Assembly (NCBI RefSeq): GCF_035987325.1
Contig: NZ_CP108488.1
Span: 8,742,001-8,806,000 of the forward strand
DNA: 64,000 bases
Direction of reading: 5' to 3'
DNA from: Streptomyces sp. NBC_01244
Lineage (GTDB): Bacteria > Actinomycetota > Actinomycetes > Streptomycetales > Streptomycetaceae
Part shown: positions 1 to 64,000 of the stretch, piece after piece
How positions within the stretch are numbered: the first letter of the stretch is position 1
Layout: each line of letters begins with the position of its first letter
Program-made: the position numbers and the translations under genes
Notes under the pieces: generated by a model
Databases searched by the model: none
Seen by the model: the letters and a program-made list of their open reading frames with translations, nothing else
What the model was told of the DNA's origin: nothing

Positions 1-477
1 AACCTCGTCGGCGGCCGCTTCGCCGACCGCGCGCTGATGCCGATGCTCTACACCTCCCTCGGCGCGCTCGCCGTGGTCCTGGCCGCCTTCACCCTCACCG
101 CCCACACCCGGACCGGCGCCGCCGTCACCCTCTTCCTCATCGGGGCCCTCGGCTTCGCCACCGTGCCGCCGCTGCAAAAGCGCGTCCTCGACCAGGCCGC
201 CGGCGCCCCCACCCTGGCCTCCGCCGTGAACATCGGCGCCTTCAACCTCGGCAACGCCCTCGCCGCCTGGCTCGGCGGGCTCGTCATCGCCGCCGGACTC
301 GGCTGGACCGCCCCGAACTGGGTCGGCGCGGCCCTGGCCGCCTCCGCCCTGGCCCTCGCCCTGGCCTCCGGCGCGCTGGAACGGCGTACGGGGAACCGCG
401 CGGGCGGCGAAGACGGCAGCCGGGTCGTCGCGGCCGGCCCCCCGGCGGCGACCGCCGCCGTCCCGGCCCACCACTGA
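1..477 (+). CDS. MFS transporter, C-terminal part (5' end outside window)
   Basis: The frame is open from the first base, so the gene starts upstream of the window. It opens with a GGRFADR segment, the basic loop typical of major facilitator superfamily permeases between helices 8 and 9. About four hydrophobic helices follow, then a polar, alanine-rich tail. The visible 158 residues correspond to roughly the last third of a 12-helix drug or sugar exporter. Substrate cannot be inferred. The next gene begins 73 bp downstream in the same direction with its own ribosome-binding site. The in-frame ATG at 37 is internal and is not the true start. Confidence 0.85.
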   Translation, partial: NLVGGRFADRALMPMLYTSLGALAVVLAAFTLTAHTRTGAAVTLFLIGALGFATVPPLQKRVLDQAAGAPTLASAVNIGAFNLGNALAAWLGGLVIAAGLGWTAPNWVGAALAASALALALASGALERRTGNRAGGEDGSRVVAAGPPAATAAVPAHH

Positions 478-550
478 TCCACCACCCCACCCACCTCGTC
501 CCGGCCTGCACCCCCCACATCCACACATCCCCAGATCACAGGAGACCCGC

Positions 551-985
551 ATGTCCACCCCCACCCCCACCCGCACCGCCGTCGCCCCTCTGACCACCGC
601 GGACGCCGAGACGCTGGTCGCCGCCGCCACGGCCGCCGCCGAAGCGGCCGGGGTCGCCGTCAGCGTCACCGTGCTCGACGCGGGCGGCCACCCCCTCGCC
701 TTCCGGCGCGACGACCGGGCCGTCCTGATCTCGGGCGAGACCAGTACCCGCAAGGCCTTCACGGCTCTGCAGCTGGACGCCCCGACCGCCGATCTCGTCG
801 ACGCCGTCCAGCCCGGCGGCCCCTTCCACACCCTGCCCACCGCCCTGGACCGGCCGCTGCTGTTCATCGCGGGCGGGCTGCCGGTCCACCGCGACGGCCG
901 GCTCGTCGGAGCCATCGGCGTCGGCGGCGGAGCCCCGGCCCAGGACCACGGGTTCGCCGAGTCGGCCCTCGGCACGCTCGCCTGA
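551..985 (+). CDS. GlcG/HbpS family (DUF336) heme-binding-like protein
   Basis: This 144-residue protein has the alternating helix/sheet pattern of the GlcG/HbpS (DUF336) fold, with the family signature of a V-x-V-x-D-x-G-G-x-x-L-A stretch near residues 38-52 and a Gly-rich GAIGVGGG segment near 118-125. Family members bind heme or act as small cytosolic or secreted accessory proteins; no signal peptide is seen here, so a cytoplasmic location is likely. An AGGAG ribosome-binding site lies 8 bp before the ATG. It follows the MFS gene closely and may be cotranscribed with it. A strong inverted repeat at 1012-1038 lies just downstream. The exact role is unknown. Confidence 0.8.
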   Translation: MSTPTPTRTAVAPLTTADAETLVAAATAAAEAAGVAVSVTVLDAGGHPLAFRRDDRAVLISGETSTRKAFTALQLDAPTADLVDAVQPGGPFHTLPTALDRPLLFIAGGLPVHRDGRLVGAIGVGGGAPAQDHGFAESALGTLA

Positions 986-1011
986 TCCTCCGCCCGGGTC
1001 GCGCACCGCAG

Positions 1012-1038
1012 TCCCCCGTGCCACGTTGGTACGGGGGA
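1012..1038 (+). terminator. 27-bp near-perfect inverted repeat: terminator and/or RBS-masking hairpin
   Basis: Arms TCCCCCGT and ACGGGGGA pair perfectly, and inner CCA/TGG pairs add three more around a CGT loop, with one mismatched pair between. The right arm runs into the purine-rich GGGGGAAAGG ribosome-binding site of the GH20 gene (ATG at 1046). The element could end transcription of the upstream gene, or fold in the GH20 leader and partly hide its ribosome-binding site. No T-tract follows, as is usual in Streptomyces. Confidence 0.55.
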
Positions 1039-1045
1039 AAGGTGA

Positions 1046-2707
1046 ATGATGCCGCAGACGAAGCAGTACGCGCGGAGCCACGTCATCGCGACGGCGACAG
1101 TCGCCGCGCTGGTCACCCTTGCCGCCGTCCCCGGCTGTGCGTCCGGCACGTCCGGCCCGGGGGAGGCACGCGCCCCGGCCGCCGCGAGCACCCCGGCGGG
1201 CGCGACGGCCCCCGACGCCACTCCAGCCGCCACGCCCTCCACCCCGCAGGCCCCGGCGCCCTCGCCGACGTCGGCCTTCCCGCTGTCCACCGCCCCGCGC
1301 ACCGTCCCGGCCGTACGGGAACACGTGCCGGCCCGCGGCCCCGGGTGGCGGCCCGGACCCGAGGCGCGGGTCGTCGTACCGCCGGCCGACAGCGCGGCCC
1401 TGGCGGACGAGGGCAAGCTGCTGGCCGGGGAGCTGCGCATCGGATTCGCCGAGTCGGCCACCCCGCGCAAGGGCGACGTGGAACTGTCCCTCGGGTCGAA
1501 GGGCTCCGGCGCGCCCGAGTCGTACACCCTCACCGTGCGCGACGGGCAGGTCCGGATCACCGGACCCGACCAGGCCGGGGTGTTCTACGGCACCCGCACC
1601 CTCAAACAGGAGGTGAGCGGCGGCCGTTCGGCCCCCGAAGGCACCGTGCGCGACGCCCCGGCCAAACCACAGCGCGGGCTCAACCTCGACATCGCCCGCA
1701 AGCACTTCACCCCGGACTGGATCGAGGACCGGCTGCGCGAGATGGCCGACCTGAAGCTCAACCAGCTCGGCCTGCACTTCTCCGACGACCAGGCCTTCCG
1801 CATCGAGTCCGACACCCACCCCGAGATCGTCTCCACCCCGCACCTCACCAAGGCGCAGGTCCGCGGGATCACCGCGCTCGCCGCCCGGCTGCACATCACG
1901 GTCGTCCCCGAGATCGACTCGCCGGGCCACCTCGGCGCGGTCCTGCGCGCCTACCCCGGGCTGCAACTGCGTGACGTGCAGGGCAGGGCCGTCAAGGGAG
2001 CGGTCGACATCGCGAACCCGGCCTCGGCGAAACTCGTGGACGAACTCCTGCGGGAATACCTGCCGTTGTTCCCCGGCGCCCTGTGGAACCTGGGCGCCGA
2101 CGAATACCAGGCGCTGGTCTACCGCGATCCGCAGACCTCCTTCCCGCAGCTCACGACCGCCGCCCGGCAGCGCTACGGGCCCACCGCCCGGGTCCAGGAC
2201 CTGGCGACGGGCTGGCTGAACGACCGGGCGGACGTGGTCCGTTCGGCGGACCGGGCACCGGCGGCCTGGAACGACGGCTTCTTCACGGGCGGGCTCGCCC
2301 AGCCCGCCCGGGACATCCAGGTCGAGTACTGGACGGGCAAGGAGAACGGCGCCCGGCCGCCGCTGGAATACCTGCGGGAGGGCCGCAAGGTCGTCAACCT
2401 CAACGACGAATACCTCTACTACGTGCTGGGGCAGCCGAACCAGTTCACGTACCCCGACGGCCGGCGCATATACGAGCAGTGGACCCCGCTCGTGCTGCGC
2501 GGCACCGCGGCCGTGCCCGCGCGGTACGCCGGGCAGATCCTGGGCGCGCGGCTCGCCGTCTGGTGCGATCTGGCCGGAGCGCAGACCCAGGCCCAGGTCG
2601 CGGCCGGCATCCGGCTCCCGCTCGCCGCGCTGTCCCAGAAGGTCTGGGACTCCCGCACCCCGGCCCTGGACTGGCCGGCCTTCAAGGCCCTGGCAGACCG
2701 GCTGTAG
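1046..2707 (+). CDS. GH20 beta-N-acetylhexosaminidase, lipoprotein
   Basis: The 553-residue product fits a glycoside hydrolase family 20 exo-enzyme that removes terminal N-acetylhexosamine, for example from chitin or peptidoglycan fragments. Residues 1-32 form a lipoprotein signal ending VPGC, followed by a long Ala/Pro/Thr-rich linker to about residue 85. A GH20b-like domain follows, then the TIM barrel from about residue 205 (GLNLDIARKHF). The catalytic acid pair is LGADEY near residue 350, where most GH20 enzymes have HxGGDE, so the residues before the D-E pair differ. An ATG lies at 1046 and a second in-frame ATG directly after it; GGGGGAAAGG precedes both. A hairpin at 1012-1038 overlaps the ribosome-binding site. 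Confidence 0.93.
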   Translation: MMPQTKQYARSHVIATATVAALVTLAAVPGCASGTSGPGEARAPAAASTPAGATAPDATPAATPSTPQAPAPSPTSAFPLSTAPRTVPAVREHVPARGPGWRPGPEARVVVPPADSAALADEGKLLAGELRIGFAESATPRKGDVELSLGSKGSGAPESYTLTVRDGQVRITGPDQAGVFYGTRTLKQEVSGGRSAPEGTVRDAPAKPQRGLNLDIARKHFTPDWIEDRLREMADLKLNQLGLHFSDDQAFRIESDTHPEIVSTPHLTKAQVRGITALAARLHITVVPEIDSPGHLGAVLRAYPGLQLRDVQGRAVKGAVDIANPASAKLVDELLREYLPLFPGALWNLGADEYQALVYRDPQTSFPQLTTAARQRYGPTARVQDLATGWLNDRADVVRSADRAPAAWNDGFFTGGLAQPARDIQVEYWTGKENGARPPLEYLREGRKVVNLNDEYLYYVLGQPNQFTYPDGRRIYEQWTPLVLRGTAAVPARYAGQILGARLAVWCDLAGAQTQAQVAAGIRLPLAALSQKVWDSRTPALDWPAFKALADRL

Positions 2708-2780
2708 CGTCCCGGCGTCCCGGCGTCTCGGCTGCCGAAACCCGCTGGCCGGGTCCCGGCCGCTTTGCTTGGATGCGGGC

Positions 2781-3239
2781 ATGAACGACGACGACACCGA
2801 CACCGACACCGCGCTGCCCTCGCCCGAGGGGCATGAGATTTCCACCGACCCCGACCGCCTCGACCGGGAGCTGATCCACCGGTGGCTGTCCGGGGACGCC
2901 TACTGGGCCCTCGGGCGGAGCCGGGAGAAGCAGGAAGCCGCCATCGAGGGCTCGCTCAACTACGGGGTCTACGACTCCGTGTCCGGCGTCCAGGTGGCCT
3001 ACGCGCGCGTCATCACCGACCGTGCCACCTTCGCCTGGCTCTGCGACGTGTACGTGGACCGGGGCGTACGGGGCAAGGGGCTCGGCACCGCCCTGGCGGG
3101 GGCGGTACGGGACCACCTCGCCCCGTACGGGCTGCGCAGGATCCTGCTGGCGACCGCGGACGCCCACGAGGTGTACGGGACGGTCGGGTTCGAGCCGCTC
3201 GCGGCCCCGGAGAAGTGGATGGCCCTCGGCGAGCAGTAG
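2781..3239 (+). CDS. GNAT family N-acetyltransferase
   Basis: A 152-residue single-domain GCN5-related acetyltransferase. The acetyl-CoA-binding motif A is visible as VDRGVRGKGLGTAL (V-x-x-x-x-R/Q-G-x-G-x-G/A) near residues 94-107, followed by the helix AGAVRDHL and a C-terminal YGTVGFEPL segment typical of the family. The first 20 residues are Asp/Thr-rich and probably disordered. ATG 2781 is chosen over an in-frame TTG 12 bp upstream; neither has a good ribosome-binding site, and leaderless translation is possible. It converges with the endonuclease gene, with only 25 bp between stops. The substrate is unknown. Confidence 0.88.
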   Translation: MNDDDTDTDTALPSPEGHEISTDPDRLDRELIHRWLSGDAYWALGRSREKQEAAIEGSLNYGVYDSVSGVQVAYARVITDRATFAWLCDVYVDRGVRGKGLGTALAGAVRDHLAPYGLRRILLATADAHEVYGTVGFEPLAAPEKWMALGEQ

Positions 3240-3264
3240 GGCGCCGAGGGGCCCAGGTGTACGC

Positions 3265-4074
3265 CTACCAGATGGAGTTGACCCACTCCGGGTGGTCGAT
3301 GAACGGGTTCCGGTTGTGCTGGTAGGTGTCGTAGATGACCTGGTTGCGGCGCTGCTCGAAGGCGTCCGGCGGGTCCTGCAGGTTCCACTGCTTCAGGACG
3401 CTGATCTTGCCGAAGAGGGGCGCGCTGCCGTTGTTGACCTTGTCGTTCATCTCCAGGTCGGCGAAACCGTCACCGCCGTCGTAGCGCACGGCCATGTAGA
3501 GCAGCATGCGGGCGACATCGCCCTTGACCGCGTTGCGCGGCTCGAAGGAGTCGGCGTCGGTGAGGCTGCCCGGGGCCTCGGAGACCGGGCCGCCGCCCAG
3601 GTCGAAGTCCTTGTTCCCGCGGGTGCTGTTGACGGTGACGTCCTCGGGCCTGAGGTGGTGCAGGTCGGTCCCGGGGCCGGTGGCGGTGCCGAAGTCGCCG
3701 TGGCTCTTGGCCCAGACGTGCTCGCGGTTCCAGTCGTTGACGCCACCGCCGTTGGTGGACTTGGACTGTGAGCGGCCCGAGTAGACCAGGATGACGTTGT
3801 TCGAGTTCGCGGGGTCCTGGTCGGTGACCTTCAGGGCGTTCCACACGCCGTCGTACGTCACCTTGGACTGGGTCTTGATGATGTTGTGCAGCGCCGTCTT
3901 GAGCGCGGCGCCGGTCTTGCCCTCGGCGGCGGCGTAGTAGGTGTCGACGGCGGAGGCCGAAGCCGCCGTGGGGGCGGCCTCGTTCTGCTGGCCCGCCGAG
4001 GCGGAGGCCGGGAGCAGTATGAGGGACACGGCCGCGAGGCCGGCTGCCCAGGGAGTAAGGCGCGAGATTCTCAT
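3265..4074 (-). CDS. Secreted endonuclease I family nuclease (EndA/NucM type)
   Basis: A 269-residue exported nuclease. The signal peptide spans residues 1-27 (MRISRLTPWAAGLAAVSLIL, ending ASASA). The His-Me finger core is clear: NREHVWAKSHG carries the catalytic histidine, and HHLRPEDVTVNSTRGNKDF follows, as in periplasmic and extracellular EndA, NucM and Vvn nucleases that cut DNA non-specifically. ATG at 4074 is chosen because GGAGAGG lies at the right distance upstream and the signal peptide begins there; an upstream extension to 4215 lacks this. It probably degrades extracellular DNA for phosphate or nucleoside scavenging. Confidence 0.93.
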   Translation of the reverse strand: MRISRLTPWAAGLAAVSLILLPASASAGQQNEAAPTAASASAVDTYYAAAEGKTGAALKTALHNIIKTQSKVTYDGVWNALKVTDQDPANSNNVILVYSGRSQSKSTNGGGVNDWNREHVWAKSHGDFGTATGPGTDLHHLRPEDVTVNSTRGNKDFDLGGGPVSEAPGSLTDADSFEPRNAVKGDVARMLLYMAVRYDGGDGFADLEMNDKVNNGSAPLFGKISVLKQWNLQDPPDAFEQRRNQVIYDTYQHNRNPFIDHPEWVNSIW

Positions 4075-4309
4075 CACGTGGGGGTACCTCTCCACACGCA
4101 CCGCTCCCGCCCGGGGAATTGGCGGGGCATCAGGTGGCAGAGCGAGATTCACATTGTCATGTGCCCTACAGGTAAAAAGCACGTGTCGGGAGGCAGGATT
4201 TTCTACGCGCGTCATCCGGGTGATTGGCGCAAGAATCCCTATGCAGGGACGGTCGGCGCGGGCACGGTGACGGAGGCCACACCGTGAACAGCCCTACCAG
4301 GAGCAGCCC

Positions 4310-4882
4310 ATGGCACCGAAGATCCTCATCGTGACCGGCGACGCGGCGGAATCTCTGGAAGTCCTCTACCCCTACCAGCGCCTGCTCGAGGAGGGGTACG
4401 AGGTCCACATCGCGGCGCCGGCGGTGAAGAAGCTGCGGTTCGTCGTACACGACTTCGAGGACGGCTTCGACACCTACACCGAGAAGCCCGGCTACACCTG
4501 GCCCGCGGACATCGCCTTCGCCGACGTGGACCCGGGGGAGTACGCGGCGCTGGTCGTACCCGGCGGACGCGCCCCGGAGTACCTGCGCAACGACCCCGAG
4601 GTGCGGCGGATCCTGGCGGCCTTCGCCGGTTCCGACAAGCCGATCGCGCAGATCTGCCACGGCCCCCTGATCACCGCCGCGGCCGGCGCGCTCGACGGCC
4701 GCCGGGTCACGGCCTATCCGGCCCTGGAACTGGACATGAAGGCGGCCGGCGCCGAGTTCGAGGACTCCGAAGCCGTGGTCGACGGCACGCTGGTCTCGGC
4801 CCGGGCCTGGCCCGACCACTCCGCCTGGATGCGGGAGTTCCTGACCGTCCTGCGCGTCAAGGCCCCGGTTTCCGAAGGGTGA
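4310..4882 (+). CDS. DJ-1/PfpI family protein
   Basis: A 190-residue class I glutamine-amidotransferase-like protein of the DJ-1/PfpI superfamily. The nucleophile elbow is AQICHGPLI with Cys near residue 109, and the upstream acidic residue and VVPGGRAPEYLR segment are in place. The N-terminal KILIVTGDAAESLEVLYPYQ strand-helix is typical of the larger, Hsp31/YhbO-like members. Possible activities include protein deglycase or chaperone or an intracellular protease; sequence alone does not decide. AGGAGCAGCCC lies directly before the ATG. The gene stands alone, divergent from the secreted nuclease. Confidence 0.9.
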   Translation: MAPKILIVTGDAAESLEVLYPYQRLLEEGYEVHIAAPAVKKLRFVVHDFEDGFDTYTEKPGYTWPADIAFADVDPGEYAALVVPGGRAPEYLRNDPEVRRILAAFAGSDKPIAQICHGPLITAAAGALDGRRVTAYPALELDMKAAGAEFEDSEAVVDGTLVSARAWPDHSAWMREFLTVLRVKAPVSEG

Positions 4883-4997
4883 GCTTCGTCGTCCCCTTGT
4901 GAATGATCCTGCCAGGGGGCTGCCGGGGAGCAATCGGTGTGGTGGGGTGTGTGCGAGTCAACCCACCTGTTGCACACGGTAGTTGAGAGGATCAGTC

Positions 4998-5978
4998 ATG
5001 ACGGGGAGAATAGGACGGCGCGGGTTCCTCGGTGCGGCCGCGGCGCTGGGAGGCGCCGCGCTCGTCGGTACGGGGGCACCGCTCGCCCAGGCACGGGAAG
5101 TCCCGGCGCGGCAAGCGGTCCGGCCGCAGCGGCCCGACACGGTGGCGATCCCGGCGGGCTTCCAGCCCGAGGGGATCGCCGTCTCCGCGCACGGCACGGC
5201 CTACACGGGCTCGCTGCTCGACGGCTCGGTCTACCGCTTCGACCTCGCCACCGGCGCCGGGCGGATCATCACCCGGGGCGAGGGTCCCATGTCGGTGGGG
5301 CTCAAGCTCGACCCCTACGGCAGGCTGCTGGTCGCGGGCGGTGCCAGCGGGCAGATCCGGGTGGTCGACGCCCGGGACGGTCGAGTTCTGGCCACCCACC
5401 AGGCCGCGACCGGCACGGCCTTCGTCAACGACGCCGTCGTCGGCTGCGGCGGTGCCTGGTTCACCGATTCCTTCGCGGACGTCCTGTACTTCCTGCCGCT
5501 GGGCCGGGACCTGACCGGCCCCGGCGCGGCGCCCCGGGCCCTGCGGCTCGGCGGCGAGTGGGACCCGGTCCCGCCCGGCGGCGCGTACTGGGGGGCCAAC
5601 GGGATCGAGCGGACCCCCGACGGCCGGGCCCTGCTCGTGGTGCAGGACACCGCCGAGGCGCTGTTCCGGGTGGACCCGCGCACCGGCGCCGCCACCCGGA
5701 CCGTGCTCGACGGCGGCTCCGTGGGCAACGGCGACGGACTCGTGGTGCACGGGCGGACCCTGTACGTCGTACGCAACTGGGCTTATGCCGTGGACGTGTT
5801 CACCCTGAGCGGGGACGGCCGCCGGGCCCGCTTCGCCAAGCGGATCACCGACCCGCGCTTCGACGAGCCGACGACGGCCGCGGTGTACGGCGGCCGGCTC
5901 TACGTGGTCAACGCCCGCTTCGACGCCGACTGGTCGGACCCGGCCACCGCCTCGACGGTCGTCAGCTGCCCGTTGTGA
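4998..5978 (+). CDS. Tat-exported beta-propeller (SMP-30/gluconolactonase-like) protein
   Basis: The 326-residue product starts with a twin-arginine signal (GRRGFLGAAAALGGAALVG) and an Ala-rich cleavage region ending AQA. The mature part contains repeated strand motifs such as GFQPEGIAVSAHGTAY, GPMSVGLKLDPYGRLLV and GANGIERTPDGRALLVV, the pattern of a six-bladed SMP-30/strictosidine-synthase-like propeller. These proteins often hydrolyse lactones or bind calcium, but no specific function is assigned. ATG at 4998 follows GAGAGG; a TTG 15 bp upstream is also open. Its last 17 bp overlap the end of the convergent glutamate-binding protein gene. Confidence 0.82.
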   Translation: MTGRIGRRGFLGAAAALGGAALVGTGAPLAQAREVPARQAVRPQRPDTVAIPAGFQPEGIAVSAHGTAYTGSLLDGSVYRFDLATGAGRIITRGEGPMSVGLKLDPYGRLLVAGGASGQIRVVDARDGRVLATHQAATGTAFVNDAVVGCGGAWFTDSFADVLYFLPLGRDLTGPGAAPRALRLGGEWDPVPPGGAYWGANGIERTPDGRALLVVQDTAEALFRVDPRTGAATRTVLDGGSVGNGDGLVVHGRTLYVVRNWAYAVDVFTLSGDGRRARFAKRITDPRFDEPTTAAVYGGRLYVVNARFDADWSDPATASTVVSCPL

Positions 5979-6777
5979 TGGCCGGCGCGGCCTCGTACTT
6001 GTAGTCCGGGCCGAAGTTCTTCTTCACGGCCGCTTCCCAGGTGCCGTCCTCGACCATCTTGCGGATCGCGTTGTTGATCTTCACCTGGAGCTCGGTGTTG
6101 CCCTTCTTCATGCCGATTCCGTAGTTCTCGCTGCTCAGGCTCAGCCCGATCAGCCGGAACTTGCCCTCGTTCCCCTTGCGGGCGGTGTAACCGGCCAGGA
6201 TGGAGTTGTCCGTGGTCATGGCATCGACCAGGCCCTCCTTGAGGGCGACGACGCATTCGGAGTAGCCACCGAGCTCCAGGAGGCTCGCCTTGGGGGCCAG
6301 GTTCTTCCTGACGTTCTCCGCCGAGGTCGAGCCGGTCACCGAACACAGACGCTTGTTGGCGTTGTTGAGGTCCTCGGCCTTGGTGATGGTCGGGTCGTCG
6401 GCGCGGACCATCAGATCCTGGTGCGCGAGGAAGTACGGCCCGGCGAAGTCGACCTTCTGCTTGCGCTTCTCGTTGATCGAGTAGCTGGCCGCCACGATCT
6501 CGACCTCGTTGTACTCGATCAGGAGCTCGCGGTCGTTGCTGAGGACCTGCTTGAAGGCGATCCGGTCCTTCGGGTAGCCGAGCTCCTTCGCGATGTACGT
6601 CGCCACGTCCACGTCGAAGCCGCTGAAGCTGCCGTCGGGCTCCCGCATCCCGACGCCCGGCTGGTCGAACTTGATGCCGACGGAGAAGGTCCCCTGGTCA
6701 TCGTCACCGCCACACGCCGATGCGGTCAGGGCGAGACCGATCACTGCGGCGATGGCGCCGGCCTTGGGAACCTTCAT
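5962..6777 (-). CDS. Glutamate-type ABC transporter substrate-binding lipoprotein
   Basis: A 271-residue solute-binding protein of the polar amino-acid family (SBP_bac_3). The lipobox is LTASAC with Cys22. Features match glutamate-binding GluB: IKFDQPGVGMREPDGSFSGF near the start, VDVATYIAKELG, and the late KNNAIRKM-like helix. AGGAAAG precedes the ATG at 6777, supporting this start over longer upstream extensions. No permease or ATPase genes flank it, so it is an orphan binding protein that must use a transporter encoded elsewhere or act as a sensor. Its stop codon lies inside the end of the convergent propeller gene. Confidence 0.92.
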   Translation of the reverse strand: MKVPKAGAIAAVIGLALTASACGGDDDQGTFSVGIKFDQPGVGMREPDGSFSGFDVDVATYIAKELGYPKDRIAFKQVLSNDRELLIEYNEVEIVAASYSINEKRKQKVDFAGPYFLAHQDLMVRADDPTITKAEDLNNANKRLCSVTGSTSAENVRKNLAPKASLLELGGYSECVVALKEGLVDAMTTDNSILAGYTARKGNEGKFRLIGLSLSSENYGIGMKKGNTELQVKINNAIRKMVEDGTWEAAVKKNFGPDYKYEAAPAITTGS

Positions 6778-7028
6778 GCTGCACTCTTTCCTGGGGTACG
6801 CGGATACGCGGGTCACGGGCGGGCGGAGCCGCGCGGGAGCGCGCGGAGCGCACCGGGACCGGGCCGGGGCGCGGGGAACCGCGGAGGCTGGTGGACGCGT
6901 ATATGAGGAAGCTAGGAACTCGTCGGGCGCAGTGTCACGACATCTGAGCAAAGCTTGAGGGTAACGATCCGGAACGGCGGCAGATCCTGCGGCGAATCCG
7001 GCTTTGAACAGGAGAGGAGCCGGTCGAG

Positions 7029-8183
7029 GTGGCCAAGGGCGGGGTACGGGTCGAGGGGAACGCACTGCTGCTGGGCGAGGGGGCGCAGGTCCGGTTCATG
7101 CGGACGCTGCGGCTGCCGGAGACCGGGACGCACAATCTGCCCCCGGGGCTGGGGGAGTTTCCGCTGCGGCGGGTGGAGGACTATCCGGACACGGTTCCGG
7201 CGGACTGGCTCGCCAAGGGCGGGGTGATGCTCCCCGTGTACCTGCGCGAGGCGATGTGGCTCAGCTTCGGCGGTACCCGGGAGCCCACCGCCCTCCAGGT
7301 CGGGGTCGGCAAGGTGTGCGCCGTCTCCGGCGAGCGGTGGACGGGCGCGCTCGGGCGCCGCCCGCAGAACTACCTCGTGCTGCCGCGCCAGCCGTGGCTG
7401 GACGGGATCAACTCGGGCACGGGTACGGTCCGCCAGTTCGTCGCCGTCCCGCTGGGACTCGGCGCCACCGTGGAGGGCCAGGTCACCGGCGAGGAGACCG
7501 CGGGCGGCGTGCAGCTCCAGGCCTTCCCGCTCGGCGCGAAGGCGCTGGAGCGCTGGCGGGAGGAGGAGCGGGCGCGCACGGCCGGGACCGGCCGGACCCG
7601 CGGCGTTCCGTACGGGAGCCTGCCGCCGGGCGGCCTCGCGGGCGGCGGCTACGGAGCGCCCCCGGGGATGCCGATGGCGATGCCGGCGCCGATGGCGGCC
7701 CCGGCACCGGGCGGGCCTCCCGGGGCGCCGGCGGCCCCGGCCGCGGCCGGGGGTCCGCTGCGGCGGTCGGGCGGCGGGCCGGCCCCGCAGGCGGCGCCGG
7801 CGATGGGGCTCGGCGTCGGCGGCTCCATGCGCCAGGAGGTGTACCGCGACGACCGCAAGGCGAAGGACTGGGCGGCCGAGCCGGCCGCGCGGGTCTTCGT
7901 CCACCTGGTGACCCCGCCCGCGTGGCGCAGGATCACCGGGGAGGAGCCGCCGACCTCGCCGGTGGACCGGGCCGCCTACACGAAGGCCGGGCTGCCGTGG
8001 TTCGACTACTACGATGAGGACGCCGCCGACCTCGCCCCCTCCGACACCCTCGGCCAGGTACAACCGGTGGGCGAATGGCTCGGCGCCGACGAGGCTGCGT
8101 GGGCGCAGCCCGCCCCCGGCCAGGTGGCACCCCTGGGGAACGGGCCCCGGCCGGGCAAGCCGGTACAGGACGGCGACTGGTAG
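7029..8183 (+). CDS. Conserved actinomycete protein of unknown function, next to TerD
   Basis: This 384-residue protein is not a recognised enzyme. Residues 1-190 form an apparently folded domain (RVEGNALLLGEGAQVRFMR, then PPGLGEFPLRRVEDYPD and ADWLAKGGVMLPVYLREAMW). A flexible Gly/Pro/Met/Ala-rich linker of about 90 residues follows, and a second folded C-terminal domain carries MRQEVYRDDRKAKDW and a W-F-D-Y-Y-D-E acidic patch. The start is a GTG at 7029 preceded by AGGAGAGG. It lies 148 bp upstream of a TerD-family gene in the same direction, so the two probably work together in a stress or tellurite-type system. This link is inferred from position only. Confidence 0.8.
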   Translation: MAKGGVRVEGNALLLGEGAQVRFMRTLRLPETGTHNLPPGLGEFPLRRVEDYPDTVPADWLAKGGVMLPVYLREAMWLSFGGTREPTALQVGVGKVCAVSGERWTGALGRRPQNYLVLPRQPWLDGINSGTGTVRQFVAVPLGLGATVEGQVTGEETAGGVQLQAFPLGAKALERWREEERARTAGTGRTRGVPYGSLPPGGLAGGGYGAPPGMPMAMPAPMAAPAPGGPPGAPAAPAAAGGPLRRSGGGPAPQAAPAMGLGVGGSMRQEVYRDDRKAKDWAAEPAARVFVHLVTPPAWRRITGEEPPTSPVDRAAYTKAGLPWFDYYDEDAADLAPSDTLGQVQPVGEWLGADEAAWAQPAPGQVAPLGNGPRPGKPVQDGDW

Positions 8184-8331
8184 CCGCCTGGGACCCACCT
8201 GGGCCCCGCCTGAACCTCCGCCGATCTCGCTCCGCCCCGGGACTGGCCGGGAACGTACGGTCGTTCGAGCCCCGGGGCGGGACCCGTGACAGCATGGGAG
8301 GGCAACACACGGTGGTCGGAGGGGGAGTTCG

Positions 8332-8868
8332 GTGAGCGGAGTACGCAAGGGCCTGGCCAAGGTGGAGATCGCGCTGCGGTGGGATCCCAGCCCGGCGGGA
8401 GCGCCCGTCCATGACCTCGACCTGCTGGCCGCGGTGTACGCCACCGCGGACCCGTACGGGGAGCCCGTCCACCTGGTGCACTTCGGCAGCCGTTCACCGG
8501 ACGGCACCATCACGCTGAACCGGGACAGCAGGACCGGGCTGGGGCTGGGCTTCGACGAGGTGATGACCCTCGAACTGAACCGGATCGCGGAGGAGTTGAT
8601 CCGGGTCGTGGTGGGGGTGGTCATCCAGCGGCCGGGCGGCGGCCCGGCGCTGACCTTCACCGACGTCGCGGGAAAGGGACTGCGCATCCGGGAGGGCTAC
8701 ACCGATCTCGCCGTGGACGACCTCTCGGGCTTCGGCGCGGCGAGCGCGGTCACGGTGGCCGAGTTCACCCGGGACGCCGCGGGGGTCTGGTCGGTGGATC
8801 CGGCCCTGCGGGGCTTCGACGCCGACCCCGAGGAGTTCGCGCGGGCGATGGGCGCGGCCCGGAGCTGA
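8332..8868 (+). CDS. TerD family protein
   Basis: A 178-residue TerD/CABP-type protein. The hallmark acidic segments are VHDLDLLAAVY near residue 24 and LNRDSRTGLGLGFDEVMTLE near 60-79, the region that binds calcium in characterised TerD proteins. The family is linked to tellurite resistance, phage inhibition and general stress, and Streptomyces carry many paralogues, some needed for normal differentiation. The start is GTG at 8332, preceded by GGAGGGGG. It is the second gene of a likely pair with the 384-residue upstream protein. Confidence 0.9.
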   Translation: MSGVRKGLAKVEIALRWDPSPAGAPVHDLDLLAAVYATADPYGEPVHLVHFGSRSPDGTITLNRDSRTGLGLGFDEVMTLELNRIAEELIRVVVGVVIQRPGGGPALTFTDVAGKGLRIREGYTDLAVDDLSGFGAASAVTVAEFTRDAAGVWSVDPALRGFDADPEEFARAMGAARS

Positions 8869-9062
8869 GCCGGCCGCACGGGCCGGAGCCCGTCCGGCCG
8901 GGCGGTCCGCCCGGGCGCTCAGGCTGATCGCCGCACGGACCGGTCGGCGGCCACTCCGCGAGGGAGTGCCCGCCGTCCGGTCCGGGGGCTGCGCTGCCAC
9001 CGTCCCCACGAGGCAGCGCGAGCGGGTCGCCGCCCGGTCATCGGGGACGGCGGCCCGCTGGT

Positions 9063-9710
9063 TCAGGGGGCCTGGCTGCGGGGGGCCCGTACCGCTTCCG
9101 GCGGGGCCGTGCCCAGCACCGGCAGCAGGCAGGCGTCGACGAACCGTACGAGGTACTCGGCGTCGGCGTAGCGCCCCTCCAGCACGGGCCGGATGCGCAG
9201 CACGCCCATCAGCTGCGCGGGCAGGAACTCCACGGCCGGGTGCCCGGGGGCGAGCTCGCCCCGCGCCACGGCCCGCGCCACGATCGAGTCGAACGCCGCC
9301 AGCTCCGGCTCCACCAGAGCCTCGCGCAGGGCCGCCTTCAGCTCCTCGTCGCTCAGCACCGCGTGCCCGAGGGCCTGCATCAGCCGGGTGTCGCGCCCCG
9401 AGGTGCAGGCGGCGAGCCGAGCCGCCTCGCGCAGGTCGCCCGCCAGGTTTCCGGTGTCCACCGCCGCCAGGGTTCCGCGCCGGTCCGCACGCAGGGCGGC
9501 GGCGACGAGCTGCGGTTTGGTCTTCCACTGCCGGTAGAGCGTGGACTTCCCACAGGTGGCCCGGGCGGCGATCTTCTCCATGGTCAGTGCCTCGTAGCCG
9601 TCCTCGCGCAGCTGGTCCAGGACGGCGTCGTAGAGCTGCTGCTCCCGCTCCGGTGTGATTTTGGAGCGGCGCGCGGGGGCCGGGGCGGCTTCCGGCGTCG
9701 GCGACGTCAT
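9063..9710 (-). CDS. TetR family transcriptional regulator
   Basis: A 215-residue TetR repressor. The N-terminal helix-turn-helix is clear (AVLDQLREDGYEALTMEKIA, then CGKSTLYRQWKTKPQLVAAAL), and the C-terminal half is a TetR_C-type ligand/dimerisation domain. GAGGAGAG precedes ATG 9710. It is divergent from the PAP2 gene at 9910. The shared 199-bp region contains two palindromes with the same GTATCGATAC core (9827-9842 and 9845-9856), the likely operators. The regulator therefore probably represses itself and the downstream PAP2/transporter cluster. The ligand is unknown. Confidence 0.92.
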   Translation of the reverse strand: MTSPTPEAAPAPARRSKITPEREQQLYDAVLDQLREDGYEALTMEKIAARATCGKSTLYRQWKTKPQLVAAALRADRRGTLAAVDTGNLAGDLREAARLAACTSGRDTRLMQALGHAVLSDEELKAALREALVEPELAAFDSIVARAVARGELAPGHPAVEFLPAQLMGVLRIRPVLEGRYADAEYLVRFVDACLLPVLGTAPPEAVRAPRSQAP

Positions 9711-9826
9711 GGGGCGGCTCTCCTCGCTTCTGCGTGGCACTGGGACCTGACGCACCGGCGATATTTCGTTCGCGCGGCGGCGGCCTCTAGTGAAAGTCTA
9801 CGGGAACGCGAGCGTTTCGGTACACA

Positions 9827-9856
9827 CTCGTATCGATACGAGAATGTATCGATACA
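9827..9856. promoter_or_regulatory. Tandem palindromic operators between tetR and PAP2 genes
   Basis: CTCGTATCGATACGAG at 9827-9842 is a perfect 16-bp palindrome, and TGTATCGATACA at 9845-9856 is a perfect 12-bp palindrome. Both contain GTATCGATAC, and their centres are 16 bp apart. The position between divergent genes and the TetR neighbour make these probable TetR binding sites. A weaker related arrangement (CGATACAC facing GTGTGTCG) follows directly. Confidence 0.7.
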
Positions 9857-9909
9857 CTGGTGTGTCGATTGTGAGCCGTGTAGCTGTGTACAGGAAGCGA
9901 GACCGGGGG

Positions 9910-10755
9910 ATGACCGCCCACACCACACCCGTCGGAGCCGGTACCGGGCCGGGCGCCCGCCGCCGCCTCATACGCGAGCTCCTGCTCGTCGTGGGTCTCT
10001 TCGCCGTGTACAAGTGCGGCCGTACGCTGGCCACCGGTCGCACGGACGAGGCCTTCCGCAACGCCGCCCGGGTCTGGGACGCCGAGCGCGCCCTGCACCT
10101 GCCCGGCGAAGGTCTGGTCCAGCGCGCGCTCCTGCACAGCGACGCCCTCGTGCACACCGCGAACACCTACTACGCGGCCGTGCACTTTCCCGCCACGGTG
10201 CTCTTTCTCGTCTGGCTCTACCTACGCCGCCCCGCGCACTACCTCTGGACCCGCCGGGTCCTGGCCGTCCTGACCGGCGCGGCCCTCGTCCTCCACCTGG
10301 CCTTCCCCCTCGCACCCCCGCGGCTGCTGGGCGCGGCCGACCTGATCGACACCGGCCAGGTCTACGGACCGACCGTCTACGGGGCCGCGCCCGCCGCCGA
10401 CACCGTGGCCAATCAATTCGCCGCGATGCCCTCCCTGCACTTCGGCTGGGCGCTGATGCTGGCCCTGGGCATGATCGCCGCGACCTCCTCGCGATGGCGC
10501 GCCCTGTGGCTGCTGCACCCGCTGGTGACCCTGCTCGTGATCGTCGGCACGGCCAACCACTACTGGCTCGACTCCCTCGTCGCCGCGCTGCTCCTCGGGG
10601 CCGCCCTGCTGCTGGTCCCGCGCCCGGTCGGGCGTTCGCTGATCGCCCGGCGGAGCGTGCCGGGCCAGCGTGCGGTGCCGGTGCCGGTGCCGGTGCCGGT
10701 GCCGGCGGGCGCGGCGGCCGTGGAGCCAATGGAGCCCGTAGGAGCGGTCCGGTGA
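9910..10755 (+). CDS. PAP2 superfamily membrane phosphatase/phosphotransferase
   Basis: A 281-residue polytopic membrane protein with about six helices. The PAP2 catalytic motifs are present: MPSLHFGWALML supplies the first catalytic histidine and GTANHYWLDSLVAA the second, with His-Asp spacing typical of this superfamily, including AUR1-like inositol phosphoceramide or phosphoinositol transferases. It probably acts on a phospholipid or polyprenyl phosphate at the outer membrane face. ATG 9910 is preceded by GACCGGGGG; the frame is open upstream through the operator region, which argues against an earlier start. The stop overlaps the GTG of the next gene. Confidence 0.88.
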   Translation: MTAHTTPVGAGTGPGARRRLIRELLLVVGLFAVYKCGRTLATGRTDEAFRNAARVWDAERALHLPGEGLVQRALLHSDALVHTANTYYAAVHFPATVLFLVWLYLRRPAHYLWTRRVLAVLTGAALVLHLAFPLAPPRLLGAADLIDTGQVYGPTVYGAAPAADTVANQFAAMPSLHFGWALMLALGMIAATSSRWRALWLLHPLVTLLVIVGTANHYWLDSLVAALLLGAALLLVPRPVGRSLIARRSVPGQRAVPVPVPVPVPAGAAAVEPMEPVGAVR

Positions 10756-11681
10756 ACTCCACGCTCCTCGCCGTCCTGCTCTGCCTCGCCGCGGCCGTCA
10801 CCTACGCGGCCGCCGCCGTCGCCCAGGAACGCCTCGCCCGCCGAGCGGTCGCCCGCAGCACCGCGGCGCTGCTCGGCAGCGGCGCCTGGTGGTGGTCGGC
10901 GGGCCTGAACGCCGCGGCCGCGCTCCTGCACGCCGCCGCCCTGCGGTACGGGCCGCTCACCCTGGTCCAGCCGCTCGGCGCGCTCACCCTCGTCGCCGCC
11001 GTACCGCTGGGCGCGCGCGGCGCCGGTCGGCGGGTCGTGGCCAGCGAGTGGCGCGGCACCCTGGCCACCGTCGTCGGCCTCGGGCTGCTCCTGCTGCCCG
11101 CCTCCGGCCCGTCCCCCGACGAGACCCTGACCCTGGCCGAGGCGCTCGCCGTCTCAGGGGCCACGGCCGCGGTGATCATGCTGCTGACCGCGCGGAGCGA
11201 CACCCGCTCGGGGCTGCGCCACGCGACGGCGTCCGGGCTGGCCTCCGCGGCCGCCTCCGCCCTGACCCAGACCGTCGCCGTGGCGGGCGGCCGCGGCGGG
11301 TCCCTGCTCAGCTTCCGGGTCGTCTCGGTGGCGCTGCTCGTGGTGGTCTTCGCGGTCGGCGGGATGCTCCTGTCCCAGCGGGCCTACCGGGGCGGCCTCG
11401 GCGCCCCGCTCGCGGTGGTCAACCTGACCAACCCGCTGGCCGCGGCCGCGATCGGGATGATCCTGCTCGGCGAACGCATCCAAGGAGGAGCGGTCGGCGT
11501 CCTGTTGGCCGTGGCGGGAGCGCTCGCGGCGGCCCGGGGCGTGCTGTTGCTCACACGCGCCCCGCAGCAGTCGGCGGCCGTTCCGGCTCAGGCTGCGCCC
11601 CCGTCCGCGCCTCAGTCCGCGCCTCAGTCCGCGCCTCAGTCCGCGCCTCAGTCAGCGCCGATGGCCGGTGTGGCAGCATGA
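10752..11681 (+). CDS. DMT-type (EamA-like) membrane transporter
   Basis: A 309-residue protein with about nine to ten hydrophobic helices in the two-half arrangement of drug/metabolite transporters (LLAVLLCLAAAVTYAAAAVA at the start; QPLGALTLVAAVPLGA in the first half; AVVNLTNPLAAAAIGMILLG in the second). The substrate is unknown. The GTG start at 10752 overlaps the PAP2 stop (GTGA), so translation is probably coupled. The cytoplasmic tail carries four perfect 12-bp DNA repeats encoding S-A-P-Q, and the last bases overlap the ATG of the next gene. The protein belongs to the TetR-controlled cluster. Confidence 0.82.
   Translation: MNSTLLAVLLCLAAAVTYAAAAVAQERLARRAVARSTAALLGSGAWWWSAGLNAAAALLHAAALRYGPLTLVQPLGALTLVAAVPLGARGAGRRVVASEWRGTLATVVGLGLLLLPASGPSPDETLTLAEALAVSGATAAVIMLLTARSDTRSGLRHATASGLASAAASALTQTVAVAGGRGGSLLSFRVVSVALLVVVFAVGGMLLSQRAYRGGLGAPLAVVNLTNPLAAAAIGMILLGERIQGGAVGVLLAVAGALAAARGVLLLTRAPQQSAAVPAQAAPPSAPQSAPQSAPQSAPQSAPMAGVAA
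11604..11651 (+). repeat. Four 12-bp tandem repeats (TCCGCGCCTCAG) in the transporter tail
   Basis: Four consecutive exact copies of TCCGCGCCTCAG encode S-A-P-Q four times in the polar C-terminal tail of the membrane transporter. Being in frame, copy-number change would only lengthen or shorten the tail. It is a candidate strain-typing microsatellite with no inferred function. Confidence 0.9.
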
Positions 11682-12016
11682 TCCGCATGGCTGCCGATGA
11701 CGGTTCGTTCCTCTCGCTCCGCTCCAAGGGCTCGATCCTCTCCATCGGTTCGGTGGGGTCGATCCTCTCCATCGGATCGGTCGGGAGCGTGCTGTCGGTC
11801 GGTTCGATCGGCTCGGCCCTGTCGGCCGCCTCGGTGGGATCCGTGCTGAGCGCGGGCTCGTTCGCCTCCGCCCAGTCGGCGCTGTCGGTGCTGTCCTGGC
11901 GCTCCCGCGGTGGATTCCTGGCGGCGGGAGGGGTCGGAGTCGCGGGAGCCGCGGTGCTGGGCTTGGTGGCGGTGGCCGTCCTCGGACCCGCCCCCGGGTC
12001 CCGGCGGCGCGCCTGA
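11678..12016 (+). CDS. Serine-triplet-repeat single-pass membrane protein, unknown function
   Basis: A 112-residue protein unlike any enzyme. Serine occupies every third position without interruption from residue 10 to residue 76 (23 serines), within degenerate nonapeptides of the form GSxLSxGSx (residues 18-71). A basic SWRSRGG turn and one hydrophobic helix (residues 81-103) follow, with a Arg-rich tail. The regular period suggests a solenoid or other elongated fold before a membrane anchor. The ATG overlaps the transporter stop as ATGA, so it is translationally coupled to it. Short actinobacterial proteins of this look are generally annotated as hypothetical. Expression is inferred only from the coupling. 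Confidence 0.75.
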   Translation: MIRMAADDGSFLSLRSKGSILSIGSVGSILSIGSVGSVLSVGSIGSALSAASVGSVLSAGSFASAQSALSVLSWRSRGGFLAAGGVGVAGAAVLGLVAVAVLGPAPGSRRRA

Positions 12017-12111
12017 GAACCGTTTCACCTGTTCACGCGTCTCTCCCTGTGAGACCTGAACGGACGTCGCGCGCACTACGGGGCGCGCACATCGAAGCGG
12101 AGTGAACGGGC

Positions 12112-12378
12112 ATGGGCATCATCGGCTGGATCATCCTCGGACTGCTGGCGGGCGGGATCGCCAAGGTCCTGCTGCCCGGCCGTGACCCGGGCGGCCTGAT
12201 CGGCACCACCCTCATCGGCATCGCCGGTGCCTTCACCGGCGGCTGGCTCTCGGCGAAGTTCCTGGACCGGTCGATCCAGAACGACTTCTTCGACCTCGCG
12301 ACCTGGGGCTCCGCCATCGCGGGCTCCCTGGTCCTCCTCGTCGCCTACCGCCTCATCTTCGGCAACTCCCGCAACTGA
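12112..12378 (+). CDS. GlsB/YeaQ/YmgE family membrane protein
   Basis: An 88-residue small membrane protein with three hydrophobic segments. The family glycine pattern is intact: GLLAGGIAKVLLPGRDPGGLIGTTLIGIAGAFTGG, called the transglycosylase-associated family in older annotation. Members are general stress proteins of the cytoplasmic membrane without a defined reaction. GAAGCGGAG lies upstream of the ATG. It stands alone between the serine-repeat gene and the kinase. The short length is normal for the family. Confidence 0.93.
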   Translation: MGIIGWIILGLLAGGIAKVLLPGRDPGGLIGTTLIGIAGAFTGGWLSAKFLDRSIQNDFFDLATWGSAIAGSLVLLVAYRLIFGNSRN

Positions 12379-12524
12379 CCGGCGGGCCGGCGGGCCGGGT
12401 CAGACCTCCATGCGGGCCGACGTGCCGGTACGCCGGGCCACGTCGGTCTCCCGCACGCACCCGTGATGTCCACGCCCCGGTACGGGTACACCGGCGTCGG
12501 TGGCGGCGCCTACGATGACCGGCC

Positions 12525-14252
12525 ATGGACAGCAGTGAGGCCGGCAGACGGTTGATCGACGGGCGCTTCGAACTCGCGCGGCCCCTCGGCAGTGGCGGAA
12601 TGGGGACGGTGTGGCGCGCCCGCGACATCGCACTGGACCGGGAGGTCGCCCTCAAGGAGGTGCGGCCGCCGGACCCGGCGACCGCCGCCGCGCAGCCCGG
12701 GCTCGTCGTCCAACTGCGCGAACGCGCCGTCCGCGAGGCCCGGGCCCTCGCCCGGCTCGCCCACCCGAACGTGGTCACCATCCACCACATCGTGGAGCCC
12801 GAGCCCGGCTCCGACGGCCATCCGTGGATCGTGATGGAGCTGGTCCGGGGCGGCTCCCTCGCCGACCGGCTGGAGGGCGGGCCGATGCCGGTGGCGGACG
12901 TGCTGCGCCTCGGGATCGACCTGCTCTCCGCGCTGCGGGCCGCGCACGCGGAGGGGGTGCTGCACCGTGACGTGAAACCGGCCAACGTGCTCCTGCGGCC
13001 GAGCGGCTCCGCGGTGCTCACCGACTTCGGGATCGCCGCCCTGCACGGCGCGACCGGGCTGACCTCGACCGGAGCGCTGATCGGTTCGCCGGAGTACATA
13101 GCGCCCGAGCGGGCGCGCGGCGCGGAGGGGCTGGCCGCCTCCGACCTGTGGTCGCTGGGGATGCTGCTGTACGTGGCCGCGGAGGGGGTGCACCCGCTGC
13201 GCCGGGCCACCAGCCTGGCCACCGTGGTCGCGGTGCTCGACGAGCCGATCCCCGCGCCGGTCCGCTCCGGCCCGCTGGGCCCCGTACTGGAACGGCTGCT
13301 GGTACGGGACCTGGCCGTGCGGCCCGACGCAGAGGAACTGGAAGCGCTGCTCCGCGGTGCGAGCAGTGCTCTCGGCGGCGCCGCCCCGGTGGTACCGCCC
13401 GCCGCCCTCGGGAGCTTCGGGCCGGCGACCCCGGCCGCCGGTCTCGCCATGGGCCCCGGGCCGACCCCTGCGGCGGCGCACACCCAGCCGCCGGCGCCGT
13501 TCGTTCCGGGTGCGGGCAACCCGTACGCGTTCACCGTCCCCGTGGCCTTCCCGCCGCCGCCCGCGCCGCGCAGGCGCCGCCGGCCCGCCCTGCTCGCCGG
13601 ACTCCTCGCGGTGGTCCTGGCCGCCGGGGTCGTAGGCCTCGTCAACTGGCTGCCCGACGGGAACACGGGCGGCGACGCGGGCAAGAGCGGCGACACCAAG
13701 TCCTCGGGCACCCCGTCCGCTTCCGGACCCGCCTCCACCGCCCGGGGCACCGCCGTGGCCCTGCCCCCCAGCCCCACTCCGAAGGCGAGCACGCCGAAGC
13801 CGGTCACCCCGCCCAAGGGCAGCCTGATCGACCCGGCCAACATCCGTACCGCCGTCGAGGCGTTCAAGCAGCAGGCGGGCACCACCACCTTCGTCGACAT
13901 GAAGGTCTACGACGAGTACGTGCTCGCCGCCATCCCCACCGCGCCCGGAGCCAGGACGGTCGACTCCTGGCAGTACCGCGGCGGCGTCGCCAAACGCACC
14001 GGTCCGTCCGGCACGGTGAAGCCCGGCGAGCCGCTCATGGACATGGCGGCGCTCGACTGGGACGCCCTGCCTGCCCTGATGGCCGAATCGACGAAGGAGC
14101 TCGGCGTCGACAACCCGAGCTTCCGCTACCTCAACGTCTCGCCCTGGATGAACGCCCCCGCGATCCGCCCCTACATGAGCGACGAGTACCAGCAGGGCGG
14201 CTACGTCCTCGCCGGCACCGACTTCAAGATCAAGAAGGTCTACCGGAGCTGA
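12525..14252 (+). CDS. Receptor-type Ser/Thr protein kinase (PknB-like)
   Basis: A 575-residue transmembrane kinase. The Hanks kinase domain covers about residues 15-275, with glycine loop GSGGMG, ATP-binding Lys in VALKEV, catalytic loop HRDVKPAN, DFG, and the SPEYIAPE activation segment. A Pro/Ala-rich juxtamembrane region, a basic stop (RRRRRP), and one helix (about residues 350-370) follow. The extracellular part has a Ser/Thr/Pro linker and a 145-residue sensor-like domain without PASTA repeats. It probably phosphorylates cytoplasmic targets in response to an external signal that cannot be named. The ATG is the first in frame after the upstream region; no partner phosphatase is nearby. 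Confidence 0.95.
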   Translation: MDSSEAGRRLIDGRFELARPLGSGGMGTVWRARDIALDREVALKEVRPPDPATAAAQPGLVVQLRERAVREARALARLAHPNVVTIHHIVEPEPGSDGHPWIVMELVRGGSLADRLEGGPMPVADVLRLGIDLLSALRAAHAEGVLHRDVKPANVLLRPSGSAVLTDFGIAALHGATGLTSTGALIGSPEYIAPERARGAEGLAASDLWSLGMLLYVAAEGVHPLRRATSLATVVAVLDEPIPAPVRSGPLGPVLERLLVRDLAVRPDAEELEALLRGASSALGGAAPVVPPAALGSFGPATPAAGLAMGPGPTPAAAHTQPPAPFVPGAGNPYAFTVPVAFPPPPAPRRRRRPALLAGLLAVVLAAGVVGLVNWLPDGNTGGDAGKSGDTKSSGTPSASGPASTARGTAVALPPSPTPKASTPKPVTPPKGSLIDPANIRTAVEAFKQQAGTTTFVDMKVYDEYVLAAIPTAPGARTVDSWQYRGGVAKRTGPSGTVKPGEPLMDMAALDWDALPALMAESTKELGVDNPSFRYLNVSPWMNAPAIRPYMSDEYQQGGYVLAGTDFKIKKVYRS

Positions 14253-14355
14253 CGGCCGGAGGAGCGGGCGAGCACCGTCAGCCCGTTCAGCCCGTGCCGT
14301 CCGGGCCGCCCGTGCACAATTGGATAGCTGTGCTCTCCAAAGAAAGGTCCACGGG

Positions 14356-15000
14356 ATGCGGCTGGCGGAGTTGAGCGAGCGCAGTGGCGTCTCCACGGCG
14401 ACCATCAAGTACTACCTGCGCGAAGGACTGTTGGCGCCGGGGGAGCGGGTCAGCGCGACGACCGCCGACTACGACGACGGGCACGTGCGGCGGCTGCGGC
14501 TGGTCCGCGCGCTGATCCAGGTCGGCGGGATTCCGGTGGCCAAGGCCCGGGAAGTGCTCGCGCACGTGGACGACGAGTCCCTGGGCCGCACGATCCGGAT
14601 CGGCGCGGCGCTCTGGGCGCTGCCGCAGGGGCCCGAGCCGGAAGGCGGGGATCCGGCGGTGGTCGCCGCTCGGCGCGAGGTGGACCGGCTGCTGGAGATG
14701 CTGGGCTGGTCGACGGCCCGGGAAGTGGGGGAACTGTCTCCCGTCCACCGCTCGCTCGTATCGGCGGTCTCCACCCTCATCGGGCTCGGCTATCCGTGGG
14801 ATGCCGAACTGATGGCCCCGTACGCCGAATTGATGTACCAGGCGGCCGTGCACGACCTCGACTTCATGGAGTCGTACCCCTCCGAGGAGGAGAAGGTCGA
14901 GACGGCGGTGGCCGCGGTCGTCCTCGTCCAGCCGGTACTGAAGGCCCTGCACCGGCTGGCGCAGGAGGAGGAGTCGGCGCGGCGGTACGGACTGGAGTGA
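14356..15000 (+). CDS. MerR family transcriptional regulator
   Basis: A 214-residue MerR-type regulator. The winged helix is at the very N-terminus (RLAELSERSGVSTATIKYYL, then REGLLAPGERVS), followed by the coiled dimerisation helix and a helical C-terminal domain without metal-binding cysteines. The inducer is therefore probably not a metal. ATG 14356 follows GAAAGG; an upstream in-frame start would add non-conserved residues. The sequence TTGGA-N11-TCCAA at 14320-14340 sits before the gene and could be a self-regulatory site. No obvious target gene is adjacent; the transglycosylase downstream is convergent. Confidence 0.93.
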   Translation: MRLAELSERSGVSTATIKYYLREGLLAPGERVSATTADYDDGHVRRLRLVRALIQVGGIPVAKAREVLAHVDDESLGRTIRIGAALWALPQGPEPEGGDPAVVAARREVDRLLEMLGWSTAREVGELSPVHRSLVSAVSTLIGLGYPWDAELMAPYAELMYQAAVHDLDFMESYPSEEEKVETAVAAVVLVQPVLKALHRLAQEEESARRYGLE

Positions 15001-15020
15001 GCGGCTTGCCGCGGACGGGC

Positions 15021-15704
15021 TCAGTACGGGCCGTTGACGTTGTCGATCGAACCGTAGCGGGCCGCCGCGTAATTGCAGGCGGCCGTGATGTTGGCGACCG
15101 GGTCGTAGGAGTCCAGCGAAGTGCCGGGTACGTGATAGGCCTTGAAGGTCGGGTCGATGACCTGGAGGAGCCCCTTGGAGGGGATGCCGGCCGCCGCGTT
15201 GGAGTCCCAGTTGTTGATGGCCATCGGATTCCCCGAGGATTCGCGCATGACGTTGCGGTGAATTCCTTCGTAGCTTCCGGGAATTCCGTGCCGGGCCAGG
15301 ACGTCGAGCGACTCCCGGATCCAGCCGTCGAGGTTGTTCGCGTAGCCGGTGGTGGCCTTGACGGCCTGGGCCGCGGCCGGCGCGGCGGCCGGCGCGCCGA
15401 CCGTGGTGAGGTTCAGCTTCAGGCCCGGGCGGATGGCCGAGGGGTCGGCGCCGACGATGCCCTTGTTGGCCTCGTAGAGCTTCTGCCAGCCGCCGCCGAT
15501 GGAGTGCTCGGCCGCGATCTTGCTCAGGGTGTCGCCGCTGACCACGGAGTACGTCGTGGGGGCGATGGTCGCCTCGGCCGCTCCGGCCGTGGTCGCGCTG
15601 ATCAGCGGGAGGGCCAGCGCCGCACTGCCCGTACCGGCGAGGGCCAGCTTGCGGGTGAGTGCGTGGTGCTGCTTCGGCCGGCGGTGCTTTCCCTGTGCGG
15701 GCAT
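15021..15704 (-). CDS. Secreted LysM/SLT lytic transglycosylase-like protein
   Basis: A 227-residue exported cell-wall protein. Residues 1-42 are a basic, long signal (KHRRPKQHHALTRKLALAG, ending TTAGAA). A LysM domain covers about 46-93 (TYSVVSGDTLSKIAAEHSIG, NKGIVGADPSAIRPG), followed by an SLT domain with the catalytic Glu in VMRESSGNP and the KGLLQVI and NITAACNYAAARYG motifs. It binds and cuts peptidoglycan, like resuscitation-promoting or SLT enzymes of Streptomyces. GTGAGGA precedes ATG 15704. The 359-bp non-coding region upstream is unusually long and holds a Crp-like site, so expression may be tightly controlled. Confidence 0.93.
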   Translation of the reverse strand: MPAQGKHRRPKQHHALTRKLALAGTGSAALALPLISATTAGAAEATIAPTTYSVVSGDTLSKIAAEHSIGGGWQKLYEANKGIVGADPSAIRPGLKLNLTTVGAPAAAPAAAQAVKATTGYANNLDGWIRESLDVLARHGIPGSYEGIHRNVMRESSGNPMAINNWDSNAAAGIPSKGLLQVIDPTFKAYHVPGTSLDSYDPVANITAACNYAAARYGSIDNVNGPY

Positions 15705-16063
15705 GGCGGAATTCCTCACGTGGGGGGTACGGAAGAGCCCTGGCGGAGGCCGGATTCGGCAGCTGACCACCGGGAGTGAGGTGACCGTAGGCGAGTGCTG
15801 CGGGCCGGAACAAGACACGAATTCGACCGGGAGATCAACTTCCCGCATTCGGCCCCGTGGATGACCTTGAAAAGAGGTCGGGGAATTCCTGAATATCCAA
15901 CCGGGAAAAGGGAATGGCCCCGCGCGGGGAAATGATGTTGACGCCGTCGGCGTGACTCACATCACGGATCGGCGGGCGGCAGCCCAATCCGGGCAAGTCG
16001 CCCGTCGGCGGGGCCGATTCGGGCGACCCGCCCGTTGGCGGCGAATCGCCCATCCGGGGATAT
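15705..16063. other. 359-bp non-coding leader/promoter region of the transglycosylase gene
   Basis: No gene was found here. The part next to the transglycosylase start is a leader with several short hairpins (for example CGGGAGATCAACTTCCCG near 15818). A Crp-like dyad lies at 15952-15965. Streptomyces wall-hydrolase genes often have c-di-AMP (ydaO) riboswitch leaders, but the canonical core was not recognised here by eye, so no riboswitch is called. Confidence 0.5.
15952..15965 (-). promoter_or_regulatory. Crp-like binding site upstream of the LysM/SLT gene
   Basis: Read on the minus strand the site is GTGATGTGAGTCAC, which fits the Streptomyces Crp consensus GTG-N6-GNCAC and has symmetric GTGA/TCAC arms. 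It lies about 250 bp before the start codon of the wall hydrolase. Crp is known to matter in Streptomyces germination and wall-hydrolase expression, so direct control is plausible but unproven. Confidence 0.4.
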
Positions 16064-17104
16064 TCAGCCCTCGTGCGTGATCGTGCCGTCCTCGTCCAAC
16101 GCGGGGTGGATCCTGGTCGGCCCCTCCCCGTTCTCCTCCTCGTCGGACGGCCGCGGGCCCTCCGGCCCGTCCGGTCCGATCCGCACCAGCCGGCGCATCC
16201 GGACGACCAGCAGCTCCCGGCCGTCGTCGAGGCGCACCGCGTTCGCGTTCCCGGCGGCCCGGAACTCCGCCGCCGCCCGCTCGTACCCCGCCCGCCGGGC
16301 CTCCGGCAGCTCGGCCCCCCGCATCTCGTGGGTGGCGGGCCAGAGCCAGGTCAGGATGTGCACCAGCGCCCTGCGGGCCGCGTGCGGGCTCGGCAGTACC
16401 GCGGACGCGGGCTCCCAGCCCGCCGCGGTGCGCTCCAGTACCCGGTAGGCGGTCGGCAGCAGCACGGTCCCGGCGTGTGTCCGGAGCGCGCGCCGCGAGT
16501 CGGCCCGTACCTCGGCCGGGTAGCGCGGGCTGCGGTAGTGCAGGCCCATCAGCGCGAGCCGCTCGGAGGCCTCCATGACGCTCGCCGCCGCGATGTGGTC
16601 GATCACGAAGCCCGTGTCGACCTCCGGCTCCCGGGACCCCAGCTCCCAGTCGCGCACGGCCGGCTCCGGATCGGTGGGCCGGGGCGGCTCCGGCCCGTCC
16701 CCGTTCGTGTAGACGATCTCCTCGCACCGCACCACGCGGTAGCGGGTGCCGGCCGCGGTGACCTCGTCGACCGCCGCCGTCTCCAGCCGGGCCACGGCGG
16801 CCAGGAGCTCCCGGCGGACCGCCCGCTCGTCCGTGTCGTCCTTGGCCCGGAACCACAGGGTGGAGTTCAGCCGGTCCCGGGCGTCCTGCGGGAAACCGCA
16901 CGCGACCGGGGTCGACACCTCCCACCGGTGCCCGCCCCCCACCTGCTGGGAGGCGATCCCGAAGAGCGGTCCCCGGATGATGTAGTGCCCGTACCGCTGT
17001 GCGGCGTCGGAGGCGTCGGCCTCCTGCGCGGCGGCCACCGGATGCTCCGCGTGCTCGACGTTCATGTAGAGGTGCTCGCGCCCGGGGGGAACCTCGCTGC
17101 TCAT
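16064..17104 (-). CDS. DUF5954 family protein
   Basis: A 346-residue cytoplasmic protein matching the Streptomyces DUF5954 pattern: PVAAAQEADASDAAQRYGH near the start, RGPLFGIA, then DARDRLNSTLWFRAKDDTDE, and an RCEEIVYTNGDGPEPPRPTD segment in the middle. No catalytic motif is recognised and the function is unknown. Start choice is uncertain: ATG 17104 is used, but 17113 and 17066 are also in frame, and none has a strong ribosome-binding site. The gene is followed by 200 bp before the next minus-strand neighbour upstream and precedes the long non-coding region. Confidence 0.78.
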   Translation of the reverse strand: MSSEVPPGREHLYMNVEHAEHPVAAAQEADASDAAQRYGHYIIRGPLFGIASQQVGGGHRWEVSTPVACGFPQDARDRLNSTLWFRAKDDTDERAVRRELLAAVARLETAAVDEVTAAGTRYRVVRCEEIVYTNGDGPEPPRPTDPEPAVRDWELGSREPEVDTGFVIDHIAAASVMEASERLALMGLHYRSPRYPAEVRADSRRALRTHAGTVLLPTAYRVLERTAAGWEPASAVLPSPHAARRALVHILTWLWPATHEMRGAELPEARRAGYERAAAEFRAAGNANAVRLDDGRELLVVRMRRLVRIGPDGPEGPRPSDEEENGEGPTRIHPALDEDGTITHEG

Positions 17105-17203
17105 GGTGAGCATTCTGGGCGCAGCCCCGGATGGTTCGCCCGACCATCGGCAACTCGGCACCGAGCGAACGGGGTTGTGGTAGCCGACCGGATCCTCAGC
17201 TGC

Positions 17204-18163
17204 TCAGCTGCTCAGCCGGGAGGCGGGGCTGGGCAGTTGCGCCAGTTCCCGCAGCGCCGCCGTGACCGCTTCCGGGCTCGCGGGCAGCAGGGGGAGGCGT
17301 ACGTCGGGGGTGGGGATACGGCCCTGCGCGTACAGCACACCCTTGATCACCGACGGGTTGGGCTCGGCGAAGAGGGTCGCGGAGAGCCGGGCCAGCGCGT
17401 GGCCCAGGGTGCGCGCCCGGTCCGTTTCGCCCGCCTGCCAGGCGGCCGCGAGTTCGGTGAACCGGGCCGTCGCGAGATGGGCCGAGGCGAGGACCCCGCC
17501 CGCCGCACCGAGCGCGAGGAGGGGCGACAGGAAGGTGTCGTCGCCCGCCAACACCGCGAAACCGTCCGGCAGATCACCGAGCAGTGCCACCGCCTCCCCG
17601 TCGAGCGAGCCGACCGCGTACTTCACCGCGGCCACCCCGGGAAGCGCCCCGACCTCCCGCAGCAGGGCGGCGTCCAGCGGCTTTCCGGTGCGGTACGGGA
17701 CGTGATAGACGATCAGCGGTACGGGGCTCACCCGCGCCAGCCGCTCGAAGTGCGCCAGCACCCCGGCGGCGGAGGGCCGTACGAACGCGGGCACGGTCAC
17801 CAGCGCGGCCCGCGCCTCGGGCCACCGCTTCAGCCGGGCGAGCGACTCCGCGGCGGCCCGGGTGCCGCTCGCCCCGGCGCCCACGGTCAGCGCCGCCCCG
17901 CGCTCCCGGCAGACCCGGGCGCAGACGTCGGTGACGAGGTCGCGCTCGGCCTCGTCGAGGGCGGCCGGCTCGCCGGTGGTGCCCAGCGCCACGATTCCGG
18001 TGGCTCCCGCGTCGAGCACCTCGTGCGCGAGCGCCTCCAGGGCCTCGGCGGCGACCTCGCCGGCGGCGGTGAAGGGCGTGATCAGCGGTACGTGGATGCC
18101 GTGCGGGGCGTACGGGCGGTGTGCGGCGGGGGAGGGCGCGGCTGCGCTCGCTGTCTGGGTCAT
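17204..18163 (-). CDS. DapA-like dihydrodipicolinate synthase/N-acetylneuraminate lyase family protein
   Basis: A 319-residue class I aldolase of the DHDPS/NAL family. The substrate-binding GTTGE sits at residues 61-65, the catalytic Tyr is Y153 (YHVPYRTG), the carboxylate-binding Arg is R158, and the Schiff-base Lys is K181 (AAVKYA). These favour a true DapA-type reaction (pyruvate plus aspartate semialdehyde) but paralogues acting on other 2-oxo acids look the same. The divergent LysR gene begins 71 bp away and a T-N11-A dyad lies between them, indicating regulated, possibly catabolic, expression rather than housekeeping lysine synthesis. Confidence 0.88.
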   Translation of the reverse strand: MTQTASAAAPSPAAHRPYAPHGIHVPLITPFTAAGEVAAEALEALAHEVLDAGATGIVALGTTGEPAALDEAERDLVTDVCARVCRERGAALTVGAGASGTRAAAESLARLKRWPEARAALVTVPAFVRPSAAGVLAHFERLARVSPVPLIVYHVPYRTGKPLDAALLREVGALPGVAAVKYAVGSLDGEAVALLGDLPDGFAVLAGDDTFLSPLLALGAAGGVLASAHLATARFTELAAAWQAGETDRARTLGHALARLSATLFAEPNPSVIKGVLYAQGRIPTPDVRLPLLPASPEAVTAALRELAQLPSPASRLSS

Positions 18164-18208
18164 GGGACGAGCCTGGCCCGCTCCGAGCATCGAATCCAGT
18201 TCGCGTTT

Positions 18209-18225
18209 CTTACCTGAACCGTAAG
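18209..18225. promoter_or_regulatory. LysR-type T-N11-A operator
   Basis: CTTAC-CTGAACC-GTAAG is a perfect 5-bp dyad with a 7-bp spacer and contains the TA-N9-TA/T-N11-A signature of LysR-family binding sites. It lies 9 bp before the LysR start and in the 70-bp gap to the divergent dapA-like gene. Confidence 0.6.
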
Positions 18226-18233
18226 CTGATCCG

Positions 18234-19211
18234 ATGCTTGACGTACGACGCCTGCGCCTCCTGCGCGAACTCGCCCGCCGGGGGACCATCGCCGCGGTGG
18301 CCGAGGCACTCTCCTTCAGCCCTTCGGCGGTGTCCCAACAGCTCTCGGTCCTCGAACGCGAGGCCGGTCTGCCCCTGCTGGAGCGCACCGGGCGCCGGGT
18401 CAGGCTCACGCCCGCCGGCCAGAACCTGGTCCGGCACGCCGACGCCGTACTGGAACTGCTGGAACGGGCCGACGCCGAGCTCGCGGAGGCGCGCGGCGGG
18501 CTGGCCGGCGCCCTGCGGATCGGCTCCTTCCCCACCGCGACCCGGGCCATCGTCCCCGCGGCCCTGGCCGAACTGGCCCGCCGCCACCCGGGACTGGAGC
18601 CGATGGTGTCCGAAACCGACCCGGCGGTGGTCGCCCACGCACTGCGGGCCGGGGACCTGGACGTGGCCCTGATCCACGCGTACGACTTCGTCCCCGCGCC
18701 GCAGGAGCCGGGGCTCGCCACGGATCCGCTCTACCGCGAGGCGATGTACCTGGCGACGCCGCCGGAGTGGGCCCCGACGGCGCCGGCACCCGGGGATCCG
18801 GGGGACGCGGCGGGTGGGTCCGGTGTACCCGGCCCGGGCGGAGCCGGGCAGCGCGCGTTGCTCCGTACGCATGCCGACGCGCCCTGGATCATCGCCACGC
18901 CCGGCACGCTCTGCCACGCCATGACCGTGCGGGCCTGCGAGGACGCCGGGTTCATGCCGAGGATCCGCCATCAGGTGGACGAGTTCGCCACCGTGCTCGC
19001 CCTGGTCGCGGCCGGCCAGGGGGTGGCCGTGGTGCCGCAGCTCGGGATCACCGGACACGCGGATCCGGCCGTCGCGCTCACCCGCCTCGCCATGGAGCGC
19101 CGTACCAACGTGGCCTTCCGCAGCGGCGCCGCCGCCCACCCCGCCGTGGCCGCCTTCGGCGCGGTCCTGCGGGCGGCGCTGCCGCCCGAACTCTCCCGAC
19201 AGCAGCTCTAG
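18234..19211 (+). CDS. LysR family transcriptional regulator
   Basis: A 325-residue LysR-type regulator. The winged HTH is at residues 1-60 (LDVRRLRLLRELARRGTIAA, FSPSAVSQQLSVLEREAG), followed by the linker helix and a two-lobed substrate-binding domain. A Gly/Pro-rich loop (about residues 185-205) is inserted in the effector domain and is not typical. ATG 18234 is close to the operator dyad, so the transcript may be leaderless. It is divergent from the dapA-like aldolase, its likely target. Confidence 0.93.
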   Translation: MLDVRRLRLLRELARRGTIAAVAEALSFSPSAVSQQLSVLEREAGLPLLERTGRRVRLTPAGQNLVRHADAVLELLERADAELAEARGGLAGALRIGSFPTATRAIVPAALAELARRHPGLEPMVSETDPAVVAHALRAGDLDVALIHAYDFVPAPQEPGLATDPLYREAMYLATPPEWAPTAPAPGDPGDAAGGSGVPGPGGAGQRALLRTHADAPWIIATPGTLCHAMTVRACEDAGFMPRIRHQVDEFATVLALVAAGQGVAVVPQLGITGHADPAVALTRLAMERRTNVAFRSGAAAHPAVAAFGAVLRAALPPELSRQQL

Positions 19212-19343
19212 GGGGCGTCACCGCACCGGGGCGCGGGGCAACTCCCGCACGCCGGGCAGCGCGTGTACGTTGGCGGGACCGGCGGAGCCCTCGCGGCGCC
19301 TCCGGTGCAGTCGACGGAACAGTGATCGAGATCGGGGTAGCAC

Positions 19344-20429
19344 GTGACGCATCGCGTACGAGGGGTCATCGCCCGGAGCAAGGGCGCACCGGTGGAGACC
19401 ACGACGATCCTCGTGCCCGACCCGGGCCCCGGCGAGGCGCTCGTACGGGTCCAGGCCTGCGGGGTCTGCCACACCGACCTGCACTACCGGGAGGGCGGGA
19501 TCAACGACGAGTACCCCTTCCTGCTCGGCCACGAGGCGGCCGGGGTCGTCGAATCGGTCGGCCCGGACGTCACCTCCGTGGCGCCCGGCGACTTCGTCGT
19601 CCTCAACTGGCGCGCGGTGTGCGGGAGCTGCCGGGCCTGCAAGCGCGGCCGCCCCTGGTACTGCTTCGCCACGCACAACGCGACCCAGCCCATGACGCTG
19701 GAGGACGGCACCCCGCTCTCCCCGGCGCTCGGCATCGGAGCCTTCGCCGAGAAGACGCTGGTCGCCGCCGGCCAGTGCACCAAGGTGGACCCGGCCGCCT
19801 CGCCGGCCGCCGCCGGGCTGCTCGGCTGCGGGGTGATGGCCGGCCTGGGCGCCGCCCTGAACACGGGCAACGTCGGGCGCGGTGACTCCGTGGCCGTCAT
19901 CGGCTGCGGGGGAGTGGGCAACGCCGCCGTCGCCGGGGCCAAGCTGGCCGGAGCCTCTCGCATCATCGCCGTGGACCTGGACGACCGGAAGCTGGAGTGG
20001 GCGCGGGGACTCGGCGCCACGCACACCGTCAACGGCGGCTCCGAGGACGTGGTCAAGGCGATCCAGGAGCTGACCGGCGGCAACGGCGCGGACGTGGTCA
20101 TCGAGGCCGTCGGCCGCCCCGAGACGTACAAGCAGGCCTTCTACGCACGCGACCTGGCCGGCACGGTCGTACTGGTCGGGGTCCCGACGCCGGAGATGCG
20201 GCTCGAACTCCCGCTGCTGGACGTCTTCGGGCGCGGCGGTGCCCTGAAGTCCTCCTGGTACGGGGACTGCCTGCCGGAGCGGGACTTCCCGCTCCTCATC
20301 GACCTCTACCTGCAAGGCCGGCTCGACCTCGACGCGTTCGTCTCCGAGCGCATCGCCCTGGACGAGGTGGAGGCGGCCTTCGCGCGCATGGAGCGTGGCG
20401 AGGTCCTCCGCTCGGTGGTCGAGTTCTGA
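19344..20429 (+). CDS. mscR: S-(hydroxymethyl)mycothiol dehydrogenase
   Basis: A 361-residue zinc medium-chain dehydrogenase matching mycothiol-dependent formaldehyde dehydrogenase. The N-terminal [18 protein letters not shown] is characteristic. Catalytic zinc ligands are C42, H63 and E64 ([14 protein letters not shown]), and structural zinc is held by C93, C96, C99 and C107. The NAD-binding glycine motif is [11 protein letters not shown]. It oxidises the formaldehyde-mycothiol adduct in the cytosol, and also S-nitrosomycothiol in relatives. The GTG start fits the family N-terminus. In many Streptomyces a metallo-beta-lactamase hydrolase follows; here a phosphotransferase follows instead, through an 18-bp repeat tract. 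Confidence 0.93.
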
Positions 20430-20439
20430 CCGACGGCGG

Positions 20440-20583
20440 ACCTTTGACCGCCGACAGACCTTTGACCGCCGACGGATCTCTGACTGCCGAAGGACCTATG
20501 GCCATCGACGGATCTCTGACCACCGAAGCACCCATGACCACCGACGGGCCTCTGACCGCCCGCGAACCGATGGCCGACCCGGG
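20440..20583 (+). repeat. Eight 18-bp tandem repeats, each with an in-frame NTG codon
   Basis: Eight degenerate units of 18 bp (type ACCTTTGACCGCCGACGG) run without gap from 11 bp after the mscR stop. At offset 4 each unit has an NTG in the same frame as the following phosphotransferase: TTG 20444, TTG 20462, CTG 20480, ATG 20498, CTG 20516, ATG 20534, CTG 20552, ATG 20570. The encoded hexapeptide is roughly P/S-L/M-T-x-D/E-G. The tract sets the start of the next gene. Confidence 0.85.
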
Positions 20584-21496
20584 GCAGGCCCACGCCGCCG
20601 CTCGCGCCATCGCGGCGGCGGCCCTGGGACGCGATCCCGGCCCCATGGCCACCGCCGCGAGCGGTTCCCACCACGTGTACGTGGGCCCGGACGTGGTCGT
20701 GAAGCTCATCGATGCGTCCTCCCACACGCGGCTGAACAGGGAGATCGCGCTCGCACCCCACCTGCCCGCCGGCCTCACGGCCCCGCTGCTCGACAGCGGG
20801 ATCCACCGGCTGGAGACGGGCGACGTCCGCTATGCCTGCTACACCCGCGTGCCGGGGAGGGCTCCCGGCATGGGCATGCCCGGCGTGGACGGGGCGACCG
20901 CGTGCGTGTTGGCCGAGGAGGCGGTCGAGCGGCTCGGCCGGCTCCACGCCTGGGCGCCCGAGGGCCGGGCCGACCGGACGCTGAGGGAAACCCTCGACCA
21001 CGGAGGGTTCACCGGTCGGGCCGCGTTCTTCGCCGAGATCGAGGGCCTCGCCGATCGCGACCGGCACGGAACCGTACCGTCCCGCCTGCTCGACGGACTG
21101 CGGGCGATCGCGCGGGACGCGCCGCCGCACGCCCGTGCGGTCGTCCCGGTCCACGCGGACTGCCACTGGGACAACTGGCTCGCGCACGGCCGGAGCGTGA
21201 CGGCCCTGCTGGACTTCGAATGGGCCCGCTTCGGGGATCCGGTCGACGACTGGTTCTTCCTGATCCGGTTCAGCGGCCCGCACATGGAGGCCGTCCTCGA
21301 CGTCGTCGCCCGTGCGACGGGGACCTCTCCCGACACCCTCCGGGCAGGCTGCGAGGTCCGCGAAGCGACCCACCTCGCAGCCGATCTCCGCGTGGCACTG
21401 GAACGCCCCGATGTCCACGCGCGCATGGCCGCGGACAGGCTCCGCTCGCTGGAGGAGCTCATCGTCGGGCGCCACTGGTGGCGCCACGCCCGCTGA
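20498..21496 (+). CDS. Aminoglycoside phosphotransferase family kinase (APH-like)
   Basis: A 332-residue APH/choline-kinase-fold protein. The nucleotide region has VVKLIDASSHTRLNREIAL, the catalytic loop is VVPVHADCHWDNWL (H-x-D-x4-N type) and the metal-binding Asp lies in LLDFEWARFGDP. The substrate could be a sugar, antibiotic or metabolite; no closer call is possible. ATG 20498 is chosen because GAAGGA precedes it, but ATGs at 20534 and 20570 and NTG codons upstream are equally in frame. The conserved domain starts only near 20590, so the first 24-30 residues come from the tandem repeat. Confidence 0.85.
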   Translation: MAIDGSLTTEAPMTTDGPLTAREPMADPGQAHAAARAIAAAALGRDPGPMATAASGSHHVYVGPDVVVKLIDASSHTRLNREIALAPHLPAGLTAPLLDSGIHRLETGDVRYACYTRVPGRAPGMGMPGVDGATACVLAEEAVERLGRLHAWAPEGRADRTLRETLDHGGFTGRAAFFAEIEGLADRDRHGTVPSRLLDGLRAIARDAPPHARAVVPVHADCHWDNWLAHGRSVTALLDFEWARFGDPVDDWFFLIRFSGPHMEAVLDVVARATGTSPDTLRAGCEVREATHLAADLRVALERPDVHARMAADRLRSLEELIVGRHWWRHAR

Positions 21497-21693
21497 AGCC
21501 GGCCGTCACGGCGTGCGGGCGGTGGGCCGCGGGGGGCCCGGAGTCCGGTACGGGCGGGGCCTCGGGGCCCCGCCCCAGGCCGGGGCCCTCGCGTAAGCTC
21601 GGGCGGGCCCGTCGTCCCGGTTCGTCATCACCCACCGGCCCCGGGACGGCTGCCGCGCACACCACCGCACCGCGCCGACCCCTGGGACCTCCC

Positions 21694-23034
21694 GTGACCC
21701 CCGTGAACCCCGTTCCCTCCGAGATCGCGGCCGCCGCCGGCTACCGCCAGCCCGGTGTCGTCCTCACCGACCACCACTTCAGCGTCCCCCTCGACCACGC
21801 CCGCCCCGACGGCGAGCGGATCGACCTGTACGCGCGCGAACTGGTCGCCACCGGCAAGGATCCGCAGTCGCTGCCCTGGCTGCTCTACCTGGAGGGCGGA
21901 CCCGGCTTCGGCGCCCGCCGGTTCATCGGCCGACAGGCCTGGCTCGAGCGGGCCCTCACCGAGTTCCGGGTGCTCCTGCTCGACCAGCGCGGAACCGGCC
22001 GCTCCACCCCCGTCAACCGGCAGACCCTGCCGCTGCGCGGCGGCCCCGCGCAGCAGGCCGAGTACCTGGCCCACTTCCGGGCCGACTCCATCGTGCGCGA
22101 CGCCGAGACCATCCGCCCGCTCCTCACCGGCGGCGCGCCCTGGACGGTCCTCGGCCAGAGCTTCGGCGGCTTCTGCGTCACCCACTACCTGGGCGCCGCC
22201 CCCGAGGGGCTGTCCGCCGCCCTCATCACCGGCGGGCTGCCCTCCCTGGACGCCACCGCCGCCGAGGTGTACGAAGCCGCGTACCCCCGTGTCGAGCGCA
22301 AGAACCGGGCGCACTACGACCGCTACCCCATGGACGTGGAGCGGGCCCGCCGCATCGCCGCCCACCTCGTCGAGCGTCCGGCCGAACTCCCCGGCGGGTA
22401 CCTGCTGACGGCCGAGGCCTTCCAGTCCCTCGGTCTGCTCCTCGGCGTCTCCGACGGCAGCCACCAACTGCACTACCTGCTGGAGGACGCCTTCGTCCCC
22501 ACTCCGGACGGGCCCGCCCTCTCCGACGCCTTCGTGGAGGCCGTGCACGGCCAGCTCTCCTTCGCCGGGCACCCCCTCTACGCTCTGATCCACGAGGCGA
22601 TCTACGCCCAGGACCCGGGCGCTCCCATCGGCTGGGCCGCCGAGCGGGTCCGCTCCGGCCACCCGCGGTTCGACGCCGCGAAGACCCTCGCGGGCGTGGA
22701 GCCGCTGTACTTCACCGGCGAGACCATCCACCCCTGGCACTTCGACTGCGACCCGGCGCTCGCCCCGCTGCGCGAGACCGCCGAGCTGTTGCTGGCCCGC
22801 ACCGGCTGGACCCCGCTGTACGACCCGGCGCGACTCGCCGTCAACGAGGTGCCGGTGGCCGCGGCCGTCTACCACGACGACATGTACGTGGACACCGCGC
22901 ACTCCCTGGCCACCGCCCGGGCGATCCGCGGCCTGAAGACCTGGGTGACGGACGAGTTCGAGCACGACGGGGTACGTGCCTCGGGCCCGCGCGTCCTGGA
23001 CCGGCTGCTGGCGCTCGTACGCGACGAGGCCTGA
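21694..23034 (+). CDS. Alpha/beta hydrolase, proline iminopeptidase-like (S33)
   Basis: A 446-residue cytoplasmic alpha/beta hydrolase. The oxyanion motif LYLEGGPGFG, the segment LLDQRGTGRSTP, and the nucleophile elbow LGQSFGGFCVTHY match S33 prolyl aminopeptidases of the larger type. The catalytic Asp and His lie late (near DMYVDTAHSL). It would release N-terminal proline from small peptides or hydrolyse related substrates. The start is one of two in-frame GTG codons, 21694 or 21703; both have only a weak ribosome-binding site. The gene converges with a DUF3887 gene, with a hairpin between. Confidence 0.87.
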   Translation: MTPVNPVPSEIAAAAGYRQPGVVLTDHHFSVPLDHARPDGERIDLYARELVATGKDPQSLPWLLYLEGGPGFGARRFIGRQAWLERALTEFRVLLLDQRGTGRSTPVNRQTLPLRGGPAQQAEYLAHFRADSIVRDAETIRPLLTGGAPWTVLGQSFGGFCVTHYLGAAPEGLSAALITGGLPSLDATAAEVYEAAYPRVERKNRAHYDRYPMDVERARRIAAHLVERPAELPGGYLLTAEAFQSLGLLLGVSDGSHQLHYLLEDAFVPTPDGPALSDAFVEAVHGQLSFAGHPLYALIHEAIYAQDPGAPIGWAAERVRSGHPRFDAAKTLAGVEPLYFTGETIHPWHFDCDPALAPLRETAELLLARTGWTPLYDPARLAVNEVPVAAAVYHDDMYVDTAHSLATARAIRGLKTWVTDEFEHDGVRASGPRVLDRLLALVRDEA

Positions 23035-23039
23035 GCTCC

Positions 23040-23055
23040 CCCCTGAAACCAGGGG
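23040..23055. terminator. Hairpin between convergent hydrolase and DUF3887 genes
   Basis: CCCCTG-AAAC-CAGGGG forms a 6-bp GC-rich stem with a 4-nt loop in the 23-bp gap between the two stop codons. It can serve both directions. Confidence 0.55.
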
Positions 23056-23057
23056 AG

Positions 23058-23570
23058 TTACGGGACCGGGATGCCCGTGCGGAGGAAGAACAGGCCGATG
23101 AGGCGCCCGCCTTCGTTGACGGTGACGCGGAACTCTCCGGTCCCGTTCTCCATGTGCAGGGGCACGTTCACCACGGACCCGTGGACGGACGTGACCTGCC
23201 GGGGGTCCCCGTGCGACCGGTAGGGCCCGTACTGCTCCTGGTAGTCCTTCCAGGACTGTGCGAGCGCCTCGGGAGACGCTTGGTGGCGGAGCGTCTCGTC
23301 GAAGCGGGCCGAGACGGCGGCGAAGTCGCCCCGCACCACCTCGTCGAGGGCGTCGAGTGCGAGCCGCTCGTCATCGGCCTGCCCCGGAAGGGCCGTCACA
23401 GCCGGGGCAGTGACCTCCGCGGGGGCGCGGACCTGGGCCGCCGCGGGCAGGGCGCCGTTCGCCAGCAGCAGGACGCCGGAGGCCAGTACGGCCGCGGGCA
23501 GGAGCCGAACGAAGCGGACGAGCCGCCGCTTCGGGCCACGCGCGAGGTGCTTGTCTGACAGCGGGAGCAT
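23058..23570 (-). CDS. Secreted or anchored DUF3887 domain protein
   Basis: A 170-residue protein with a basic N-terminus (ARGPKRRLVRFVR), one hydrophobic segment (about residues 19-40, PAAVLASGVLLLANGALPAAA) and a DUF3887-type domain (ALDEVVRGDFAAVSARFDETLR, then SWKDYQEQYGPYRSHG). The domain is also found fused to hydrolases in other bacteria, but its role is unknown. ATG 23570 is chosen since GAGGAGG precedes it; an upstream ATG at 23600 lacks one. The product is probably exported or membrane-held. Confidence 0.8.
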   Translation of the reverse strand: MLPLSDKHLARGPKRRLVRFVRLLPAAVLASGVLLLANGALPAAAQVRAPAEVTAPAVTALPGQADDERLALDALDEVVRGDFAAVSARFDETLRHQASPEALAQSWKDYQEQYGPYRSHGDPRQVTSVHGSVVNVPLHMENGTGEFRVTVNEGGRLIGLFFLRTGIPVP

Positions 23571-23654
23571 GGCTTCCTCCTCGGGAACGCCATCTTTCAT
23601 GCTAGGGCGCCCCCCGAGCGGTCGCACCTCGGCCGCGGGCGGTGGTGAGGGTGC

Positions 23655-24476
23655 TCAACGACCCGGGCCGGGCGGCTCCACGAAGGCCCGGGTCAGGTGG
23701 GCGGTGGCCAGCAGCGCGCCGCGCCGGACGGCCAGGGACAGGAGCTCCTCCCGCGAGGCGCGGGCGGCGGCCCGGTCGCGTTCGTGAGAGTACGGGACCG
23801 CCGGATCGGCCAGCTGCACGGCGTGGACCAGTACGTCCCCGGTGACCAGCACGTCCCGGCCCCGGCCCCCGCCGCCGGGCCCGGCCGTTCCCTCCACCAG
23901 CACCGACTGGTGGCCGGGCGTGTGCCCGGGTGTCGGCAGCAGGGTGATGCCGGGAGCCGGCCGGTACTCCCCGGTCACCTCGTGCAGCCGTCCGGCGGCC
24001 CGCAGCGGGCCGACCGTCCATTCCCACACGGGATCCGCCCGGTCCAGGGCCGCCACTTCCGCGCTCTGTACGAGGTACCGCGCATCGGGGAAGAACGGCC
24101 GCCCGGCCTCGTCCTGAGTCCAGCCGGTGTGGTCCTCGTGCAGGTGCGTCAGGACCACCGACTCCACATCGGCCGGGGCGATCCCGGCCTCCGCGAGCGC
24201 GGCGGGCAGCCGGCCCGGGACCGGGGCCCAGCCGGCCGCCGGGCCCCGGGCCGGGCCGACCCCCGCGTCGATCAGCACCCAGCGGCCGCCCGGCCGGGAC
24301 ACGGCGAAGCACCGGAAGTCCAGCCGCCAGGAACCTCCGGGCCCGGCCGCGCCCGGATCCAGCAGCGCGGCGCCTTCCCAGGCCGCGGCGCCCGCCCCCG
24401 GGAACGCGGTGGCCGCGGGCTCGAAGAACGACCCGCTGGCGTCGAGCAGGGCCACCACCTGCCCCTGAGTGTCCAT
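23655..24476 (-). CDS. MBL-fold metallo-hydrolase
   Basis: A 273-residue metallo-beta-lactamase-fold enzyme. Metal-binding motifs are THLHEDHTGW (HxHxDH), the later histidine in PTPGHTPGHQSVL, and the bridging Asp in LVTGDVLVHA, giving the complete two-zinc set. The substrate could be a lactone, thioester or other ester. The ATG at 24476 has no ribosome-binding site but a CACAAT hexamer ends 6 nt before it, suggesting leaderless mRNA. It is divergent from a PIG-L deacetylase gene with only 18 bp between the two start codons. Confidence 0.9.
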   Translation of the reverse strand: MDTQGQVVALLDASGSFFEPAATAFPGAGAAAWEGAALLDPGAAGPGGSWRLDFRCFAVSRPGGRWVLIDAGVGPARGPAAGWAPVPGRLPAALAEAGIAPADVESVVLTHLHEDHTGWTQDEAGRPFFPDARYLVQSAEVAALDRADPVWEWTVGPLRAAGRLHEVTGEYRPAPGITLLPTPGHTPGHQSVLVEGTAGPGGGGRGRDVLVTGDVLVHAVQLADPAVPYSHERDRAAARASREELLSLAVRRGALLATAHLTRAFVEPPGPGR

Positions 24477-24481
24477 GCGCC

Positions 24482-24488
24482 TATTGTG
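24482..24488. promoter_or_regulatory. Overlapping -10 elements of a bidirectional leaderless promoter
   Basis: On the plus strand TATTGT (24482-24487) ends 7 nt before the ATG at 24495. On the minus strand CACAAT (24488-24483) ends 6 nt before the ATG at 24476. The two hexamers are almost the same DNA read in opposite directions, so only one polymerase could occupy the region at a time. Neither gene has a ribosome-binding site, as expected for leaderless genes. Confidence 0.6.
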
Positions 24489-24494
24489 CGACGT

Positions 24495-25259
24495 ATGAAC
24501 CAACGACTGGACGGGCCCCCGCCCTTGGAGCCCATGCCCACCGACTGGCAGCGTGCGCTGGCCGTCGTGGCGCACCCGGATGACCTGGAGTACGGCTGTG
24601 CCGCGGCCATCGCCGACTGGACGGACGGCGGCCGCGAGGTCGTCTACCTGCTCGCCACGCGCGGCGAGGCCGGCATCGACACCATCGACCCCGCCGCGTG
24701 CGCCCCGCTGCGCGAGGCGGAGCAGCGCGCGAGCGCGGCCGTCGTCGGGGTGCCCACGGTGGAGTTCCTCGACCACCGCGACGGCGTCCTCGAGTACGGC
24801 CTGGAGCTGCGCCGGGACATCGCGGCCGCCATCCGGCGCCACCGCCCCGAGCTGGTGATCACGATGAACCACCGCGACACCTGGGGCGGGGCCGAGGGCG
24901 GCGGCTACTGGAACACTCCCGACCACAAGGCGGTCGGCCGGGCCACCCTGGACGCGGCGGGCGACGCGGGCAACCGCTGGATCTTCCCCGAACTCCTCAC
25001 GGAACAGGGCCTGGAGCCGTGGAACGGGGTGCGCTGGGTGGCGGTGTCAGGCACCACGACGCCCACGCACGCGGCCGACGCGGGCCCCGGGATGGAGCGT
25101 TCGGTGAAGTCCCTGATGGAACACAAGGCGTACATCGCGGCGCTGACGCAAGAGGACCCGGAGACGTACGTACGCTCCTTCCTGACGGGCTACGCCCAGC
25201 AGGCGGCGGCCCGGTTCGGGGGCCGTCCGGCGGTGCCGTTCGAGGTCTTCCCGCGCTGA
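24495..25259 (+). CDS. PIG-L/LmbE family deacetylase
   Basis: A 254-residue zinc hydrolase of the PIG-L/LmbE family. The AVVAHPDDLEYGCA motif gives the metal ligands H-x-D-D, and the third ligand lies in WNTPDHKAVG. Relatives remove acetyl from N-acetylglucosaminyl lipids, from GlcNAc-inositol in mycothiol synthesis (MshB) or from mycothiol S-conjugates (Mca). This protein is shorter than MshB/Mca (about 290), so another GlcNAc-type substrate is possible. The start is the first ATG after the shared promoter. The downstream enoyl-CoA hydratase follows after 23 bp. Confidence 0.9.
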   Translation: MNQRLDGPPPLEPMPTDWQRALAVVAHPDDLEYGCAAAIADWTDGGREVVYLLATRGEAGIDTIDPAACAPLREAEQRASAAVVGVPTVEFLDHRDGVLEYGLELRRDIAAAIRRHRPELVITMNHRDTWGGAEGGGYWNTPDHKAVGRATLDAAGDAGNRWIFPELLTEQGLEPWNGVRWVAVSGTTTPTHAADAGPGMERSVKSLMEHKAYIAALTQEDPETYVRSFLTGYAQQAAARFGGRPAVPFEVFPR

Positions 25260-25282
25260 GCGGACCGCCCTAAGGTGTCCGC

Positions 25283-26116
25283 GTGATCGACACCCTGAGC
25301 ACGGAAATCGCGGAGGGTGAGGAACGCATCCGTCTGCACGTCGCGGACGGGATCGCCGAACTCACCCTCTGCCGGCCGGAGAAGCTCAACGGCTGGAGCT
25401 GGGAGTCCACGCGCCAGCTCGGCCTGCTGGCGGACCGGATCCGCTTCGACCCCGCCGTGCGCGTGGTCCTGCTGCGGGCCGAGGGCCGGGCCTTCTGCGC
25501 GGGCATCGACGTGACGGCCCCGGGCGGGGCGATCAACGGGGCCTCGGCGGCCGAACGCAACCGCAACTACTACGAGGGCATCCGCTGGGTGCACGAACGC
25601 TTCGCGGTCCTGGCCCGGCTGCCGCAGCCCGTCGTGGCCGCGGTGCAGGGCTACTGCCTGGGCTTCGGCTTCGAGCTGGCCCTGATGGCCGACATCCGGG
25701 TTGCGGCCGAGGACGCCCTCTTCGCCCTGCCCGAAGCCCAGTTGGGCGTGGCGGTGGACGCGGGCGGCGACCTGCGCATCGCCCGCGAGGCGGGCGCAGG
25801 CTGGGCCAAGTTCCTGGCGCTGACCGGCCGCCGCATCGACGCCCGGACGGCGGAGCGCCTGAACCTCGTCCAACAGGTCGTGCCGACCGGAGAGTTGGAG
25901 AAGGTCGCCCGCGCGCTCGCGGCGGAGATCGCGGCCAACGCCCCGCTCGCCGTCCAGGGCATCAAGCGCGCGATCGACTCCTACGCGGACGCCGCCCTGC
26001 CCGCGGCCCTCGACCGCGTGGCGATGACGGCGGCCCTCACCCTCACCTCGGAGGATTCCCGCGAGGGCTACACCGCCAAGGCGCAGCGCCGGCCCCCGCA
26101 CTTCACCGGAGGCTGA
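25283..26116 (+). CDS. Enoyl-CoA hydratase/isomerase family protein
   Basis: A 277-residue crotonase-fold enzyme. The CoA-binding region ELTLCRPEKLNGWSWES, the oxyanion-hole segment GRAFCAGIDVTAP and the GYCLGFGFELALMADIRVAAED motif are all present. The usual catalytic Glu pair (as in rat hydratase E144/E164) is not fully obvious: the segment PEAQLGVAVDAGG carries one Glu. It may be an isomerase or hydratase of a degradative route. The start is GTG 25283; TAAGGT ends 6 nt upstream, another leaderless-type promoter. It converges with the decayed SUMF1-like gene. Confidence 0.88.
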   Translation: MIDTLSTEIAEGEERIRLHVADGIAELTLCRPEKLNGWSWESTRQLGLLADRIRFDPAVRVVLLRAEGRAFCAGIDVTAPGGAINGASAAERNRNYYEGIRWVHERFAVLARLPQPVVAAVQGYCLGFGFELALMADIRVAAEDALFALPEAQLGVAVDAGGDLRIAREAGAGWAKFLALTGRRIDARTAERLNLVQQVVPTGELEKVARALAAEIAANAPLAVQGIKRAIDSYADAALPAALDRVAMTAALTLTSEDSREGYTAKAQRRPPHFTGG

Positions 26117-26123
26117 GGGCGGG

Positions 26124-26935
26124 TCACCGGAGGCCGAGCACGGGCCGTACGGAGAACGCCTCCCACGCGGACTCGCCCTCCGGGCCGTACACGAACTCGG
26201 CCATCGCCGGGTTGCGGTTCGCCGTGGCCAGCGTCAGCCAGGCCCAGAGGTCCCCGTACCCACCGCACACGGACTCGCCGCCGTCCCCGCCGTGCACGGC
26301 GCCCGGGTCGCCGCTGATCTCGGCGGCGTAGGAGTCGTAGGCGATGCGCAGCCCGAAGGCGTTGGGCTCGCACCGCGGCCCGCCCGCGCCGCCGCCGTAG
26401 GACGGTTCGCCGATCGGGCAGGTGTCGCCCCACCGGAAGAGGGTGCGCGCCCCGGCCCCGCAGGCGTGCTCCCACTCGTCGGCGCCGGGCAACCGCAGCC
26501 CGCGCCCCGCGAGTACGGCGGGCATGTCGGCGGGGCGTTCGGTGAGCGGCTCGTTCGCCACGGCCATGAACACCGTCGCCAGGGTGACGGTCCGGGGCGG
26601 GCTCAGCAACTCGGCCAGGTGCGCCTTGAGATCGGGGCCGTACCCGAACTCCTCGGCCAGGCTCTCCTCGAAGTCGGCGGTCTGCTCCGGGGTCGGCTCC
26701 CAGGCGTCCAGGTCGAAGCCGAGGCGGACCGTCCCCCGGGGATCAGGGCGAACTCCCGCCCGTCCCGCTCGACGAACACGCGGTGGAGGGGCGCGCCGAG
26801 GTGCGGGACGGCATCCATCAGGCTCACCCGGCCGCCCACCAGTTCGGCGGCTTCCCGGGCGAACCGGCGGACGTCCGGCAGGGTGAACGAGCGCCACCGG
26901 TCAAGGGTCGGATCAGCGTGGGACATGCGGTCCAT
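26124..26935 (-). pseudogene. Formylglycine-generating-enzyme-like (SUMF1/FGE-sulfatase) gene, frameshifted
   Basis: Two overlapping minus-strand frames together give one protein of about 270 residues. The N-terminal part (SHADPTLDRWRSFTLPDVRR to REFALIPGG) is in one frame; the rest (TVRLGFDLDAWEPTPEQTAD through RLPGADEWEHACGAG, LFRWGD, to VRPVLGLR) is in another. The break is in the C run at 26733-26737: one extra base would restore P-G-G-T-V-R-L. The RLP-x-x-x-EWE-x-A and WGD motifs identify the FGE-sulfatase fold, as in FGE and EgtB. It is either a true single-base deletion or a homopolymer sequencing error. The neighbouring genes are broken too. Confidence 0.75.
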
Positions 26936-26960
26936 GGTGCCCCGGACCACTGACACCCGC

Positions 26961-27070
26961 CCCGTGGGCGGACCCGGTCAGGACACCGTCCTCCCGGACG
27001 AGTTCGACCACGGCTTTGATCCTGCCGATGGGGGTGGAGACGGACAGGTCCCAGACGCCTCTACGGACAC
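26961..27070 (-). pseudogene. 5' remnant of a small conserved actinomycete gene
   Basis: Reading minus-strand GTG at 27070 and allowing one missing base near 27057 gives VSVEGVWDLSVSTPIGRIK, followed by AVVELVREDGVLTGSAHG. This resembles the start of small Streptomyces proteins with a VWDL-x-x-STPIG and VVEL-x-x-E-D-G-x-L-T-G pattern, normally over 100 residues. After about 37 residues the similarity ends and the DNA runs into the start of the SUMF1-like pseudogene, so the 3' part is deleted. The identification rests on pattern memory and is tentative. Confidence 0.45.
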
Positions 27071-27354
27071 GCTGCTGTTCTTCCTTGCGTACGTGTGCGG
27101 TGGTGAGGGTGAGGTTCGGGGGAGGGGCGGGGCGGGAGGCGTGGTCAGAAGCCGGCGGGCACCATCGCCGCCTTCAACAGGGTGGGCAGCCCGGGGATGA
27201 ACTCGTCCTGCTGCCGTTCCCCGGCCCCGCGTCGAGGTCGGGGACCTCGCCGGGTTCGCCCACGCGGCCCGAGGCGCCCGGGAGCAGGCTCAGGCCCCCG
27301 CGCCGGGGATCGAGGGCGGCGGTGGCGCGCAGCCCCAGGCCCCCGGTGCCGCTG
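27071..27354. other. 284-bp stretch without an intact gene in the decay island
   Basis: No complete gene is seen. On the minus strand a short frame ends at 27145 with QQDEFIPGLPTLLKAAMVPAGF-like residues that look like a real protein C-terminus, but the frame upstream runs antisense into the broken AraC gene without recognisable similarity. It may be another eroded gene end. Confidence 0.35.
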
Positions 27355-28335
<981 letters not shown>

Positions 28336-28374
28336 AGTCCCGACCCGCGCCCCTCCGCCGGCCACCGGACCCCG

Positions 28375-28977
28375 CTACTCCTCCAGGCGCAGCAGGGCGA
28401 GGGCGCGGGCCGAGACCGCGGGGAGCGGTTCCAGGCCGCCTTCGGCGGCCCAGTGCTCGAGGGCGACGGTGACCGCGTCGATGAGTACGGCCGCCAACAG
28501 GCGGGTCTCCAGGGCGGCTTCGGGTCGGCCCGTACGGACGGCGAGGACCGGCACCAGGCGGTCCTGCATCGCGCGGGCGGCCGCCAGCCAGCGCAGGCGG
28601 ATCTCCGGGACGCGGCTCATCACCTGGATGAGACGGACCGTCTGCCCGGGCTCCTCGTAGCGCGCGCCCGCCGTCGCGATGGTGAAGGCGGCCTGCGCGG
28701 CCTCGGTGAGGGACTCCGCCGCGGGGCGCAGGGCGAGCTCCTCGACCAGGGTGGCGACCCCGGCTGTGAGGACCGGGGTCAGCGCGTCCTCCTTGGTCGG
28801 GCAGTACCGGTAGAAGGTGCGCAGCGAGATGCCGGCCGCCCGCGCGATGTCGTCGACCGTCGTGGCCTCGTACCCCCGCTCCGAGAACAGTGCGGCCGCG
28901 GCCTCCGCGATCTCGTACCGCGTGGTCTCCCTGCGCCGCTCCGTCAACGACGGGCGGCGCGTACTCGCCGTGCTCAC
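28375..28977 (-). CDS. TetR family transcriptional regulator
   Basis: A 200-residue TetR-type regulator. The HTH is RYEIAEAAAALFSERGYEAT, TVDDIARAAGISLRTFYRY, followed by a helical effector domain. The start is GTG 28977, with GGAGG 8 bp upstream. An imperfect dyad at 29014-29030 (ACACGGT-CGC-ACTGTGT) lies in its promoter region and may be its own operator. Upstream on the same strand, 112 bp away, an SDR gene ends. The regulator's 3' end abuts the broken AraC gene, whose final frame runs antisense through it. Confidence 0.92.
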   Translation of the reverse strand: MSTASTRRPSLTERRRETTRYEIAEAAAALFSERGYEATTVDDIARAAGISLRTFYRYCPTKEDALTPVLTAGVATLVEELALRPAAESLTEAAQAAFTIATAGARYEEPGQTVRLIQVMSRVPEIRLRWLAAARAMQDRLVPVLAVRTGRPEAALETRLLAAVLIDAVTVALEHWAAEGGLEPLPAVSARALALLRLEE

Positions 28978-29013
28978 CGCAACACCTCCAGGGGTAGCCG
29001 GGGCCAATGTGCC

Positions 29014-29030
29014 ACACGGTCGCACTGTGT
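29014..29030. promoter_or_regulatory. Possible TetR operator upstream of the TetR gene
   Basis: ACACGGT and ACTGTGT are inverted repeats with one mismatch and a 3-bp spacer, 37 bp before the GTG start. The size suits a TetR site, but there is no second copy for comparison. Confidence 0.35.
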
Positions 29031-29089
29031 CGTGCCCTGCCATGAAGGCGTATCGTGCCATCCGCGTCCGGGAGGTCGGCGCGGGCGCG

Positions 29090-29989
29090 TCACGGAGTGA
29101 ACGGTCCGCGCCCCAACTGGTCGCGCACCGGTACCACTTCGGGGTTGACGAGCGAGCGCCGCTGCCAGTTCGCCCCGTCCACCACCAGGGTGTGGCCGGT
29201 GATGAAGCGGGCGTATGGGGAGGCCAGGAAGGTGGCGGCCCAGCCCAGTTCGCGCGGCGCGCCGACCCGCAGGGCGGGCTGCCGGGAGTCCTTGTCGTCC
29301 GGGGCGGCCCGCTCCAGGCCGCCCCGGACGTCCTCGGTCATGTCCGCGTGCGGGAAGAGCCCCGGGACCAGGCCGTTGATCTGGATGCCGTACGGGCCCC
29401 ACTCGACGGCGAGGGTCTCGACGAGGTTCTTCACCCCCGCCTTGGCGGCGGCGCTGTGCGCGTATCCCGGCCCGCCGGTCCAGGCGTACGAGGCGCCGAT
29501 GTTCACGATGGACCCGGCGCTGCCCGCGGCGAGGTGGCGGCGGCCGAACTCCCGGGTCACGAACCAGGTGCCGGTCAGGGTGATGTCGACCACCGCCCGC
29601 CAGGCGTTGGGCGACAAGTCCTCCGCCGGGCAGGGGAAGTTGGCGGCCGCGTTGTTGACGAGCACGTCCGGGACCCCGCCGAAGGCCGCCCCGGCCGCGT
29701 CGAAGACCTCGGCGATCCGCTCGGGGTCGCGGATGTCGCAGACGGCGGCCGTCACCCGGCCCGCTCCGGGCACGGCCGCCAGTTCCTCCTGGGCCGCCTT
29801 CAACTGCTCGATCCGCCGGCCGGCGATCACCAGATCCGCGCCGAGCCGCACGAACTCGGTGGCGATGGCCTTGCCCAGCCCGGTCCCGCCGCCGGTCACG
29901 AGCACCGCCCGGCCGGTGAACGTGCCGGGCGGCAGGGCGGCGGAACCGAGCGGGGGCGGCGCGGGCAGGCCGCGCGTGGGGGTCTCCAT
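29090..29989 (-). CDS. SDR family oxidoreductase (dienoyl/enoyl-CoA reductase-like)
   Basis: A 299-residue short-chain dehydrogenase/reductase. The cofactor motif is VLVTGGGTGLGKAIA, the NNAA motif is DVLVNNAAANFPCPAED, and the PGL and GHTLVVDGG-like C-terminal segments are typical. The catalytic Tyr-x3-Lys should follow GYAHSAAAKAG, where the sequence is Y-A-H-S-A-A-A-K rather than Y-x3-K, so the Lys is displaced, as in 2,4-dienoyl-CoA reductases, where Tyr is replaced functionally. NNAAANFP also fits that group. TATCGA ends 7 nt before ATG 29989, so it is probably leaderless. A role in fatty-acid breakdown is likely. Confidence 0.87.
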   Translation of the reverse strand: METPTRGLPAPPPLGSAALPPGTFTGRAVLVTGGGTGLGKAIATEFVRLGADLVIAGRRIEQLKAAQEELAAVPGAGRVTAAVCDIRDPERIAEVFDAAGAAFGGVPDVLVNNAAANFPCPAEDLSPNAWRAVVDITLTGTWFVTREFGRRHLAAGSAGSIVNIGASYAWTGGPGYAHSAAAKAGVKNLVETLAVEWGPYGIQINGLVPGLFPHADMTEDVRGGLERAAPDDKDSRQPALRVGAPRELGWAATFLASPYARFITGHTLVVDGANWQRRSLVNPEVVPVRDQLGRGPFTP

Positions 29990-30053
29990 GCGCCCATCGA
30001 TAGCGTGGGGGCGCCGAGATCACCATGGCCGTGCCGGGGGCAGTTGCTTCCCG

Positions 30054-31238
30054 CTACTTCTTGGGGGCGTACGCCTGCTTGCTCGCGCAGGTCCAGATCA
30101 TCGGGCTGTCCGCCAAGATGGTCAGATCGCGGAAGGAGCCGCCCACCCGGTCGTCGTCCGAGACGGCATGGGCCTCGGTGTTGACGTCGGCGCCCGCGCC
30201 CGCCGGGTTCGGGAGGACGAGCGGGGTGCCCGTGCCCGGCCAGTAGGCCGCCTGCACGTAGCGGGCGTAGCCCTCGACGAAGGTGGCGGCGGTGCCGACC
30301 GTCACGTTCGTGGTCGGGCTGATGGCTTCGAAGGTCAGGGTCTCGTAGCCGGTGACCAGTCCGGGGGCGGCGGGCGGCGCGTCGTACGGCTTCTTCCAGA
30401 GGGCCGGGGTCCGGCGCCGCAGGTCCCGGTAGCTCTCCGCCTCGAATCCGACGACCCGGCCCTTGTCGTCGATGCCGCTCGCCTGGGTGCCCGTCGTCCA
30501 GTCCGTCTCGTTCCAGACGGGCAGGCTGTAGGGCGGGTAGCCGCCACCGGCCGGCCAGACCACCGGGAAGGTCTTGCTGACGATCCGGTCGTTCTCCAGG
30601 TCCTCGTACTCCGTGTGGGCGGTTCCGAGCACGTCCCCGCGCTTGTTGATGCCGTCCACCGCCACGATCCGGGTGCTGGGGTGAGCGTCCTCGGGCACCG
30701 GCAGTTCGCGGACCACGGTGCCGTTCGCCCATTCCTTCGGGGTGCCGGCGTCCATGCCGACGACCCGGCCCGCGTCGTTGACGTCCGCCGCGTCGGTGCC
30801 GGTCGCGGCGCCGGTCAGCAACCGTACCGCCGTGTCCCCCGGACGGTAGGTGAAGGCGGCGCGGGCGCGGTCCGAGGAGCGCTCCACGGTGCCGACCATC
30901 AGGCCCTTGGCGTTGACGGCCGTGACCCTGCCGTTCTGGAAGCCGGCCGGCAGTGGGACGGCGTGGACCGCGTGGTCCGCGGTCCAGTACGCCGGGAGGC
31001 CGAGGCTCTCGCCGACGGCGAGGCCGTCCGCTCCGAGGCCGTTCACGACCCCGGAGGTCCAGGGGCCGGAGGGCAGGGCCGGCAGTCGGACGACGTCCGG
31101 CACGCACGTGGCGGCGGCGGAGGCGGCCGCCGGGGCGGTGGTCGAGTGCGCGGCCGGCGCGGCCGAGGCCGGAGCGGCAGCCGTGATGAGGCCCGCCAGG
31201 ACGACGGCGGCTCCGGCCGCGGACATGCTTCTGCTCAT
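30054..31238 (-). CDS. Secreted repeat protein (HAF/beta-propeller-like), unknown function
   Basis: A 394-residue exported protein. The signal peptide is residues 1-27 (SAAGAAVVLAGLITAAAPASA). The mature part holds repeated G-x-V-x-x-A-x-G-x-x-V-G units such as VNGLGADGLAVG, VNAKGLMVGT, VNDAGRVVGM, INKRGDVLGT and IDDKGRVVGF, the HAF-type repeat that forms propeller-like extracellular domains. Each repeat is followed by aromatic strands (YWTAD, WANGT, WPAGG). No catalytic residues were found. GGGGGAAG precedes ATG 31238. The gene is alone, divergent from the oxidoreductase operon. Confidence 0.78.
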   Translation of the reverse strand: MSRSMSAAGAAVVLAGLITAAAPASAAPAAHSTTAPAAASAAATCVPDVVRLPALPSGPWTSGVVNGLGADGLAVGESLGLPAYWTADHAVHAVPLPAGFQNGRVTAVNAKGLMVGTVERSSDRARAAFTYRPGDTAVRLLTGAATGTDAADVNDAGRVVGMDAGTPKEWANGTVVRELPVPEDAHPSTRIVAVDGINKRGDVLGTAHTEYEDLENDRIVSKTFPVVWPAGGGYPPYSLPVWNETDWTTGTQASGIDDKGRVVGFEAESYRDLRRRTPALWKKPYDAPPAAPGLVTGYETLTFEAISPTTNVTVGTAATFVEGYARYVQAAYWPGTGTPLVLPNPAGAGADVNTEAHAVSDDDRVGGSFRDLTILADSPMIWTCASKQAYAPKK

Positions 31239-31484
31239 GTGGTGCTTCCCCCAGGATGTGCGAAACGCCCCGCCCGGACGGCGGGGTCCCCGTGCCCGTC
31301 AGTCATGTCTGTTCGTGACGTGCGCGTGTCATATGTTGCCCGAAAGGGGGCGGGATGTGACCGGGTCGGCGCGTGTCGTTGCGGACCGACTCGTTCCCAT
31401 GGACTCCCGCTGGTTCCCATGGGTGCAAGCGACCGCTTAGTATGCCCGCGAGGCGCGGTTCCCGTCGGCGGCTGGAGGCCCCGG

Positions 31485-32483
31485 ATGCAGGCATGGCGAG
31501 TACACACCCCCGGCGAGCCCCGCGAGGCCATGCGCCTCGAAGAGGTTCCCGAACCGGTCCCCGGCGAGGGCGAGGTGAGGCTCAAGGTGCTCGCCGCCAA
31601 CGTCAACTTCCCCGACGCGCTGCTCGTGCGCGGCCAGTACCAGATCCGCCCGCCGCTCCCCTTCACCCCCGGCGTCGAGATCTGCGGCGAGACCGAGGAC
31701 GGCCGCCGCGTCATCGCCAACCCGAGCCTGCCGCACGGCGGTTTCGCCGAGTACGTCACCGCCCCCGCGCGCGCCCTGCTCCCCGCCCCGGACACCCTCG
31801 ACGACGCCGAGGCGGCCGCCCTGCACATCGGTTACCAGACGGGCTGGTTCGGCCTGCACCGCCGGGCCCGGCTCCAGGCCGGCGAGACCCTCCTCGTGCA
31901 CGCCGCCGCCGGCGGGGTCGGCAGCGCGGCCGTCCAGCTCGGCAAGGCCGCCGGAGCCACCGTCATCGGGGTCGTCGGCGGCAAGGCCAAGGCGCGCGTC
32001 GCCGAGGAGCTCGGCTGCGATCTCGTCATCGACCGCACCAGCGAGGAACTGGTGGCCCGCGTCAAAGAGTTCACCGGTGGACGCGGGGCCGACGTCGTCT
32101 ACGACCCGGTCGGCGGCGAGGCCTACACCGCCTCGGCCAAGTGCGTGGCCTTCGAGGCCCGGATCATCGTGGTCGGCTTCGCGAGCGGCACCATCCCCGC
32201 GCCCGCGCTGAACCACGCCCTCGTCAAGAACTACGCGATCCTCGGCCTCCACTGGGGCCTGTACGCCGCCAAGGACCCGGCCGCGATCGCCGCCTGCCAC
32301 GCCGAGCTCACCCGGCTCGCCGCCGGGGGCTCCATCAAACCGCTGGTCAGCGAACGGGTACCGCTCGCCGGAGCCGCTGACGCCGTGCAGCGCCTCGCCG
32401 ACGGGACCACCACTGGCCGGCTGGTCGTCGTACCGGGCCTGGACGCCACGCTGCCCGGCTCCCCCGCAGGGGGCTCCCGATGA
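31485..32483 (+). CDS. NADPH:quinone oxidoreductase family (zinc-independent MDR)
   Basis: A 332-residue medium-chain reductase without zinc-binding cysteines. The catalytic-domain start is MQAWRVHTPGEPREAMRLEE, the nucleotide-binding motif is HAAAGGVGSAAVQLGKAAGA, and a VVYDPVGGEAY segment follows; these fit quinone oxidoreductase/enoyl reductase relatives. It probably reduces an enone or quinone with NADPH. GGAGG lies 7 bp before ATG 31485. Its stop overlaps the next ATG (ATGA), and it is the first gene of a coupled three-gene operon with two acyl-CoA dehydrogenases. Confidence 0.9.
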   Translation: MQAWRVHTPGEPREAMRLEEVPEPVPGEGEVRLKVLAANVNFPDALLVRGQYQIRPPLPFTPGVEICGETEDGRRVIANPSLPHGGFAEYVTAPARALLPAPDTLDDAEAAALHIGYQTGWFGLHRRARLQAGETLLVHAAAGGVGSAAVQLGKAAGATVIGVVGGKAKARVAEELGCDLVIDRTSEELVARVKEFTGGRGADVVYDPVGGEAYTASAKCVAFEARIIVVGFASGTIPAPALNHALVKNYAILGLHWGLYAAKDPAAIAACHAELTRLAAGGSIKPLVSERVPLAGAADAVQRLADGTTTGRLVVVPGLDATLPGSPAGGSR

Positions 32484-33694
32484 CGGCCGCCGCGCTCACC
32501 GCCGACCAACTGCTCGCCCGCGTACGGGAACTGCTCGCCGCACACCCGCCGGGCGCCACCGCACGCGGAGCGTTCCTGCGGGCCCGGTTCGACGCCGGAC
32601 TCGCCTGGGTGCACTATCCCGAAGGCCTCGGCGGACTCGGTGCGCCCCGTTCCCTGCAGGCCGTCGTGGACGCCGAGCTGGAGGCCGCCGGAGCCCCCGA
32701 CAACGACCCGCGCCGGATCGGCATCGGCCTCGGCATGGCCGCGCCCACGATCCTCGCGTACGGCACCGAGGAGCAGAAGCGGCGCTTCCTGCGCCCGCTG
32801 TGGCTCGGCGAGGAAGTGTGGTGCCAGCTCTTCAGCGAGCCCGGCGCCGGCTCCGACCTGGCCGCTCTCGGCACCCGCGCGGTTCGCGCGGACGGGGACG
32901 GGGACGGGGACGGCGGAGACTGGGTGGTGGACGGCCAGAAGGTGTGGACCTCCAGCGCCCACACCGCCCGCTGGGCCATCCTGATCGCCCGCACCGACCC
33001 GGCGCTGCCCAAGCACCAGGGCATCACCTACTTCCTGTGCGATATGACCGCCCCCGGGGTCGAGGTGCGTCCGCTGCGCCAGATCACCGGGGAGGCCGAG
33101 TTCAACGAGGTCTTCCTCACCGGCGTCCGGATCCCCGACGCCCACCGCCTCGGCGAGGTGGGTCAGGGCTGGGCGGTGGCCCGCACCACCCTGATGAACG
33201 AACGCGTCTCCATCGGCGGCATGCGGATCCCGCGCGAGGGCGGCATGATCGCCCCGGTCGCCGCCGCCTGGCGCGAGCGCCCCGAGCTGCGCACGCACGA
33301 CCTGCACGGGCGGCTGCTGGAACTGTGGGTCGAGGCCGAGGTGGCCCGGCTGACAGGGGAGCGGCTGCGCCAGCAGCTCGCCCAGGGCCAGCCCGGCCCC
33401 GAGGGCTCGGGCATGAAGCTGACCTTCGCCCGCCTCAACCAGGAGATCAGCGGGCTGGAGGTGGAACTCCTCGGCGAGGAAGGCCTGCTGTACGAGGACT
33501 GGACCCTGCGCCGCCCCGAGATCGTCGATTTCACCGGCCGCGACGCCGGCTACCGCTACCTGCGCGCCAAGGGCAACAGCATCGAGGGCGGCACCAGCGA
33601 AATCCTCCTCAACATCGTCGCCGAACGCGTCCTCGGCCTGCCCGCCGAGCCGCGCGACGACAAGGACCTCGCGTGGAAGGACCTGGCCCGATGA
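32480..33694 (+). CDS. Acyl-CoA dehydrogenase (first of pair)
   Basis: A 404-residue FAD-dependent dehydrogenase. The FAD/acyl signature LFSEPGAGSDLAALGTRAVR, followed by DGQKVWTSSAHTARWAI, and the C-terminal SIEGGTSEILLNIVAERVLG motif mark the family. A short acidic Asp-Gly repeat (DGDGDGDGG) is inserted in the middle beta-domain at about residues 137-147. The ATG overlaps the oxidoreductase stop, and its own stop overlaps the next ATG, so the operon is fully coupled. Pairs of unlike ACADs often form hetero-oligomers acting on sterol or branched CoA chains. Confidence 0.93.
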   Translation: MTAAALTADQLLARVRELLAAHPPGATARGAFLRARFDAGLAWVHYPEGLGGLGAPRSLQAVVDAELEAAGAPDNDPRRIGIGLGMAAPTILAYGTEEQKRRFLRPLWLGEEVWCQLFSEPGAGSDLAALGTRAVRADGDGDGDGGDWVVDGQKVWTSSAHTARWAILIARTDPALPKHQGITYFLCDMTAPGVEVRPLRQITGEAEFNEVFLTGVRIPDAHRLGEVGQGWAVARTTLMNERVSIGGMRIPREGGMIAPVAAAWRERPELRTHDLHGRLLELWVEAEVARLTGERLRQQLAQGQPGPEGSGMKLTFARLNQEISGLEVELLGEEGLLYEDWTLRRPEIVDFTGRDAGYRYLRAKGNSIEGGTSEILLNIVAERVLGLPAEPRDDKDLAWKDLAR

Positions 33695-34815
33695 GCTCTC
33701 CCGCCGCAGCCCCGCTGGACCTGCTGTACTCCGAGGCGGAGGAGGAACTCCGTACGGCGGTACGGTCCTTGCTCGCCGCCCGCTGCGCCCCCGCGGCCGT
33801 CCTCGGCCGGATCGAGGGCGGCAGCCCCCACGACCCCGGTCTGTGGCGGGTGCTCGCCGCCGACATCGGCACGGCGGGGCTCCTGGTACCGGAGAAGCTG
33901 GGCGGACAGGGGGCGGGCCACCGGGAGGCGGCCGTGGTCCTGGAGGAGCTCGGGCGGGCCGCGGCGCCGGTCCCGTACCTCACGAGCGCGGTCCTCTCGA
34001 CGGAGATCCTGCTCGGCTGTGAGAGCGCGGAGTCCGCGGACCTCCTACGGGAGCTCGCCGCGGGCCGCCGCATCTGCGTGCCCGCGCTGCCCCTGACCCT
34101 GGCCCCCGGCGCACCCTTGCCGGCGCCGGTCCGGGACTCCGGCGCGGGGTCGCTGAGCGGGAGCGTGACATCGGTCGCCGACGCCGTCTGCGCCGACGTG
34201 CTGCTGGTCCTCGCCGACACCGGGCTGTACGCCGTCCCGGCCGACGCGGCGGGGGTCTCGCGGACCCCGCTCGTGGCACTGGACCTGACCCGGCCCCTGG
34301 CCGGCGTCACCTTCGACGGAGCCACCGGAATCCGGCTCGCCGACCCGGCCACCGTCCGCGCCGCCATCGCCGGAGCACTGCTCTCGGGAGCCGGACTGCT
34401 GGCCTCGGAGCAGCTCGGTACCGCCGAGTGGTGCCTGACGGAGACGGTCGCGTACCTGCGCACCCGCCACCAGTTCAACCGCCCCCTCGGCTCCTTCCAG
34501 GCCCTCAAGCACCGCCTCGCCCGGCTGTGGCTCGACGTGGCCTCCGCCCGCGCGGCGGCCCGCGCCGCGGCCGACGCCCTCGCGACCGGCGCCGCCGACG
34601 CGCCGCTCACGGTGGCGGTGGCCCAGGCCTACTGTTCGGGCGTGGCGGTCAGGGCCGCCGAGGAGTGCGTGCAGCTCCACGGAGGCATCGGCATGACCTG
34701 GGAGCACCCCGCACACCTCCACCTCAAGCGGGCCAAGGCCGACTCCCTGGCCCTGGGCACGGCCGGCCACCACCGGGGCCTGGTCGCGGACTTCGCGGAG
34801 CTTCCGGCACCTTAG
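33691..34815 (+). CDS. Acyl-CoA dehydrogenase (second of pair)
   Basis: A 374-residue acyl-CoA dehydrogenase of the shorter, degenerate type that partners a full-length subunit. The N-terminal domain has LLVPEKLGGQGAGHREAAVV; the middle domain is reduced; the C-terminal TRHQFNRPLGSFQALKHRLA and QLHGGIGMTWEHPAHLHLKR motifs are conserved. ATG 33691 overlaps the previous stop (ATGA). The two ACADs probably form one heteromeric enzyme. A long hairpin at 34818-34866 ends the operon. Confidence 0.92.
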   Translation: MSSPAAAPLDLLYSEAEEELRTAVRSLLAARCAPAAVLGRIEGGSPHDPGLWRVLAADIGTAGLLVPEKLGGQGAGHREAAVVLEELGRAAAPVPYLTSAVLSTEILLGCESAESADLLRELAAGRRICVPALPLTLAPGAPLPAPVRDSGAGSLSGSVTSVADAVCADVLLVLADTGLYAVPADAAGVSRTPLVALDLTRPLAGVTFDGATGIRLADPATVRAAIAGALLSGAGLLASEQLGTAEWCLTETVAYLRTRHQFNRPLGSFQALKHRLARLWLDVASARAAARAAADALATGAADAPLTVAVAQAYCSGVAVRAAEECVQLHGGIGMTWEHPAHLHLKRAKADSLALGTAGHHRGLVADFAELPAP

Positions 34816-34817
34816 GC

Positions 34818-34866
34818 CGTCTCTTTCGGATCTCGCGGACCTGACCGACAAGATCCGAAGGAGACG
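34818..34866. terminator. Long-stem terminator after the ACAD operon
   Basis: Arms 34818-34833 and 34851-34866 pair over 16 bp with one mismatch (CGTCTCTTTCGGATCT against AGATCCGAAGGAGACG), loop 17 nt. It starts 3 bp after the operon stop and can also serve the convergent hydrolase gene. Confidence 0.75.
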
Positions 34867-34887
34867 ACCCGGGCGCCGAGCGGGTCG

Positions 34888-35721
34888 TTACCCCAGGAAC
34901 GCGTCGACGGCCGCGGCGAACCGTCCGGCATCGTCGACCCAGGGGTAATGGCCCGCTCCGGGCTGCACCGAGACGGTGGCCTGGGGGAACAGTCCCGCGA
35001 GCTCGGCCGTCGAGCGCGGGGGGCTGTTCAGGTCGAACTCCCCGGTGAGCAGCAGGACGGGCGCCGCGAAGGAGGCGAGCGCCGCCCGGGTGGTCTCCGG
35101 GGTGAAGGCCCCGTCGGCGCCGAACCGGGCGACGGCCTCCCGGTTGACCGGCAGGCCGGCGGCGTGGTGCTCGCGTGCCGCGTCGTCCCACCGGCCGCAG
35201 AAGAAGGGGGCGAGGGCCTCCCAGTCGCCGCCCGTGCCCGCGCAGACGGCCTCCAGGGCGGCGAACGCCGCCGGGAACCAGGGCTCGTCCTCGCGGAGCC
35301 GTGCGAGTGCGAGCCGCGTGTCGCCGGTGACCTCGATCCCGACGGCCCGGGTGCCGGGGCCGATCAGGGCGAGCTTGCCGACGCTGCGGGGGTACCGGGC
35401 CGCGTACCCCATCGCGATGTTCGCCCCGGCGGAGTGGCCGAGCAGGTCCGTCCGGGCGAGCCCGAGGTGTTCGCGCAGCGCCTCCACGTCCTCGACGAGC
35501 CGGTCGCAGCGGTAGGAGGCGGTGTCCTCGGGAACCGCCGACCGGCCGGTGCCGCGCAGGTCGAGGAGGATCAGCCGGCGTCGCAGGGACAGGCCGCCGA
35601 GGTCGCCGAGGTACCGGGAATCCGCAGGGCCTCCGGGGATGCAGACGAGCGGTTCGCCGCCGCCGTCGCCGATCGTGCGGTAGGCGAGCCGGGTGCCATC
35701 GGGTGCGCAAAAGGTGGGCAT
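34888..35721 (-). CDS. Alpha/beta hydrolase, prolyl-aminopeptidase-like
   Basis: A 277-residue alpha/beta hydrolase. The oxyanion motif is VCIPGGPADSRYLGDL, DLRGTGRSA follows, and the nucleophile elbow is DLLGHSAGANIAMGYA. Asp and His of the triad fall in TGEFDLNSPP and GAGHYPWVDD. It probably cleaves a small ester, amide or N-terminal proline. The ATG at 35721 has no strong ribosome-binding site. The divergent HTH gene and a 30-bp perfect palindrome between them suggest it is the regulator's target. Confidence 0.9.
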   Translation of the reverse strand: MPTFCAPDGTRLAYRTIGDGGGEPLVCIPGGPADSRYLGDLGGLSLRRRLILLDLRGTGRSAVPEDTASYRCDRLVEDVEALREHLGLARTDLLGHSAGANIAMGYAARYPRSVGKLALIGPGTRAVGIEVTGDTRLALARLREDEPWFPAAFAALEAVCAGTGGDWEALAPFFCGRWDDAAREHHAAGLPVNREAVARFGADGAFTPETTRAALASFAAPVLLLTGEFDLNSPPRSTAELAGLFPQATVSVQPGAGHYPWVDDAGRFAAAVDAFLG

Positions 35722-35737
35722 GGGTGCAGCCTGCCAT

Positions 35738-35767
35738 CCATAACCGGGTTGTACAACCCGGTTATGG
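35738..35767. promoter_or_regulatory. 30-bp perfect palindrome between hydrolase and HTH-regulator genes
   Basis: The half CCATAACCGGGTTGT is followed at once by its exact reverse complement. A third related half-site, ATAACCGAG, occurs at 35798-35806 just before the regulator ATG. The -10-like TATGG ends of the palindrome overlap likely promoters on both sides, suiting a repressor operator. Confidence 0.75.
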
Positions 35768-35808
35768 TTACCTGCCGCCGTAGCGCGGTTCCGGTGTATA
35801 ACCGAGCT

Positions 35809-36414
35809 ATGACAGGTGAAGAGGGTGTACGCCGGATCCCGGAGTCGCTGACGGAGGAGCAGGCCGGGCGGATGCTCGCGGAGATGAACGAGGTCATCCG
35901 CGCGGGTGAGGAGATGCGCAAGCTGCGCACCGAGATGATCAAGGTGTTCACGGGCTTCGGCTGGACGCAGGACAAGATCGCCCGGCTCACCGCGATGAGC
36001 CAGCCGGCCGTGTCCAAGCAGGTGGCGAAGTACAAGCAGCAGGAGCCGCTCCCGCCGGTCGGACTCTCCCTCGACCAGGGCGACGCGCCGTGGCTCGAAG
36101 GGCGCCTGTGGGGCCTGGCCGAGGAGATCGCCGAGGCGTACCCGGACACCGCGCGCTGCGCCCGCCACGTCGATGCGGTCGCCCGGGGGAAGAAGCGGTT
36201 CACACCCCGGGACGTGGACGAGCTGCGACGCCTCGTCGAGGAGGATCTGAGGCTGCACCGCGAGGAGCTGCCCGCCGCCTACCGGGAGGCCTACGACGCG
36301 ATCAGCCGAGGCCTCGACGTCCCCTCGGGGGCCGCCACCACGGACACCCCGGCCTCCGTGCGCCGCACCCTCGCACACCGGATCCAGCGCGACCGGCTCG
36401 GAGACGGCGCCTGA
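35809..36414 (+). CDS. Helix-turn-helix DNA-binding protein, likely local regulator
   Basis: A 201-residue protein. An N-terminal helix (residues 12-48, EEQAGRMLAEMNEVIRAGEE) precedes a sigma-4/XRE-like HTH at about residues 49-76 (GFGWTQDKIARLTAMSQPAV then SKQVAKYK). The C-terminal 120 residues are acidic/basic helical (EEIAEAYPDTARCARHVDAV, FTPRDVDELRRLVEEDLRLH) without a known effector domain. TATAAC ends 6 nt before the ATG, so the gene is probably leaderless. It very likely binds the adjacent 30-bp palindrome and controls itself and the hydrolase. Confidence 0.8.
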   Translation: MTGEEGVRRIPESLTEEQAGRMLAEMNEVIRAGEEMRKLRTEMIKVFTGFGWTQDKIARLTAMSQPAVSKQVAKYKQQEPLPPVGLSLDQGDAPWLEGRLWGLAEEIAEAYPDTARCARHVDAVARGKKRFTPRDVDELRRLVEEDLRLHREELPAAYREAYDAISRGLDVPSGAATTDTPASVRRTLAHRIQRDRLGDGA

Positions 36415-36591
36415 CGGGCCGGGCCGGGGGCGCGAGCCCGGGCGGGGCCCGGAGCCACATCCACAAGGCCGCCCTGGCCACAAGGCCGTCCTGACCGCAC
36501 CGCCGTCCTGGCCGAACGGCCGATGCGGGCGCCCGGGCGGATCCGGCAGCCTCTACGGGTCCCCCCGCTCCGCCCCCTCGAAGGAGGCGCC

Positions 36592-37203
36592 ATGCTGCAC
36601 GCCCTCTACCTCCTCGGCATCGCCGCCTTCGCCGCCTCCGGCGTCCTCGCCGCGCACCGCGCCGACATGGACCCCTTCGGCGGGCTCGTCCTCGCCTTCG
36701 CGGCCAGCATCTCCGGCGGGACCCTGCGTGACCTCATCCTCGACCGGCACCCGCTCTACTGGACGCACGACTGGCTGCTGCTCGTCCTCATCGGGTCCGT
36801 CGCCGTCGCCACCATGCTCTACCTGCGCCGCTGGGAGCTCCCGCAGCGCGCGCTCATGGTCGTGGACGCCGTCGGCCTCGCCGTCGTCACCGTGATCGGC
36901 GCCCGCGCCGCGATCGACGCGCACGTCACCCCCGTCGCCGTACTCATCCTGGCCGTCCTGACGGGCGTCACCGGCGAGGTCGTCCGCGACGTGCTCTGCG
37001 GAGAGTTCCCGCCGCTGCTCCTGCGCGAAGAGGTGTACGCGACCGCCGCCCTCGCCGGGGCGCTGTCCTACCTCGGCCTGCACTGGGCCGGTGTCCCGGA
37101 CACCGCCGACATCGTCGTGTCGGCCGGCCTCGTCTTCGCCCTGCGCATGACCGCGATCTTCCGCGATCTGCACCTGCCCCGGCTCCGGCGCACCACCGCC
37201 TGA
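36592..37203 (+). CDS. TRIC cation channel family (UPF0126) membrane protein
   Basis: A 203-residue membrane protein with seven predicted helices in two repeats. Each half has the family glycine/arginine signature: ASISGGTLRDLILDRHPLYW in the first and LTGVTGEVVRDVLCGEFPPL in the second. Prokaryotic TRIC proteins form homotrimeric potassium-permeable channels. AAGGAGGCGCC precedes ATG 36592, supporting this start. The gene is 17 bp ahead of a GNAT gene in the same direction. Confidence 0.93.
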   Translation: MLHALYLLGIAAFAASGVLAAHRADMDPFGGLVLAFAASISGGTLRDLILDRHPLYWTHDWLLLVLIGSVAVATMLYLRRWELPQRALMVVDAVGLAVVTVIGARAAIDAHVTPVAVLILAVLTGVTGEVVRDVLCGEFPPLLLREEVYATAALAGALSYLGLHWAGVPDTADIVVSAGLVFALRMTAIFRDLHLPRLRRTTA

Positions 37204-37220
37204 TCCCTATCCTCGGTCGG

Positions 37221-37754
37221 ATGAACCCCTCCCTCACCCGGATCGACGATGCCGCCGCCCTGGCCGCACACCGCGAGGAGCTCGCCGCGCTGCTCCTCGC
37301 CGTCGTGCGCGGGGGCTCCTCCATCGGCTTCCTCGCCGACCTCGACCACCGGGAGGCCGCCGCCTGGTGGGACTCCCTGCGCCCCGCCGTCGAGGAGGGC
37401 TCCCTCGCCCTGTGGGTGTCCCGGGGGCCGGACGGCCGGATCGACGGCACCGTCAGCTGGAGCCGGGAGACGAAGCCCAACGGCCGTCACCGCGCCGAGG
37501 TCCGCAAGCTGATGGTCCACCCCGAAGCCCGCGGCCGCGGCACCGGCCGCGCACTCCTCGCCGAGGCAGAGGCCGCCGCGGCCCGCGCCGGGGTGGTGCT
37601 GCTGTTCCTCGACACCGAGAGCGGCAGCGCGGCCGAGCGGGTGTACCGGGCCGCCGGCTGGACCGAGGCCGGCTCCATCCCCGACTACGCCGCCGACCCG
37701 GCCGGCCGCCTGGTGGCGACCACCCTCTACTACAAACACACCGAACAGGAGTAG
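37221..37754 (+). CDS. GNAT family N-acetyltransferase
   Basis: A 177-residue GNAT protein. Motif A is LMVHPEARGRGTGRALLAEA (R-G-x-G-x-G/A) near residues 94-113, preceded by a VSWSRETKPNGRHRAEV strand and followed by FLDTESGSAAERVYRAAGW. The layout fits small-molecule acetyltransferases. The ATG lies 18 bp after the TRIC stop, so the two are probably cotranscribed. The substrate cannot be named. Confidence 0.92.
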   Translation: MNPSLTRIDDAAALAAHREELAALLLAVVRGGSSIGFLADLDHREAAAWWDSLRPAVEEGSLALWVSRGPDGRIDGTVSWSRETKPNGRHRAEVRKLMVHPEARGRGTGRALLAEAEAAAARAGVVLLFLDTESGSAAERVYRAAGWTEAGSIPDYAADPAGRLVATTLYYKHTEQE

Positions 37755-37826
37755 GTGTCCCCGGTGACCTCGCCCGCCGCGCCGCGTTAGACCCGTAGCC
37801 ACCGGCCACCGAGCGAGGGAGACCGT

Positions 37827-38213
37827 ATGTACGCAGCACCAGGCGCACCACTCACCCGCCGCGCGGTCCTCCGTACCGCCTTCACCGCGGCCGTGTTCGC
37901 CGGCACGGCCGCGGCGCTGGCCCCCGTACTGCGCGCCCGCCGTCCGCGGCAGACCCTCACACCGGCCCCGCTGATCCCGGCGGGCGAGGAGACGTACCGC
38001 GGCCGGCACATCGCCGTCGACCCGGCGGGGACCAGTGTCCGCATCGACGGCCGTGCCCTGCACGTCATGCGCCGCTCCGACGGCACGTACCTGAGCGGGA
38101 TCAACCACTTCCAGTCCTACGCGACCCCGCTGGAGCTCGCCCGCGCGGCCGTCGACGAACTGGGCACCACCCAGCTGGCGTTCGCCGCCGCGCACCATGG
38201 GGGACAGGAGTAG
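37827..38213 (+). CDS. melD1: Tyrosinase copper chaperone (MelC1/MelD1-like)
   Basis: A 128-residue MelC1-type protein with a twin-arginine-like signal (LTRRAVLRTAFTAAVFAGTA). The conserved caddie domain follows: EETYRGRHIAVDPAG, SVRIDGRALHVMRRSDGTYL, and SGINHFQSYATPLELARAAV. It binds apo-tyrosinase, delivers copper, and carries it through the Tat pathway, since tyrosinase has no signal of its own. The partner enzyme begins 6 bp after its stop. The short spacing supports co-translation. The symbol follows the MelD naming used for second Streptomyces tyrosinase operons. Confidence 0.9.
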   Translation: MYAAPGAPLTRRAVLRTAFTAAVFAGTAAALAPVLRARRPRQTLTPAPLIPAGEETYRGRHIAVDPAGTSVRIDGRALHVMRRSDGTYLSGINHFQSYATPLELARAAVDELGTTQLAFAAAHHGGQE

Positions 38214-38219
38214 CAGGGC

Positions 38220-39083
38220 GTGTACACCCGACAGAACCAGAAGAACCTGACCAGCGCGCAGAAGAAGCGCTTCACGGCGGCCGTGATCGAGCTCAAGCGC
38301 AACGGGACCTACGACGCGTTCGTCCGCACCCACGACAAGTACTTCGTCCCCGACCGCGACCGCAAACTGCGCGTCGGGCACATGTCGCCGTCCTTCTTCC
38401 CCTGGCACCGGCGCTACCTGCTGGAGTTCGAACGCCAGCTCCAGAGCGTCGACGCGGGCGTCACCATCCCGTACTGGGACTGGACCACCGATACCAGCCC
38501 GGCCTCCTCCCTGTGGGCGGAGGACTTCCTCGGCGGGACCGGCCGGGAGCGCGACCGCCAGGTGATGACCGGCCCGTTCGCCTACGGCAAGGGCAACTGG
38601 ACGGTCACGGTCGGCATCACGGAGGCCGCCTTCCTCACCCGCAACCTGGGCCGGCCGCAGAACCCGATCAGCCTGCCGACCCCGGCCGAGCTCAAGTGGG
38701 CGATCGACGACCCGCTGTACGACAGCTCCCCCTGGGACTCGACGGCCGGGCGCGGCGGCTTCCGCAACAAACTGGAGGGCTGGGCCGCCCCGAAGAGCGA
38801 GAAGTGGCGCAACCACAACAAGGTGCACCAGTGGATCGGCGGCCACATGACCGGCGGCACGGCCCCCAACGACCCCGCGTTCTGGCTGCACCACGCCTTC
38901 GTGGACCTGCTCTGGGACCGCTGGCAGCAACGGCACCCGGCCTCCGGCTACCTGCCCGCCGCCCCGCTCGCGCTCGGCGACCTCCAGCGCGGCCGGGTGA
39001 TCGCCCTCGACGAGCCGATGCCGCCGTGGGACGTCACCCCGCGCGAGATGCTCGGACACCAGGGCCTCTACCGCTACGAGTGA
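38220..39083 (+). CDS. melD2: Tyrosinase (MelC2/MelD2-like)
   Basis: A 287-residue type-3 copper enzyme that oxidises tyrosine and dihydroxyphenylalanine to quinones for melanin. The CuA histidines are H38, H54 and H63 (THDKYF, GHMSPSFFPWHRR). The CuB histidines are H199, H203 and H225 (NHNKVHQWIGGH, FWLHHAFVDLLW). Compared with the second tyrosinase of this window it has nine extra residues between W188 and the CuB site. No signal peptide, as expected for export by its chaperone. The start is GTG 38220. A perfect hairpin terminator follows at 39119. Confidence 0.95.
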   Translation: MYTRQNQKNLTSAQKKRFTAAVIELKRNGTYDAFVRTHDKYFVPDRDRKLRVGHMSPSFFPWHRRYLLEFERQLQSVDAGVTIPYWDWTTDTSPASSLWAEDFLGGTGRERDRQVMTGPFAYGKGNWTVTVGITEAAFLTRNLGRPQNPISLPTPAELKWAIDDPLYDSSPWDSTAGRGGFRNKLEGWAAPKSEKWRNHNKVHQWIGGHMTGGTAPNDPAFWLHHAFVDLLWDRWQQRHPASGYLPAAPLALGDLQRGRVIALDEPMPPWDVTPREMLGHQGLYRYE

Positions 39084-39118
39084 GCCCCGGCGGGCGGGGC
39101 CGGCCCGACGACACGAGG

Positions 39119-39148
39119 AAGGGCCCCCGCCGTACGGCGGGGGCCCTT
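39119..39148. terminator. 30-bp perfect palindromic terminator between tyrosinase and chaplin
   Basis: The half AAGGGCCCCCGCCGT is followed directly by its reverse complement, giving a GC-rich stem of up to 13 bp with a small CGTA-type loop. It lies between two convergent genes and ends both. Confidence 0.85.
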
Positions 39149-39164
39149 CGGGTCACCAGGCGAT

Positions 39165-39446
39165 TCAGCCGCCGTAGTTGCCCTCGGTGTGGTGGTCGCC
39201 GCCGCCCGAGGCGTTGATGCAGGTGTTGCCGAACGCCGGGTTCAGCAGGCCGATCACGTTGACGGTGTTGCCGCAGACGTTGACCGGGACGTGCACCGGA
39301 ACCTGGAGCAGGTTGCCCGAGAGGACACCGGGGGAGCCGACCGCCGCACCGTGCGCTCCGGCATCGGCAGCCGCCAGACCCGCACCGGCGGCCAGGGCGC
39401 TACCGGCGGCAGCGGTGATGACGAATGCCTTCGCGATACGCGACAT
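39165..39446 (-). CDS. Short chaplin
   Basis: A 93-residue secreted amyloid-forming surfactant of aerial hyphae. The signal covers residues 1-27 (SRIAKAFVITAAAGSALAAG, ending AAADA). The chaplin domain follows: GSPGVLSGNLLQVPVHVPVN, VCGNTVNVIGLLNPAFGNTC, with two cysteines that form the family disulphide. There is no LPXTG or second domain, so it is a short chaplin (ChpD-H class). The C-tail GGDHHTEGNYGG is polar and His-rich. AGGAGA precedes ATG 39446; an earlier TTG is not needed. Confidence 0.95.
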   Translation of the reverse strand: MSRIAKAFVITAAAGSALAAGAGLAAADAGAHGAAVGSPGVLSGNLLQVPVHVPVNVCGNTVNVIGLLNPAFGNTCINASGGGDHHTEGNYGG

Positions 39447-39617
39447 CAAGATCTCCTAGAGAGGAACGTGGGTGCCGCAGGAAACAGAAGTTGCGGCGTT
39501 TGACATGGCATACAACGCGGAGAGCGCCCAAGGGTCACGGTCGCTGAGCCGCCGGTGATCTCTGACCGCTCCGTGGTCCCCGACCACCTGCCGATTTCGA
39601 ACCACGAGGGTTCCGGC

Positions 39618-40016
39618 CTACGAGCCGGCCGAGAAGCGGGCGGAGGAGAAGTACCGGGACACCGGCTTGACCGCTCCCGGCGCCAGCACCTCCACCGGGG
39701 TGCCCACGCAGCCCGGCTCCCGGTACAGGGCCACCGAGCGCCCGGTCTTGTTCGTCACCGCCCGCCCGCCGCCGCCCAGGGCTTCCACGCAGCCCCGGGG
39801 GGAGTCGATGCCGTGCGGGCGGTCGTCCGTGCCCAGGTACTGGAAGGCGGGCCCGATGGCCGTCGGGGTCCCGAGGGCGGCGGACGGGCCGTCGGCGGCG
39901 TACGCGCTGCCGCCGGCCGCCGCTCCGGCGGTGGCCGTGGCCGCCAGCAGCAGGACGGGGACCGATCCGGCCCGGACGAGGCTCCGAATGGTGTGGGGGA
40001 GAGACAGGGATCGCAT
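39618..40016 (-). CDS. Small secreted protein of unknown function
   Basis: A 132-residue exported protein. Residues 1-40 form a signal (TIRSLVRAGSVPVLLLAATA, ending GGSAYA). The mature 90 residues carry two cysteines (RGCVEALGGGGRAV and YREPGCVGTPVEV) in a beta-rich pattern like the small I36/beta-gamma-crystallin-like secreted proteins common in Streptomyces. No enzymatic motif is seen. Start choice rests on the signal peptide; the ribosome-binding site is weak. It is divergent from a carboxylesterase gene. Confidence 0.68.
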   Translation of the reverse strand: MRSLSLPHTIRSLVRAGSVPVLLLAATATAGAAAGGSAYAADGPSAALGTPTAIGPAFQYLGTDDRPHGIDSPRGCVEALGGGGRAVTNKTGRSVALYREPGCVGTPVEVLAPGAVKPVSRYFSSARFSAGS

Positions 40017-40136
40017 GCCCGCCCAACCCGGCGCGCCCCCGGCGGGGTCACGCCTTGTCACCCCGCGCATGCCTGTGCGACCGTGCGACCGGCGCGGAGC
40101 CCCGACACCCAGGAGCCCCGACACTTGGAGGACGTG

Positions 40137-41642
40137 ATGGCCGCAGCGGCGAGCGAGACCCCGGACCGCCCCCGTCCCCGGGTCCGGACCACCCACGGCG
40201 AGGTCGAGGGAAGGACCGGGCCGGGCGGCATCGCCGTCTTCCGGGGCATCCCCTACGCCGCCCCGCCCGTCGGAGCCCTCCGGTTCGCCGCGCCCGAGCC
40301 CCCCGAGGCCTGGGACGGCGTACGCGACGCGGGTGCGTACGGCCCCACCGCGCCCAAGGTGCCCTACCCCGAGGCCTTCGCCGCGCTGCTGCCGGACCCC
40401 GAGGTCCCCGGGGAGGACTGCCTGAACCTCAACGTGTGGACCCCCGCCCCCCTCGGCGAGGAGATGTCCGGGGCCCGGCTGCCGGTCATGGTGTGGATCC
40501 ACGGAGGCGCCCTCACCCGGGGCTCCTCGGCCGTGCCCGTCTACGAGGGCTCCGCCTTCGCCCGCGACGGGGTGGTGCTCGTCTCCGTCAACTACCGCCT
40601 GGGCGTCCTCGGCTACGGCCTCTTCCCCGACGCCCCCGCCAACCGCGGGCTGCTCGACCAGATCGCCGCCCTGGCCTGGGTACGGGAGAACATCGCGGCC
40701 TTCGGCGGCGACCCCGCCCGTGTCACCGTCTTCGGGGAGTCCGCCGGAGCCATCAGCGTCGGCGCCCTGCTCGCCGCACCCCGCGCCGCCGGCCTCTTCC
40801 ACCAGGCCGTCCTGCAGAGCGGCGCCCCCGAGGCGCTGCCGCGGGACAAGGTGCGCACCATGGTCCGGCGGATGGCCGCACTGCTCAAGGTGCCGGCGAC
40901 CGCAGAGGCCTTCACCCGGGCCGCCCTGCCCGATCTGCTCGCCGCCCAGGCGGCCGTACTGCGCCGCTCCTCACCGCTGCTGGGCGGCCCCGCCTTCGGC
41001 CTGGTCGCCGACCCGGAGACGCTGCCGCTCGATCCGCTCGAAGCGGCGGCCGCGCGGGGCGACGTAGCGCTGCTGCTGGGCTGGACCGCCGAGGAGTACC
41101 GGCTGTGGCTGGCCCCGACCGGCGCGATGCGGCTGCTCGACCGCCTGGGGCCGCTGTCCGTGGCCCTGGGCCGGATCCGGTCCGGCAAGGACCGGGCCGC
41201 CGTACGGGCGCTGCGCGCGGAGCGGCCCGGCGCGGGACCGGCCGACCTCCTCGGCCACCTGCTCACCGACCGGCTGCTGCGCGATCCGCTGCGCGTGCTG
41301 GCGGGTGCGGCCGGGCGGAGCGCGCCGAGCTTCGTGTACGAGTTCGCGTGGCCGTCCGGGGTCGCCGGCCTCGGGTCCTGCCACGCCCTGGAACTGGGCT
41401 TCGTCTTCGACACCCTGGACGTACCCGAGGCGTCCTGGCTTGCCGGGCCGGACGCTCCGCAGGAACTGGCCGGGGAGATGCACGGGGCCTGGGTGCGCTT
41501 CGCCGTCGACGGGGACCCGGGCTGGGCGCCCTGGAACGGCGACGGCCCGCCGAGGACGTTCGGCGGGCCGGGGCGCGAGGAGCCGGCGGGGGCGGAGCCG
41601 GTGCGGGTCGGCGCGGCGACTACTCGACGGGTCCTTCCATGA
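40137..41642 (+). CDS. Type-B carboxylesterase
   Basis: A 501-residue carboxylesterase/lipase of the cholinesterase-like family, without a signal peptide. The N-terminal FRGIPYAAPPVGALRFA, the EDCLNLNVWTPA motif, the oxyanion HGGALTRGSS and the nucleophile elbow VFGESAGAISV are complete; the Glu falls in the central region and His in GSCHALELGF. It hydrolyses esters of broad type; para-nitrobenzyl-esterase-like members are close. GGAGG lies 5 bp before ATG 40137. Its last 23 bp overlap the end of the convergent esterase gene. Confidence 0.92.
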   Translation: MAAAASETPDRPRPRVRTTHGEVEGRTGPGGIAVFRGIPYAAPPVGALRFAAPEPPEAWDGVRDAGAYGPTAPKVPYPEAFAALLPDPEVPGEDCLNLNVWTPAPLGEEMSGARLPVMVWIHGGALTRGSSAVPVYEGSAFARDGVVLVSVNYRLGVLGYGLFPDAPANRGLLDQIAALAWVRENIAAFGGDPARVTVFGESAGAISVGALLAAPRAAGLFHQAVLQSGAPEALPRDKVRTMVRRMAALLKVPATAEAFTRAALPDLLAAQAAVLRRSSPLLGGPAFGLVADPETLPLDPLEAAAARGDVALLLGWTAEEYRLWLAPTGAMRLLDRLGPLSVALGRIRSGKDRAAVRALRAERPGAGPADLLGHLLTDRLLRDPLRVLAGAAGRSAPSFVYEFAWPSGVAGLGSCHALELGFVFDTLDVPEASWLAGPDAPQELAGEMHGAWVRFAVDGDPGWAPWNGDGPPRTFGGPGREEPAGAEPVRVGAATTRRVLP

Positions 41643-42846
41643 CCTTGCTGATGAACTGGATCGGTCCCTCGCCCATGTTGGGCACGTAGGTCTTGGCGTT
41701 GTGCCGGCCGCCCTGGATGATCCTCAGGTTGGTGTGGATCGGCCCCTTGCCGTAGTCGGCGATGAACTTCTGCACGTTCGGCAGGGTGTTCTTGTTGCTC
41801 TCGTTGGTGCCGACCTGGAAGGCCAGGTAGACGTCCGGGCTGCCCTTCTTGCCGATCAGCGCCTTGGCGAGCAGCTCGGGGTTGTTCTCCGCCTTCTCCT
41901 TGTCGTGGCCCTTCCACAGGGAGGAGTCGGGGACGATGTCGGGGCCGGAGCAGATCGCGGCCTTGAACTTCTCCGGGTGCTTCAGCACGGCCTTCAGGCT
42001 GGCGAAGCCGCCCGTGGAGGAGCCCATGTAGGCCCAGCCGTCACGGGACTTGATCGTGCGGAAGTTCGCCCGCATCAGGTCCGGGACGTCGTCGGTCAGC
42101 CAGGTGCCCATCTTGGGCTGGCCGGGGATGTCGGAGCCGTCCCAGTAGACGCCCTTGTCGTCCGGGCCCGGGTTCAGCACCGGCATGGCCAGGATGAAGG
42201 GCTTGCTCTTCCCCTGGGAGTACCACTTGCTGATGCTGCTCTGGAGGCCCAGGTCGGTGCCCATCCAGTAGTTGTTCGGGTAACCGGCGCCGCCGGGCAG
42301 CGCGATCATGACCGGGAAGCCGCTCTTGGCGAACTTCGGGTCGTTGTACTCCTTGGGCGCCCACACCCAGACCTTGCCCTTGAATCCGGACTTCTTGCCG
42401 GTCAGTGTGGTGACGGCGACGTGCGTGCCGTCGGACAGGGTCATCGAGTTCTTGAAGTCGGCCGCCGGGCCGGTGGGCATCGACATCTTCGAGTTCGGCG
42501 GCGGCGTGGCGACCGCCGCTCCACCGGTGTCGCCCCCGGCGGAGCCGGACGGCGGCAGCTGTCCGAAGGAGACGGACTCGCCCTTGTCGGTGAAGGGCGG
42601 TATCTCGTAGTGGTTCATCACGAGCGAGGCGACGGCCGCGAGGGCGAGGACGGAGGCACCCGCGATCACCCACCGCCGGACCCGGGACGGCCGGCGCGGC
42701 TCCCCGGGGGACGGCGGAAGCGGCTGTCCGTACGGTTGTCCGTACTGCTGGTCGTACGGCTGTCCGTACGGCTCGCCGTAGGGCTGCTGCTGGTAGGGCC
42801 CTTCCGAGCGGTACGGCTGCTGCTGTCCGTCGGGTGCGTGCGACAT
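41620..42846 (-). CDS. Membrane-anchored Esterase-D/antigen-85-like hydrolase
   Basis: A 408-residue protein. The cytoplasmic N-terminus (residues 1-52) is a PYGQP-rich repeat region (YQQQPYGEPYGQPYDQQYGQ), followed by a basic stop and one helix (about 56-77, RRWVIAGASVLALAAVASLV). The extracellular part is an alpha/beta hydrolase of the Esterase_D type, with MIALPGGAGYPNNYWMG, and nucleophile elbow GWAYMGSSTGGFASL; His lies in QGGRHNAKTY. It probably hydrolyses or transfers acyl groups at the cell surface. GGAGAG precedes ATG 42846. It overlaps the carboxylesterase stop by 23 bp. Confidence 0.85.
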   Translation of the reverse strand: MSHAPDGQQQPYRSEGPYQQQPYGEPYGQPYDQQYGQPYGQPLPPSPGEPRRPSRVRRWVIAGASVLALAAVASLVMNHYEIPPFTDKGESVSFGQLPPSGSAGGDTGGAAVATPPPNSKMSMPTGPAADFKNSMTLSDGTHVAVTTLTGKKSGFKGKVWVWAPKEYNDPKFAKSGFPVMIALPGGAGYPNNYWMGTDLGLQSSISKWYSQGKSKPFILAMPVLNPGPDDKGVYWDGSDIPGQPKMGTWLTDDVPDLMRANFRTIKSRDGWAYMGSSTGGFASLKAVLKHPEKFKAAICSGPDIVPDSSLWKGHDKEKAENNPELLAKALIGKKGSPDVYLAFQVGTNESNKNTLPNVQKFIADYGKGPIHTNLRIIQGGRHNAKTYVPNMGEGPIQFISKVMEGPVE

Positions 42847-43096
42847 GTGCGGTTGCTCTCCGGCTGGTGCTGCCCCGTCGGGGCGGAGTGGGACTGCTTT
42901 CGATCGAAAGATGAGCGTACGTGCCCACGGGTTCCCGATTTTTACGTCTCTTGGGGTTCCGGAGGGGAGCGCGTTGCCCGGCGCGAGAAGGGTGTGCCGA
43001 GTTCCGGTCTGTTCGCCGACTATCCCTGGCCTCCGCACAGGCCGGTCGGTACGGTACCTCCGCGCCGCCCCAGTCCCCTGCCCGGAGGTAACGCCC

Positions 43097-44134
43097 GTGT
43101 CCGGAATGCCCCTCCAGCGCCGGATCCTGATCCTCGTCTCCGGCGTGGTCCTGCTCGCCGTCATCGGTGCGCTCGCCGTCCTGCGGGCCTCCTCGCACGC
43201 CGAGGAGAAGAACCGGGTCCAGGCCGGCGGGCCGTCGATCACCCCCGGCCCGGTGTCCCTCGCGGCCGGTGACGGCGGCCGGCGGATCGTGTTCCGGAAC
43301 ATGGCCTGGGGCCCCCACCGCGACGAGCTCGCCACCGCGGCGGCCGGAGCGCCCGAAGGTCCGCGTACCGCCTCCGGGGTCAGCTGCCTGCGCTTCCACG
43401 CCGCCGCCGGCACCGGGGTCTGCCTCCAGGCCGACAAGCGCGGGGTGCAGGACGGCTACGAGGCGGTGGTCCTCGACGCCAGGCTGAAGGAAGTCGACTC
43501 CCGCCCGCTGGCCGGCATCCCGACCCGGGCCCGGGTATCGCCCGGCGGCCACCTCGTCGCCTGGACGGTCTTCGTGGGCGGCGACTCGTACGCCGGTACG
43601 AATTTCTCGACCCGGACCTCGCTGCTGGACCTGCGCAGCGGGACGTACGACGCCTCGTTGGAGGAGTTCACCATCCACAAGGACGGCAAGACGTACCGCA
43701 ACGCGGACGTCAATTTCTGGGGGGTCACCTTCGCCGCCGACGAGCGCACCTTCTACGCGACGCTCGCCACCGGCGGCCGGACCCACCTGGTCCGCGGCGA
43801 CCTGGCGGCACGCACGGTGACCACACTGCGCGAGAACCTGGAATGCCCGTCCCTCTCGCCCGACGGGACCCGGCTGGTGTTCAAGAAGCGGGTGGCGGGC
43901 CTGTCACCGGACGCGCCGTGGCGCCTCCACGTCCTGGACCTCGCCACGATGGCCGAGGCCCCGCTGGCCGAGGAGCGCAGCGTGGACGACCAGGTGGTGT
44001 GGACCGACGACAGGACCGTCGTCTACTCGCTGCCGGGGGACTTCGGCGCCGACCTGTACTCCCTGCCCGCCGACGGCGGCGGGGCCCCGGCCCGGCTGAT
44101 GACCTCGGCCCTCGCCCCCGCCTTCCTCGGCTGA
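43097..44134 (+). CDS. TolB-like beta-propeller protein, membrane-anchored
   Basis: A 345-residue protein with an uncleaved or cleaved N-terminal helix (RILILVSGVVLLAVIGALAV) and an extracellular domain of six propeller-like repeats: ARVSPGGHLVAWTVF, GVTFAADERTFYATL, CPSLSPDGTRLVFKK, VVWTDDRTVVYSLP. This fits TolB/WD40-like PD40 repeats. No enzymatic residues are apparent; a ligand-binding or scaffold role is likely. The GTG at 43097 is chosen because GGAGGT lies 7 bp upstream; the ATG at 43106 is also possible. Confidence 0.8.
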   Translation: MSGMPLQRRILILVSGVVLLAVIGALAVLRASSHAEEKNRVQAGGPSITPGPVSLAAGDGGRRIVFRNMAWGPHRDELATAAAGAPEGPRTASGVSCLRFHAAAGTGVCLQADKRGVQDGYEAVVLDARLKEVDSRPLAGIPTRARVSPGGHLVAWTVFVGGDSYAGTNFSTRTSLLDLRSGTYDASLEEFTIHKDGKTYRNADVNFWGVTFAADERTFYATLATGGRTHLVRGDLAARTVTTLRENLECPSLSPDGTRLVFKKRVAGLSPDAPWRLHVLDLATMAEAPLAEERSVDDQVVWTDDRTVVYSLPGDFGADLYSLPADGGGAPARLMTSALAPAFLG

Positions 44135-44238
44135 CACCGGGAAGACGGAGGCGGGGCAGGGGCAGGGCAGAGGCAGAGGCGGGGGAGAGGCCGGAGAGGG
44201 ATCGGGAGCCGGGCGTACGGATCTTCGGAGAAGGACCG

Positions 44239-44925
44239 TTACGCCGGGATGAGCGTCTTGCGGCGCCGCTTGCGCTGCGCCGCGGCCGACAGCCGCAGCT
44301 CGATGACCGACCGCACGGTCGGCCACTCCTCGTCGAGGATCGAGTAGAAGGCCGTACTGCGCACGGCGCCGTCCAGGCCCCGCGAATGGGCCCGGCGGAC
44401 CCCCTCGCTGGTGAACCCGAGCCGCTCCATCGCGGCGCGCGAGCGACCGTTGCGGGCGTCCGCGCGCAGCGAGATCCGCCGGACCCCCCAGGTCTCGAAG
44501 GCATGGCGGAGCATGAGCAGCTTCGCCTCGGTGTTGATGCCGGTGCCCTGGGCCGCCGGGGACAGCCAGGTATTGCCGATCTCGGCGGCATCGGGGATCG
44601 CCGTCGCCGGATCGCCGAACGGGACCCCCGGCACGGCGGGCCACACCAGGGGCCCCTGCCAGTAGTCGAGTTCCAGGAACCGGGTCGAACCGACCACCCG
44701 ACCGTCGGTGGCTCTGACCACCGCGAACGGGAGCGATCGACCCGCTGCCTGATCAGCGAGGGCGCGGTCGATGTACTCGTGTGACGCCTGCAACCCGTGG
44801 GGTACGGGAGTGAAGGCGTAAGTCGTACGATCCTCGGCCCCGGCCAGGGCCAAGGCCTCGGTGTGGTGGGGGGCGAGGGGCTCAAGCCGCACGGAGCGGC
44901 CGGCGAGGAGTACGGGTACGGGCAC
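44239..44925 (-). CDS. GNAT acetyltransferase, RimJ/RimL type
   Basis: A 228-residue acetyltransferase of the RimJ/RimL (Acetyltransf_3) group. It begins VPVLLAGRSVRLEPLAPHHT, has the EIGNTWLSPAAQGTGINTEA motif A (Q-G-x-G-x-N), and RRISLRADARNGRSRAAMER, LGFTSEGVRR. The C-terminal KRRRK tail is basic. Members acetylate ribosomal protein N-termini or small molecules. The start is GTG 44925, with CGAAGG close upstream; an upstream ATG at 45000 would add residues that do not fit the fold. It is divergent from the hydrolase at 45066. Confidence 0.9.
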   Translation of the reverse strand: MPVPVLLAGRSVRLEPLAPHHTEALALAGAEDRTTYAFTPVPHGLQASHEYIDRALADQAAGRSLPFAVVRATDGRVVGSTRFLELDYWQGPLVWPAVPGVPFGDPATAIPDAAEIGNTWLSPAAQGTGINTEAKLLMLRHAFETWGVRRISLRADARNGRSRAAMERLGFTSEGVRRAHSRGLDGAVRSTAFYSILDEEWPTVRSVIELRLSAAAQRKRRRKTLIPA

Positions 44926-45065
44926 GGAGCCTTCGGTCCTTCTAGGCGGTGGGGTGGTTGCACAGTCTGCGTCCCTGACGTCGCCCCCAGTGCAAAACAC
45001 GGGTGAAAGGCAACGGGCTGTCAGGTGAACGCGAGTGGCTCAATGTAGCCCCTTAGGGTCCTCTC

Positions 45066-45872
45066 ATGAACCCCCAAATTGGCAATGGCGTGACACTCTT
45101 TTTCGAGGACTTGGGTCCCCGCGAGGGAGCCCCCGTAATCCTGATCCACGGACATCCGTTCAACCACTCGATGTGGGCCCCCCAGACGGCGGCACTGACC
45201 ACGGCCGGTTACCGGGTGATCACCCCTGACCTGCGGGGATACGGGCGCAGCCCGGTGCTGCCGGGCAAAACGCTGCTCGCGGACTTCGCCGACGATCTGG
45301 CCGCTCTGCTCGACCGTCTGGGCGTCGAACAGGCGGTCGTCGGCGGTGTGTCCATGGGCGGCCAGATCGCCATGGAGATGCGGCTCGGCCACCCGGGCCG
45401 GGTGCGGGCCCTCGTTCTCTCCGACACCTCCTCCGCGCCCGAAACGGAGGACGGCAAAACCTTCCGCCAAAACCTCGCGGAGCGGCTCCTCGCGGAAGGA
45501 ATGAAGCTCTATGCCGACGAGGTCATCGACAAGATGCTCGCGCCGTACAACGTGACCGGGATGCCGGAGGCGGCGGCCGGGGTCGCCGGGATGATGTGCG
45601 CCACCGCCCCCGAGGGCGCCGCCGCCGCCCTGCGCGGGCGCGCCGAACGGCCCGACTACGCCCCGGTGCTCGCGGCGCTGCCGGCCGAGGTGCCCTGTCT
45701 GATCGTGGTCGGCCGCGACGACGTCTACACCCCGGTCTCCGAGGCCGAGTCCCTGCACGCGCTGGTCCCGCACTCGGTGCTCGCCGTGGTGGAGCGGGCC
45801 GGGCACCTGCCGGGCGTGGAACAGCCCGGGGCCTTCAACCGGGCGCTGCTGGAGTTCCTCGCCGGAATCTGA
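45066..45872 (+). CDS. Alpha/beta hydrolase
   Basis: A 268-residue alpha/beta hydrolase, close to haloperoxidase/esterase types. LIHGHPFNHSMW has the oxyanion HG, the nucleophile elbow is VGGVSMGGQIAMEMRL, and Asp and His lie in VGRDDVYTPVSEAESL and VERAGHLPGVEQP. It could hydrolyse a lactone, ester or acyl product. TAGGGT ends 6 nt before ATG 45066, suggesting leaderless mRNA. The GntR gene converges 100 bp downstream. Confidence 0.9.
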   Translation: MNPQIGNGVTLFFEDLGPREGAPVILIHGHPFNHSMWAPQTAALTTAGYRVITPDLRGYGRSPVLPGKTLLADFADDLAALLDRLGVEQAVVGGVSMGGQIAMEMRLGHPGRVRALVLSDTSSAPETEDGKTFRQNLAERLLAEGMKLYADEVIDKMLAPYNVTGMPEAAAGVAGMMCATAPEGAAAALRGRAERPDYAPVLAALPAEVPCLIVVGRDDVYTPVSEAESLHALVPHSVLAVVERAGHLPGVEQPGAFNRALLEFLAGI

Positions 45873-45894
45873 CCGGTCCCGCCGGGCCGCGGAC

Positions 45895-45912
45895 GGGCGG
45901 ACGACCGCCCGG
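45895..45912. terminator. GC-stem hairpin between hydrolase and GntR genes
   Basis: CGGGCGG-ACGA-CCGCCCG is a 7-bp all-GC stem with a 4-nt loop, located between two convergent genes. No U tract follows. Confidence 0.5.
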
Positions 45913-45974
45913 GCCGGGGCTTTCGGCTGTCCGGAGGGTGCCGAACGGGGCTACCGCCCGCCGAACGGCCGGTG

Positions 45975-46754
45975 TCAGTCTGTCTGCAGGGTGGTGCGCA
46001 GCCGGTAGCGGTCCCCGCTGTACTCCACCGTGGACAGCAGCAGCGGCCGCTGGTCCTTGGTGTACACCGTCTGGTCGAGTACGAGGACCGGCGCGCCCTC
46101 GGCGATGCCCAGGTGCCCGGCGAGCTCTCCGTCGGCGTTGCGCGCCTCGATGGTCGCCTCGGCGCGGTCGGGCTGGACGCCCCAGCGGCGCAGTTCCTCG
46201 AAGAGGGAGGTCTCGCGGAAGTCGGTACGGGCGAGGTCGGGCGCGAGCTCGGCGACGACCAGGGTCCGGTCGACGGCGATCCGCACGTCGTTGAGCAGCC
46301 GGACCCGCTCCAGCCGCAGGAGCGGGGTGCCGGCGGGCACGTCGAGGCGGTCGGCGTCGTCCAGGGACGCGGTGACGGTGTCGTGGCGCAGGACCACCGA
46401 GCTGGCGCGCATGTGCTTGCGCCGCGCGGTGGCGGTGAAGGACTCCAGGTCCTTGGGCCATTCGCGGGCGGGCGCGGGCGCCACCGGCACCGCGACGAAC
46501 CAGCCGCGCCCGTGGGACGCGGTGACCAGGCCCTGTTCGACGAGGCGGGCGAGCGCGCGGCGCAGGGTGACGCGGGAGACGTCCAGCCGGGTGCACAGCT
46601 CGCGCTCGGGCGGCAGCTTGCTGCCCTCGGACAGGCCGCGGCGGGCGATCTCCTCGCGGATGCGGTCCGCGGCCTGGGCCCACAGGGGGTCCGCGGCGCG
46701 GGCATGCGCCGTGATCGGGGAGGAGGCGGCGGCGATGGCAGCGTCGTCGGTCAT
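45975..46754 (-). CDS. GntR family (HutC/UTRA) regulator of the PTS/SIS locus
   Basis: A 259-residue GntR regulator. The winged helix is residues 25-85 (DPLWAQAADRIREEIARRGL, KLPPERELCTRLDVSRVTLR), and the C-terminal UTRA domain (ESFTATARRKHMRASSVVLR, LLRLERVRL) binds a small effector, often a sugar phosphate. It is not DasR itself by sequence. TATGGT ends 7 nt before ATG 46754, so it is probably leaderless. It is divergent from the PTS permease, and the intergenic region holds repeated AGACCAC/ACCACTT half-sites. Confidence 0.9.
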   Translation of the reverse strand: MTDDAAIAAASSPITAHARAADPLWAQAADRIREEIARRGLSEGSKLPPERELCTRLDVSRVTLRRALARLVEQGLVTASHGRGWFVAVPVAPAPAREWPKDLESFTATARRKHMRASSVVLRHDTVTASLDDADRLDVPAGTPLLRLERVRLLNDVRIAVDRTLVVAELAPDLARTDFRETSLFEELRRWGVQPDRAEATIEARNADGELAGHLGIAEGAPVLVLDQTVYTKDQRPLLLSTVEYSGDRYRLRTTLQTD

Positions 46755-46766
46755 AGGTCGAACCAT

Positions 46767-46882
46767 ACCACTTGCTACCACTTCACTTCGGCTTCAGTCC
46801 CGGCTGAGACGGGACCTATGGCCCCATCCTGATATTTCCTTAAAGACCACAAGAGACCACTGTTGACCAATCCAAAACCACT
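46767..46882. promoter_or_regulatory. Helically phased ACCAC repeats between gntR and PTS genes
   Basis: ACCACT occurs at 46767 and 46777 (10-bp step) before gntR, and ACCA-type units at 46846, 46856, 46866 and 46877 (steps 10, 10, 11) before the PTS gene. Two contain AGACCAC, and one is AGACCACT, the half-site of the known DasR dre element. The array is a probable operator for the adjacent GntR protein. Confidence 0.5.
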
Positions 46883-46930
46883 GGCTACCTTCGAGTCGTC
46901 CCCACCACCCCGCTCGACGAGGAGCACCAG

Positions 46931-48184
46931 ATGAGTACGGCCACCGTTCCGGCCAGCGCGCCGGCCGCCGGAAAGAAGCCGGGCCGGGTCATGCCGGTCC
47001 TGCAGCGCATCGGCCGCAGCCTGATGCTGCCCGTGGCCACGCTGCCCGCGGCTGCCCTGCTGACCCGCCTCGGTGGAGCCGACCTGCTGGGCCGCGAGAA
47101 CTTCCCGCTGATCATCCAGAAGCTCGCGATGGTCCTGGCGGCGGCCGGTGACACCGTCTTCGCCAACCTCCCGCTGCTCTTCGCGGTCGGCGTGGCCATC
47201 GGCTTCGCCAAGAAGTCGGACGGCTCCACCGCACTGGCGGCCGTGGTCGGCTACCTGGTCTTCAAGGCCGTACTGGCCAGCCCCGCCTTCCCCAAGGGCG
47301 TGGACGGCGAGCCGCTCGACGCCAAGGTCCTCGGTGGCATCGTGATGGGCCTCGTCGCGGCCCTCCTCTACCAGCGCTTCAGCCGCGCCAAGCTGCCCGA
47401 GTGGCTCGGCTTCTTCGGCGGCCGCCGGCTCGTCCCCATCCTGAGCGCCTTCGCGGGCGTCGGCATGGGAGTGGTATTCGGAGTGGTCTGGCCCACCGTC
47501 GGCGGCTGGTTCTTCCACTTCGGCGAGTGGCTGGTCGGCACCGGCGCCTGGGGCGCGGGCCTCTTCGGTCTCGTCGTCCGGGCCCTCATCCCGATCGGGA
47601 TGCACCACTTCTTCTCGGTCTTCCCCTGGTTCGAGGCCGGCTCCTTCGTCAACCCGGCCACCGGCACCGAGGTGCACGGGGACATCGCCCGCTTCCTCGC
47701 CGGCGACCCGACGGCCGGCCAGTTCATGACCGGCGGCTTCCCGATCTACATGTTCGCGCTCCCGGCCGCCGCCATGGCCATCGCGCACACCGCACGCCCC
47801 GAGAACCGGACCATGGTCAAGGGCATGATGATCTCCGTCGCCCTGACCTCCTTCGTCACCGGCGTGACCGAGCCCATCGAATTCGCCTTCATGTTCGTGG
47901 CTCCCCTCCTCTACGCGATCCACGCCTTCCTCTTCGGCGTCTCGATGGCCGTCTGCTACGCCCTCGGCATCCGCGACGGCTTCGGCTTCTCCTCCGGCGC
48001 CATCGACTACATCGTGAACTACGGCATCGCCACCAAGCCCTGGATGCTCATCCCGATCGGCCTGGCCTTCGCCGCCATCTACTACGTGCTCTTCCGCTGG
48101 GCGATCGTGAAGTTCGACCTCCCCACCCCGGGCCGCGAACGCGACGAGGAAGGCAAGCCGCTCACCAAGGCCGACGCCTCCTGA
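46931..48184 (+). CDS. PTS glucose/N-acetylglucosamine-type EIIC permease
   Basis: A 417-residue membrane protein with about ten helices, the EIIC of the glucose/GlcNAc PTS superfamily. MPVLQRIGRSLMLPVATLPA and AAALLTRLGG start it; IPIGMHHFFSVFPWFEAGSF is the substrate-site region, and TGVTEPIEFAFMFVAPLLY is the signature. It transports and phosphorylates an amino sugar or hexose together with EIIB and EIIA, which are not encoded in this window. GAGGAG precedes ATG 46931. The SIS-domain gene follows 135 bp later. Confidence 0.93.
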   Translation: MSTATVPASAPAAGKKPGRVMPVLQRIGRSLMLPVATLPAAALLTRLGGADLLGRENFPLIIQKLAMVLAAAGDTVFANLPLLFAVGVAIGFAKKSDGSTALAAVVGYLVFKAVLASPAFPKGVDGEPLDAKVLGGIVMGLVAALLYQRFSRAKLPEWLGFFGGRRLVPILSAFAGVGMGVVFGVVWPTVGGWFFHFGEWLVGTGAWGAGLFGLVVRALIPIGMHHFFSVFPWFEAGSFVNPATGTEVHGDIARFLAGDPTAGQFMTGGFPIYMFALPAAAMAIAHTARPENRTMVKGMMISVALTSFVTGVTEPIEFAFMFVAPLLYAIHAFLFGVSMAVCYALGIRDGFGFSSGAIDYIVNYGIATKPWMLIPIGLAFAAIYYVLFRWAIVKFDLPTPGRERDEEGKPLTKADAS

Positions 48185-48319
48185 GCCCGAGCTGCCAGCG
48201 CTTCCCCCGACCGGCCCGGCTCCGCACGACCGCCCCGTACCACCGACCTGCCCGCCCGCACCGCCCGCCCGAACCGGCGGGGGCGGGCCACCCCCAGACT
48301 TCGCTAAGGACCCCCCACC

Positions 48320-49372
48320 ATGTCCGGATCCCGCATCACGTTCCTCGAAGGCCAGGCCGACCAGGGCGCAGCCCTCGCCCGGATCGCCGACCGTGTCCGT
48401 ACCCGGCTCGCCTCCCCGGAGCTCGCCCGGCTGCGCGCCGCCGAGCGCCCCCTGTTCACCGGCATCGGAGCCTCGTACGCCGCCCTCGCCGTCCCCGTAC
48501 AGCAGCTCCGCGAGGCCGGGATCGTCACCCAGCGCGTGCTGTCCAGCGAGATCGAGACCGGCACCGCCGGCTTCGACACCGACTGCCTGATCGCCGTCTC
48601 CCAGGGCGGCCGCAGCTCCGAGACCATCGCCGCCTTCGAGTGCGCCGCCCCCGGCATCACGAAGACCGCGCTGCTCAACGTGGTCCCCTCGCCGCTCGGG
48701 GACCTCGCCGACCTCACCGTGGACCTCGGCAACGAGCCCGACTCGTACGCCTCGACCATCGGCTACACCGGCACCATCGTCGCCCTCGATCTGATCGCCG
48801 GGGCCGTCGCGGGCCGCGCGGGCGACCCCTGGGGCGAGATCGCCGAGCAGACCACCGCGATCCACTCGCAGGCCACCGCCGTCGTGGCGGGGCTGCGCGA
48901 GCGCGGCGCCCGCTGCATCGCCTCCGACGGCGTGGCCGCCGGGGCCTCCAGGGCCTCCGCCGAGGAAGGCGCGCTGCTGCTGCGCGAGGTGGTGCGGATG
49001 ACCGCGGCCCACTCGGCCACCCGCAACTACCTGCACGGCGAGATGGAATCGGCGGGCAACACCCTGCACCTCGTCTACGGCGACGGCCGCGAGATCGAGC
49101 TCGCCCGCTCGCTGGCGGGTGCCGGCCACCTCACGCTGCTGATGACCACGGCCGAGGTGGAGCCGGCGGACAGCCTGTCGGTCGTCCGCCTGCCCGAGGT
49201 CGCGGACGCGGTCCGGGTGGTCCTGGAGACGGTGGTCCTGCAGGAGCTGGTGGCCCAGCTCAGCGCCGAGCGGGACGTCCCGATCGAGTCCTTCGTCTTC
49301 GCCAACGACGACACCAAGCAGGGCGGCCTCGACATGTCCGACTTCGAGGTCGCGGCCTTCACCCAGGCGTAG
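48320..49372 (+). CDS. SIS-domain sugar-phosphate isomerase/deaminase-like protein
   Basis: A 350-residue protein with two SIS subdomains, like the isomerase half of GlmS or AgaS/FrlB. PLFTGIGASYAALAVPVQQL and LIAVSQGGRSSETIAAFECA form the first sugar-phosphate site (S-Q-G-G-x-S-x-E-T); the second half holds the AAHSATRNYLHGEMESAGNT region with catalytic His and Glu. It probably converts an amino-sugar or ketose phosphate delivered by the PTS. AAGGA precedes ATG 48320. With the EIIC gene it forms an uptake/processing pair under GntR. Confidence 0.87.
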   Translation: MSGSRITFLEGQADQGAALARIADRVRTRLASPELARLRAAERPLFTGIGASYAALAVPVQQLREAGIVTQRVLSSEIETGTAGFDTDCLIAVSQGGRSSETIAAFECAAPGITKTALLNVVPSPLGDLADLTVDLGNEPDSYASTIGYTGTIVALDLIAGAVAGRAGDPWGEIAEQTTAIHSQATAVVAGLRERGARCIASDGVAAGASRASAEEGALLLREVVRMTAAHSATRNYLHGEMESAGNTLHLVYGDGREIELARSLAGAGHLTLLMTTAEVEPADSLSVVRLPEVADAVRVVLETVVLQELVAQLSAERDVPIESFVFANDDTKQGGLDMSDFEVAAFTQA

Positions 49373-49430
49373 GCCGGTCGCGGGAGCCCCGCCGGTCCGG
49401 CGCGGTCCGGCGCGGTGAGATCATCGGCAG

Positions 49431-50129
49431 ATGGACACGGAGCCCGGGATGGACGGCGTACTGCGGCAGTTGGGCTCCGTCGGCCCCTTCTTCACCGTGG
49501 CGTACGGGAAAGAGCCGCCCGGCCCCGGCTTCCGGCCGCTCGGCGAGCTGTACGGGGAACTGCTCGGGCCCTACGTCGAAGAGGTCGGCCGGCGCATCGG
49601 GAGCGGACCCGGGCGGGTGGCGGCTTCGACCGCGCAGTTCGGGATCGTCTCGCGGCTCTGGTCGCTCGGGCTCGGCTGCGCCGTGCTCTGCGGCCGGGTC
49701 CCGGACCTCGGACCCGGCCGCCTGTGGTGGCGGCTGCCCGACGCCGGCTCGCTGGAGCTGTGGCTGCCCGAGCCCGCCGAATTCCCCGGGGAAACCCCGG
49801 CGCGGGCCCTCGCGGACACCGTGCTCGGCCACCTCGCGGTGCTCGACACCGCGCTGCGCGAGCGGTTCGGAGTCTCGCCGCGGGTGCTGCGCGGCAACGC
49901 CGCCTCCGGGCTGGTCGGCGCCGTCCGGGTGCTCACGGACCGGGTGCCGGGGGAGGCGGCCGCTTCGCTCGCCGCCGGCCTGCTGGCCGAGGGCGGCCCG
50001 CTCGGCGGGACCGGCACCTATCTCCACGAACCCGGCCTCGGGGTGGCCTTCGTGCGCCGCAGCTGCTGCCTGTATTACAAGGTGCCCGGCGGCGGGCTCT
50101 GCGGGGACTGCGTACTGCGGACCAAGTAA
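49431..50129 (+). CDS. FhuF-like (2Fe-2S) ferric-siderophore reductase
   Basis: A 232-residue protein with the unusual FhuF C-terminal cluster: C212, C213, C224 and C227 (RRSCCLYYKVPGGGLCGDC, CC-x10-C-x2-C). The N-terminal part is helical and siderophore-binding in relatives. FhuF reduces ferric siderophore in the cytosol to release iron. No siderophore genes are adjacent. ATG 49431 is preceded by GTGAGATC, a weak ribosome-binding site. A perfect 18-bp hairpin follows and ends this gene and the convergent protease. Confidence 0.9.
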   Translation: MDTEPGMDGVLRQLGSVGPFFTVAYGKEPPGPGFRPLGELYGELLGPYVEEVGRRIGSGPGRVAASTAQFGIVSRLWSLGLGCAVLCGRVPDLGPGRLWWRLPDAGSLELWLPEPAEFPGETPARALADTVLGHLAVLDTALRERFGVSPRVLRGNAASGLVGAVRVLTDRVPGEAAASLAAGLLAEGGPLGGTGTYLHEPGLGVAFVRRSCCLYYKVPGGGLCGDCVLRTK

Positions 50130-50136
50130 GCGGCCA

Positions 50137-50176
50137 GGGGCCATCGGGGAGCGGCGTACCGCTCCCCGATGGCCCC
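50137..50176. terminator. Perfect 18-bp-stem bidirectional terminator
   Basis: GGGGCCATCGGGGAGCGG (50137-50154) pairs fully with 50159-50176 around a CGTA loop. It sits between the convergent FhuF-like and subtilisin genes. Confidence 0.9.
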
Positions 50177-50214
50177 CGTGGCGCCACTGATCGCAAGGCC
50201 TGAGGGCCCGGGGA

Positions 50215-52020
50215 TCAGAAGGTCAAGTTCCAGGCGTCGATCTTGCCGGTGTCCTGGTTGGCGTTGTCGTTCACGCGCAGCGTCCAGACACCGTTGGCGA
50301 CCTCGGTGGAGGCGTTGACGGTGAAGGTCTGGACGATGTTGTCCGTGCTGCCGCCGGCCCGGTTGCTCAGGACGTAGACGGAACCGTCCGGAGCCACGAG
50401 GTCGACCTTGAGGTCACCGATGTAGGTGTGCTTGATGTCCACGCCCACCTTGAGGGTGGTCGGCGCGTTGCCGGTCACTCCGCTGACGGTGATGGCACTG
50501 TTCACGGTCGCGTTGTCGGTGATCACGACGTCGGTGAGGTTTTCGAAGTACTTGCCGGGGGGCGGGGTCGAGCCGCCGACCGCCTTCAGCGCGTCGACCT
50601 GGCCCTCGCCGAAGAACCCGTTGTTGGCCGTGGTCCCCTTGCAGCGGCTGTCCGACGGGCAGGCGACGTCGTTGGCCTGGGTGGCCAGCGCGGTGCGGAT
50701 CTGCGCCGGGGTGAAGGTCGGGTTGGCGCTGGCGACGAGCGCCGCTACGCCCGCGACGTGCGGGGAGGCCATCGACGTACCGCTCATGGAGCTGTAACCG
50801 CCGCCCGGAACGGTGGAGTAGACGTTGCTGCCCGGCGCCGCGACGTCGATGACGCCCTGGCCGAAGTTGGAGAACGAGGCCTTGGTGGTTCCGGTGCCGT
50901 TGGCCGCGACCGTGACCACGCCCGGGAGCTCGGTCGGGATGTCGAGGCAGGCGTTGGTGATGGTCCGGTTGGTCGGCGTCGAGTCGTTGGGGCTCGCCGA
51001 GTCCGTGGTCTTGTTGGCGAGGTCGTAGTTCTCGTTGCCCGCCGCGGCGACCTGGAGCGAGCCCTTGCTCTCCGCGTACTCCTGGGCGCGCTTGACGCCC
51101 TCGATGATCGCGGCCTGGTCGACGTTGTCCGGGCAGTTGAACTGCCACGGGTCCGTGTAATAGCTGTTGTTGGTGACCTTGAACCCGTGGTCGCCGGACC
51201 ACACGAAGGCGCAGATGGTGTTCTCCGCGAAGAACAGCGAGGTGCCCGGCTCGGCCACGCGGACCGAGGAGATCTTCACGCCCGGGGCCACGCCGACGAC
51301 GCCCTTGCCGTTCTTGGCGGCGGCGACGGAGCCCGCGACGTGCGTGCCGTGGGTGCCCACGTCGCGCCAGGCGCCGACCCTGGTGTCCGGCTTGCCGTAG
51401 GCGCAGGAGGCGGAGTCGGCGGCGTTGAAGTTCGGCGCCAGGTCCTGGTGCTGGTCGTCGACGCCGGTGTCCAGGATGCCGACCTTGACGGAGGCCGAGC
51501 CGGTGGTCACGGCCCAGGCCTGGTCGGCCTTGATCTGGGTCATGTCGACGCGCGCGGGCTCGCCCGCGGGGGTCGTCGACTGGGACGGGTTGGCGGGCAG
51601 CGCCGGGTTGTAGGCGTCGGCCGGTACGTCCGAGGTGCGCGTCGCGCCGACCTTCTGGACCCCGCCGACCCCGCGCATGGTGGCGGCGAAGGTCGAGGAG
51701 GTCGAGTGGGCGACGATCACGCCGATCTGGTCGTAGTACGAGAAGACCGTGCCGCCGTTCGCCGTGACGGCGGAACGGACCGCGGAGCTGTCACCGGCGG
51801 CGGTGATCACCACGTAGGCGCGGGTGCCGGCAGCCCAGGTCGCACTCTGGGAAGTCGGCGCCGGGGCCTGGGCCTTGGCGGGTGCGGAGGCTTCGGGAAT
51901 GCCGGCCGGGGAGACGGGCGCCGTGCCGGCGAGGGCGGCCGGTGCTCCGAAGGCCAGGGCGCTCAGGGCGGCCGCCAGTACGAGGGTGCGTCGAGGTCGG
52001 CTGGATATGTGGGGTATCAA
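50215..52020 (-). CDS. Secreted subtilisin-like (S8) protease with P-domain
   Basis: A 601-residue exported serine protease. The signal (RPRRTLVLAAALSALAFGAP) ends near residue 32 and a propeptide runs to about 170. Catalytic residues are D184 (ILDTGVDDQ), H224 (GTHGTHVAG), and S416 (GTSMASPHVAG), with N285 for the oxyanion hole. A C-terminal P/proprotein-convertase domain (residues about 490-601, DVVITDNATVNSAITVSG) gives substrate or stability control. The TTG start at 52020 is preceded by GGAGG 5 bp upstream; no better ATG fits the signal. Confidence 0.93.
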   Translation of the reverse strand: MIPHISSRPRRTLVLAAALSALAFGAPAALAGTAPVSPAGIPEASAPAKAQAPAPTSQSATWAAGTRAYVVITAAGDSSAVRSAVTANGGTVFSYYDQIGVIVAHSTSSTFAATMRGVGGVQKVGATRTSDVPADAYNPALPANPSQSTTPAGEPARVDMTQIKADQAWAVTTGSASVKVGILDTGVDDQHQDLAPNFNAADSASCAYGKPDTRVGAWRDVGTHGTHVAGSVAAAKNGKGVVGVAPGVKISSVRVAEPGTSLFFAENTICAFVWSGDHGFKVTNNSYYTDPWQFNCPDNVDQAAIIEGVKRAQEYAESKGSLQVAAAGNENYDLANKTTDSASPNDSTPTNRTITNACLDIPTELPGVVTVAANGTGTTKASFSNFGQGVIDVAAPGSNVYSTVPGGGYSSMSGTSMASPHVAGVAALVASANPTFTPAQIRTALATQANDVACPSDSRCKGTTANNGFFGEGQVDALKAVGGSTPPPGKYFENLTDVVITDNATVNSAITVSGVTGNAPTTLKVGVDIKHTYIGDLKVDLVAPDGSVYVLSNRAGGSTDNIVQTFTVNASTEVANGVWTLRVNDNANQDTGKIDAWNLTF

Positions 52021-52185
52021 TGCGTCCTCCGAAGACGGTCCTGCGGTGCGGGTGGCACCTACCGGTCCGTACGAAACGAGTGGTGGACGCAAGATGTCAG
52101 AAGCGTGCCCCGATATGGAAGTACCTTTTGCAGCTAGACGGTTCATCTGATCTTGGCTGGAAATCGACTACCGCTCGAGGTGTTG

Positions 52186-52234
52186 GGACCGGCCGGGCTG
52201 GGCACCGTGGGGGCGAGCCCTGCCCGGCCGGTCC
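52186..52234 (-). terminator. Terminator of the dctA gene
   Basis: Arms 52186-52198 and 52222-52234 (GGACCGGCCGGGC and its complement) form a perfect 13-bp stem; four more inner pairs follow one mismatch. It lies 15 bp past the dctA stop. Confidence 0.8.
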
Positions 52235-52248
52235 GCGGGGCGTCCCCG

Positions 52249-53601
52249 TCAGGCGGGGACGCCGTCCTTGGCGCCCTCCGGCTGGGCCGGTACGGCCGGG
52301 GCCTGCCCGTGTCCGTCGTCGGTCAGCGTGCTCTCGTCGAACGGCAGCCGTCCCGCGAGGACTTCGGTGGCCCGGGCCCGGTCGAACTCCTTCGTCCAGG
52401 TACCGATCAGCACGGTCGCGATCGCGTTGCCCGCGAAGTTCGTCAGTGCCCTCGCCTCGCTCATGAACCGGTCGATGCCCACGATCAGGCCGACGCCGTC
52501 GACGAGTTCAGGCCGGTGCGACTGGAGTCCTCCGGCCAGCGTGGCGAGTCCCGCACCCGTGACCCCGGCCGCACCCTTCGAGGCCACGATCATGAACAGC
52601 AGCAGGGAGATCTGCTCGCCCAGCGCCAGGGGCTTGCCCATCGCCTCCGCGACGAAGAGCGAGGACATCGTCAGATAGATCGCGGTCCCGTCCAGGTTGA
52701 AGGAGTAGCCCGTCGGGACCGTGATGCCGACCACCGGCCGCGAGACGCCCACGTGTTCCATCTTCGCGATCAGCCGGGGCAGCGCCGACTCCGAGGAGGA
52801 CGTGGACAGGATCAGCAGGAACTCCCGGCCCAGGTAACGCAGCAGGGCGAAGACGCTGATCCCCGTACACAGCCGCAGCAGCGTGCCCAGGACCACGAAG
52901 ACGAAGAGCAGACAGGTCGTGTAGAAGCCGATCATGATCACCGCCAGGGACTTCAGCGCGTCCATTCCGGTCGCCCCGACCACCGCCGCGATCGCGCCGA
53001 AGGCACCCACCGGCGCCACCCACATGATCATCGCGAGCACCCGGAACACCAGCTTCTGCACGTGCCCGATCCCGCGCAGCACCGGTTCGCCCGCCGCGCC
53101 CATGGCCTGGAGCGCGAACCCGCACAGCAGCGCCACGAGCAGCGTCTGGAGCACCTCGCCCCCGGTGAAGGCCGACACCAGCGTGGTCGGGATGATCCCC
53201 AGCAGGAACTCCGGCGTGCTCTCGGCGCCGCCCGCCTTGGCCTGCGCCTCGCCCGCGCTGCGGGCCGCCTCGGTCAGGTGCAGCCCACTGCCGGGCTCCA
53301 GCAGGTTGCCCACGAGCAGCCCGATGGCCAGAGCGACCGTGGACATCACCATGAAGTAGCCGAGCGCCAGCCCGCCCACCGCGCCGACCTTGGCGGCCTT
53401 GCGCACCGAGCCGATGCCCAGCACGATCGTGCAGAAGATGACCGGCGAGATCATCATCTTGATGAGGTTGACGAATCCGGTGCCCAGCGGCTTGAGCTCC
53501 ACGGCGGTGCCGGGCGCGGCGAACCCGACGGCGATGCCGAGCAGCACCGCACCGATCACAGCGATGTACAGATAATGCGTCTTGTCGCGCCTGGCGGCCA
53601 C
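52249..53601 (-). CDS. dctA: C4-dicarboxylate:cation symporter
   Basis: A 450-residue dicarboxylate/amino-acid:cation symporter with eight helices and two re-entrant loops. Signatures are NLIKMMISPVIFCTIVLGIG, the serine-rich LILSTSSSESALPRLIAKME, and VPTGYSFNLDGTAIYLTMSS, all typical of DctA. It imports succinate, fumarate and malate with cations. The GTG start at 53601 follows AGGAGG with short spacing. It is divergent from a CitA/DcuS-type kinase, the expected inducer-sensing system. A Crp-like site lies between. Confidence 0.93.
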   Translation of the reverse strand: MAARRDKTHYLYIAVIGAVLLGIAVGFAAPGTAVELKPLGTGFVNLIKMMISPVIFCTIVLGIGSVRKAAKVGAVGGLALGYFMVMSTVALAIGLLVGNLLEPGSGLHLTEAARSAGEAQAKAGGAESTPEFLLGIIPTTLVSAFTGGEVLQTLLVALLCGFALQAMGAAGEPVLRGIGHVQKLVFRVLAMIMWVAPVGAFGAIAAVVGATGMDALKSLAVIMIGFYTTCLLFVFVVLGTLLRLCTGISVFALLRYLGREFLLILSTSSSESALPRLIAKMEHVGVSRPVVGITVPTGYSFNLDGTAIYLTMSSLFVAEAMGKPLALGEQISLLLFMIVASKGAAGVTGAGLATLAGGLQSHRPELVDGVGLIVGIDRFMSEARALTNFAGNAIATVLIGTWTKEFDRARATEVLAGRLPFDESTLTDDGHGQAPAVPAQPEGAKDGVPA

Positions 53602-53671
53602 GATGCCTCCTGGTAGTGCCCTTCGCCTCCCCGATGGCGAAGGCGTCCCGGGAGGACCATCGCCCGCCGCT

Positions 53672-53685
53672 GTGACCCCGGTCAC
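53672..53685. promoter_or_regulatory. Crp-like site between dctA and its two-component genes
   Basis: TGTGACCCCGGTCACC has perfect GTGACC/GGTCAC arms and fits both the Streptomyces consensus GTG-N6-GNCAC and the general CRP core TGTGA-N6-TCAC. It is symmetrical, 44 bp before the kinase start and 71 bp before the dctA start. A second dyad, CCTTCGCC-N8-GGCGAAGG at 53620-53643, may bind the response regulator. Confidence 0.55.
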
Positions 53686-53728
53686 CCTTGCGTTCATTGA
53701 GTTCACGCCCGGGTGCACACTGAGCGCC

Positions 53729-55417
53729 ATGTTCCGCTTTCCCCGGCCGCCGCGCAGCCTCGCCGGTCAGCTCTTCGCCATGCAGGTGGTGCTGGTCGCC
53801 GTGGTCGTCGCCGGTTGCGCCGTCTTCGCGTACGCGACCGCCCGCGACCAGGCCGAGGAGGCCGCCCGACGCCAGGCCGGGGCGGTGGCCCGCGCCGTCG
53901 CGGACTCCCCGTCGGTACGGGACGCGGCGCGCGAGGAAGCGCGGGAGGGCGCCCGGGAGCCGGACGCGCAGTCCGTCCCGGAGGCCCTACGGGGAGCCGG
54001 GCGCGGGGCCGAAGCCCCCAGCGGGCCCACCGCGGCCCTGCAGCCCTACGCGGAGCGGGTCCGCGTCGACGCGGGCGTGGACTTCGTGACGATCATGGCT
54101 CCGGACGGACGGCGCTGGACCCATCCCGACCCGATGCGCATCGGCGAACCCTTCCTCGGCAACACCGCCCCCGCCCTGCGGGGCGAGACCTTCAGCGAGA
54201 CCTACACCGGCACCCTCGGCCCTTCCCTCCGCGTGGTCACCCCGATCACCGACGACGGCCGGGTCATCGGCATGGTCGCCGCCGGCATCACCGTCCGCGC
54301 GGTCAGTGCCCGCCTCGCCGAGCGGCTCTCCGCCCTCGCCTGGGTGGCCGGCGGGGCCCTCACCCTGGGCGGGGCGGGAACCTACGTCGTCAATGCCCGG
54401 CTGCGCCGCCACACCCACGGGATGAACGCGGCCGAGCTGAGCCGGATGTACGACTACCACCAGGCCGCCCTGCACGGGGTCCGCGAAGGCCTGCTGATGC
54501 TCGACGGCCGGCGCCGGATCACCCTCGTCAACGACGCGGGCCGCGAACTCCTCGGCCTGCGCGGGGAGATCAAGGGCACCGGCGTCGCCGACCTCGGCCT
54601 GCCCGCCCCGCTCACCGGGGCACTGCTCGCCGACCGGCCCCGGGTGGACGAGGTCCACCTGACCGCGGACCGGGTGCTCGTGCTCAACAGCGCGCCCGTC
54701 GCCGGCGGCGGCCGCCGGGGCACCGTGATCACCCTGCGCGACCACACCGAACTGCTCTCGCTGACCGGGGAATTGGACCAGGAACGCGGATTCACCCGGG
54801 CGCTGCGCGCGCAGGCCCACGAGGCGGCCAACCGGCTGCACACCGTGGTCTCCCTCATCGAACTCGGCCGCAGCCGGGAAGCGGTGGACTTCGCCACCGC
54901 CGAACTGTCCCTCGCCCAGGCGCTGACCGACGAGGTGATCGCCGCCGTCGGCGAGCCCGTGCTCGTCGCCCTGCTGCTCGGCAAGGCCGCGCAGGCCCAC
55001 GAACGGGGGGTCGAGCTGGTCGTCACCCCGGACAGCGGAGCCATCGGCGCCGGGCCCGGCGGTCCGTCCGCCCGGGACCTCGTCACCGTGCTCGGGAACC
55101 TCGTGGACAACGCCGTCGACGCCCTCACCGGCGTGCCCGGCGGGCGGATCTCCGTCACCATCCGCCCCGACGGCCCGGCCGGACCCCACGGGCAGGGGGT
55201 GCTGATCGGCGTGGCCGACAACGGCCCCGGACTTCCCGAGGGCGCGGACGTGTTCCGGCGCGGCTGGTCGGGCAAGGGTGAGGGGCGGGGCCTGGGCCTC
55301 GCACTGGTGCGTCAGGTGGCCCACCGGCACGGCGGCAGCGCGGACGCCGACCAACTGCCGGGCGGCGGCGCACGGTTCACCGTACGGCTGCCGGTGCGCG
55401 GGGAGGCGGACGCATGA
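53729..55417 (+). CDS. CitA/DcuS-type sensor histidine kinase
   Basis: A 562-residue membrane sensor kinase. TM1 (SLAGQLFAMQVVLVAVVVAG) and TM2 (LSALAWVAGGALTLGGAGTY) flank an extracellular PAS-like domain ending GRVIGMVAAGITV. A cytoplasmic PAS domain (LLMLDGRRRITLVNDAGREL), the phospho-acceptor segment RAQAHEAANRLHTVVSLIEL and the ATP domain (NLVDNAVDAL, DNGPGL, GRGLGLALV) follow. Such kinases sense citrate or C4-dicarboxylates. The ATG overlaps no upstream gene; CACACT ends 7 nt before it. The response regulator ATG overlaps its stop. Confidence 0.93.
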   Translation: MFRFPRPPRSLAGQLFAMQVVLVAVVVAGCAVFAYATARDQAEEAARRQAGAVARAVADSPSVRDAAREEAREGAREPDAQSVPEALRGAGRGAEAPSGPTAALQPYAERVRVDAGVDFVTIMAPDGRRWTHPDPMRIGEPFLGNTAPALRGETFSETYTGTLGPSLRVVTPITDDGRVIGMVAAGITVRAVSARLAERLSALAWVAGGALTLGGAGTYVVNARLRRHTHGMNAAELSRMYDYHQAALHGVREGLLMLDGRRRITLVNDAGRELLGLRGEIKGTGVADLGLPAPLTGALLADRPRVDEVHLTADRVLVLNSAPVAGGGRRGTVITLRDHTELLSLTGELDQERGFTRALRAQAHEAANRLHTVVSLIELGRSREAVDFATAELSLAQALTDEVIAAVGEPVLVALLLGKAAQAHERGVELVVTPDSGAIGAGPGGPSARDLVTVLGNLVDNAVDALTGVPGGRISVTIRPDGPAGPHGQGVLIGVADNGPGLPEGADVFRRGWSGKGEGRGLGLALVRQVAHRHGGSADADQLPGGGARFTVRLPVRGEADA

Positions 55418-56133
55418 GCACGCCCGAGGTGCGGGTCCTCGTCGTCGAGGACGATCCGGTGGCCGCCGACGCGCACGCGCTGTACGTCGGGCGCGTGCCG
55501 GGCTTCACCGCCGTGGCGGTCGTCCACTCCCTCGCCGGGGCCACCCGCGTCCTGGAGCGGACCCGGATCGACCTGCTGCTGCTCGACCTGACCCTGCCCG
55601 ACGGCCACGGGCTGCGGTTCGCCCGCGGCCTGCGGGCCGCCGGCCACCCCGCCGACGTGATCGTGGTGACCTCGGCCCGGGACCTGGGGGTCGTCCGCGA
55701 GAGCGTCTCGCTCGGGGTGGTGCAGTACGTACTGAAGCCCTTCGCCTTCCCCACCCTGCGCGAACGGCTCCTGCGCTACGCCGAGTTCCGCGCGACGGCG
55801 GCGGGCGAGGCGGCCGGCCAGGACGATGTGGACCGTGCCATGGCGGCCCTGCGCTCACCCCGGCCGGCCGAACTCCCCAAGGGGATCGGCGGCCCGACCC
55901 TGGACCGGGTCGCCGCGCTGCTGCGGGCCGCCCCCGAGGGGCTGACCGCGGGCGGGACGGCCGAGGCGGCGGGGATCTCCCGGATCACCGCCCGCCGGTA
56001 CCTGGAGCACCTGGTGGACACGGGCCGAGCGGACCGCACCCCCCGGTACGGCCAGGTCGGCCGCCCCGAACTGCACTACCGCTGGCTGGCGGCTCCGGCC
56101 GGGGCCGCGGCCGGCTCGGTGTCGAAGGTGTAG
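55414..56133 (+). CDS. CitB/DcuR-type response regulator
   Basis: A 239-residue response regulator, coupled to the kinase by ATGA overlap. The receiver domain has acidic D13/D14, phosphorylated D58 (LLLLDLTLPDG) and K in YVLKPFAF. The output domain is the CitB-type winged HTH (TAGGTAEAAGISRITARRYL, EHLVDTGRADRTPRYGQVGR). It probably activates dctA when dicarboxylates are present. Its final 58 bp overlap the end of the convergent tyrosinase gene, so the last 19 codons are read on both strands. Confidence 0.92.
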   Translation: MSTPEVRVLVVEDDPVAADAHALYVGRVPGFTAVAVVHSLAGATRVLERTRIDLLLLDLTLPDGHGLRFARGLRAAGHPADVIVVTSARDLGVVRESVSLGVVQYVLKPFAFPTLRERLLRYAEFRATAAGEAAGQDDVDRAMAALRSPRPAELPKGIGGPTLDRVAALLRAAPEGLTAGGTAEAAGISRITARRYLEHLVDTGRADRTPRYGQVGRPELHYRWLAAPAGAAAGSVSKV

Positions 56134-56936
56134 AACTTCCGGTGGTCCAGCATGTCCGCCGGTGTCACGTCGTTCCACGGCCGCATGGTGTCATTGAGGT
56201 CCACGACGTTGGCGGTGCCGGCGGCGGGCAGGTACGCCGACTGCGGGTGCAGCGCCTGCCAGTCGGCCCACAGCTTGTCGATGAAGGCGTGGTGCATCCA
56301 GAACACCGGGTCGTTGGGGGAGACCCCGGTCGCCATCTGGCCGCCCACCCAGACGTGCACCCTGTTGTGCAGGTTGGCTCCGCGCCAGCCCTCCAGGTGG
56401 TTGCGGAAGCCGCCGGAGGAGCTGTTCCAGGGCGCCGCGTCGTAGACCGGCATCGCGAGGACGGAGTCCACCTCGGCCCTGGTGGGCAGCTGGGCCACGC
56501 CGGTGCCGAGCGCGCGCCGCAGGTAGGAGCGCCCGTCCACCCGTACGGCTATCTCCCACTTGCCCGCCGCGTACGCGAACGGTCCGTCGAGCACCTGCCC
56601 GTCCCGGGCCCGTCCGGTGCCGCCGAGGAAGTCGGCGGCCCAGAGCGAGGAGCGGGCGGTCCGGTCGGCCGTCCAGTCCCAGTACGGAAGGGCCACCGCC
56701 GGATCAACCGCCTGCAGCGCCGCCTCGAACTCCAGCAGAAACCGGCGGTGCCAGGGGAGGAAGGAGGGGGAGCGGTGGCCGACGCGGTCGCCCGAGTCGG
56801 TGTCGCTCATGATGAAGCCGTTGTGGGTGGTGACGAAGCGGTCGTAGCGGCCGGTGCGCTTCAGTTCGAGGAGCGCCGCGACGAAGGCGCGCTTCTCCTC
56901 GGAGGTCAGCGAGGCCTGGTTCTTGCGGATGGTCAT
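56076..56936 (-). CDS. melC2: Tyrosinase
   Basis: A 286-residue tyrosinase of the classic MelC2 type ([20 protein letters not shown]). All copper ligands are present: H38, H54, H63 (CuA) and H190, H194, H216 (Cu[25 protein letters not shown]). The C-terminal tail after FYTFDTE ([11 protein letters not shown]) is longer than in most homologues and overlaps the response-regulator gene. It oxidises tyrosine/DOPA for extracellular melanin and is exported with MelC1. ATG overlaps the melC1 stop (ATGA). Confidence 0.95.
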
Positions 56937-57358
56937 CGCATGCCGCCCATCAGGACGAGGGAGGCGCCCTGGAGTTCGCGCACGGCGGCGCGGGCGAGCG
57001 GGAGCGGGCCGGAGAAGGTCTCGTAGTGGTTGACGACGCTGATCCAGCTGCCGTCGGCGTTCCGCATCACGTGCAGTTCGCGGCCGTCTATGAGGACGGT
57101 CGGCTGACCGGGGGACTGATGGCCGCCGTGGTGGCCGCCGTGGTCGCCTCCGCCGCCCGAGGCGGGGACTATTCGGATGCGGCGGCCCTGGTAGACCTCG
57201 TCGACGGTGCCCGCGGGGGTGGCGGGTGCGGCGGGGGTGGCCGGGGTGGCGGGACGGGACCGGGTGACGGCCGCGTGCGCGGTGGCGCCGGCGAGGCCGA
57301 GGACGCTGAGTGCGCCGGCAGTGGTGCCTAAGGCCTGACGGCGGGTGATCTTGTTCAT
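56933..57358 (-). CDS. melC1: Tyrosinase copper chaperone
   Basis: A 141-residue MelC1 protein with a Tat signal ([20 protein letters not shown]). The mature part begins with Pro/Ala/Thr repeats, then [15 protein letters not shown], a [14 protein letters not shown]is/Gly-rich insertion, and the conserved [20 protein letters not shown] core. The insertion is a plausible copper-binding loop and is missing from the other chaperone in this window. It is first in its operon, with weak ribosome-binding sequence. It loads copper into and exports MelC2. Confidence 0.92.
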
Positions 57359-57667
57359 GGCCCGAGAGGTATCAGGGCGCGGAGAACAGGGGACCGCTAT
57401 CCGGACATGCGCGGATAAGTTGCCCGTCGAACCAGTTGGATGATCTTCCCGTCCGGACCGGCTCCAGCGGCCCGGACGGGAAGACCTGTGTGAAAAAGCT
57501 TAACTGACGGGAAATCCTGCGGTCATACGAAGGGCGTATGGAAGGGATCACACCGCAGAGTAGGCCGGAAGCCGCAGCTGGAACCGACCCCTCCTGCTCC
57601 CGCCCCGAAGCAACCTGAAGACCGGTTTGGGGCGATCCGTCAGGTTCTGTCCCGTTATAGTCCCGAT
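57359..57667. other. 309-bp divergent promoter region of melC1 and gad
   Basis: No gene was seen. It holds a 13-bp-stem hairpin (57444-57484), a CATACG-N5-CGTATG dyad (57524-57540), and TATAGT ending 6 nt before the decarboxylase ATG. Confidence 0.6.
57444..57484. other. 13-bp perfect hairpin in a divergent promoter region
   Basis: Arms TCTTCCCGTCCGG (57444-57456) and CCGGACGGGAAGA (57472-57484) pair perfectly across a 15-nt loop. A terminator-like element is unexpected between two divergent genes; it may attenuate melC transcription or insulate the two promoters. Confidence 0.6.
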
Positions 57668-59059
57668 ATGGCTCTCCACGAGACGAAGGACCTGCGTGCC
57701 CGCGACGCCGAGACGGACGTGTTCGCGTCCGCCCTCAGCGGCGAGATCCTCCCCAAGTACCGGATGCCCGAAGACCACTCGCCCTCCGAGGTGGTTTACC
57801 AGCTCCTCCACAACGAGCTGCTCCTCGACGGCAACGCCGCCCAGAACCTGGCCACTTTCTGCACCACCTGGTCGGACGACGGGGTCCACCGGCTGATGAA
57901 CGAGTGCCTCGACAAGAACATGATCGACAAGGACGAGTACCCGCAGACGGCCGAGATCGAGGCCCGCTGCGTCAACATCCTGGCCGATCTGTGGAACGCC
58001 CCCGCCGGCACCACCGGCACCGGCTGCTCCACCACCGGATCCAGCGAGGCGGCCATGCTCGGCGGCCTCGCCCTCAAGTGGCGCTGGCGCGAGCGCCGCC
58101 GTGCCGCCGGACTGCCCACCGACAGGCCCAACCTGGTGTGCGGGCCGGTGCAGGTCTGCTGGGAGAAGTTCGCCCGGTACTTCGACGTCGAGCTCCGCCA
58201 GGTCCCGCTGGAGCCCGGCGCCACCGGCCTGCGCCCCGGGCAGCTCGCCGCCCACGTCGACGAGAACACCATCGGCGTCGTCGCCATCCTCGGCGTCACC
58301 TACACCTGCGTCTACGAGCCCGTCGCCGAGATCGCCGCCGAACTCGACCGGATCCAGGCCGAGCACGGCTGGGACGTCCCGATCCACGTGGACGCCGCCA
58401 GCGGCGGCTTCGTGGCCCCCTTCCTCCACCCCGACGTGGTCTGGGACTTCCGGCTGCCGCGCGTGGCCTCCGTCAACACCTCCGGCCACAAATACGGCCT
58501 CGCCCCCCTCGGCGTCGGCTGGATCGTCTGGCGCACCGCCGATCTGCTCCCGGCCGACCTCGTCTTCTCCGTGGACTACCTCGGCGGGGACATGCCCACC
58601 TTCGCCCTCAACTTCTCCCGGCCGGGCGGCGAGATCATCGCCCAGTACTACCTGTTCCTGCGCCTGGGACGGGGCGGCTACCGCCGGGTCCAGCAGGCCT
58701 GCGCCGACACCGCCCAGTACCTGGCCCGCGAGATCGAGACCGTCGGCCCCTTCACCCTGCTCTACGACGGCCAGGGCGCGCTGCCCGCCGTCTCCTACCG
58801 GCTCACCGATCCGCAGGGCGCCGGCTTCACCCTCTACGACCTCTCCGACCGGCTGCGGATGCGCGGCTGGCAGGTGCCCTCGTACCCGCTGCCCGCCGAG
58901 CGCGACGACACGGTCATCCAACGGGTCCTGATCCGGCACGGGGTGACCCGGGACCAGATCGCGCTGCTCGTCTCCGACCTGCGGGGCGCCGTGGAACACC
59001 TGATCGCGCACCCGCAGCCCGTGCCCGCGGCCCCGCCCCGGTCCGGCTTCCACCACTGA
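57668..59059 (+). CDS. gadB: Glutamate decarboxylase
   Basis: A 463-residue PLP enzyme converting glutamate to GABA with proton uptake. The PLP-binding lysine is K275 (SVNTSGHKYGLAPLG); GTTGTGCSTTGSSEAAMLGG holds the phosphate/ring site and HVDAASGGFVAPF the aspartate contacting the pyridine nitrogen. The length equals E. coli GadB. No antiporter gene is adjacent, so it may serve GABA catabolism or acid stress. TATAGT ends 6 nt before the ATG, a leaderless-type promoter. The gene converges with a helicase. Confidence 0.95.
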   Translation: MALHETKDLRARDAETDVFASALSGEILPKYRMPEDHSPSEVVYQLLHNELLLDGNAAQNLATFCTTWSDDGVHRLMNECLDKNMIDKDEYPQTAEIEARCVNILADLWNAPAGTTGTGCSTTGSSEAAMLGGLALKWRWRERRRAAGLPTDRPNLVCGPVQVCWEKFARYFDVELRQVPLEPGATGLRPGQLAAHVDENTIGVVAILGVTYTCVYEPVAEIAAELDRIQAEHGWDVPIHVDAASGGFVAPFLHPDVVWDFRLPRVASVNTSGHKYGLAPLGVGWIVWRTADLLPADLVFSVDYLGGDMPTFALNFSRPGGEIIAQYYLFLRLGRGGYRRVQQACADTAQYLAREIETVGPFTLLYDGQGALPAVSYRLTDPQGAGFTLYDLSDRLRMRGWQVPSYPLPAERDDTVIQRVLIRHGVTRDQIALLVSDLRGAVEHLIAHPQPVPAAPPRSGFHH

Positions 59060-59094
59060 CCGCGCGTCCGGGCCCGCACCGCCGGGCCCAGCGC

Positions 59095-61650
59095 TCAGGA
59101 CGCCGGCCAGCGCATCCCCAGTTCCGTCAGCGCGGCCGTCCGCTCCGGGGTCAGGGACGCGGCGCGGGAGCGCTGGTTGGCGATCCAGGAACCGAGGCGC
59201 AGGTCCCGGTCGCCGACCCGCTCCACGTGCGTACGGGGCACCCGCAGGTGCCGCTCGCGGTCGTGGAACCGCCGGGCGGCCTCCAAGTGCGACGCCCAGG
59301 CGTCCGCGTGGGCGACCCGGGGCCGCGGCCGGTCCGCACCCTCGGCCGGGGTCACCCCGAGGGTGTGCTCCAGCAGCCAGCGCTGGGCCCACGCGAGGCG
59401 CTCCCACGAGGCGCGCTGGCCGCGCAGCCACACACCGAGGTCCTCGCCCTGGACGACGGCCTCCCCGGGACGGGCCGGGAGCCGGCCGCCCGCGTCCAGG
59501 TGGACCCGGGTCAGGTGGAAGGCCCGCTGCCAGGAGATGTCCCAGGCCGGACACCAGGACGCGTCGACGGCCTCCAGGGCCTCCCGGCGCTCCTCGGACA
59601 GGGCTCCGGCACCTTCCCGGCGGGCCGCCGCCCGCTGGTTCTTGACCCAGACCCCGACCGGGGCGCCGCGCCAGGTGGCATCCACCGGAGGCAGCAGATG
59701 GCCGTGCTCGGCCGCCCAGCCGCTCGCCGCCGCGAGCCCCTCCTCGAAGGCCACGTCGAAGTGGCTCCACACCATGCCCAGTTCGTCGAGCTGCGCCACC
59801 CGCAGGCGGCCGAGCGCCCCGCGGCGGTACGTGCGCCGGGCATCCGCGATCCACTGGCCGAGCGGGAACCGGGCCAGCCCCGGCGGCCACGGGGCCCCGG
59901 AGCCGAGGGCCGCACCGGCCGCGCCCGCCCCGGAGGCGACACCGGCCGCGCCGGTTCCGCCGTTCCCGGGCACCTTGAACGCGAACGGCACCTTGAGGTC
60001 CCCGGCGATCCCGGCATAGATCCGGGCCGCCTCCACCCCGCGCCGCCAGTGCTCGTGCTCCGGGTGCAGGACGCGCAGCCGGACGAAGGCCGCCAGCAGC
60101 GCCGGGTCGCGGGGGGTGGAGAAGCTCAGCAGGGACTCCGCGCCGCCGCGCAGCCCGGAGCCGCCCACGGACTCCGCGCCGCCCGCGCCCCGCGCCCCGC
60201 TCCGGCTCGGGGCCTGCGGCTGCGCCAGGGACTCCACGAGCCGGGTGTCGTGGGCCCGTAGCGCCTCCAGCAGCCGCGCGAGGTCCCCGTACGCCCGTGA
60301 GGTCAGCATCGTCTCGGGGGACTCGCCGGGACCCAGCAGCACCGGCACCACGAGGGAGGCGACCTTGCCCTCCCCGGGTCGGATGCGCAGGGCCCGGCCG
60401 ACGGCCTGCACCAGGTCGGGCATGGAACCCCGTACGTCGGCCCAGAAGACCGAGTCGCATTCCTTGGTGTCCACGCCCTCGCCCAGCACCCGCACACTGC
60501 CCAGGAAGGCCTTGTCCGCGACCCGGTCGTCCGCGAAGGCGCCCAGCACCCGCCGCCGGTGCGCGGCCGTGTGCTGACCGCACAGCCAGTCCGCCCAGAC
60601 CGTACGGGGGTACACCGGCCGCGGGGCCCAGCTCGTGGCGCGCAGCCGGGCGGCCACCGCGGGCAGCCCGGCCGCGAAGGCCTCGGCCTCCTTGGTGAGG
60701 TGGTGGAAGACGAGGGTGCGCCGGAACCCCTGCCGCACGGCGGCCGTCACCAGCGCCGTCTGGAGCGCCGCGAGCCGTACCCCGCGCACGGCGTCGGAGC
60801 GGCCGTCCGGCCCGAGCAGGACGGCCGCCTGGAACTCCGGATCGCTGACGTCCACGCAGACCACCCGGTAGGGCGCGCAGATGCCCCGGTCGACGGCCTC
60901 CGAGAGGGTGAGGGTGTAGCAGCGCGCGCCGAACGGGCCGTCCGGATCGTCCTCCATGGAGGCCACCAGGTCGCCCCGGCCGCGCACCCCCTCCGGCCGG
61001 CCGGATCCCTCGGCGGATCCCTCGGCCGGTTCCTCGCCCTCGGTGGACGCGGAACCCTCGGCGGACTGCCAGACCCGGGGCGTGGCCGTCATGTACAAGC
61101 GGCGGACCGAGGGGATCCGCAGGTTGTCGTGCACCACCGCCCAGGGCTTGCCGATGCGCCCCGAGGTCCGGTGCGCCTCGTCGACCACGATCAGGTCCCA
61201 GCCGGGCAGCCCCTCGCGGTGCGCGCTCTCGATGGTGCCCAGGCCGAGCGAGGCGTACGTGGCGTACACCGTGACCCGGTCGACGGGCGGGCCCGCCCAG
61301 TCGGCCAGTTCGGCCGGGTCGGTGGTGGTGGGCATCCCCGCGTCCTCGCCGCGCAGCGAGCACACGGCGAAGGCGCGGCCGGTCCGGCCGCCGTCCCGCC
61401 AGGACGCCGCGGTCTGTACGAGGAGGTCCAGGGAGGGTACGAGCACCAGGACCCGGCCGGCCCGCAGTTCCTCGGCCGTGTGCACGGCGACCAGCGACTT
61501 GCCGGAGCCCGTTGCCATGATCACCTGCGTACGGAGCCCGGTGCGTGGGACCCTGCGCCCTGCGGGCAGTTCCAGGGCCCGCACGGCGGCGTCCACGGCC
61601 TCGCGCTGGTGCGGACGGAGTTTCTGCCTGCTGATGCGTCCCACCTCCAC
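59095..61650 (-). CDS. DEAD/DEAH-box helicase with C-terminal HA repeats
   Basis: An 851-residue SF2 helicase. Walker A is MATGSGKS (about residues 45-52), Walker B is VVDEAH, motif III is MTATPR, and motif VI is QAVGRALRIR. The last 300 residues contain about four helicase-associated (HA) repeats, recognisable by L-G-x-W-[IL]-x-x-Q-R cores such as APVGVWVKNQRAAARREG, LGVWLRGQRASW, RLGSWIANQRSRAA. HA repeats are common in actinobacterial and phage-related helicases and probably bind nucleic acid. The role (repair, chromosome end, defence) is not known. The GTG start has no clear ribosome-binding site. Confidence 0.9.
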   Translation of the reverse strand: MEVGRISRQKLRPHQREAVDAAVRALELPAGRRVPRTGLRTQVIMATGSGKSLVAVHTAEELRAGRVLVLVPSLDLLVQTAASWRDGGRTGRAFAVCSLRGEDAGMPTTTDPAELADWAGPPVDRVTVYATYASLGLGTIESAHREGLPGWDLIVVDEAHRTSGRIGKPWAVVHDNLRIPSVRRLYMTATPRVWQSAEGSASTEGEEPAEGSAEGSGRPEGVRGRGDLVASMEDDPDGPFGARCYTLTLSEAVDRGICAPYRVVCVDVSDPEFQAAVLLGPDGRSDAVRGVRLAALQTALVTAAVRQGFRRTLVFHHLTKEAEAFAAGLPAVAARLRATSWAPRPVYPRTVWADWLCGQHTAAHRRRVLGAFADDRVADKAFLGSVRVLGEGVDTKECDSVFWADVRGSMPDLVQAVGRALRIRPGEGKVASLVVPVLLGPGESPETMLTSRAYGDLARLLEALRAHDTRLVESLAQPQAPSRSGARGAGGAESVGGSGLRGGAESLLSFSTPRDPALLAAFVRLRVLHPEHEHWRRGVEAARIYAGIAGDLKVPFAFKVPGNGGTGAAGVASGAGAAGAALGSGAPWPPGLARFPLGQWIADARRTYRRGALGRLRVAQLDELGMVWSHFDVAFEEGLAAASGWAAEHGHLLPPVDATWRGAPVGVWVKNQRAAARREGAGALSEERREALEAVDASWCPAWDISWQRAFHLTRVHLDAGGRLPARPGEAVVQGEDLGVWLRGQRASWERLAWAQRWLLEHTLGVTPAEGADRPRPRVAHADAWASHLEAARRFHDRERHLRVPRTHVERVGDRDLRLGSWIANQRSRAASLTPERTAALTELGMRWPAS

Positions 61651-61790
61651 CGTGATCTGCCCGTTTGCTTCCAGCTCCTATCTTGCCCCCATTTTGAATC
61701 AATGCGGGGAGATCGCACCGACGGAGTGCGGCAAGAGCCGGCAGGGGGGATCAGGGGGCCGGGCCGCGGCAGGGAACCGGGCCGGGAGGG

Positions 61791-63482
61791 TCACATCCGG
61801 GCACCGAAGTTCTGTGTCCACCACGGGCCGCCGGAGCCCTGGTGGATGCCCACGCCGATGTCCTTGAAGGAGCAGTTGAGGATGTTCTCGCGGTGGCCCT
61901 GGCTCTTCATCCAGGAATCCATGACCTGAGCCGCGGTCCGCTGCCCCTTCGCGATGTTCTCCCCGTACGTGGACCAGCGGTACCCGGCGGCGGTGGTCCG
62001 CTTGCCCGGGTCCGCGCCGTCCGGGTTGGTGTGCGAGAAGAAGTCCCGCCGCGCCATGTCGTCGGAGTGGCCCTGGGCGGCCGTACGCAGTTGCGCGTTG
62101 TCCTTGAGCGGCCCGCAGCCGGCCTTCGCGCGCTCGGAGTTGACCAGGGATATCACCTGGGCGGCGGTGCTGCCGCCCGGCGGGGCGGGAGCGGGGCTCT
62201 TCGGCGGGGTGGACTTGGGGCTCGGCTTCGGGGTGGGCGTGGGGGGCGGAGTCGGGCTGGGGGTGGGGCTGGGACGTGGGCTCGGCGAGGCGCTCGCAGA
62301 GGCGGACACCGAGGGGCTCGGGGTGGGGGAGGCCGGCTCCGGGGCCGGCGCGGCCCCCGATTCCGGAGCCACGAGCGCGGCCGCGGGCGCCTCGGGGGAG
62401 GCGGTGCCGGGCCGCGTGCCCAGGTAGGTCAGCCCGCCACCCACGACACAGGCGGCGAGCACCGCGCCGCCGATCACCCGGCGCCGGCCGCGCGTGCGCC
62501 GCTGCTTGCGCAGCGAGGCACGCCCGTCCCCCGGCCCGGCCACCGCGGCGAATTGCTCCTCGCCGTCGGCGGTGGTGCCGGCCCCCGGGCCGGAGAGCCC
62601 GTCCGGGCCGTACGCCGAAGCGGTGGTGGCCGGGCCCGCGGACGTGAAGGCGGACGTGAAGCCGGGCGCGAAGCCGGGCGCGAAGCCGGAGGCCGCGGCC
62701 GCCCGTACACCCGCGAGCAGGGCCGCCGAGACCGGCACCAGCGCCAGCCCGGCCAGCAGTCCTTCGGCCGGGAGCAGGCCGTTCCACAGCCCGCCGCACC
62801 GCAGGCACGCGCGGGCGTGCCGGGCTATTCGCTTGCGCCACAGCGCCGAGGGCAGGCCGTCCCAGCTCGCGACCACCGCCCGCAGGTCCTCGCAGGGCGG
62901 CTGGGCATCCAGTGCCCGCTCCACCACCCGGGCCGCCTCCAGCTGCGCCTTCATCCGCTGCACCCGTACGGCCGTGTGCTGCGCGGACAGCTCCAGCGCC
63001 TGCGCCATCTCGGTGCGCGTCAGCTCCCCGGCGCACTCGAGCCACCACAGGGACAGCAGGGCCCGGTCGTCCGGCTCCAGCCAGCGCGTGGCACGGGCCG
63101 TCTCGCGGCGCTGGCCCTCCAGCTGGAGCCGTACGACGGTCAGGTCCGCGAAGTCGGCGCCGGGATCGGCGAGGTCCCAGGCGGCCTCCAGGCCGCTCTC
63201 GCCGGGGGCGCTCCGGCGGGCCTGCCAGTGGGCGCGTACCCGGTTCATGGCGATCGCCACCAGCCAGGACCGGAAGCTGTGGTCGTCGCGCAGGCCGCCC
63301 AGCCCGTCGAGTGCCCGCAGCATCGTGTCCTGGACCACGTCGTCCACGTCGACGGATCCGTTCAGGGCCCGCCCGACGATGTTGTAGACCAGCGGCAGAT
63401 AGGCGCTGACCAGGTCGTCCTGTGCGCGGGGATCGCCCGCGCGGGCCGCGGCGACCAGCGCTGCCGTGTGCGATGTGCTCAT
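61791..63482 (-). CDS. ECF sigma factor fused to a transmembrane, CAP/SCP-domain extension
   Basis: A 563-residue single-chain protein. Residues 1-85 are sigma-2 (DVDDVVQDTMLRALD, SFRSWLVAIAMNRVRAHW); 130-185 are sigma-4 (LTRTEMAQALELSAQHTAVR). C197 and H222-x3-C226-x2-C229 follow, the zinc motif of anti-sigma factors (RIARHARACLRCGGLW). A hydrophobic stretch (241-259), basic patch (324-335), and a helix (336-354) anchor it. A Pro/Ser/Thr linker (375-435) leads to a CAP/SCP domain (440-563: NSERAKAGCGPL, YGENIAKG, GHRENILNCSF). The sigma, its inhibitor-like part, and an outer domain are in one polypeptide. AGGGA precedes ATG 63482. Confidence 0.92.
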   Translation of the reverse strand: MSTSHTAALVAAARAGDPRAQDDLVSAYLPLVYNIVGRALNGSVDVDDVVQDTMLRALDGLGGLRDDHSFRSWLVAIAMNRVRAHWQARRSAPGESGLEAAWDLADPGADFADLTVVRLQLEGQRRETARATRWLEPDDRALLSLWWLECAGELTRTEMAQALELSAQHTAVRVQRMKAQLEAARVVERALDAQPPCEDLRAVVASWDGLPSALWRKRIARHARACLRCGGLWNGLLPAEGLLAGLALVPVSAALLAGVRAAAASGFAPGFAPGFTSAFTSAGPATTASAYGPDGLSGPGAGTTADGEEQFAAVAGPGDGRASLRKQRRTRGRRRVIGGAVLAACVVGGGLTYLGTRPGTASPEAPAAALVAPESGAAPAPEPASPTPSPSVSASASASPSPRPSPTPSPTPPPTPTPKPSPKSTPPKSPAPAPPGGSTAAQVISLVNSERAKAGCGPLKDNAQLRTAAQGHSDDMARRDFFSHTNPDGADPGKRTTAAGYRWSTYGENIAKGQRTAAQVMDSWMKSQGHRENILNCSFKDIGVGIHQGSGGPWWTQNFGARM

Positions 63483-63558
63483 AGAAAAGTCCCTGTCCGT
63501 ACCGGCGCTCGATGATGCCCAATACATGGGAGACCGTCGAGGGGGACTTTGATAACGC

Positions 63559-64000
63559 TTATCCGCCGAACGGTTTCGCCGATGCTGAATCCGGAGCGCC
63601 ATGCCCCGGTTCCGGGCTTGTTCCCGGCCTTGTTCCCGGCTTTGCTTCCGGCCCCGTTTCCCGGGCCGGGGCGAGCCGGGCGGCCAGGGCGTCGAGATCG
63701 GGCAGGAACCAGATGTGGCGGCCCTCGTTCGATTCCCGTACGAGATCGCGCAGGGCCGAACTCGCCCCCAGATGGTGCGAGAGGTCGCCCAGGACCACCA
63801 GGCGGACCCGGTAGTTCACGAACTTCTGCATGATCGCCCCGGCGAGTCCGCTGCGCAGGTCGAAGAAGCCGGCGTCCAGGCGTTCCACCGGGACGGCGAC
63901 GATGTCGGTCCGGTAGAAGGCGCCGCCGATCAGCTGGTCGAGCGCGTCCTGCTCGGTGGCGACCGGCGGACCGTCGGCGGCGCAGACCAGGACCGGTACG
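63559..64000 (-). CDS. DUF4180 family protein, C-terminal part (5' end outside window)
   Basis: The gene enters from beyond the right edge. The 146 visible residues show the DUF4180 pattern: VPVLVCAADGPPVATEQDAL, DIVAVPVERLDAGFFDLRSG, LAGAIMQKFVNYRVRLVVLG and SALRDLVRESNEGRHIWFLP, all highly conserved. A Pro/Gly/Thr-rich tail with repeated PGTRPGTSPEPG follows. The function of DUF4180 is unknown. It lies upstream of the sigma/CAP gene on the same strand, 76 bp away, and could be cotranscribed. Confidence 0.85.
   Translation of the reverse strand, partial: VPVLVCAADGPPVATEQDALDQLIGGAFYRTDIVAVPVERLDAGFFDLRSGLAGAIMQKFVNYRVRLVVLGDLSHHLGASSALRDLVRESNEGRHIWFLPDLDALAARLAPARETGPEAKPGTRPGTSPEPGHGAPDSASAKPFGG

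What the first reader, a model, noticed from the sequence alone, without database searches (positions are those of the whole stretch)
61791..63482. Sigma factor, anti-sigma-like zinc motif, membrane anchor and CAP domain in one protein
The sequence shows sigma-2 and sigma-4 at the N-terminus, an H-x3-C-x2-C zinc motif like that of anti-sigma factors, a basic patch plus helix, a Pro/Ser/Thr linker and an extracytoplasmic-type CAP/SCP domain. Fused ECF groups with C-terminal zinc/TM extensions are known in Actinobacteria. Whether this CAP-bearing form is described I cannot say. It suggests a membrane-tethered sigma factor released or re-oriented by a signal sensed by CAP. Topology is ambiguous because two hydrophobic stretches exist.
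Basis: partly seen in the sequence, partly recalled or inferred. Interest (0 to 1): 0.72.

Follow-up and report, generated by a model that had tools for sequence, protein, structure and literature searches.

The report
Membrane-tethered sigma factor with CAP sensor
A Streptomyces gene joins in one protein a transcription-starting sigma factor, what looks like its own zinc-binding brake, a membrane anchor and a domain probably held outside the cell, and it belongs to a widespread family in which that outer domain has been exchanged several times while the inner part, and in many members a matching promoter-like sequence, stay the same.

Summary
Window 61791-63482 (minus) encodes one 563-residue protein: ECF sigma-2/sigma-4, zinc site, basic patch and transmembrane helix, Pro/Ser/Thr linker, CAP domain. 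Of 80 Streptomyces relatives read, 80 keep H-x3-C-x2-C and 75 show the CAP GEN motif. The zinc site is a four-ligand set (C197-x24-H222-x3-C226-x2-C229), as in ZAS anti-sigma factors, so sigma and anti-sigma appear fused. Charge bias and the CAP cysteine pair favour one membrane crossing (336-354) with CAP outside.
The module is a family (about 288 of 391 genomes of the order) with interchangeable outer domains: CAP, AbfB, two glycosidase types, ricin, beta-helix, two unassigned. A bipartite promoter-like motif, YGTTATC-N16-GTCTCC, or a close variant precedes 75 of 75 genes examined (window plus 74 orthologs). Of 100 exact sites in 150 genomes, 52 lie just upstream of family members. Of 35 other sites read, 32 precede lyase, PATR or CAP genes, and the class follows the outer domain (CAP genes where the sigma carries CAP).
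The kind (ECF52/53-like fused sigma) is known, and an "r2, CAP" sigma is listed in print. I found no description of the exchange pattern, promoter or matched targets; the main classification papers were not available.

The parts
61791..63482 (-). CDS, 563 aa: ECF sigma - ZAS-like zinc module - TM - P/S/T linker - CAP
   Evidence: 80 relatives
63213..63413 (-). sigma region 2 (residues 24-90)
62907..63074 (-). sigma region 4 (about residues 137-192)
62796..62894 (-). ZAS-like four-ligand zinc motif C197-x24-H222-x3-C226-x2-C229
   Evidence: all four residues in 77 of 77 rows and invariant in the 45-row family alignment; profile match to seven zf-HC2 proteins E 4e-5, probability 42.5%, sigma-4 control E 0.64
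62691..62768 (-). conserved hydrophobic helix after the zinc motif (residues 239-264), read here as part of the anti-sigma module and not a membrane crossing
   Evidence: low model confidence
62478..62510 (-). basic patch (residues 325-335), cytoplasmic side of the membrane anchor
   Evidence: charge bias
62421..62477 (-). transmembrane helix (residues 336-354)
   Evidence: KD 1.93 over the best 19 residues; charge bias 77 of 77 orthologs; low model confidence
62175..62411 (-). Pro/Ser/Thr-rich linker (about residues 358-436)
61794..62165 (-). CAP/SCP domain (residues 440-563) with H484, E508, H530 and C456/C537
63551..63557 (-). putative -35 element CGTTATC
   Evidence: motif in 75 of 75 upstream regions
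63529..63534 (-). putative -10 element GTCTCC, 16 nt after the -35 heptamer
   Evidence: as above; with the -35, the only exact match to the bipartite pattern in the 10.0-Mb genome
63490..63494 (-). AGGGA, likely ribosome-binding site
   Evidence: sequence

Best explanation
It is a one-protein transmembrane signalling device: an ECF sigma factor fused at its C-terminus to its own ZAS-type zinc anti-sigma module and anchored by one transmembrane helix (N inside, C outside) that carries, on a P/S/T stalk through the wall, a CAP domain. Shown by sequence: the domain order, conservation, four conserved would-be zinc ligands, exchange of the outer domain among relatives, and the conserved YGTTATC-N16-GTCTCC element before the gene. 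Inferred: the topology; that at rest the ZAS module holds sigma-2/sigma-4 at the membrane; that an event outside involving CAP leads to cleavage or rearrangement that frees the sigma part; and that free sigma reads that element, raising its own synthesis and, in some species, that of an apparent single-pass CAP protein, while sister sigmas with another outer domain drive secreted lyase and PATR proteins. The ligand and the protease are not known.
For: Single ORF with domains; 80 relatives; C/H/C/C in 77 of 77 rows and invariant in 45; charge bias; CAP C456/C537 in 77 of 77; outer-domain exchange on the tree; motif in 75 of 75 upstream regions, spacer 16 in 73 and 17 in 2; 100 exact sites in 150 genomes against 2 for the reversed control; 52 of 100 lie 45-107 bp before, and on the strand of, a matched family sigma module; sites in 74 of 115 genomes with the family and 2 of 35 without, Fisher p 2e-10, kinship of genomes not corrected; 35 of the 37 29-bp sites elsewhere were read: 14 Alginate_lyase-like, 13 PATR-like, 5 CAP, 3 other; target class follows outer domain, 19 of 21 against 0 of 5 genomes, p 3e-4; two operon-like pairs, CAP gene-CAP sigma in G446 and lyase gene-sigma in G016. 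Precedent: SCO4117 and the IutY fusion as told in PMC8999054 and PMC5826349 (section and passages).
Against: Pfam finds no sigma region 4 and no zf-HC2 here. The ZAS profile match has only 42.5% probability, its single-sequence comparisons are weaker (best E 2e-4), and the ZAS-only model (pLDDT 64) found no PDB chain. In the family 28 of 52 upstream regions do not exceed the 99% shuffled null for the motif, among them 6 of 6 AbfB, the Pel9A and the ricin member and 6 of 7 GH99. Around the four other CAP genes of the window genome the best motif score on either strand is 9.3, against 28.1 before the window gene, so the window's own regulon may be itself alone. Target matching rests on few, related genomes; G014 has a PATR target and only a CAP sigma, and G481 has a lyase target without a matching sigma among those read. 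No protease or ligand is identified.
Confidence: 0.65

Rival explanations
1. The zinc module is a cytoplasmic redox or metal switch like RsrA; the anchor and CAP only place or store the protein and CAP senses nothing.
For: Full C-x24-H-x3-C-x2-C set; the redox ZAS protein RsrA is known in Streptomyces and its kin (start of the abstract of PMC4960319 in a listing).
Against: The outer domain is conserved and keeps CAP cavity residues, is exchanged for other extracytoplasmic domains, and target genes follow the outer domain.
Confidence: 0.15
2. The YGTTATC-N16-GTCTCC element is the site of another regulator, or the promoter of another sigma factor, that controls this gene family.
For: 28 of 52 family upstream regions do not exceed the 99% null; 41 of 115 genomes with the family have no exact site; no promoter assay exists.
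Against: Fixed 16-17 nt spacing and position; tied to the family across genomes; found before members with different outer domains but the same sigma module.
Confidence: 0.15
3. Both hydrophobic stretches cross the membrane, so CAP faces the cytoplasm.
For: Best 19-residue KD is 1.6 or more in 76 of 77 rows for the first and 63 of 77 for the second; 20 of 80 orthologs have no mid-stretch proline in the first; two hydrophobic stretches are also visible in the ECF52-like protein L188.
Against: Strong basic patch just before the second stretch, mid-stretch proline in 47 of 47 family members, conserved cysteine pair and P/S/T stalk, homology of the C-terminal half to apparent single-pass CAP proteins.
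Confidence: 0.1
4. The sigma part is degenerate and the protein is only a membrane CAP protein.
For: No Pfam region 4 hit.
Against: Region 4 is the most conserved part (mean 0.93); family-linked promoter-like element.
Confidence: 0.04

Closest known systems
ECF52 sigma factors (SCO4117 of S. coelicolor)
   Same: Sigma - zinc finger - transmembrane - Pro-rich stalk - extracytoplasmic domain in one protein; proposed release by proteolysis (PMC5826349 passages, PMC8999054 section 3.5 and passages)
   Different: Outer domain is a carbohydrate-binding one, not CAP. The window genome has its own ECF52-like protein (L188, 676 aa, Sigma70_r2, zf-HC2, NPCBM) and the window sigma part is 27% identical to it over 197 residues.
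ECF53 sigma factors
   Same: Fused anti-sigma and transmembrane part (PMC8999054), with glycosidase and carbohydrate-binding domains reported for some ECF52/53 (PMC10766802, one passage); the family found here carries such domains, so the window protein may fall in or near ECF53
   Different: No CAP member is described in the passages read; group assignment could not be tested, since the classification papers are not held.
S. venezuelae RS02075 ('r2, CAP')
   Same: Sigma region 2 and CAP in one protein (Table 3 of PMC11256431, passage); perhaps an ortholog, not checked by sequence
   Different: Only a table row, reported up in the RS24280 deletion; no mechanism, topology, zinc site or promoter in the passages read.
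IutY of Pseudomonas putida (ECF243)
   Same: Sigma fused to its membrane anti-sigma and freed by proteolysis (PMC8999054, section 3.5)
   Different: An iron-starvation system that answers to aerobactin (same source); no CAP is mentioned there.
RsiV-SigV
   Same: An anti-sigma factor acts as receptor for an outside protein and is destroyed by proteolysis (starts of abstracts in a listing)
   Different: Sigma and anti-sigma are two proteins, not one.

Membership tests
ECF sigma factor | sigma region 2 | tested here: met
   Pfam E 3e-14
ECF sigma factor | sigma region 4 and no region 3 | tested here: met
   TIGR02937 20-182, CnrH 9-183, SigW 3-188 in the model; Pfam finds neither r3 nor r4 up to E 1
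ZAS anti-sigma module | four zinc ligands, C/H upstream of H-x3-C-x2-C | tested here: met
   that the fourth ligand lies some 25 residues upstream in ZAS proteins is recalled; zinc binding itself not tested
ZAS anti-sigma module | sequence kinship with anti-sigma factors | tested here: inconclusive
   hhalign against seven zf-HC2 proteins E 4.2e-5, probability 42.5%; sigma-4 control E 0.64
ZAS anti-sigma module | ZAS fold | tested here: inconclusive
   model pLDDT 64, Foldseek gave no chain
ZAS anti-sigma module | inhibits sigma | not testable with these tools
   needs an assay
CAP/SCP superfamily | CAP fold | tested here: met
CAP/SCP superfamily | cavity His/Glu residues | tested here: met
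   H484, E508, H530 in 77 of 77; H472 in 69 of 77; which residues line the cavity is recalled
ECF52 | carbohydrate-binding (NPCBM-type) outer domain | tested here: not met
   CAP instead; NPCBM found in the window genome's L188
ECF53 | group profile score | not testable with these tools
   group models not available; classification papers not held
ECF53 | fused zinc/TM part, and glycosidase or carbohydrate-binding outer domains in the family | tested here: met
   this description comes from passages of PMC8999054 and PMC10766802 and is not a full definition

The most novel reading that the evidence does not exclude
A modular 'plug-in' sigma system: one conserved sigma-anti-sigma-anchor chassis and one shared promoter code, onto which outer domains are swapped, and each sigma controls secreted or surface proteins of the same functional kind as its own outer domain (CAP sigma to CAP protein), so the outer domain acts as a membrane-held copy that reports on the same wall or polysaccharide substrate. 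CAP would then be a true sensor domain for transcription.
Probability: 0.35. Interest if true: 0.8.

Novelty: new variant of a known kind. Interest (0 to 1): 0.62.

Why it matters
CAP domains are common and their molecular role in bacteria is unclear (recalled); here one is wired to transcription, so its ligand could be sought by a reporter screen. The family turns a set of poorly understood fused sigma factors into a testable system with a predicted promoter, predicted targets and natural domain swaps, and it offers a chassis in which an outer domain could be exchanged to make sensors in harmless Streptomyces.

Tried and rejected
Two separate genes or a frameshift: rejected by 80 relatives. 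A defence role: no PADLOC hit. A conserved operon: within the flanks held (up to 8 kb, less at contig ends) neighbours are not widely kept (of 80 loci: DUF4180 gene 5, helicase 15, decarboxylase 23), so the gene probably stands alone. A GAAC-type ECF -35 before the window gene: present in the window but not shared (10 of 75 upstreams match any such pattern). My first pattern for the bipartite motif was wrong and found 17 of 75; the corrected one found 75 of 75. L157 was first labelled CAP-A and is CAP-B; the tree count was redone (12 changes, not 13). The ZAS-only fold search gave no chain; this is no evidence against the fold. In the 50 rows shown for the whole model no separate anti-sigma chain appeared, but that list tests mainly residues 4-97 and 436-562. 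Of the four other CAP genes of the window genome none has a strong motif in its 3.3-kb locus.

Rows dropped or chosen: and the counts left out L070, L071, L073, L078 (window + 76 rows); the upstream sets left out L038, L040, L057, L070, L073, L078 (window + 74); one search used 77 orthologs of 500 aa or more; the Pfam family scan used 45 of 56 sequences (10 short or incomplete ones and the duplicate L175 left out); the 20 genomes were picked by me for many copies, other genera or weak scores, so domain proportions are no census; three fragment rows were left out; 2 of 37 29-bp sites outside sigma genes were not fetched, nor the 11 sites of 27-28 bp; G453 was left out of the Fisher test, and in G481 one family member was not read, so its 'without' is not certain. 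Of the 306 genomes, 18 have only weak matches (E 1e-13 to 7e-11) that may be other ECF sigma factors. Genomes are related, so the p values are not strict.

Literature: in searches (top rows of listings) I saw no text on a CAP-bearing sigma factor's mechanism, promoter or targets; PMC11256431 lists one 'r2, CAP' protein. Passages of PMC6295645 gave nothing on it. The main classification papers (Casas-Pastor 2021, Huang 2015; DOIs recalled) are not held, so prior description of the CAP form there cannot be excluded.

Full report

CONSERVATION. The search for related loci found 214 relatives in genome contigs and kept 80, of which 79 are titled Streptomyces. H-x3-C-x2-C is in 80 of 80 and GEN[ILV] of CAP in 75 of 80. 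In 77 aligned rows (window + 76) the mean commonest-residue frequency is 0.87 in sigma-2, 0.93 in sigma-4, 0.86 in the zinc part, 0.83 in the anchor and 0.86 in CAP, against 0.62 in the loop and 0.56 in the linker. C456, C537, H484, E508 and H530 are in 77 of 77; H472 in 69.

A COMPLETE ZINC SITE. The finding named three ligands. C197 makes a fourth: C197-x24-H222-x3-C226-x2-C229, in 77 of 77 rows, invariant in the alignment of 45 diverse family members, and matched as a pattern with that spacing in 52 of 56 family sequences and 36 of 37 further ones. That arrangement is the ZAS one (recalled). A profile of this part from 57 family members matches a set of seven zf-HC2 proteins of the same genome (one of them the ECF52-like L188) at E 4e-5 but only 42.5% probability; a sigma-4 control gave 0.64, and comparisons with the seven singly were weaker, best E 2e-4. 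The ZAS fold alone could not be confirmed. The fused anti-sigma reading is therefore likely, not proven.

TOPOLOGY. Two stretches are hydrophobic. Before the second (336-354) lies RKQRRTRGRRR; K+R on the N-side exceeds the C-side in 77 of 77 orthologs and in 37 of 47 family members including the window, equal in 9 and lower in 1. The most hydrophobic 19 residues of the first stretch hold a proline near the middle in 47 of 47 family members, but in only 60 of 80 close orthologs; in the model the helix starts ten residues after the last zinc ligand. I read it as part of the anti-sigma module; this is the weaker part of the topology argument. CAP is then outside, which fits its cysteine pair and the P/S/T stalk. 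The C-terminal half also resembles apparent single-pass CAP proteins (42% identity over 274 aligned positions, low-complexity filter off, to the L208 gene product).

A FAMILY WITH EXCHANGED OUTER DOMAINS. The sigma-zinc part (alignment A1) matches in 306 of 391 genomes of the order at E 1e-10, in 8 of 10 genera; 18 of these have only weak matches, so about 288 hold the family. Among 20 genomes that I picked, one has nine matches. The window genome has one member (next matches E 6e-6). Pfam on 45 members: CAP 14, Glyco_hydro_cc 7, GH99 7, AbfB 6, ricin 1, Pel9A 1; nine have no assigned outer domain, seven of them labelled by me as a shared YGxTVD type and two as a long type that may be a propeller. 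On a 58-row tree of the sigma-zinc part, the nine labels (two CAP types apart) need 12 changes where 8 is the least possible; with the CAP types merged 10, where 7 is the least. AbfB sits in two places, and GH99, GHcc and the long type are each one clade. L150 (ricin) and L157 (CAP), from one contig of one genome, are sisters with full support. So the outer domain has been exchanged several times.

A PROMOTER-LIKE ELEMENT. In 75 of 75 upstream regions (window and 74 orthologs) GTTATC or a close variant is followed after 16 nt (73) or 17 nt (2) by GTCTCC or a close variant, mostly about 77 nt before the start. A matrix trained on these exceeds the 99% shuffled null in 24 of 52 family upstream regions (more distant CAP members, Glyco_hydro_cc 6 of 7, the long type 4 of 4, YGxTVD 3 of 6) but in 0 of 6 AbfB and 1 of 7 GH99. 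In the 10.0-Mb window genome the exact pattern occurs once, before this gene at 63529-63557. In 150 genomes of the genus it occurs 100 times in 76 genomes, the reversed control twice. 52 of the 100 lie 45-107 bp before, and on the strand of, a matched family sigma module, all 29 bp long; 52 of 105 such modules in these genomes have it. It occurs in 74 of 115 genomes with the family and 2 of 35 without (p 2e-10; related genomes, so not a strict probability). I take it as the promoter read by this family. That is inference.

TARGETS. Of 37 29-bp sites not before a sigma module, 35 were read: 14 precede Alginate_lyase-like and 13 another apparently secreted protein of some 700 residues (11 of them with a weak PATR hit), 5 precede CAP proteins, 3 other genes. 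In the five CAP-target genomes all seven family members found at E 1e-15 were read and none has the YGxTVD/FHVASGG domain; of 21 lyase/PATR genomes 19 have such a sigma (p 3e-4). In G446 the site precedes a CAP gene that ends some 60 bp before the matched CAP sigma module; in G016 a lyase gene ends some 45 bp before a sigma with the other domain. In G175 the site precedes a CAP gene divergent from a CAP sigma. Exceptions: G014 (PATR target, CAP sigma only) and G481 (lyase target; AbfB sigma and one member not read). One more CAP-sigma genome, G454, has its other site before a papain-family gene. For the window's own genome no second target was found.

MECHANISM. Shown: architecture, conserved would-be zinc ligands, exchange, element. 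Inferred: topology, resting inhibition by the zinc module at the membrane, an outside event through CAP, release by cleavage or rearrangement, self-amplification through its own promoter. Precedents are IutY and SCO4117 (PMC8999054 section 3.5, PMC5826349 passages).

KNOWN AND NEW. ECF48, ECF52 and ECF53 are described as fused sigma/anti-sigma/TM proteins (PMC8999054), some ECF52/53 with glycosidase and carbohydrate-binding domains (PMC10766802, one passage). The window genome has a separate ECF52-like protein with NPCBM (L188). One 'r2, CAP' sigma is listed in Table 3 of PMC11256431. I found no text on the mechanism, promoter or targets of a CAP sigma (searches; classification papers not held). 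Verdict: a new variant of a known kind, with a family-level logic that looks new.

CHANGE AFTER CHECKING.

Noticed in passing
L188 (window genome, around G000:C1:4565261): ECF52-like protein, 676 aa by open frame, with Sigma70_r2, zf-HC2, two hydrophobic stretches and NPCBM.
   Followed up: partly
L192 (window genome, around G000:C1:5479491): Another sigma-like protein with an H-x3-C-x2-C motif and a BACON_2 domain; its Sigma70_r2 hit is below the Pfam cut-off.
   Followed up: no
L231-L253, 19 of the 37 sigma loci L231-L267: An extracytoplasmic domain (FHVASGGGRRMDD, QQMWQNEYFY), without Pfam hit where scanned (L252), carried by sigma factors whose genomes hold motif-linked lyase and PATR genes.
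   Followed up: partly
L200 and 12 other loci of L196-L230: Apparently secreted protein of some 700 residues behind the motif, with weak PATR hits in 11 of 13; function unknown.
   Followed up: partly
G013 contig C47 (L150, L157): Sister sigma genes 39 kb apart, one with a ricin-type and one with a CAP outer domain.
   Followed up: partly
window 56076-57358: Tyrosinase with MelC1 cofactor gene, next to a response regulator (55414-56133) and a pyridoxal-dependent decarboxylase (57668-59059).
   Followed up: no
window 63559-63888: DUF4180 gene upstream on the same strand, found in only 5 of 80 ortholog loci.
   Followed up: no
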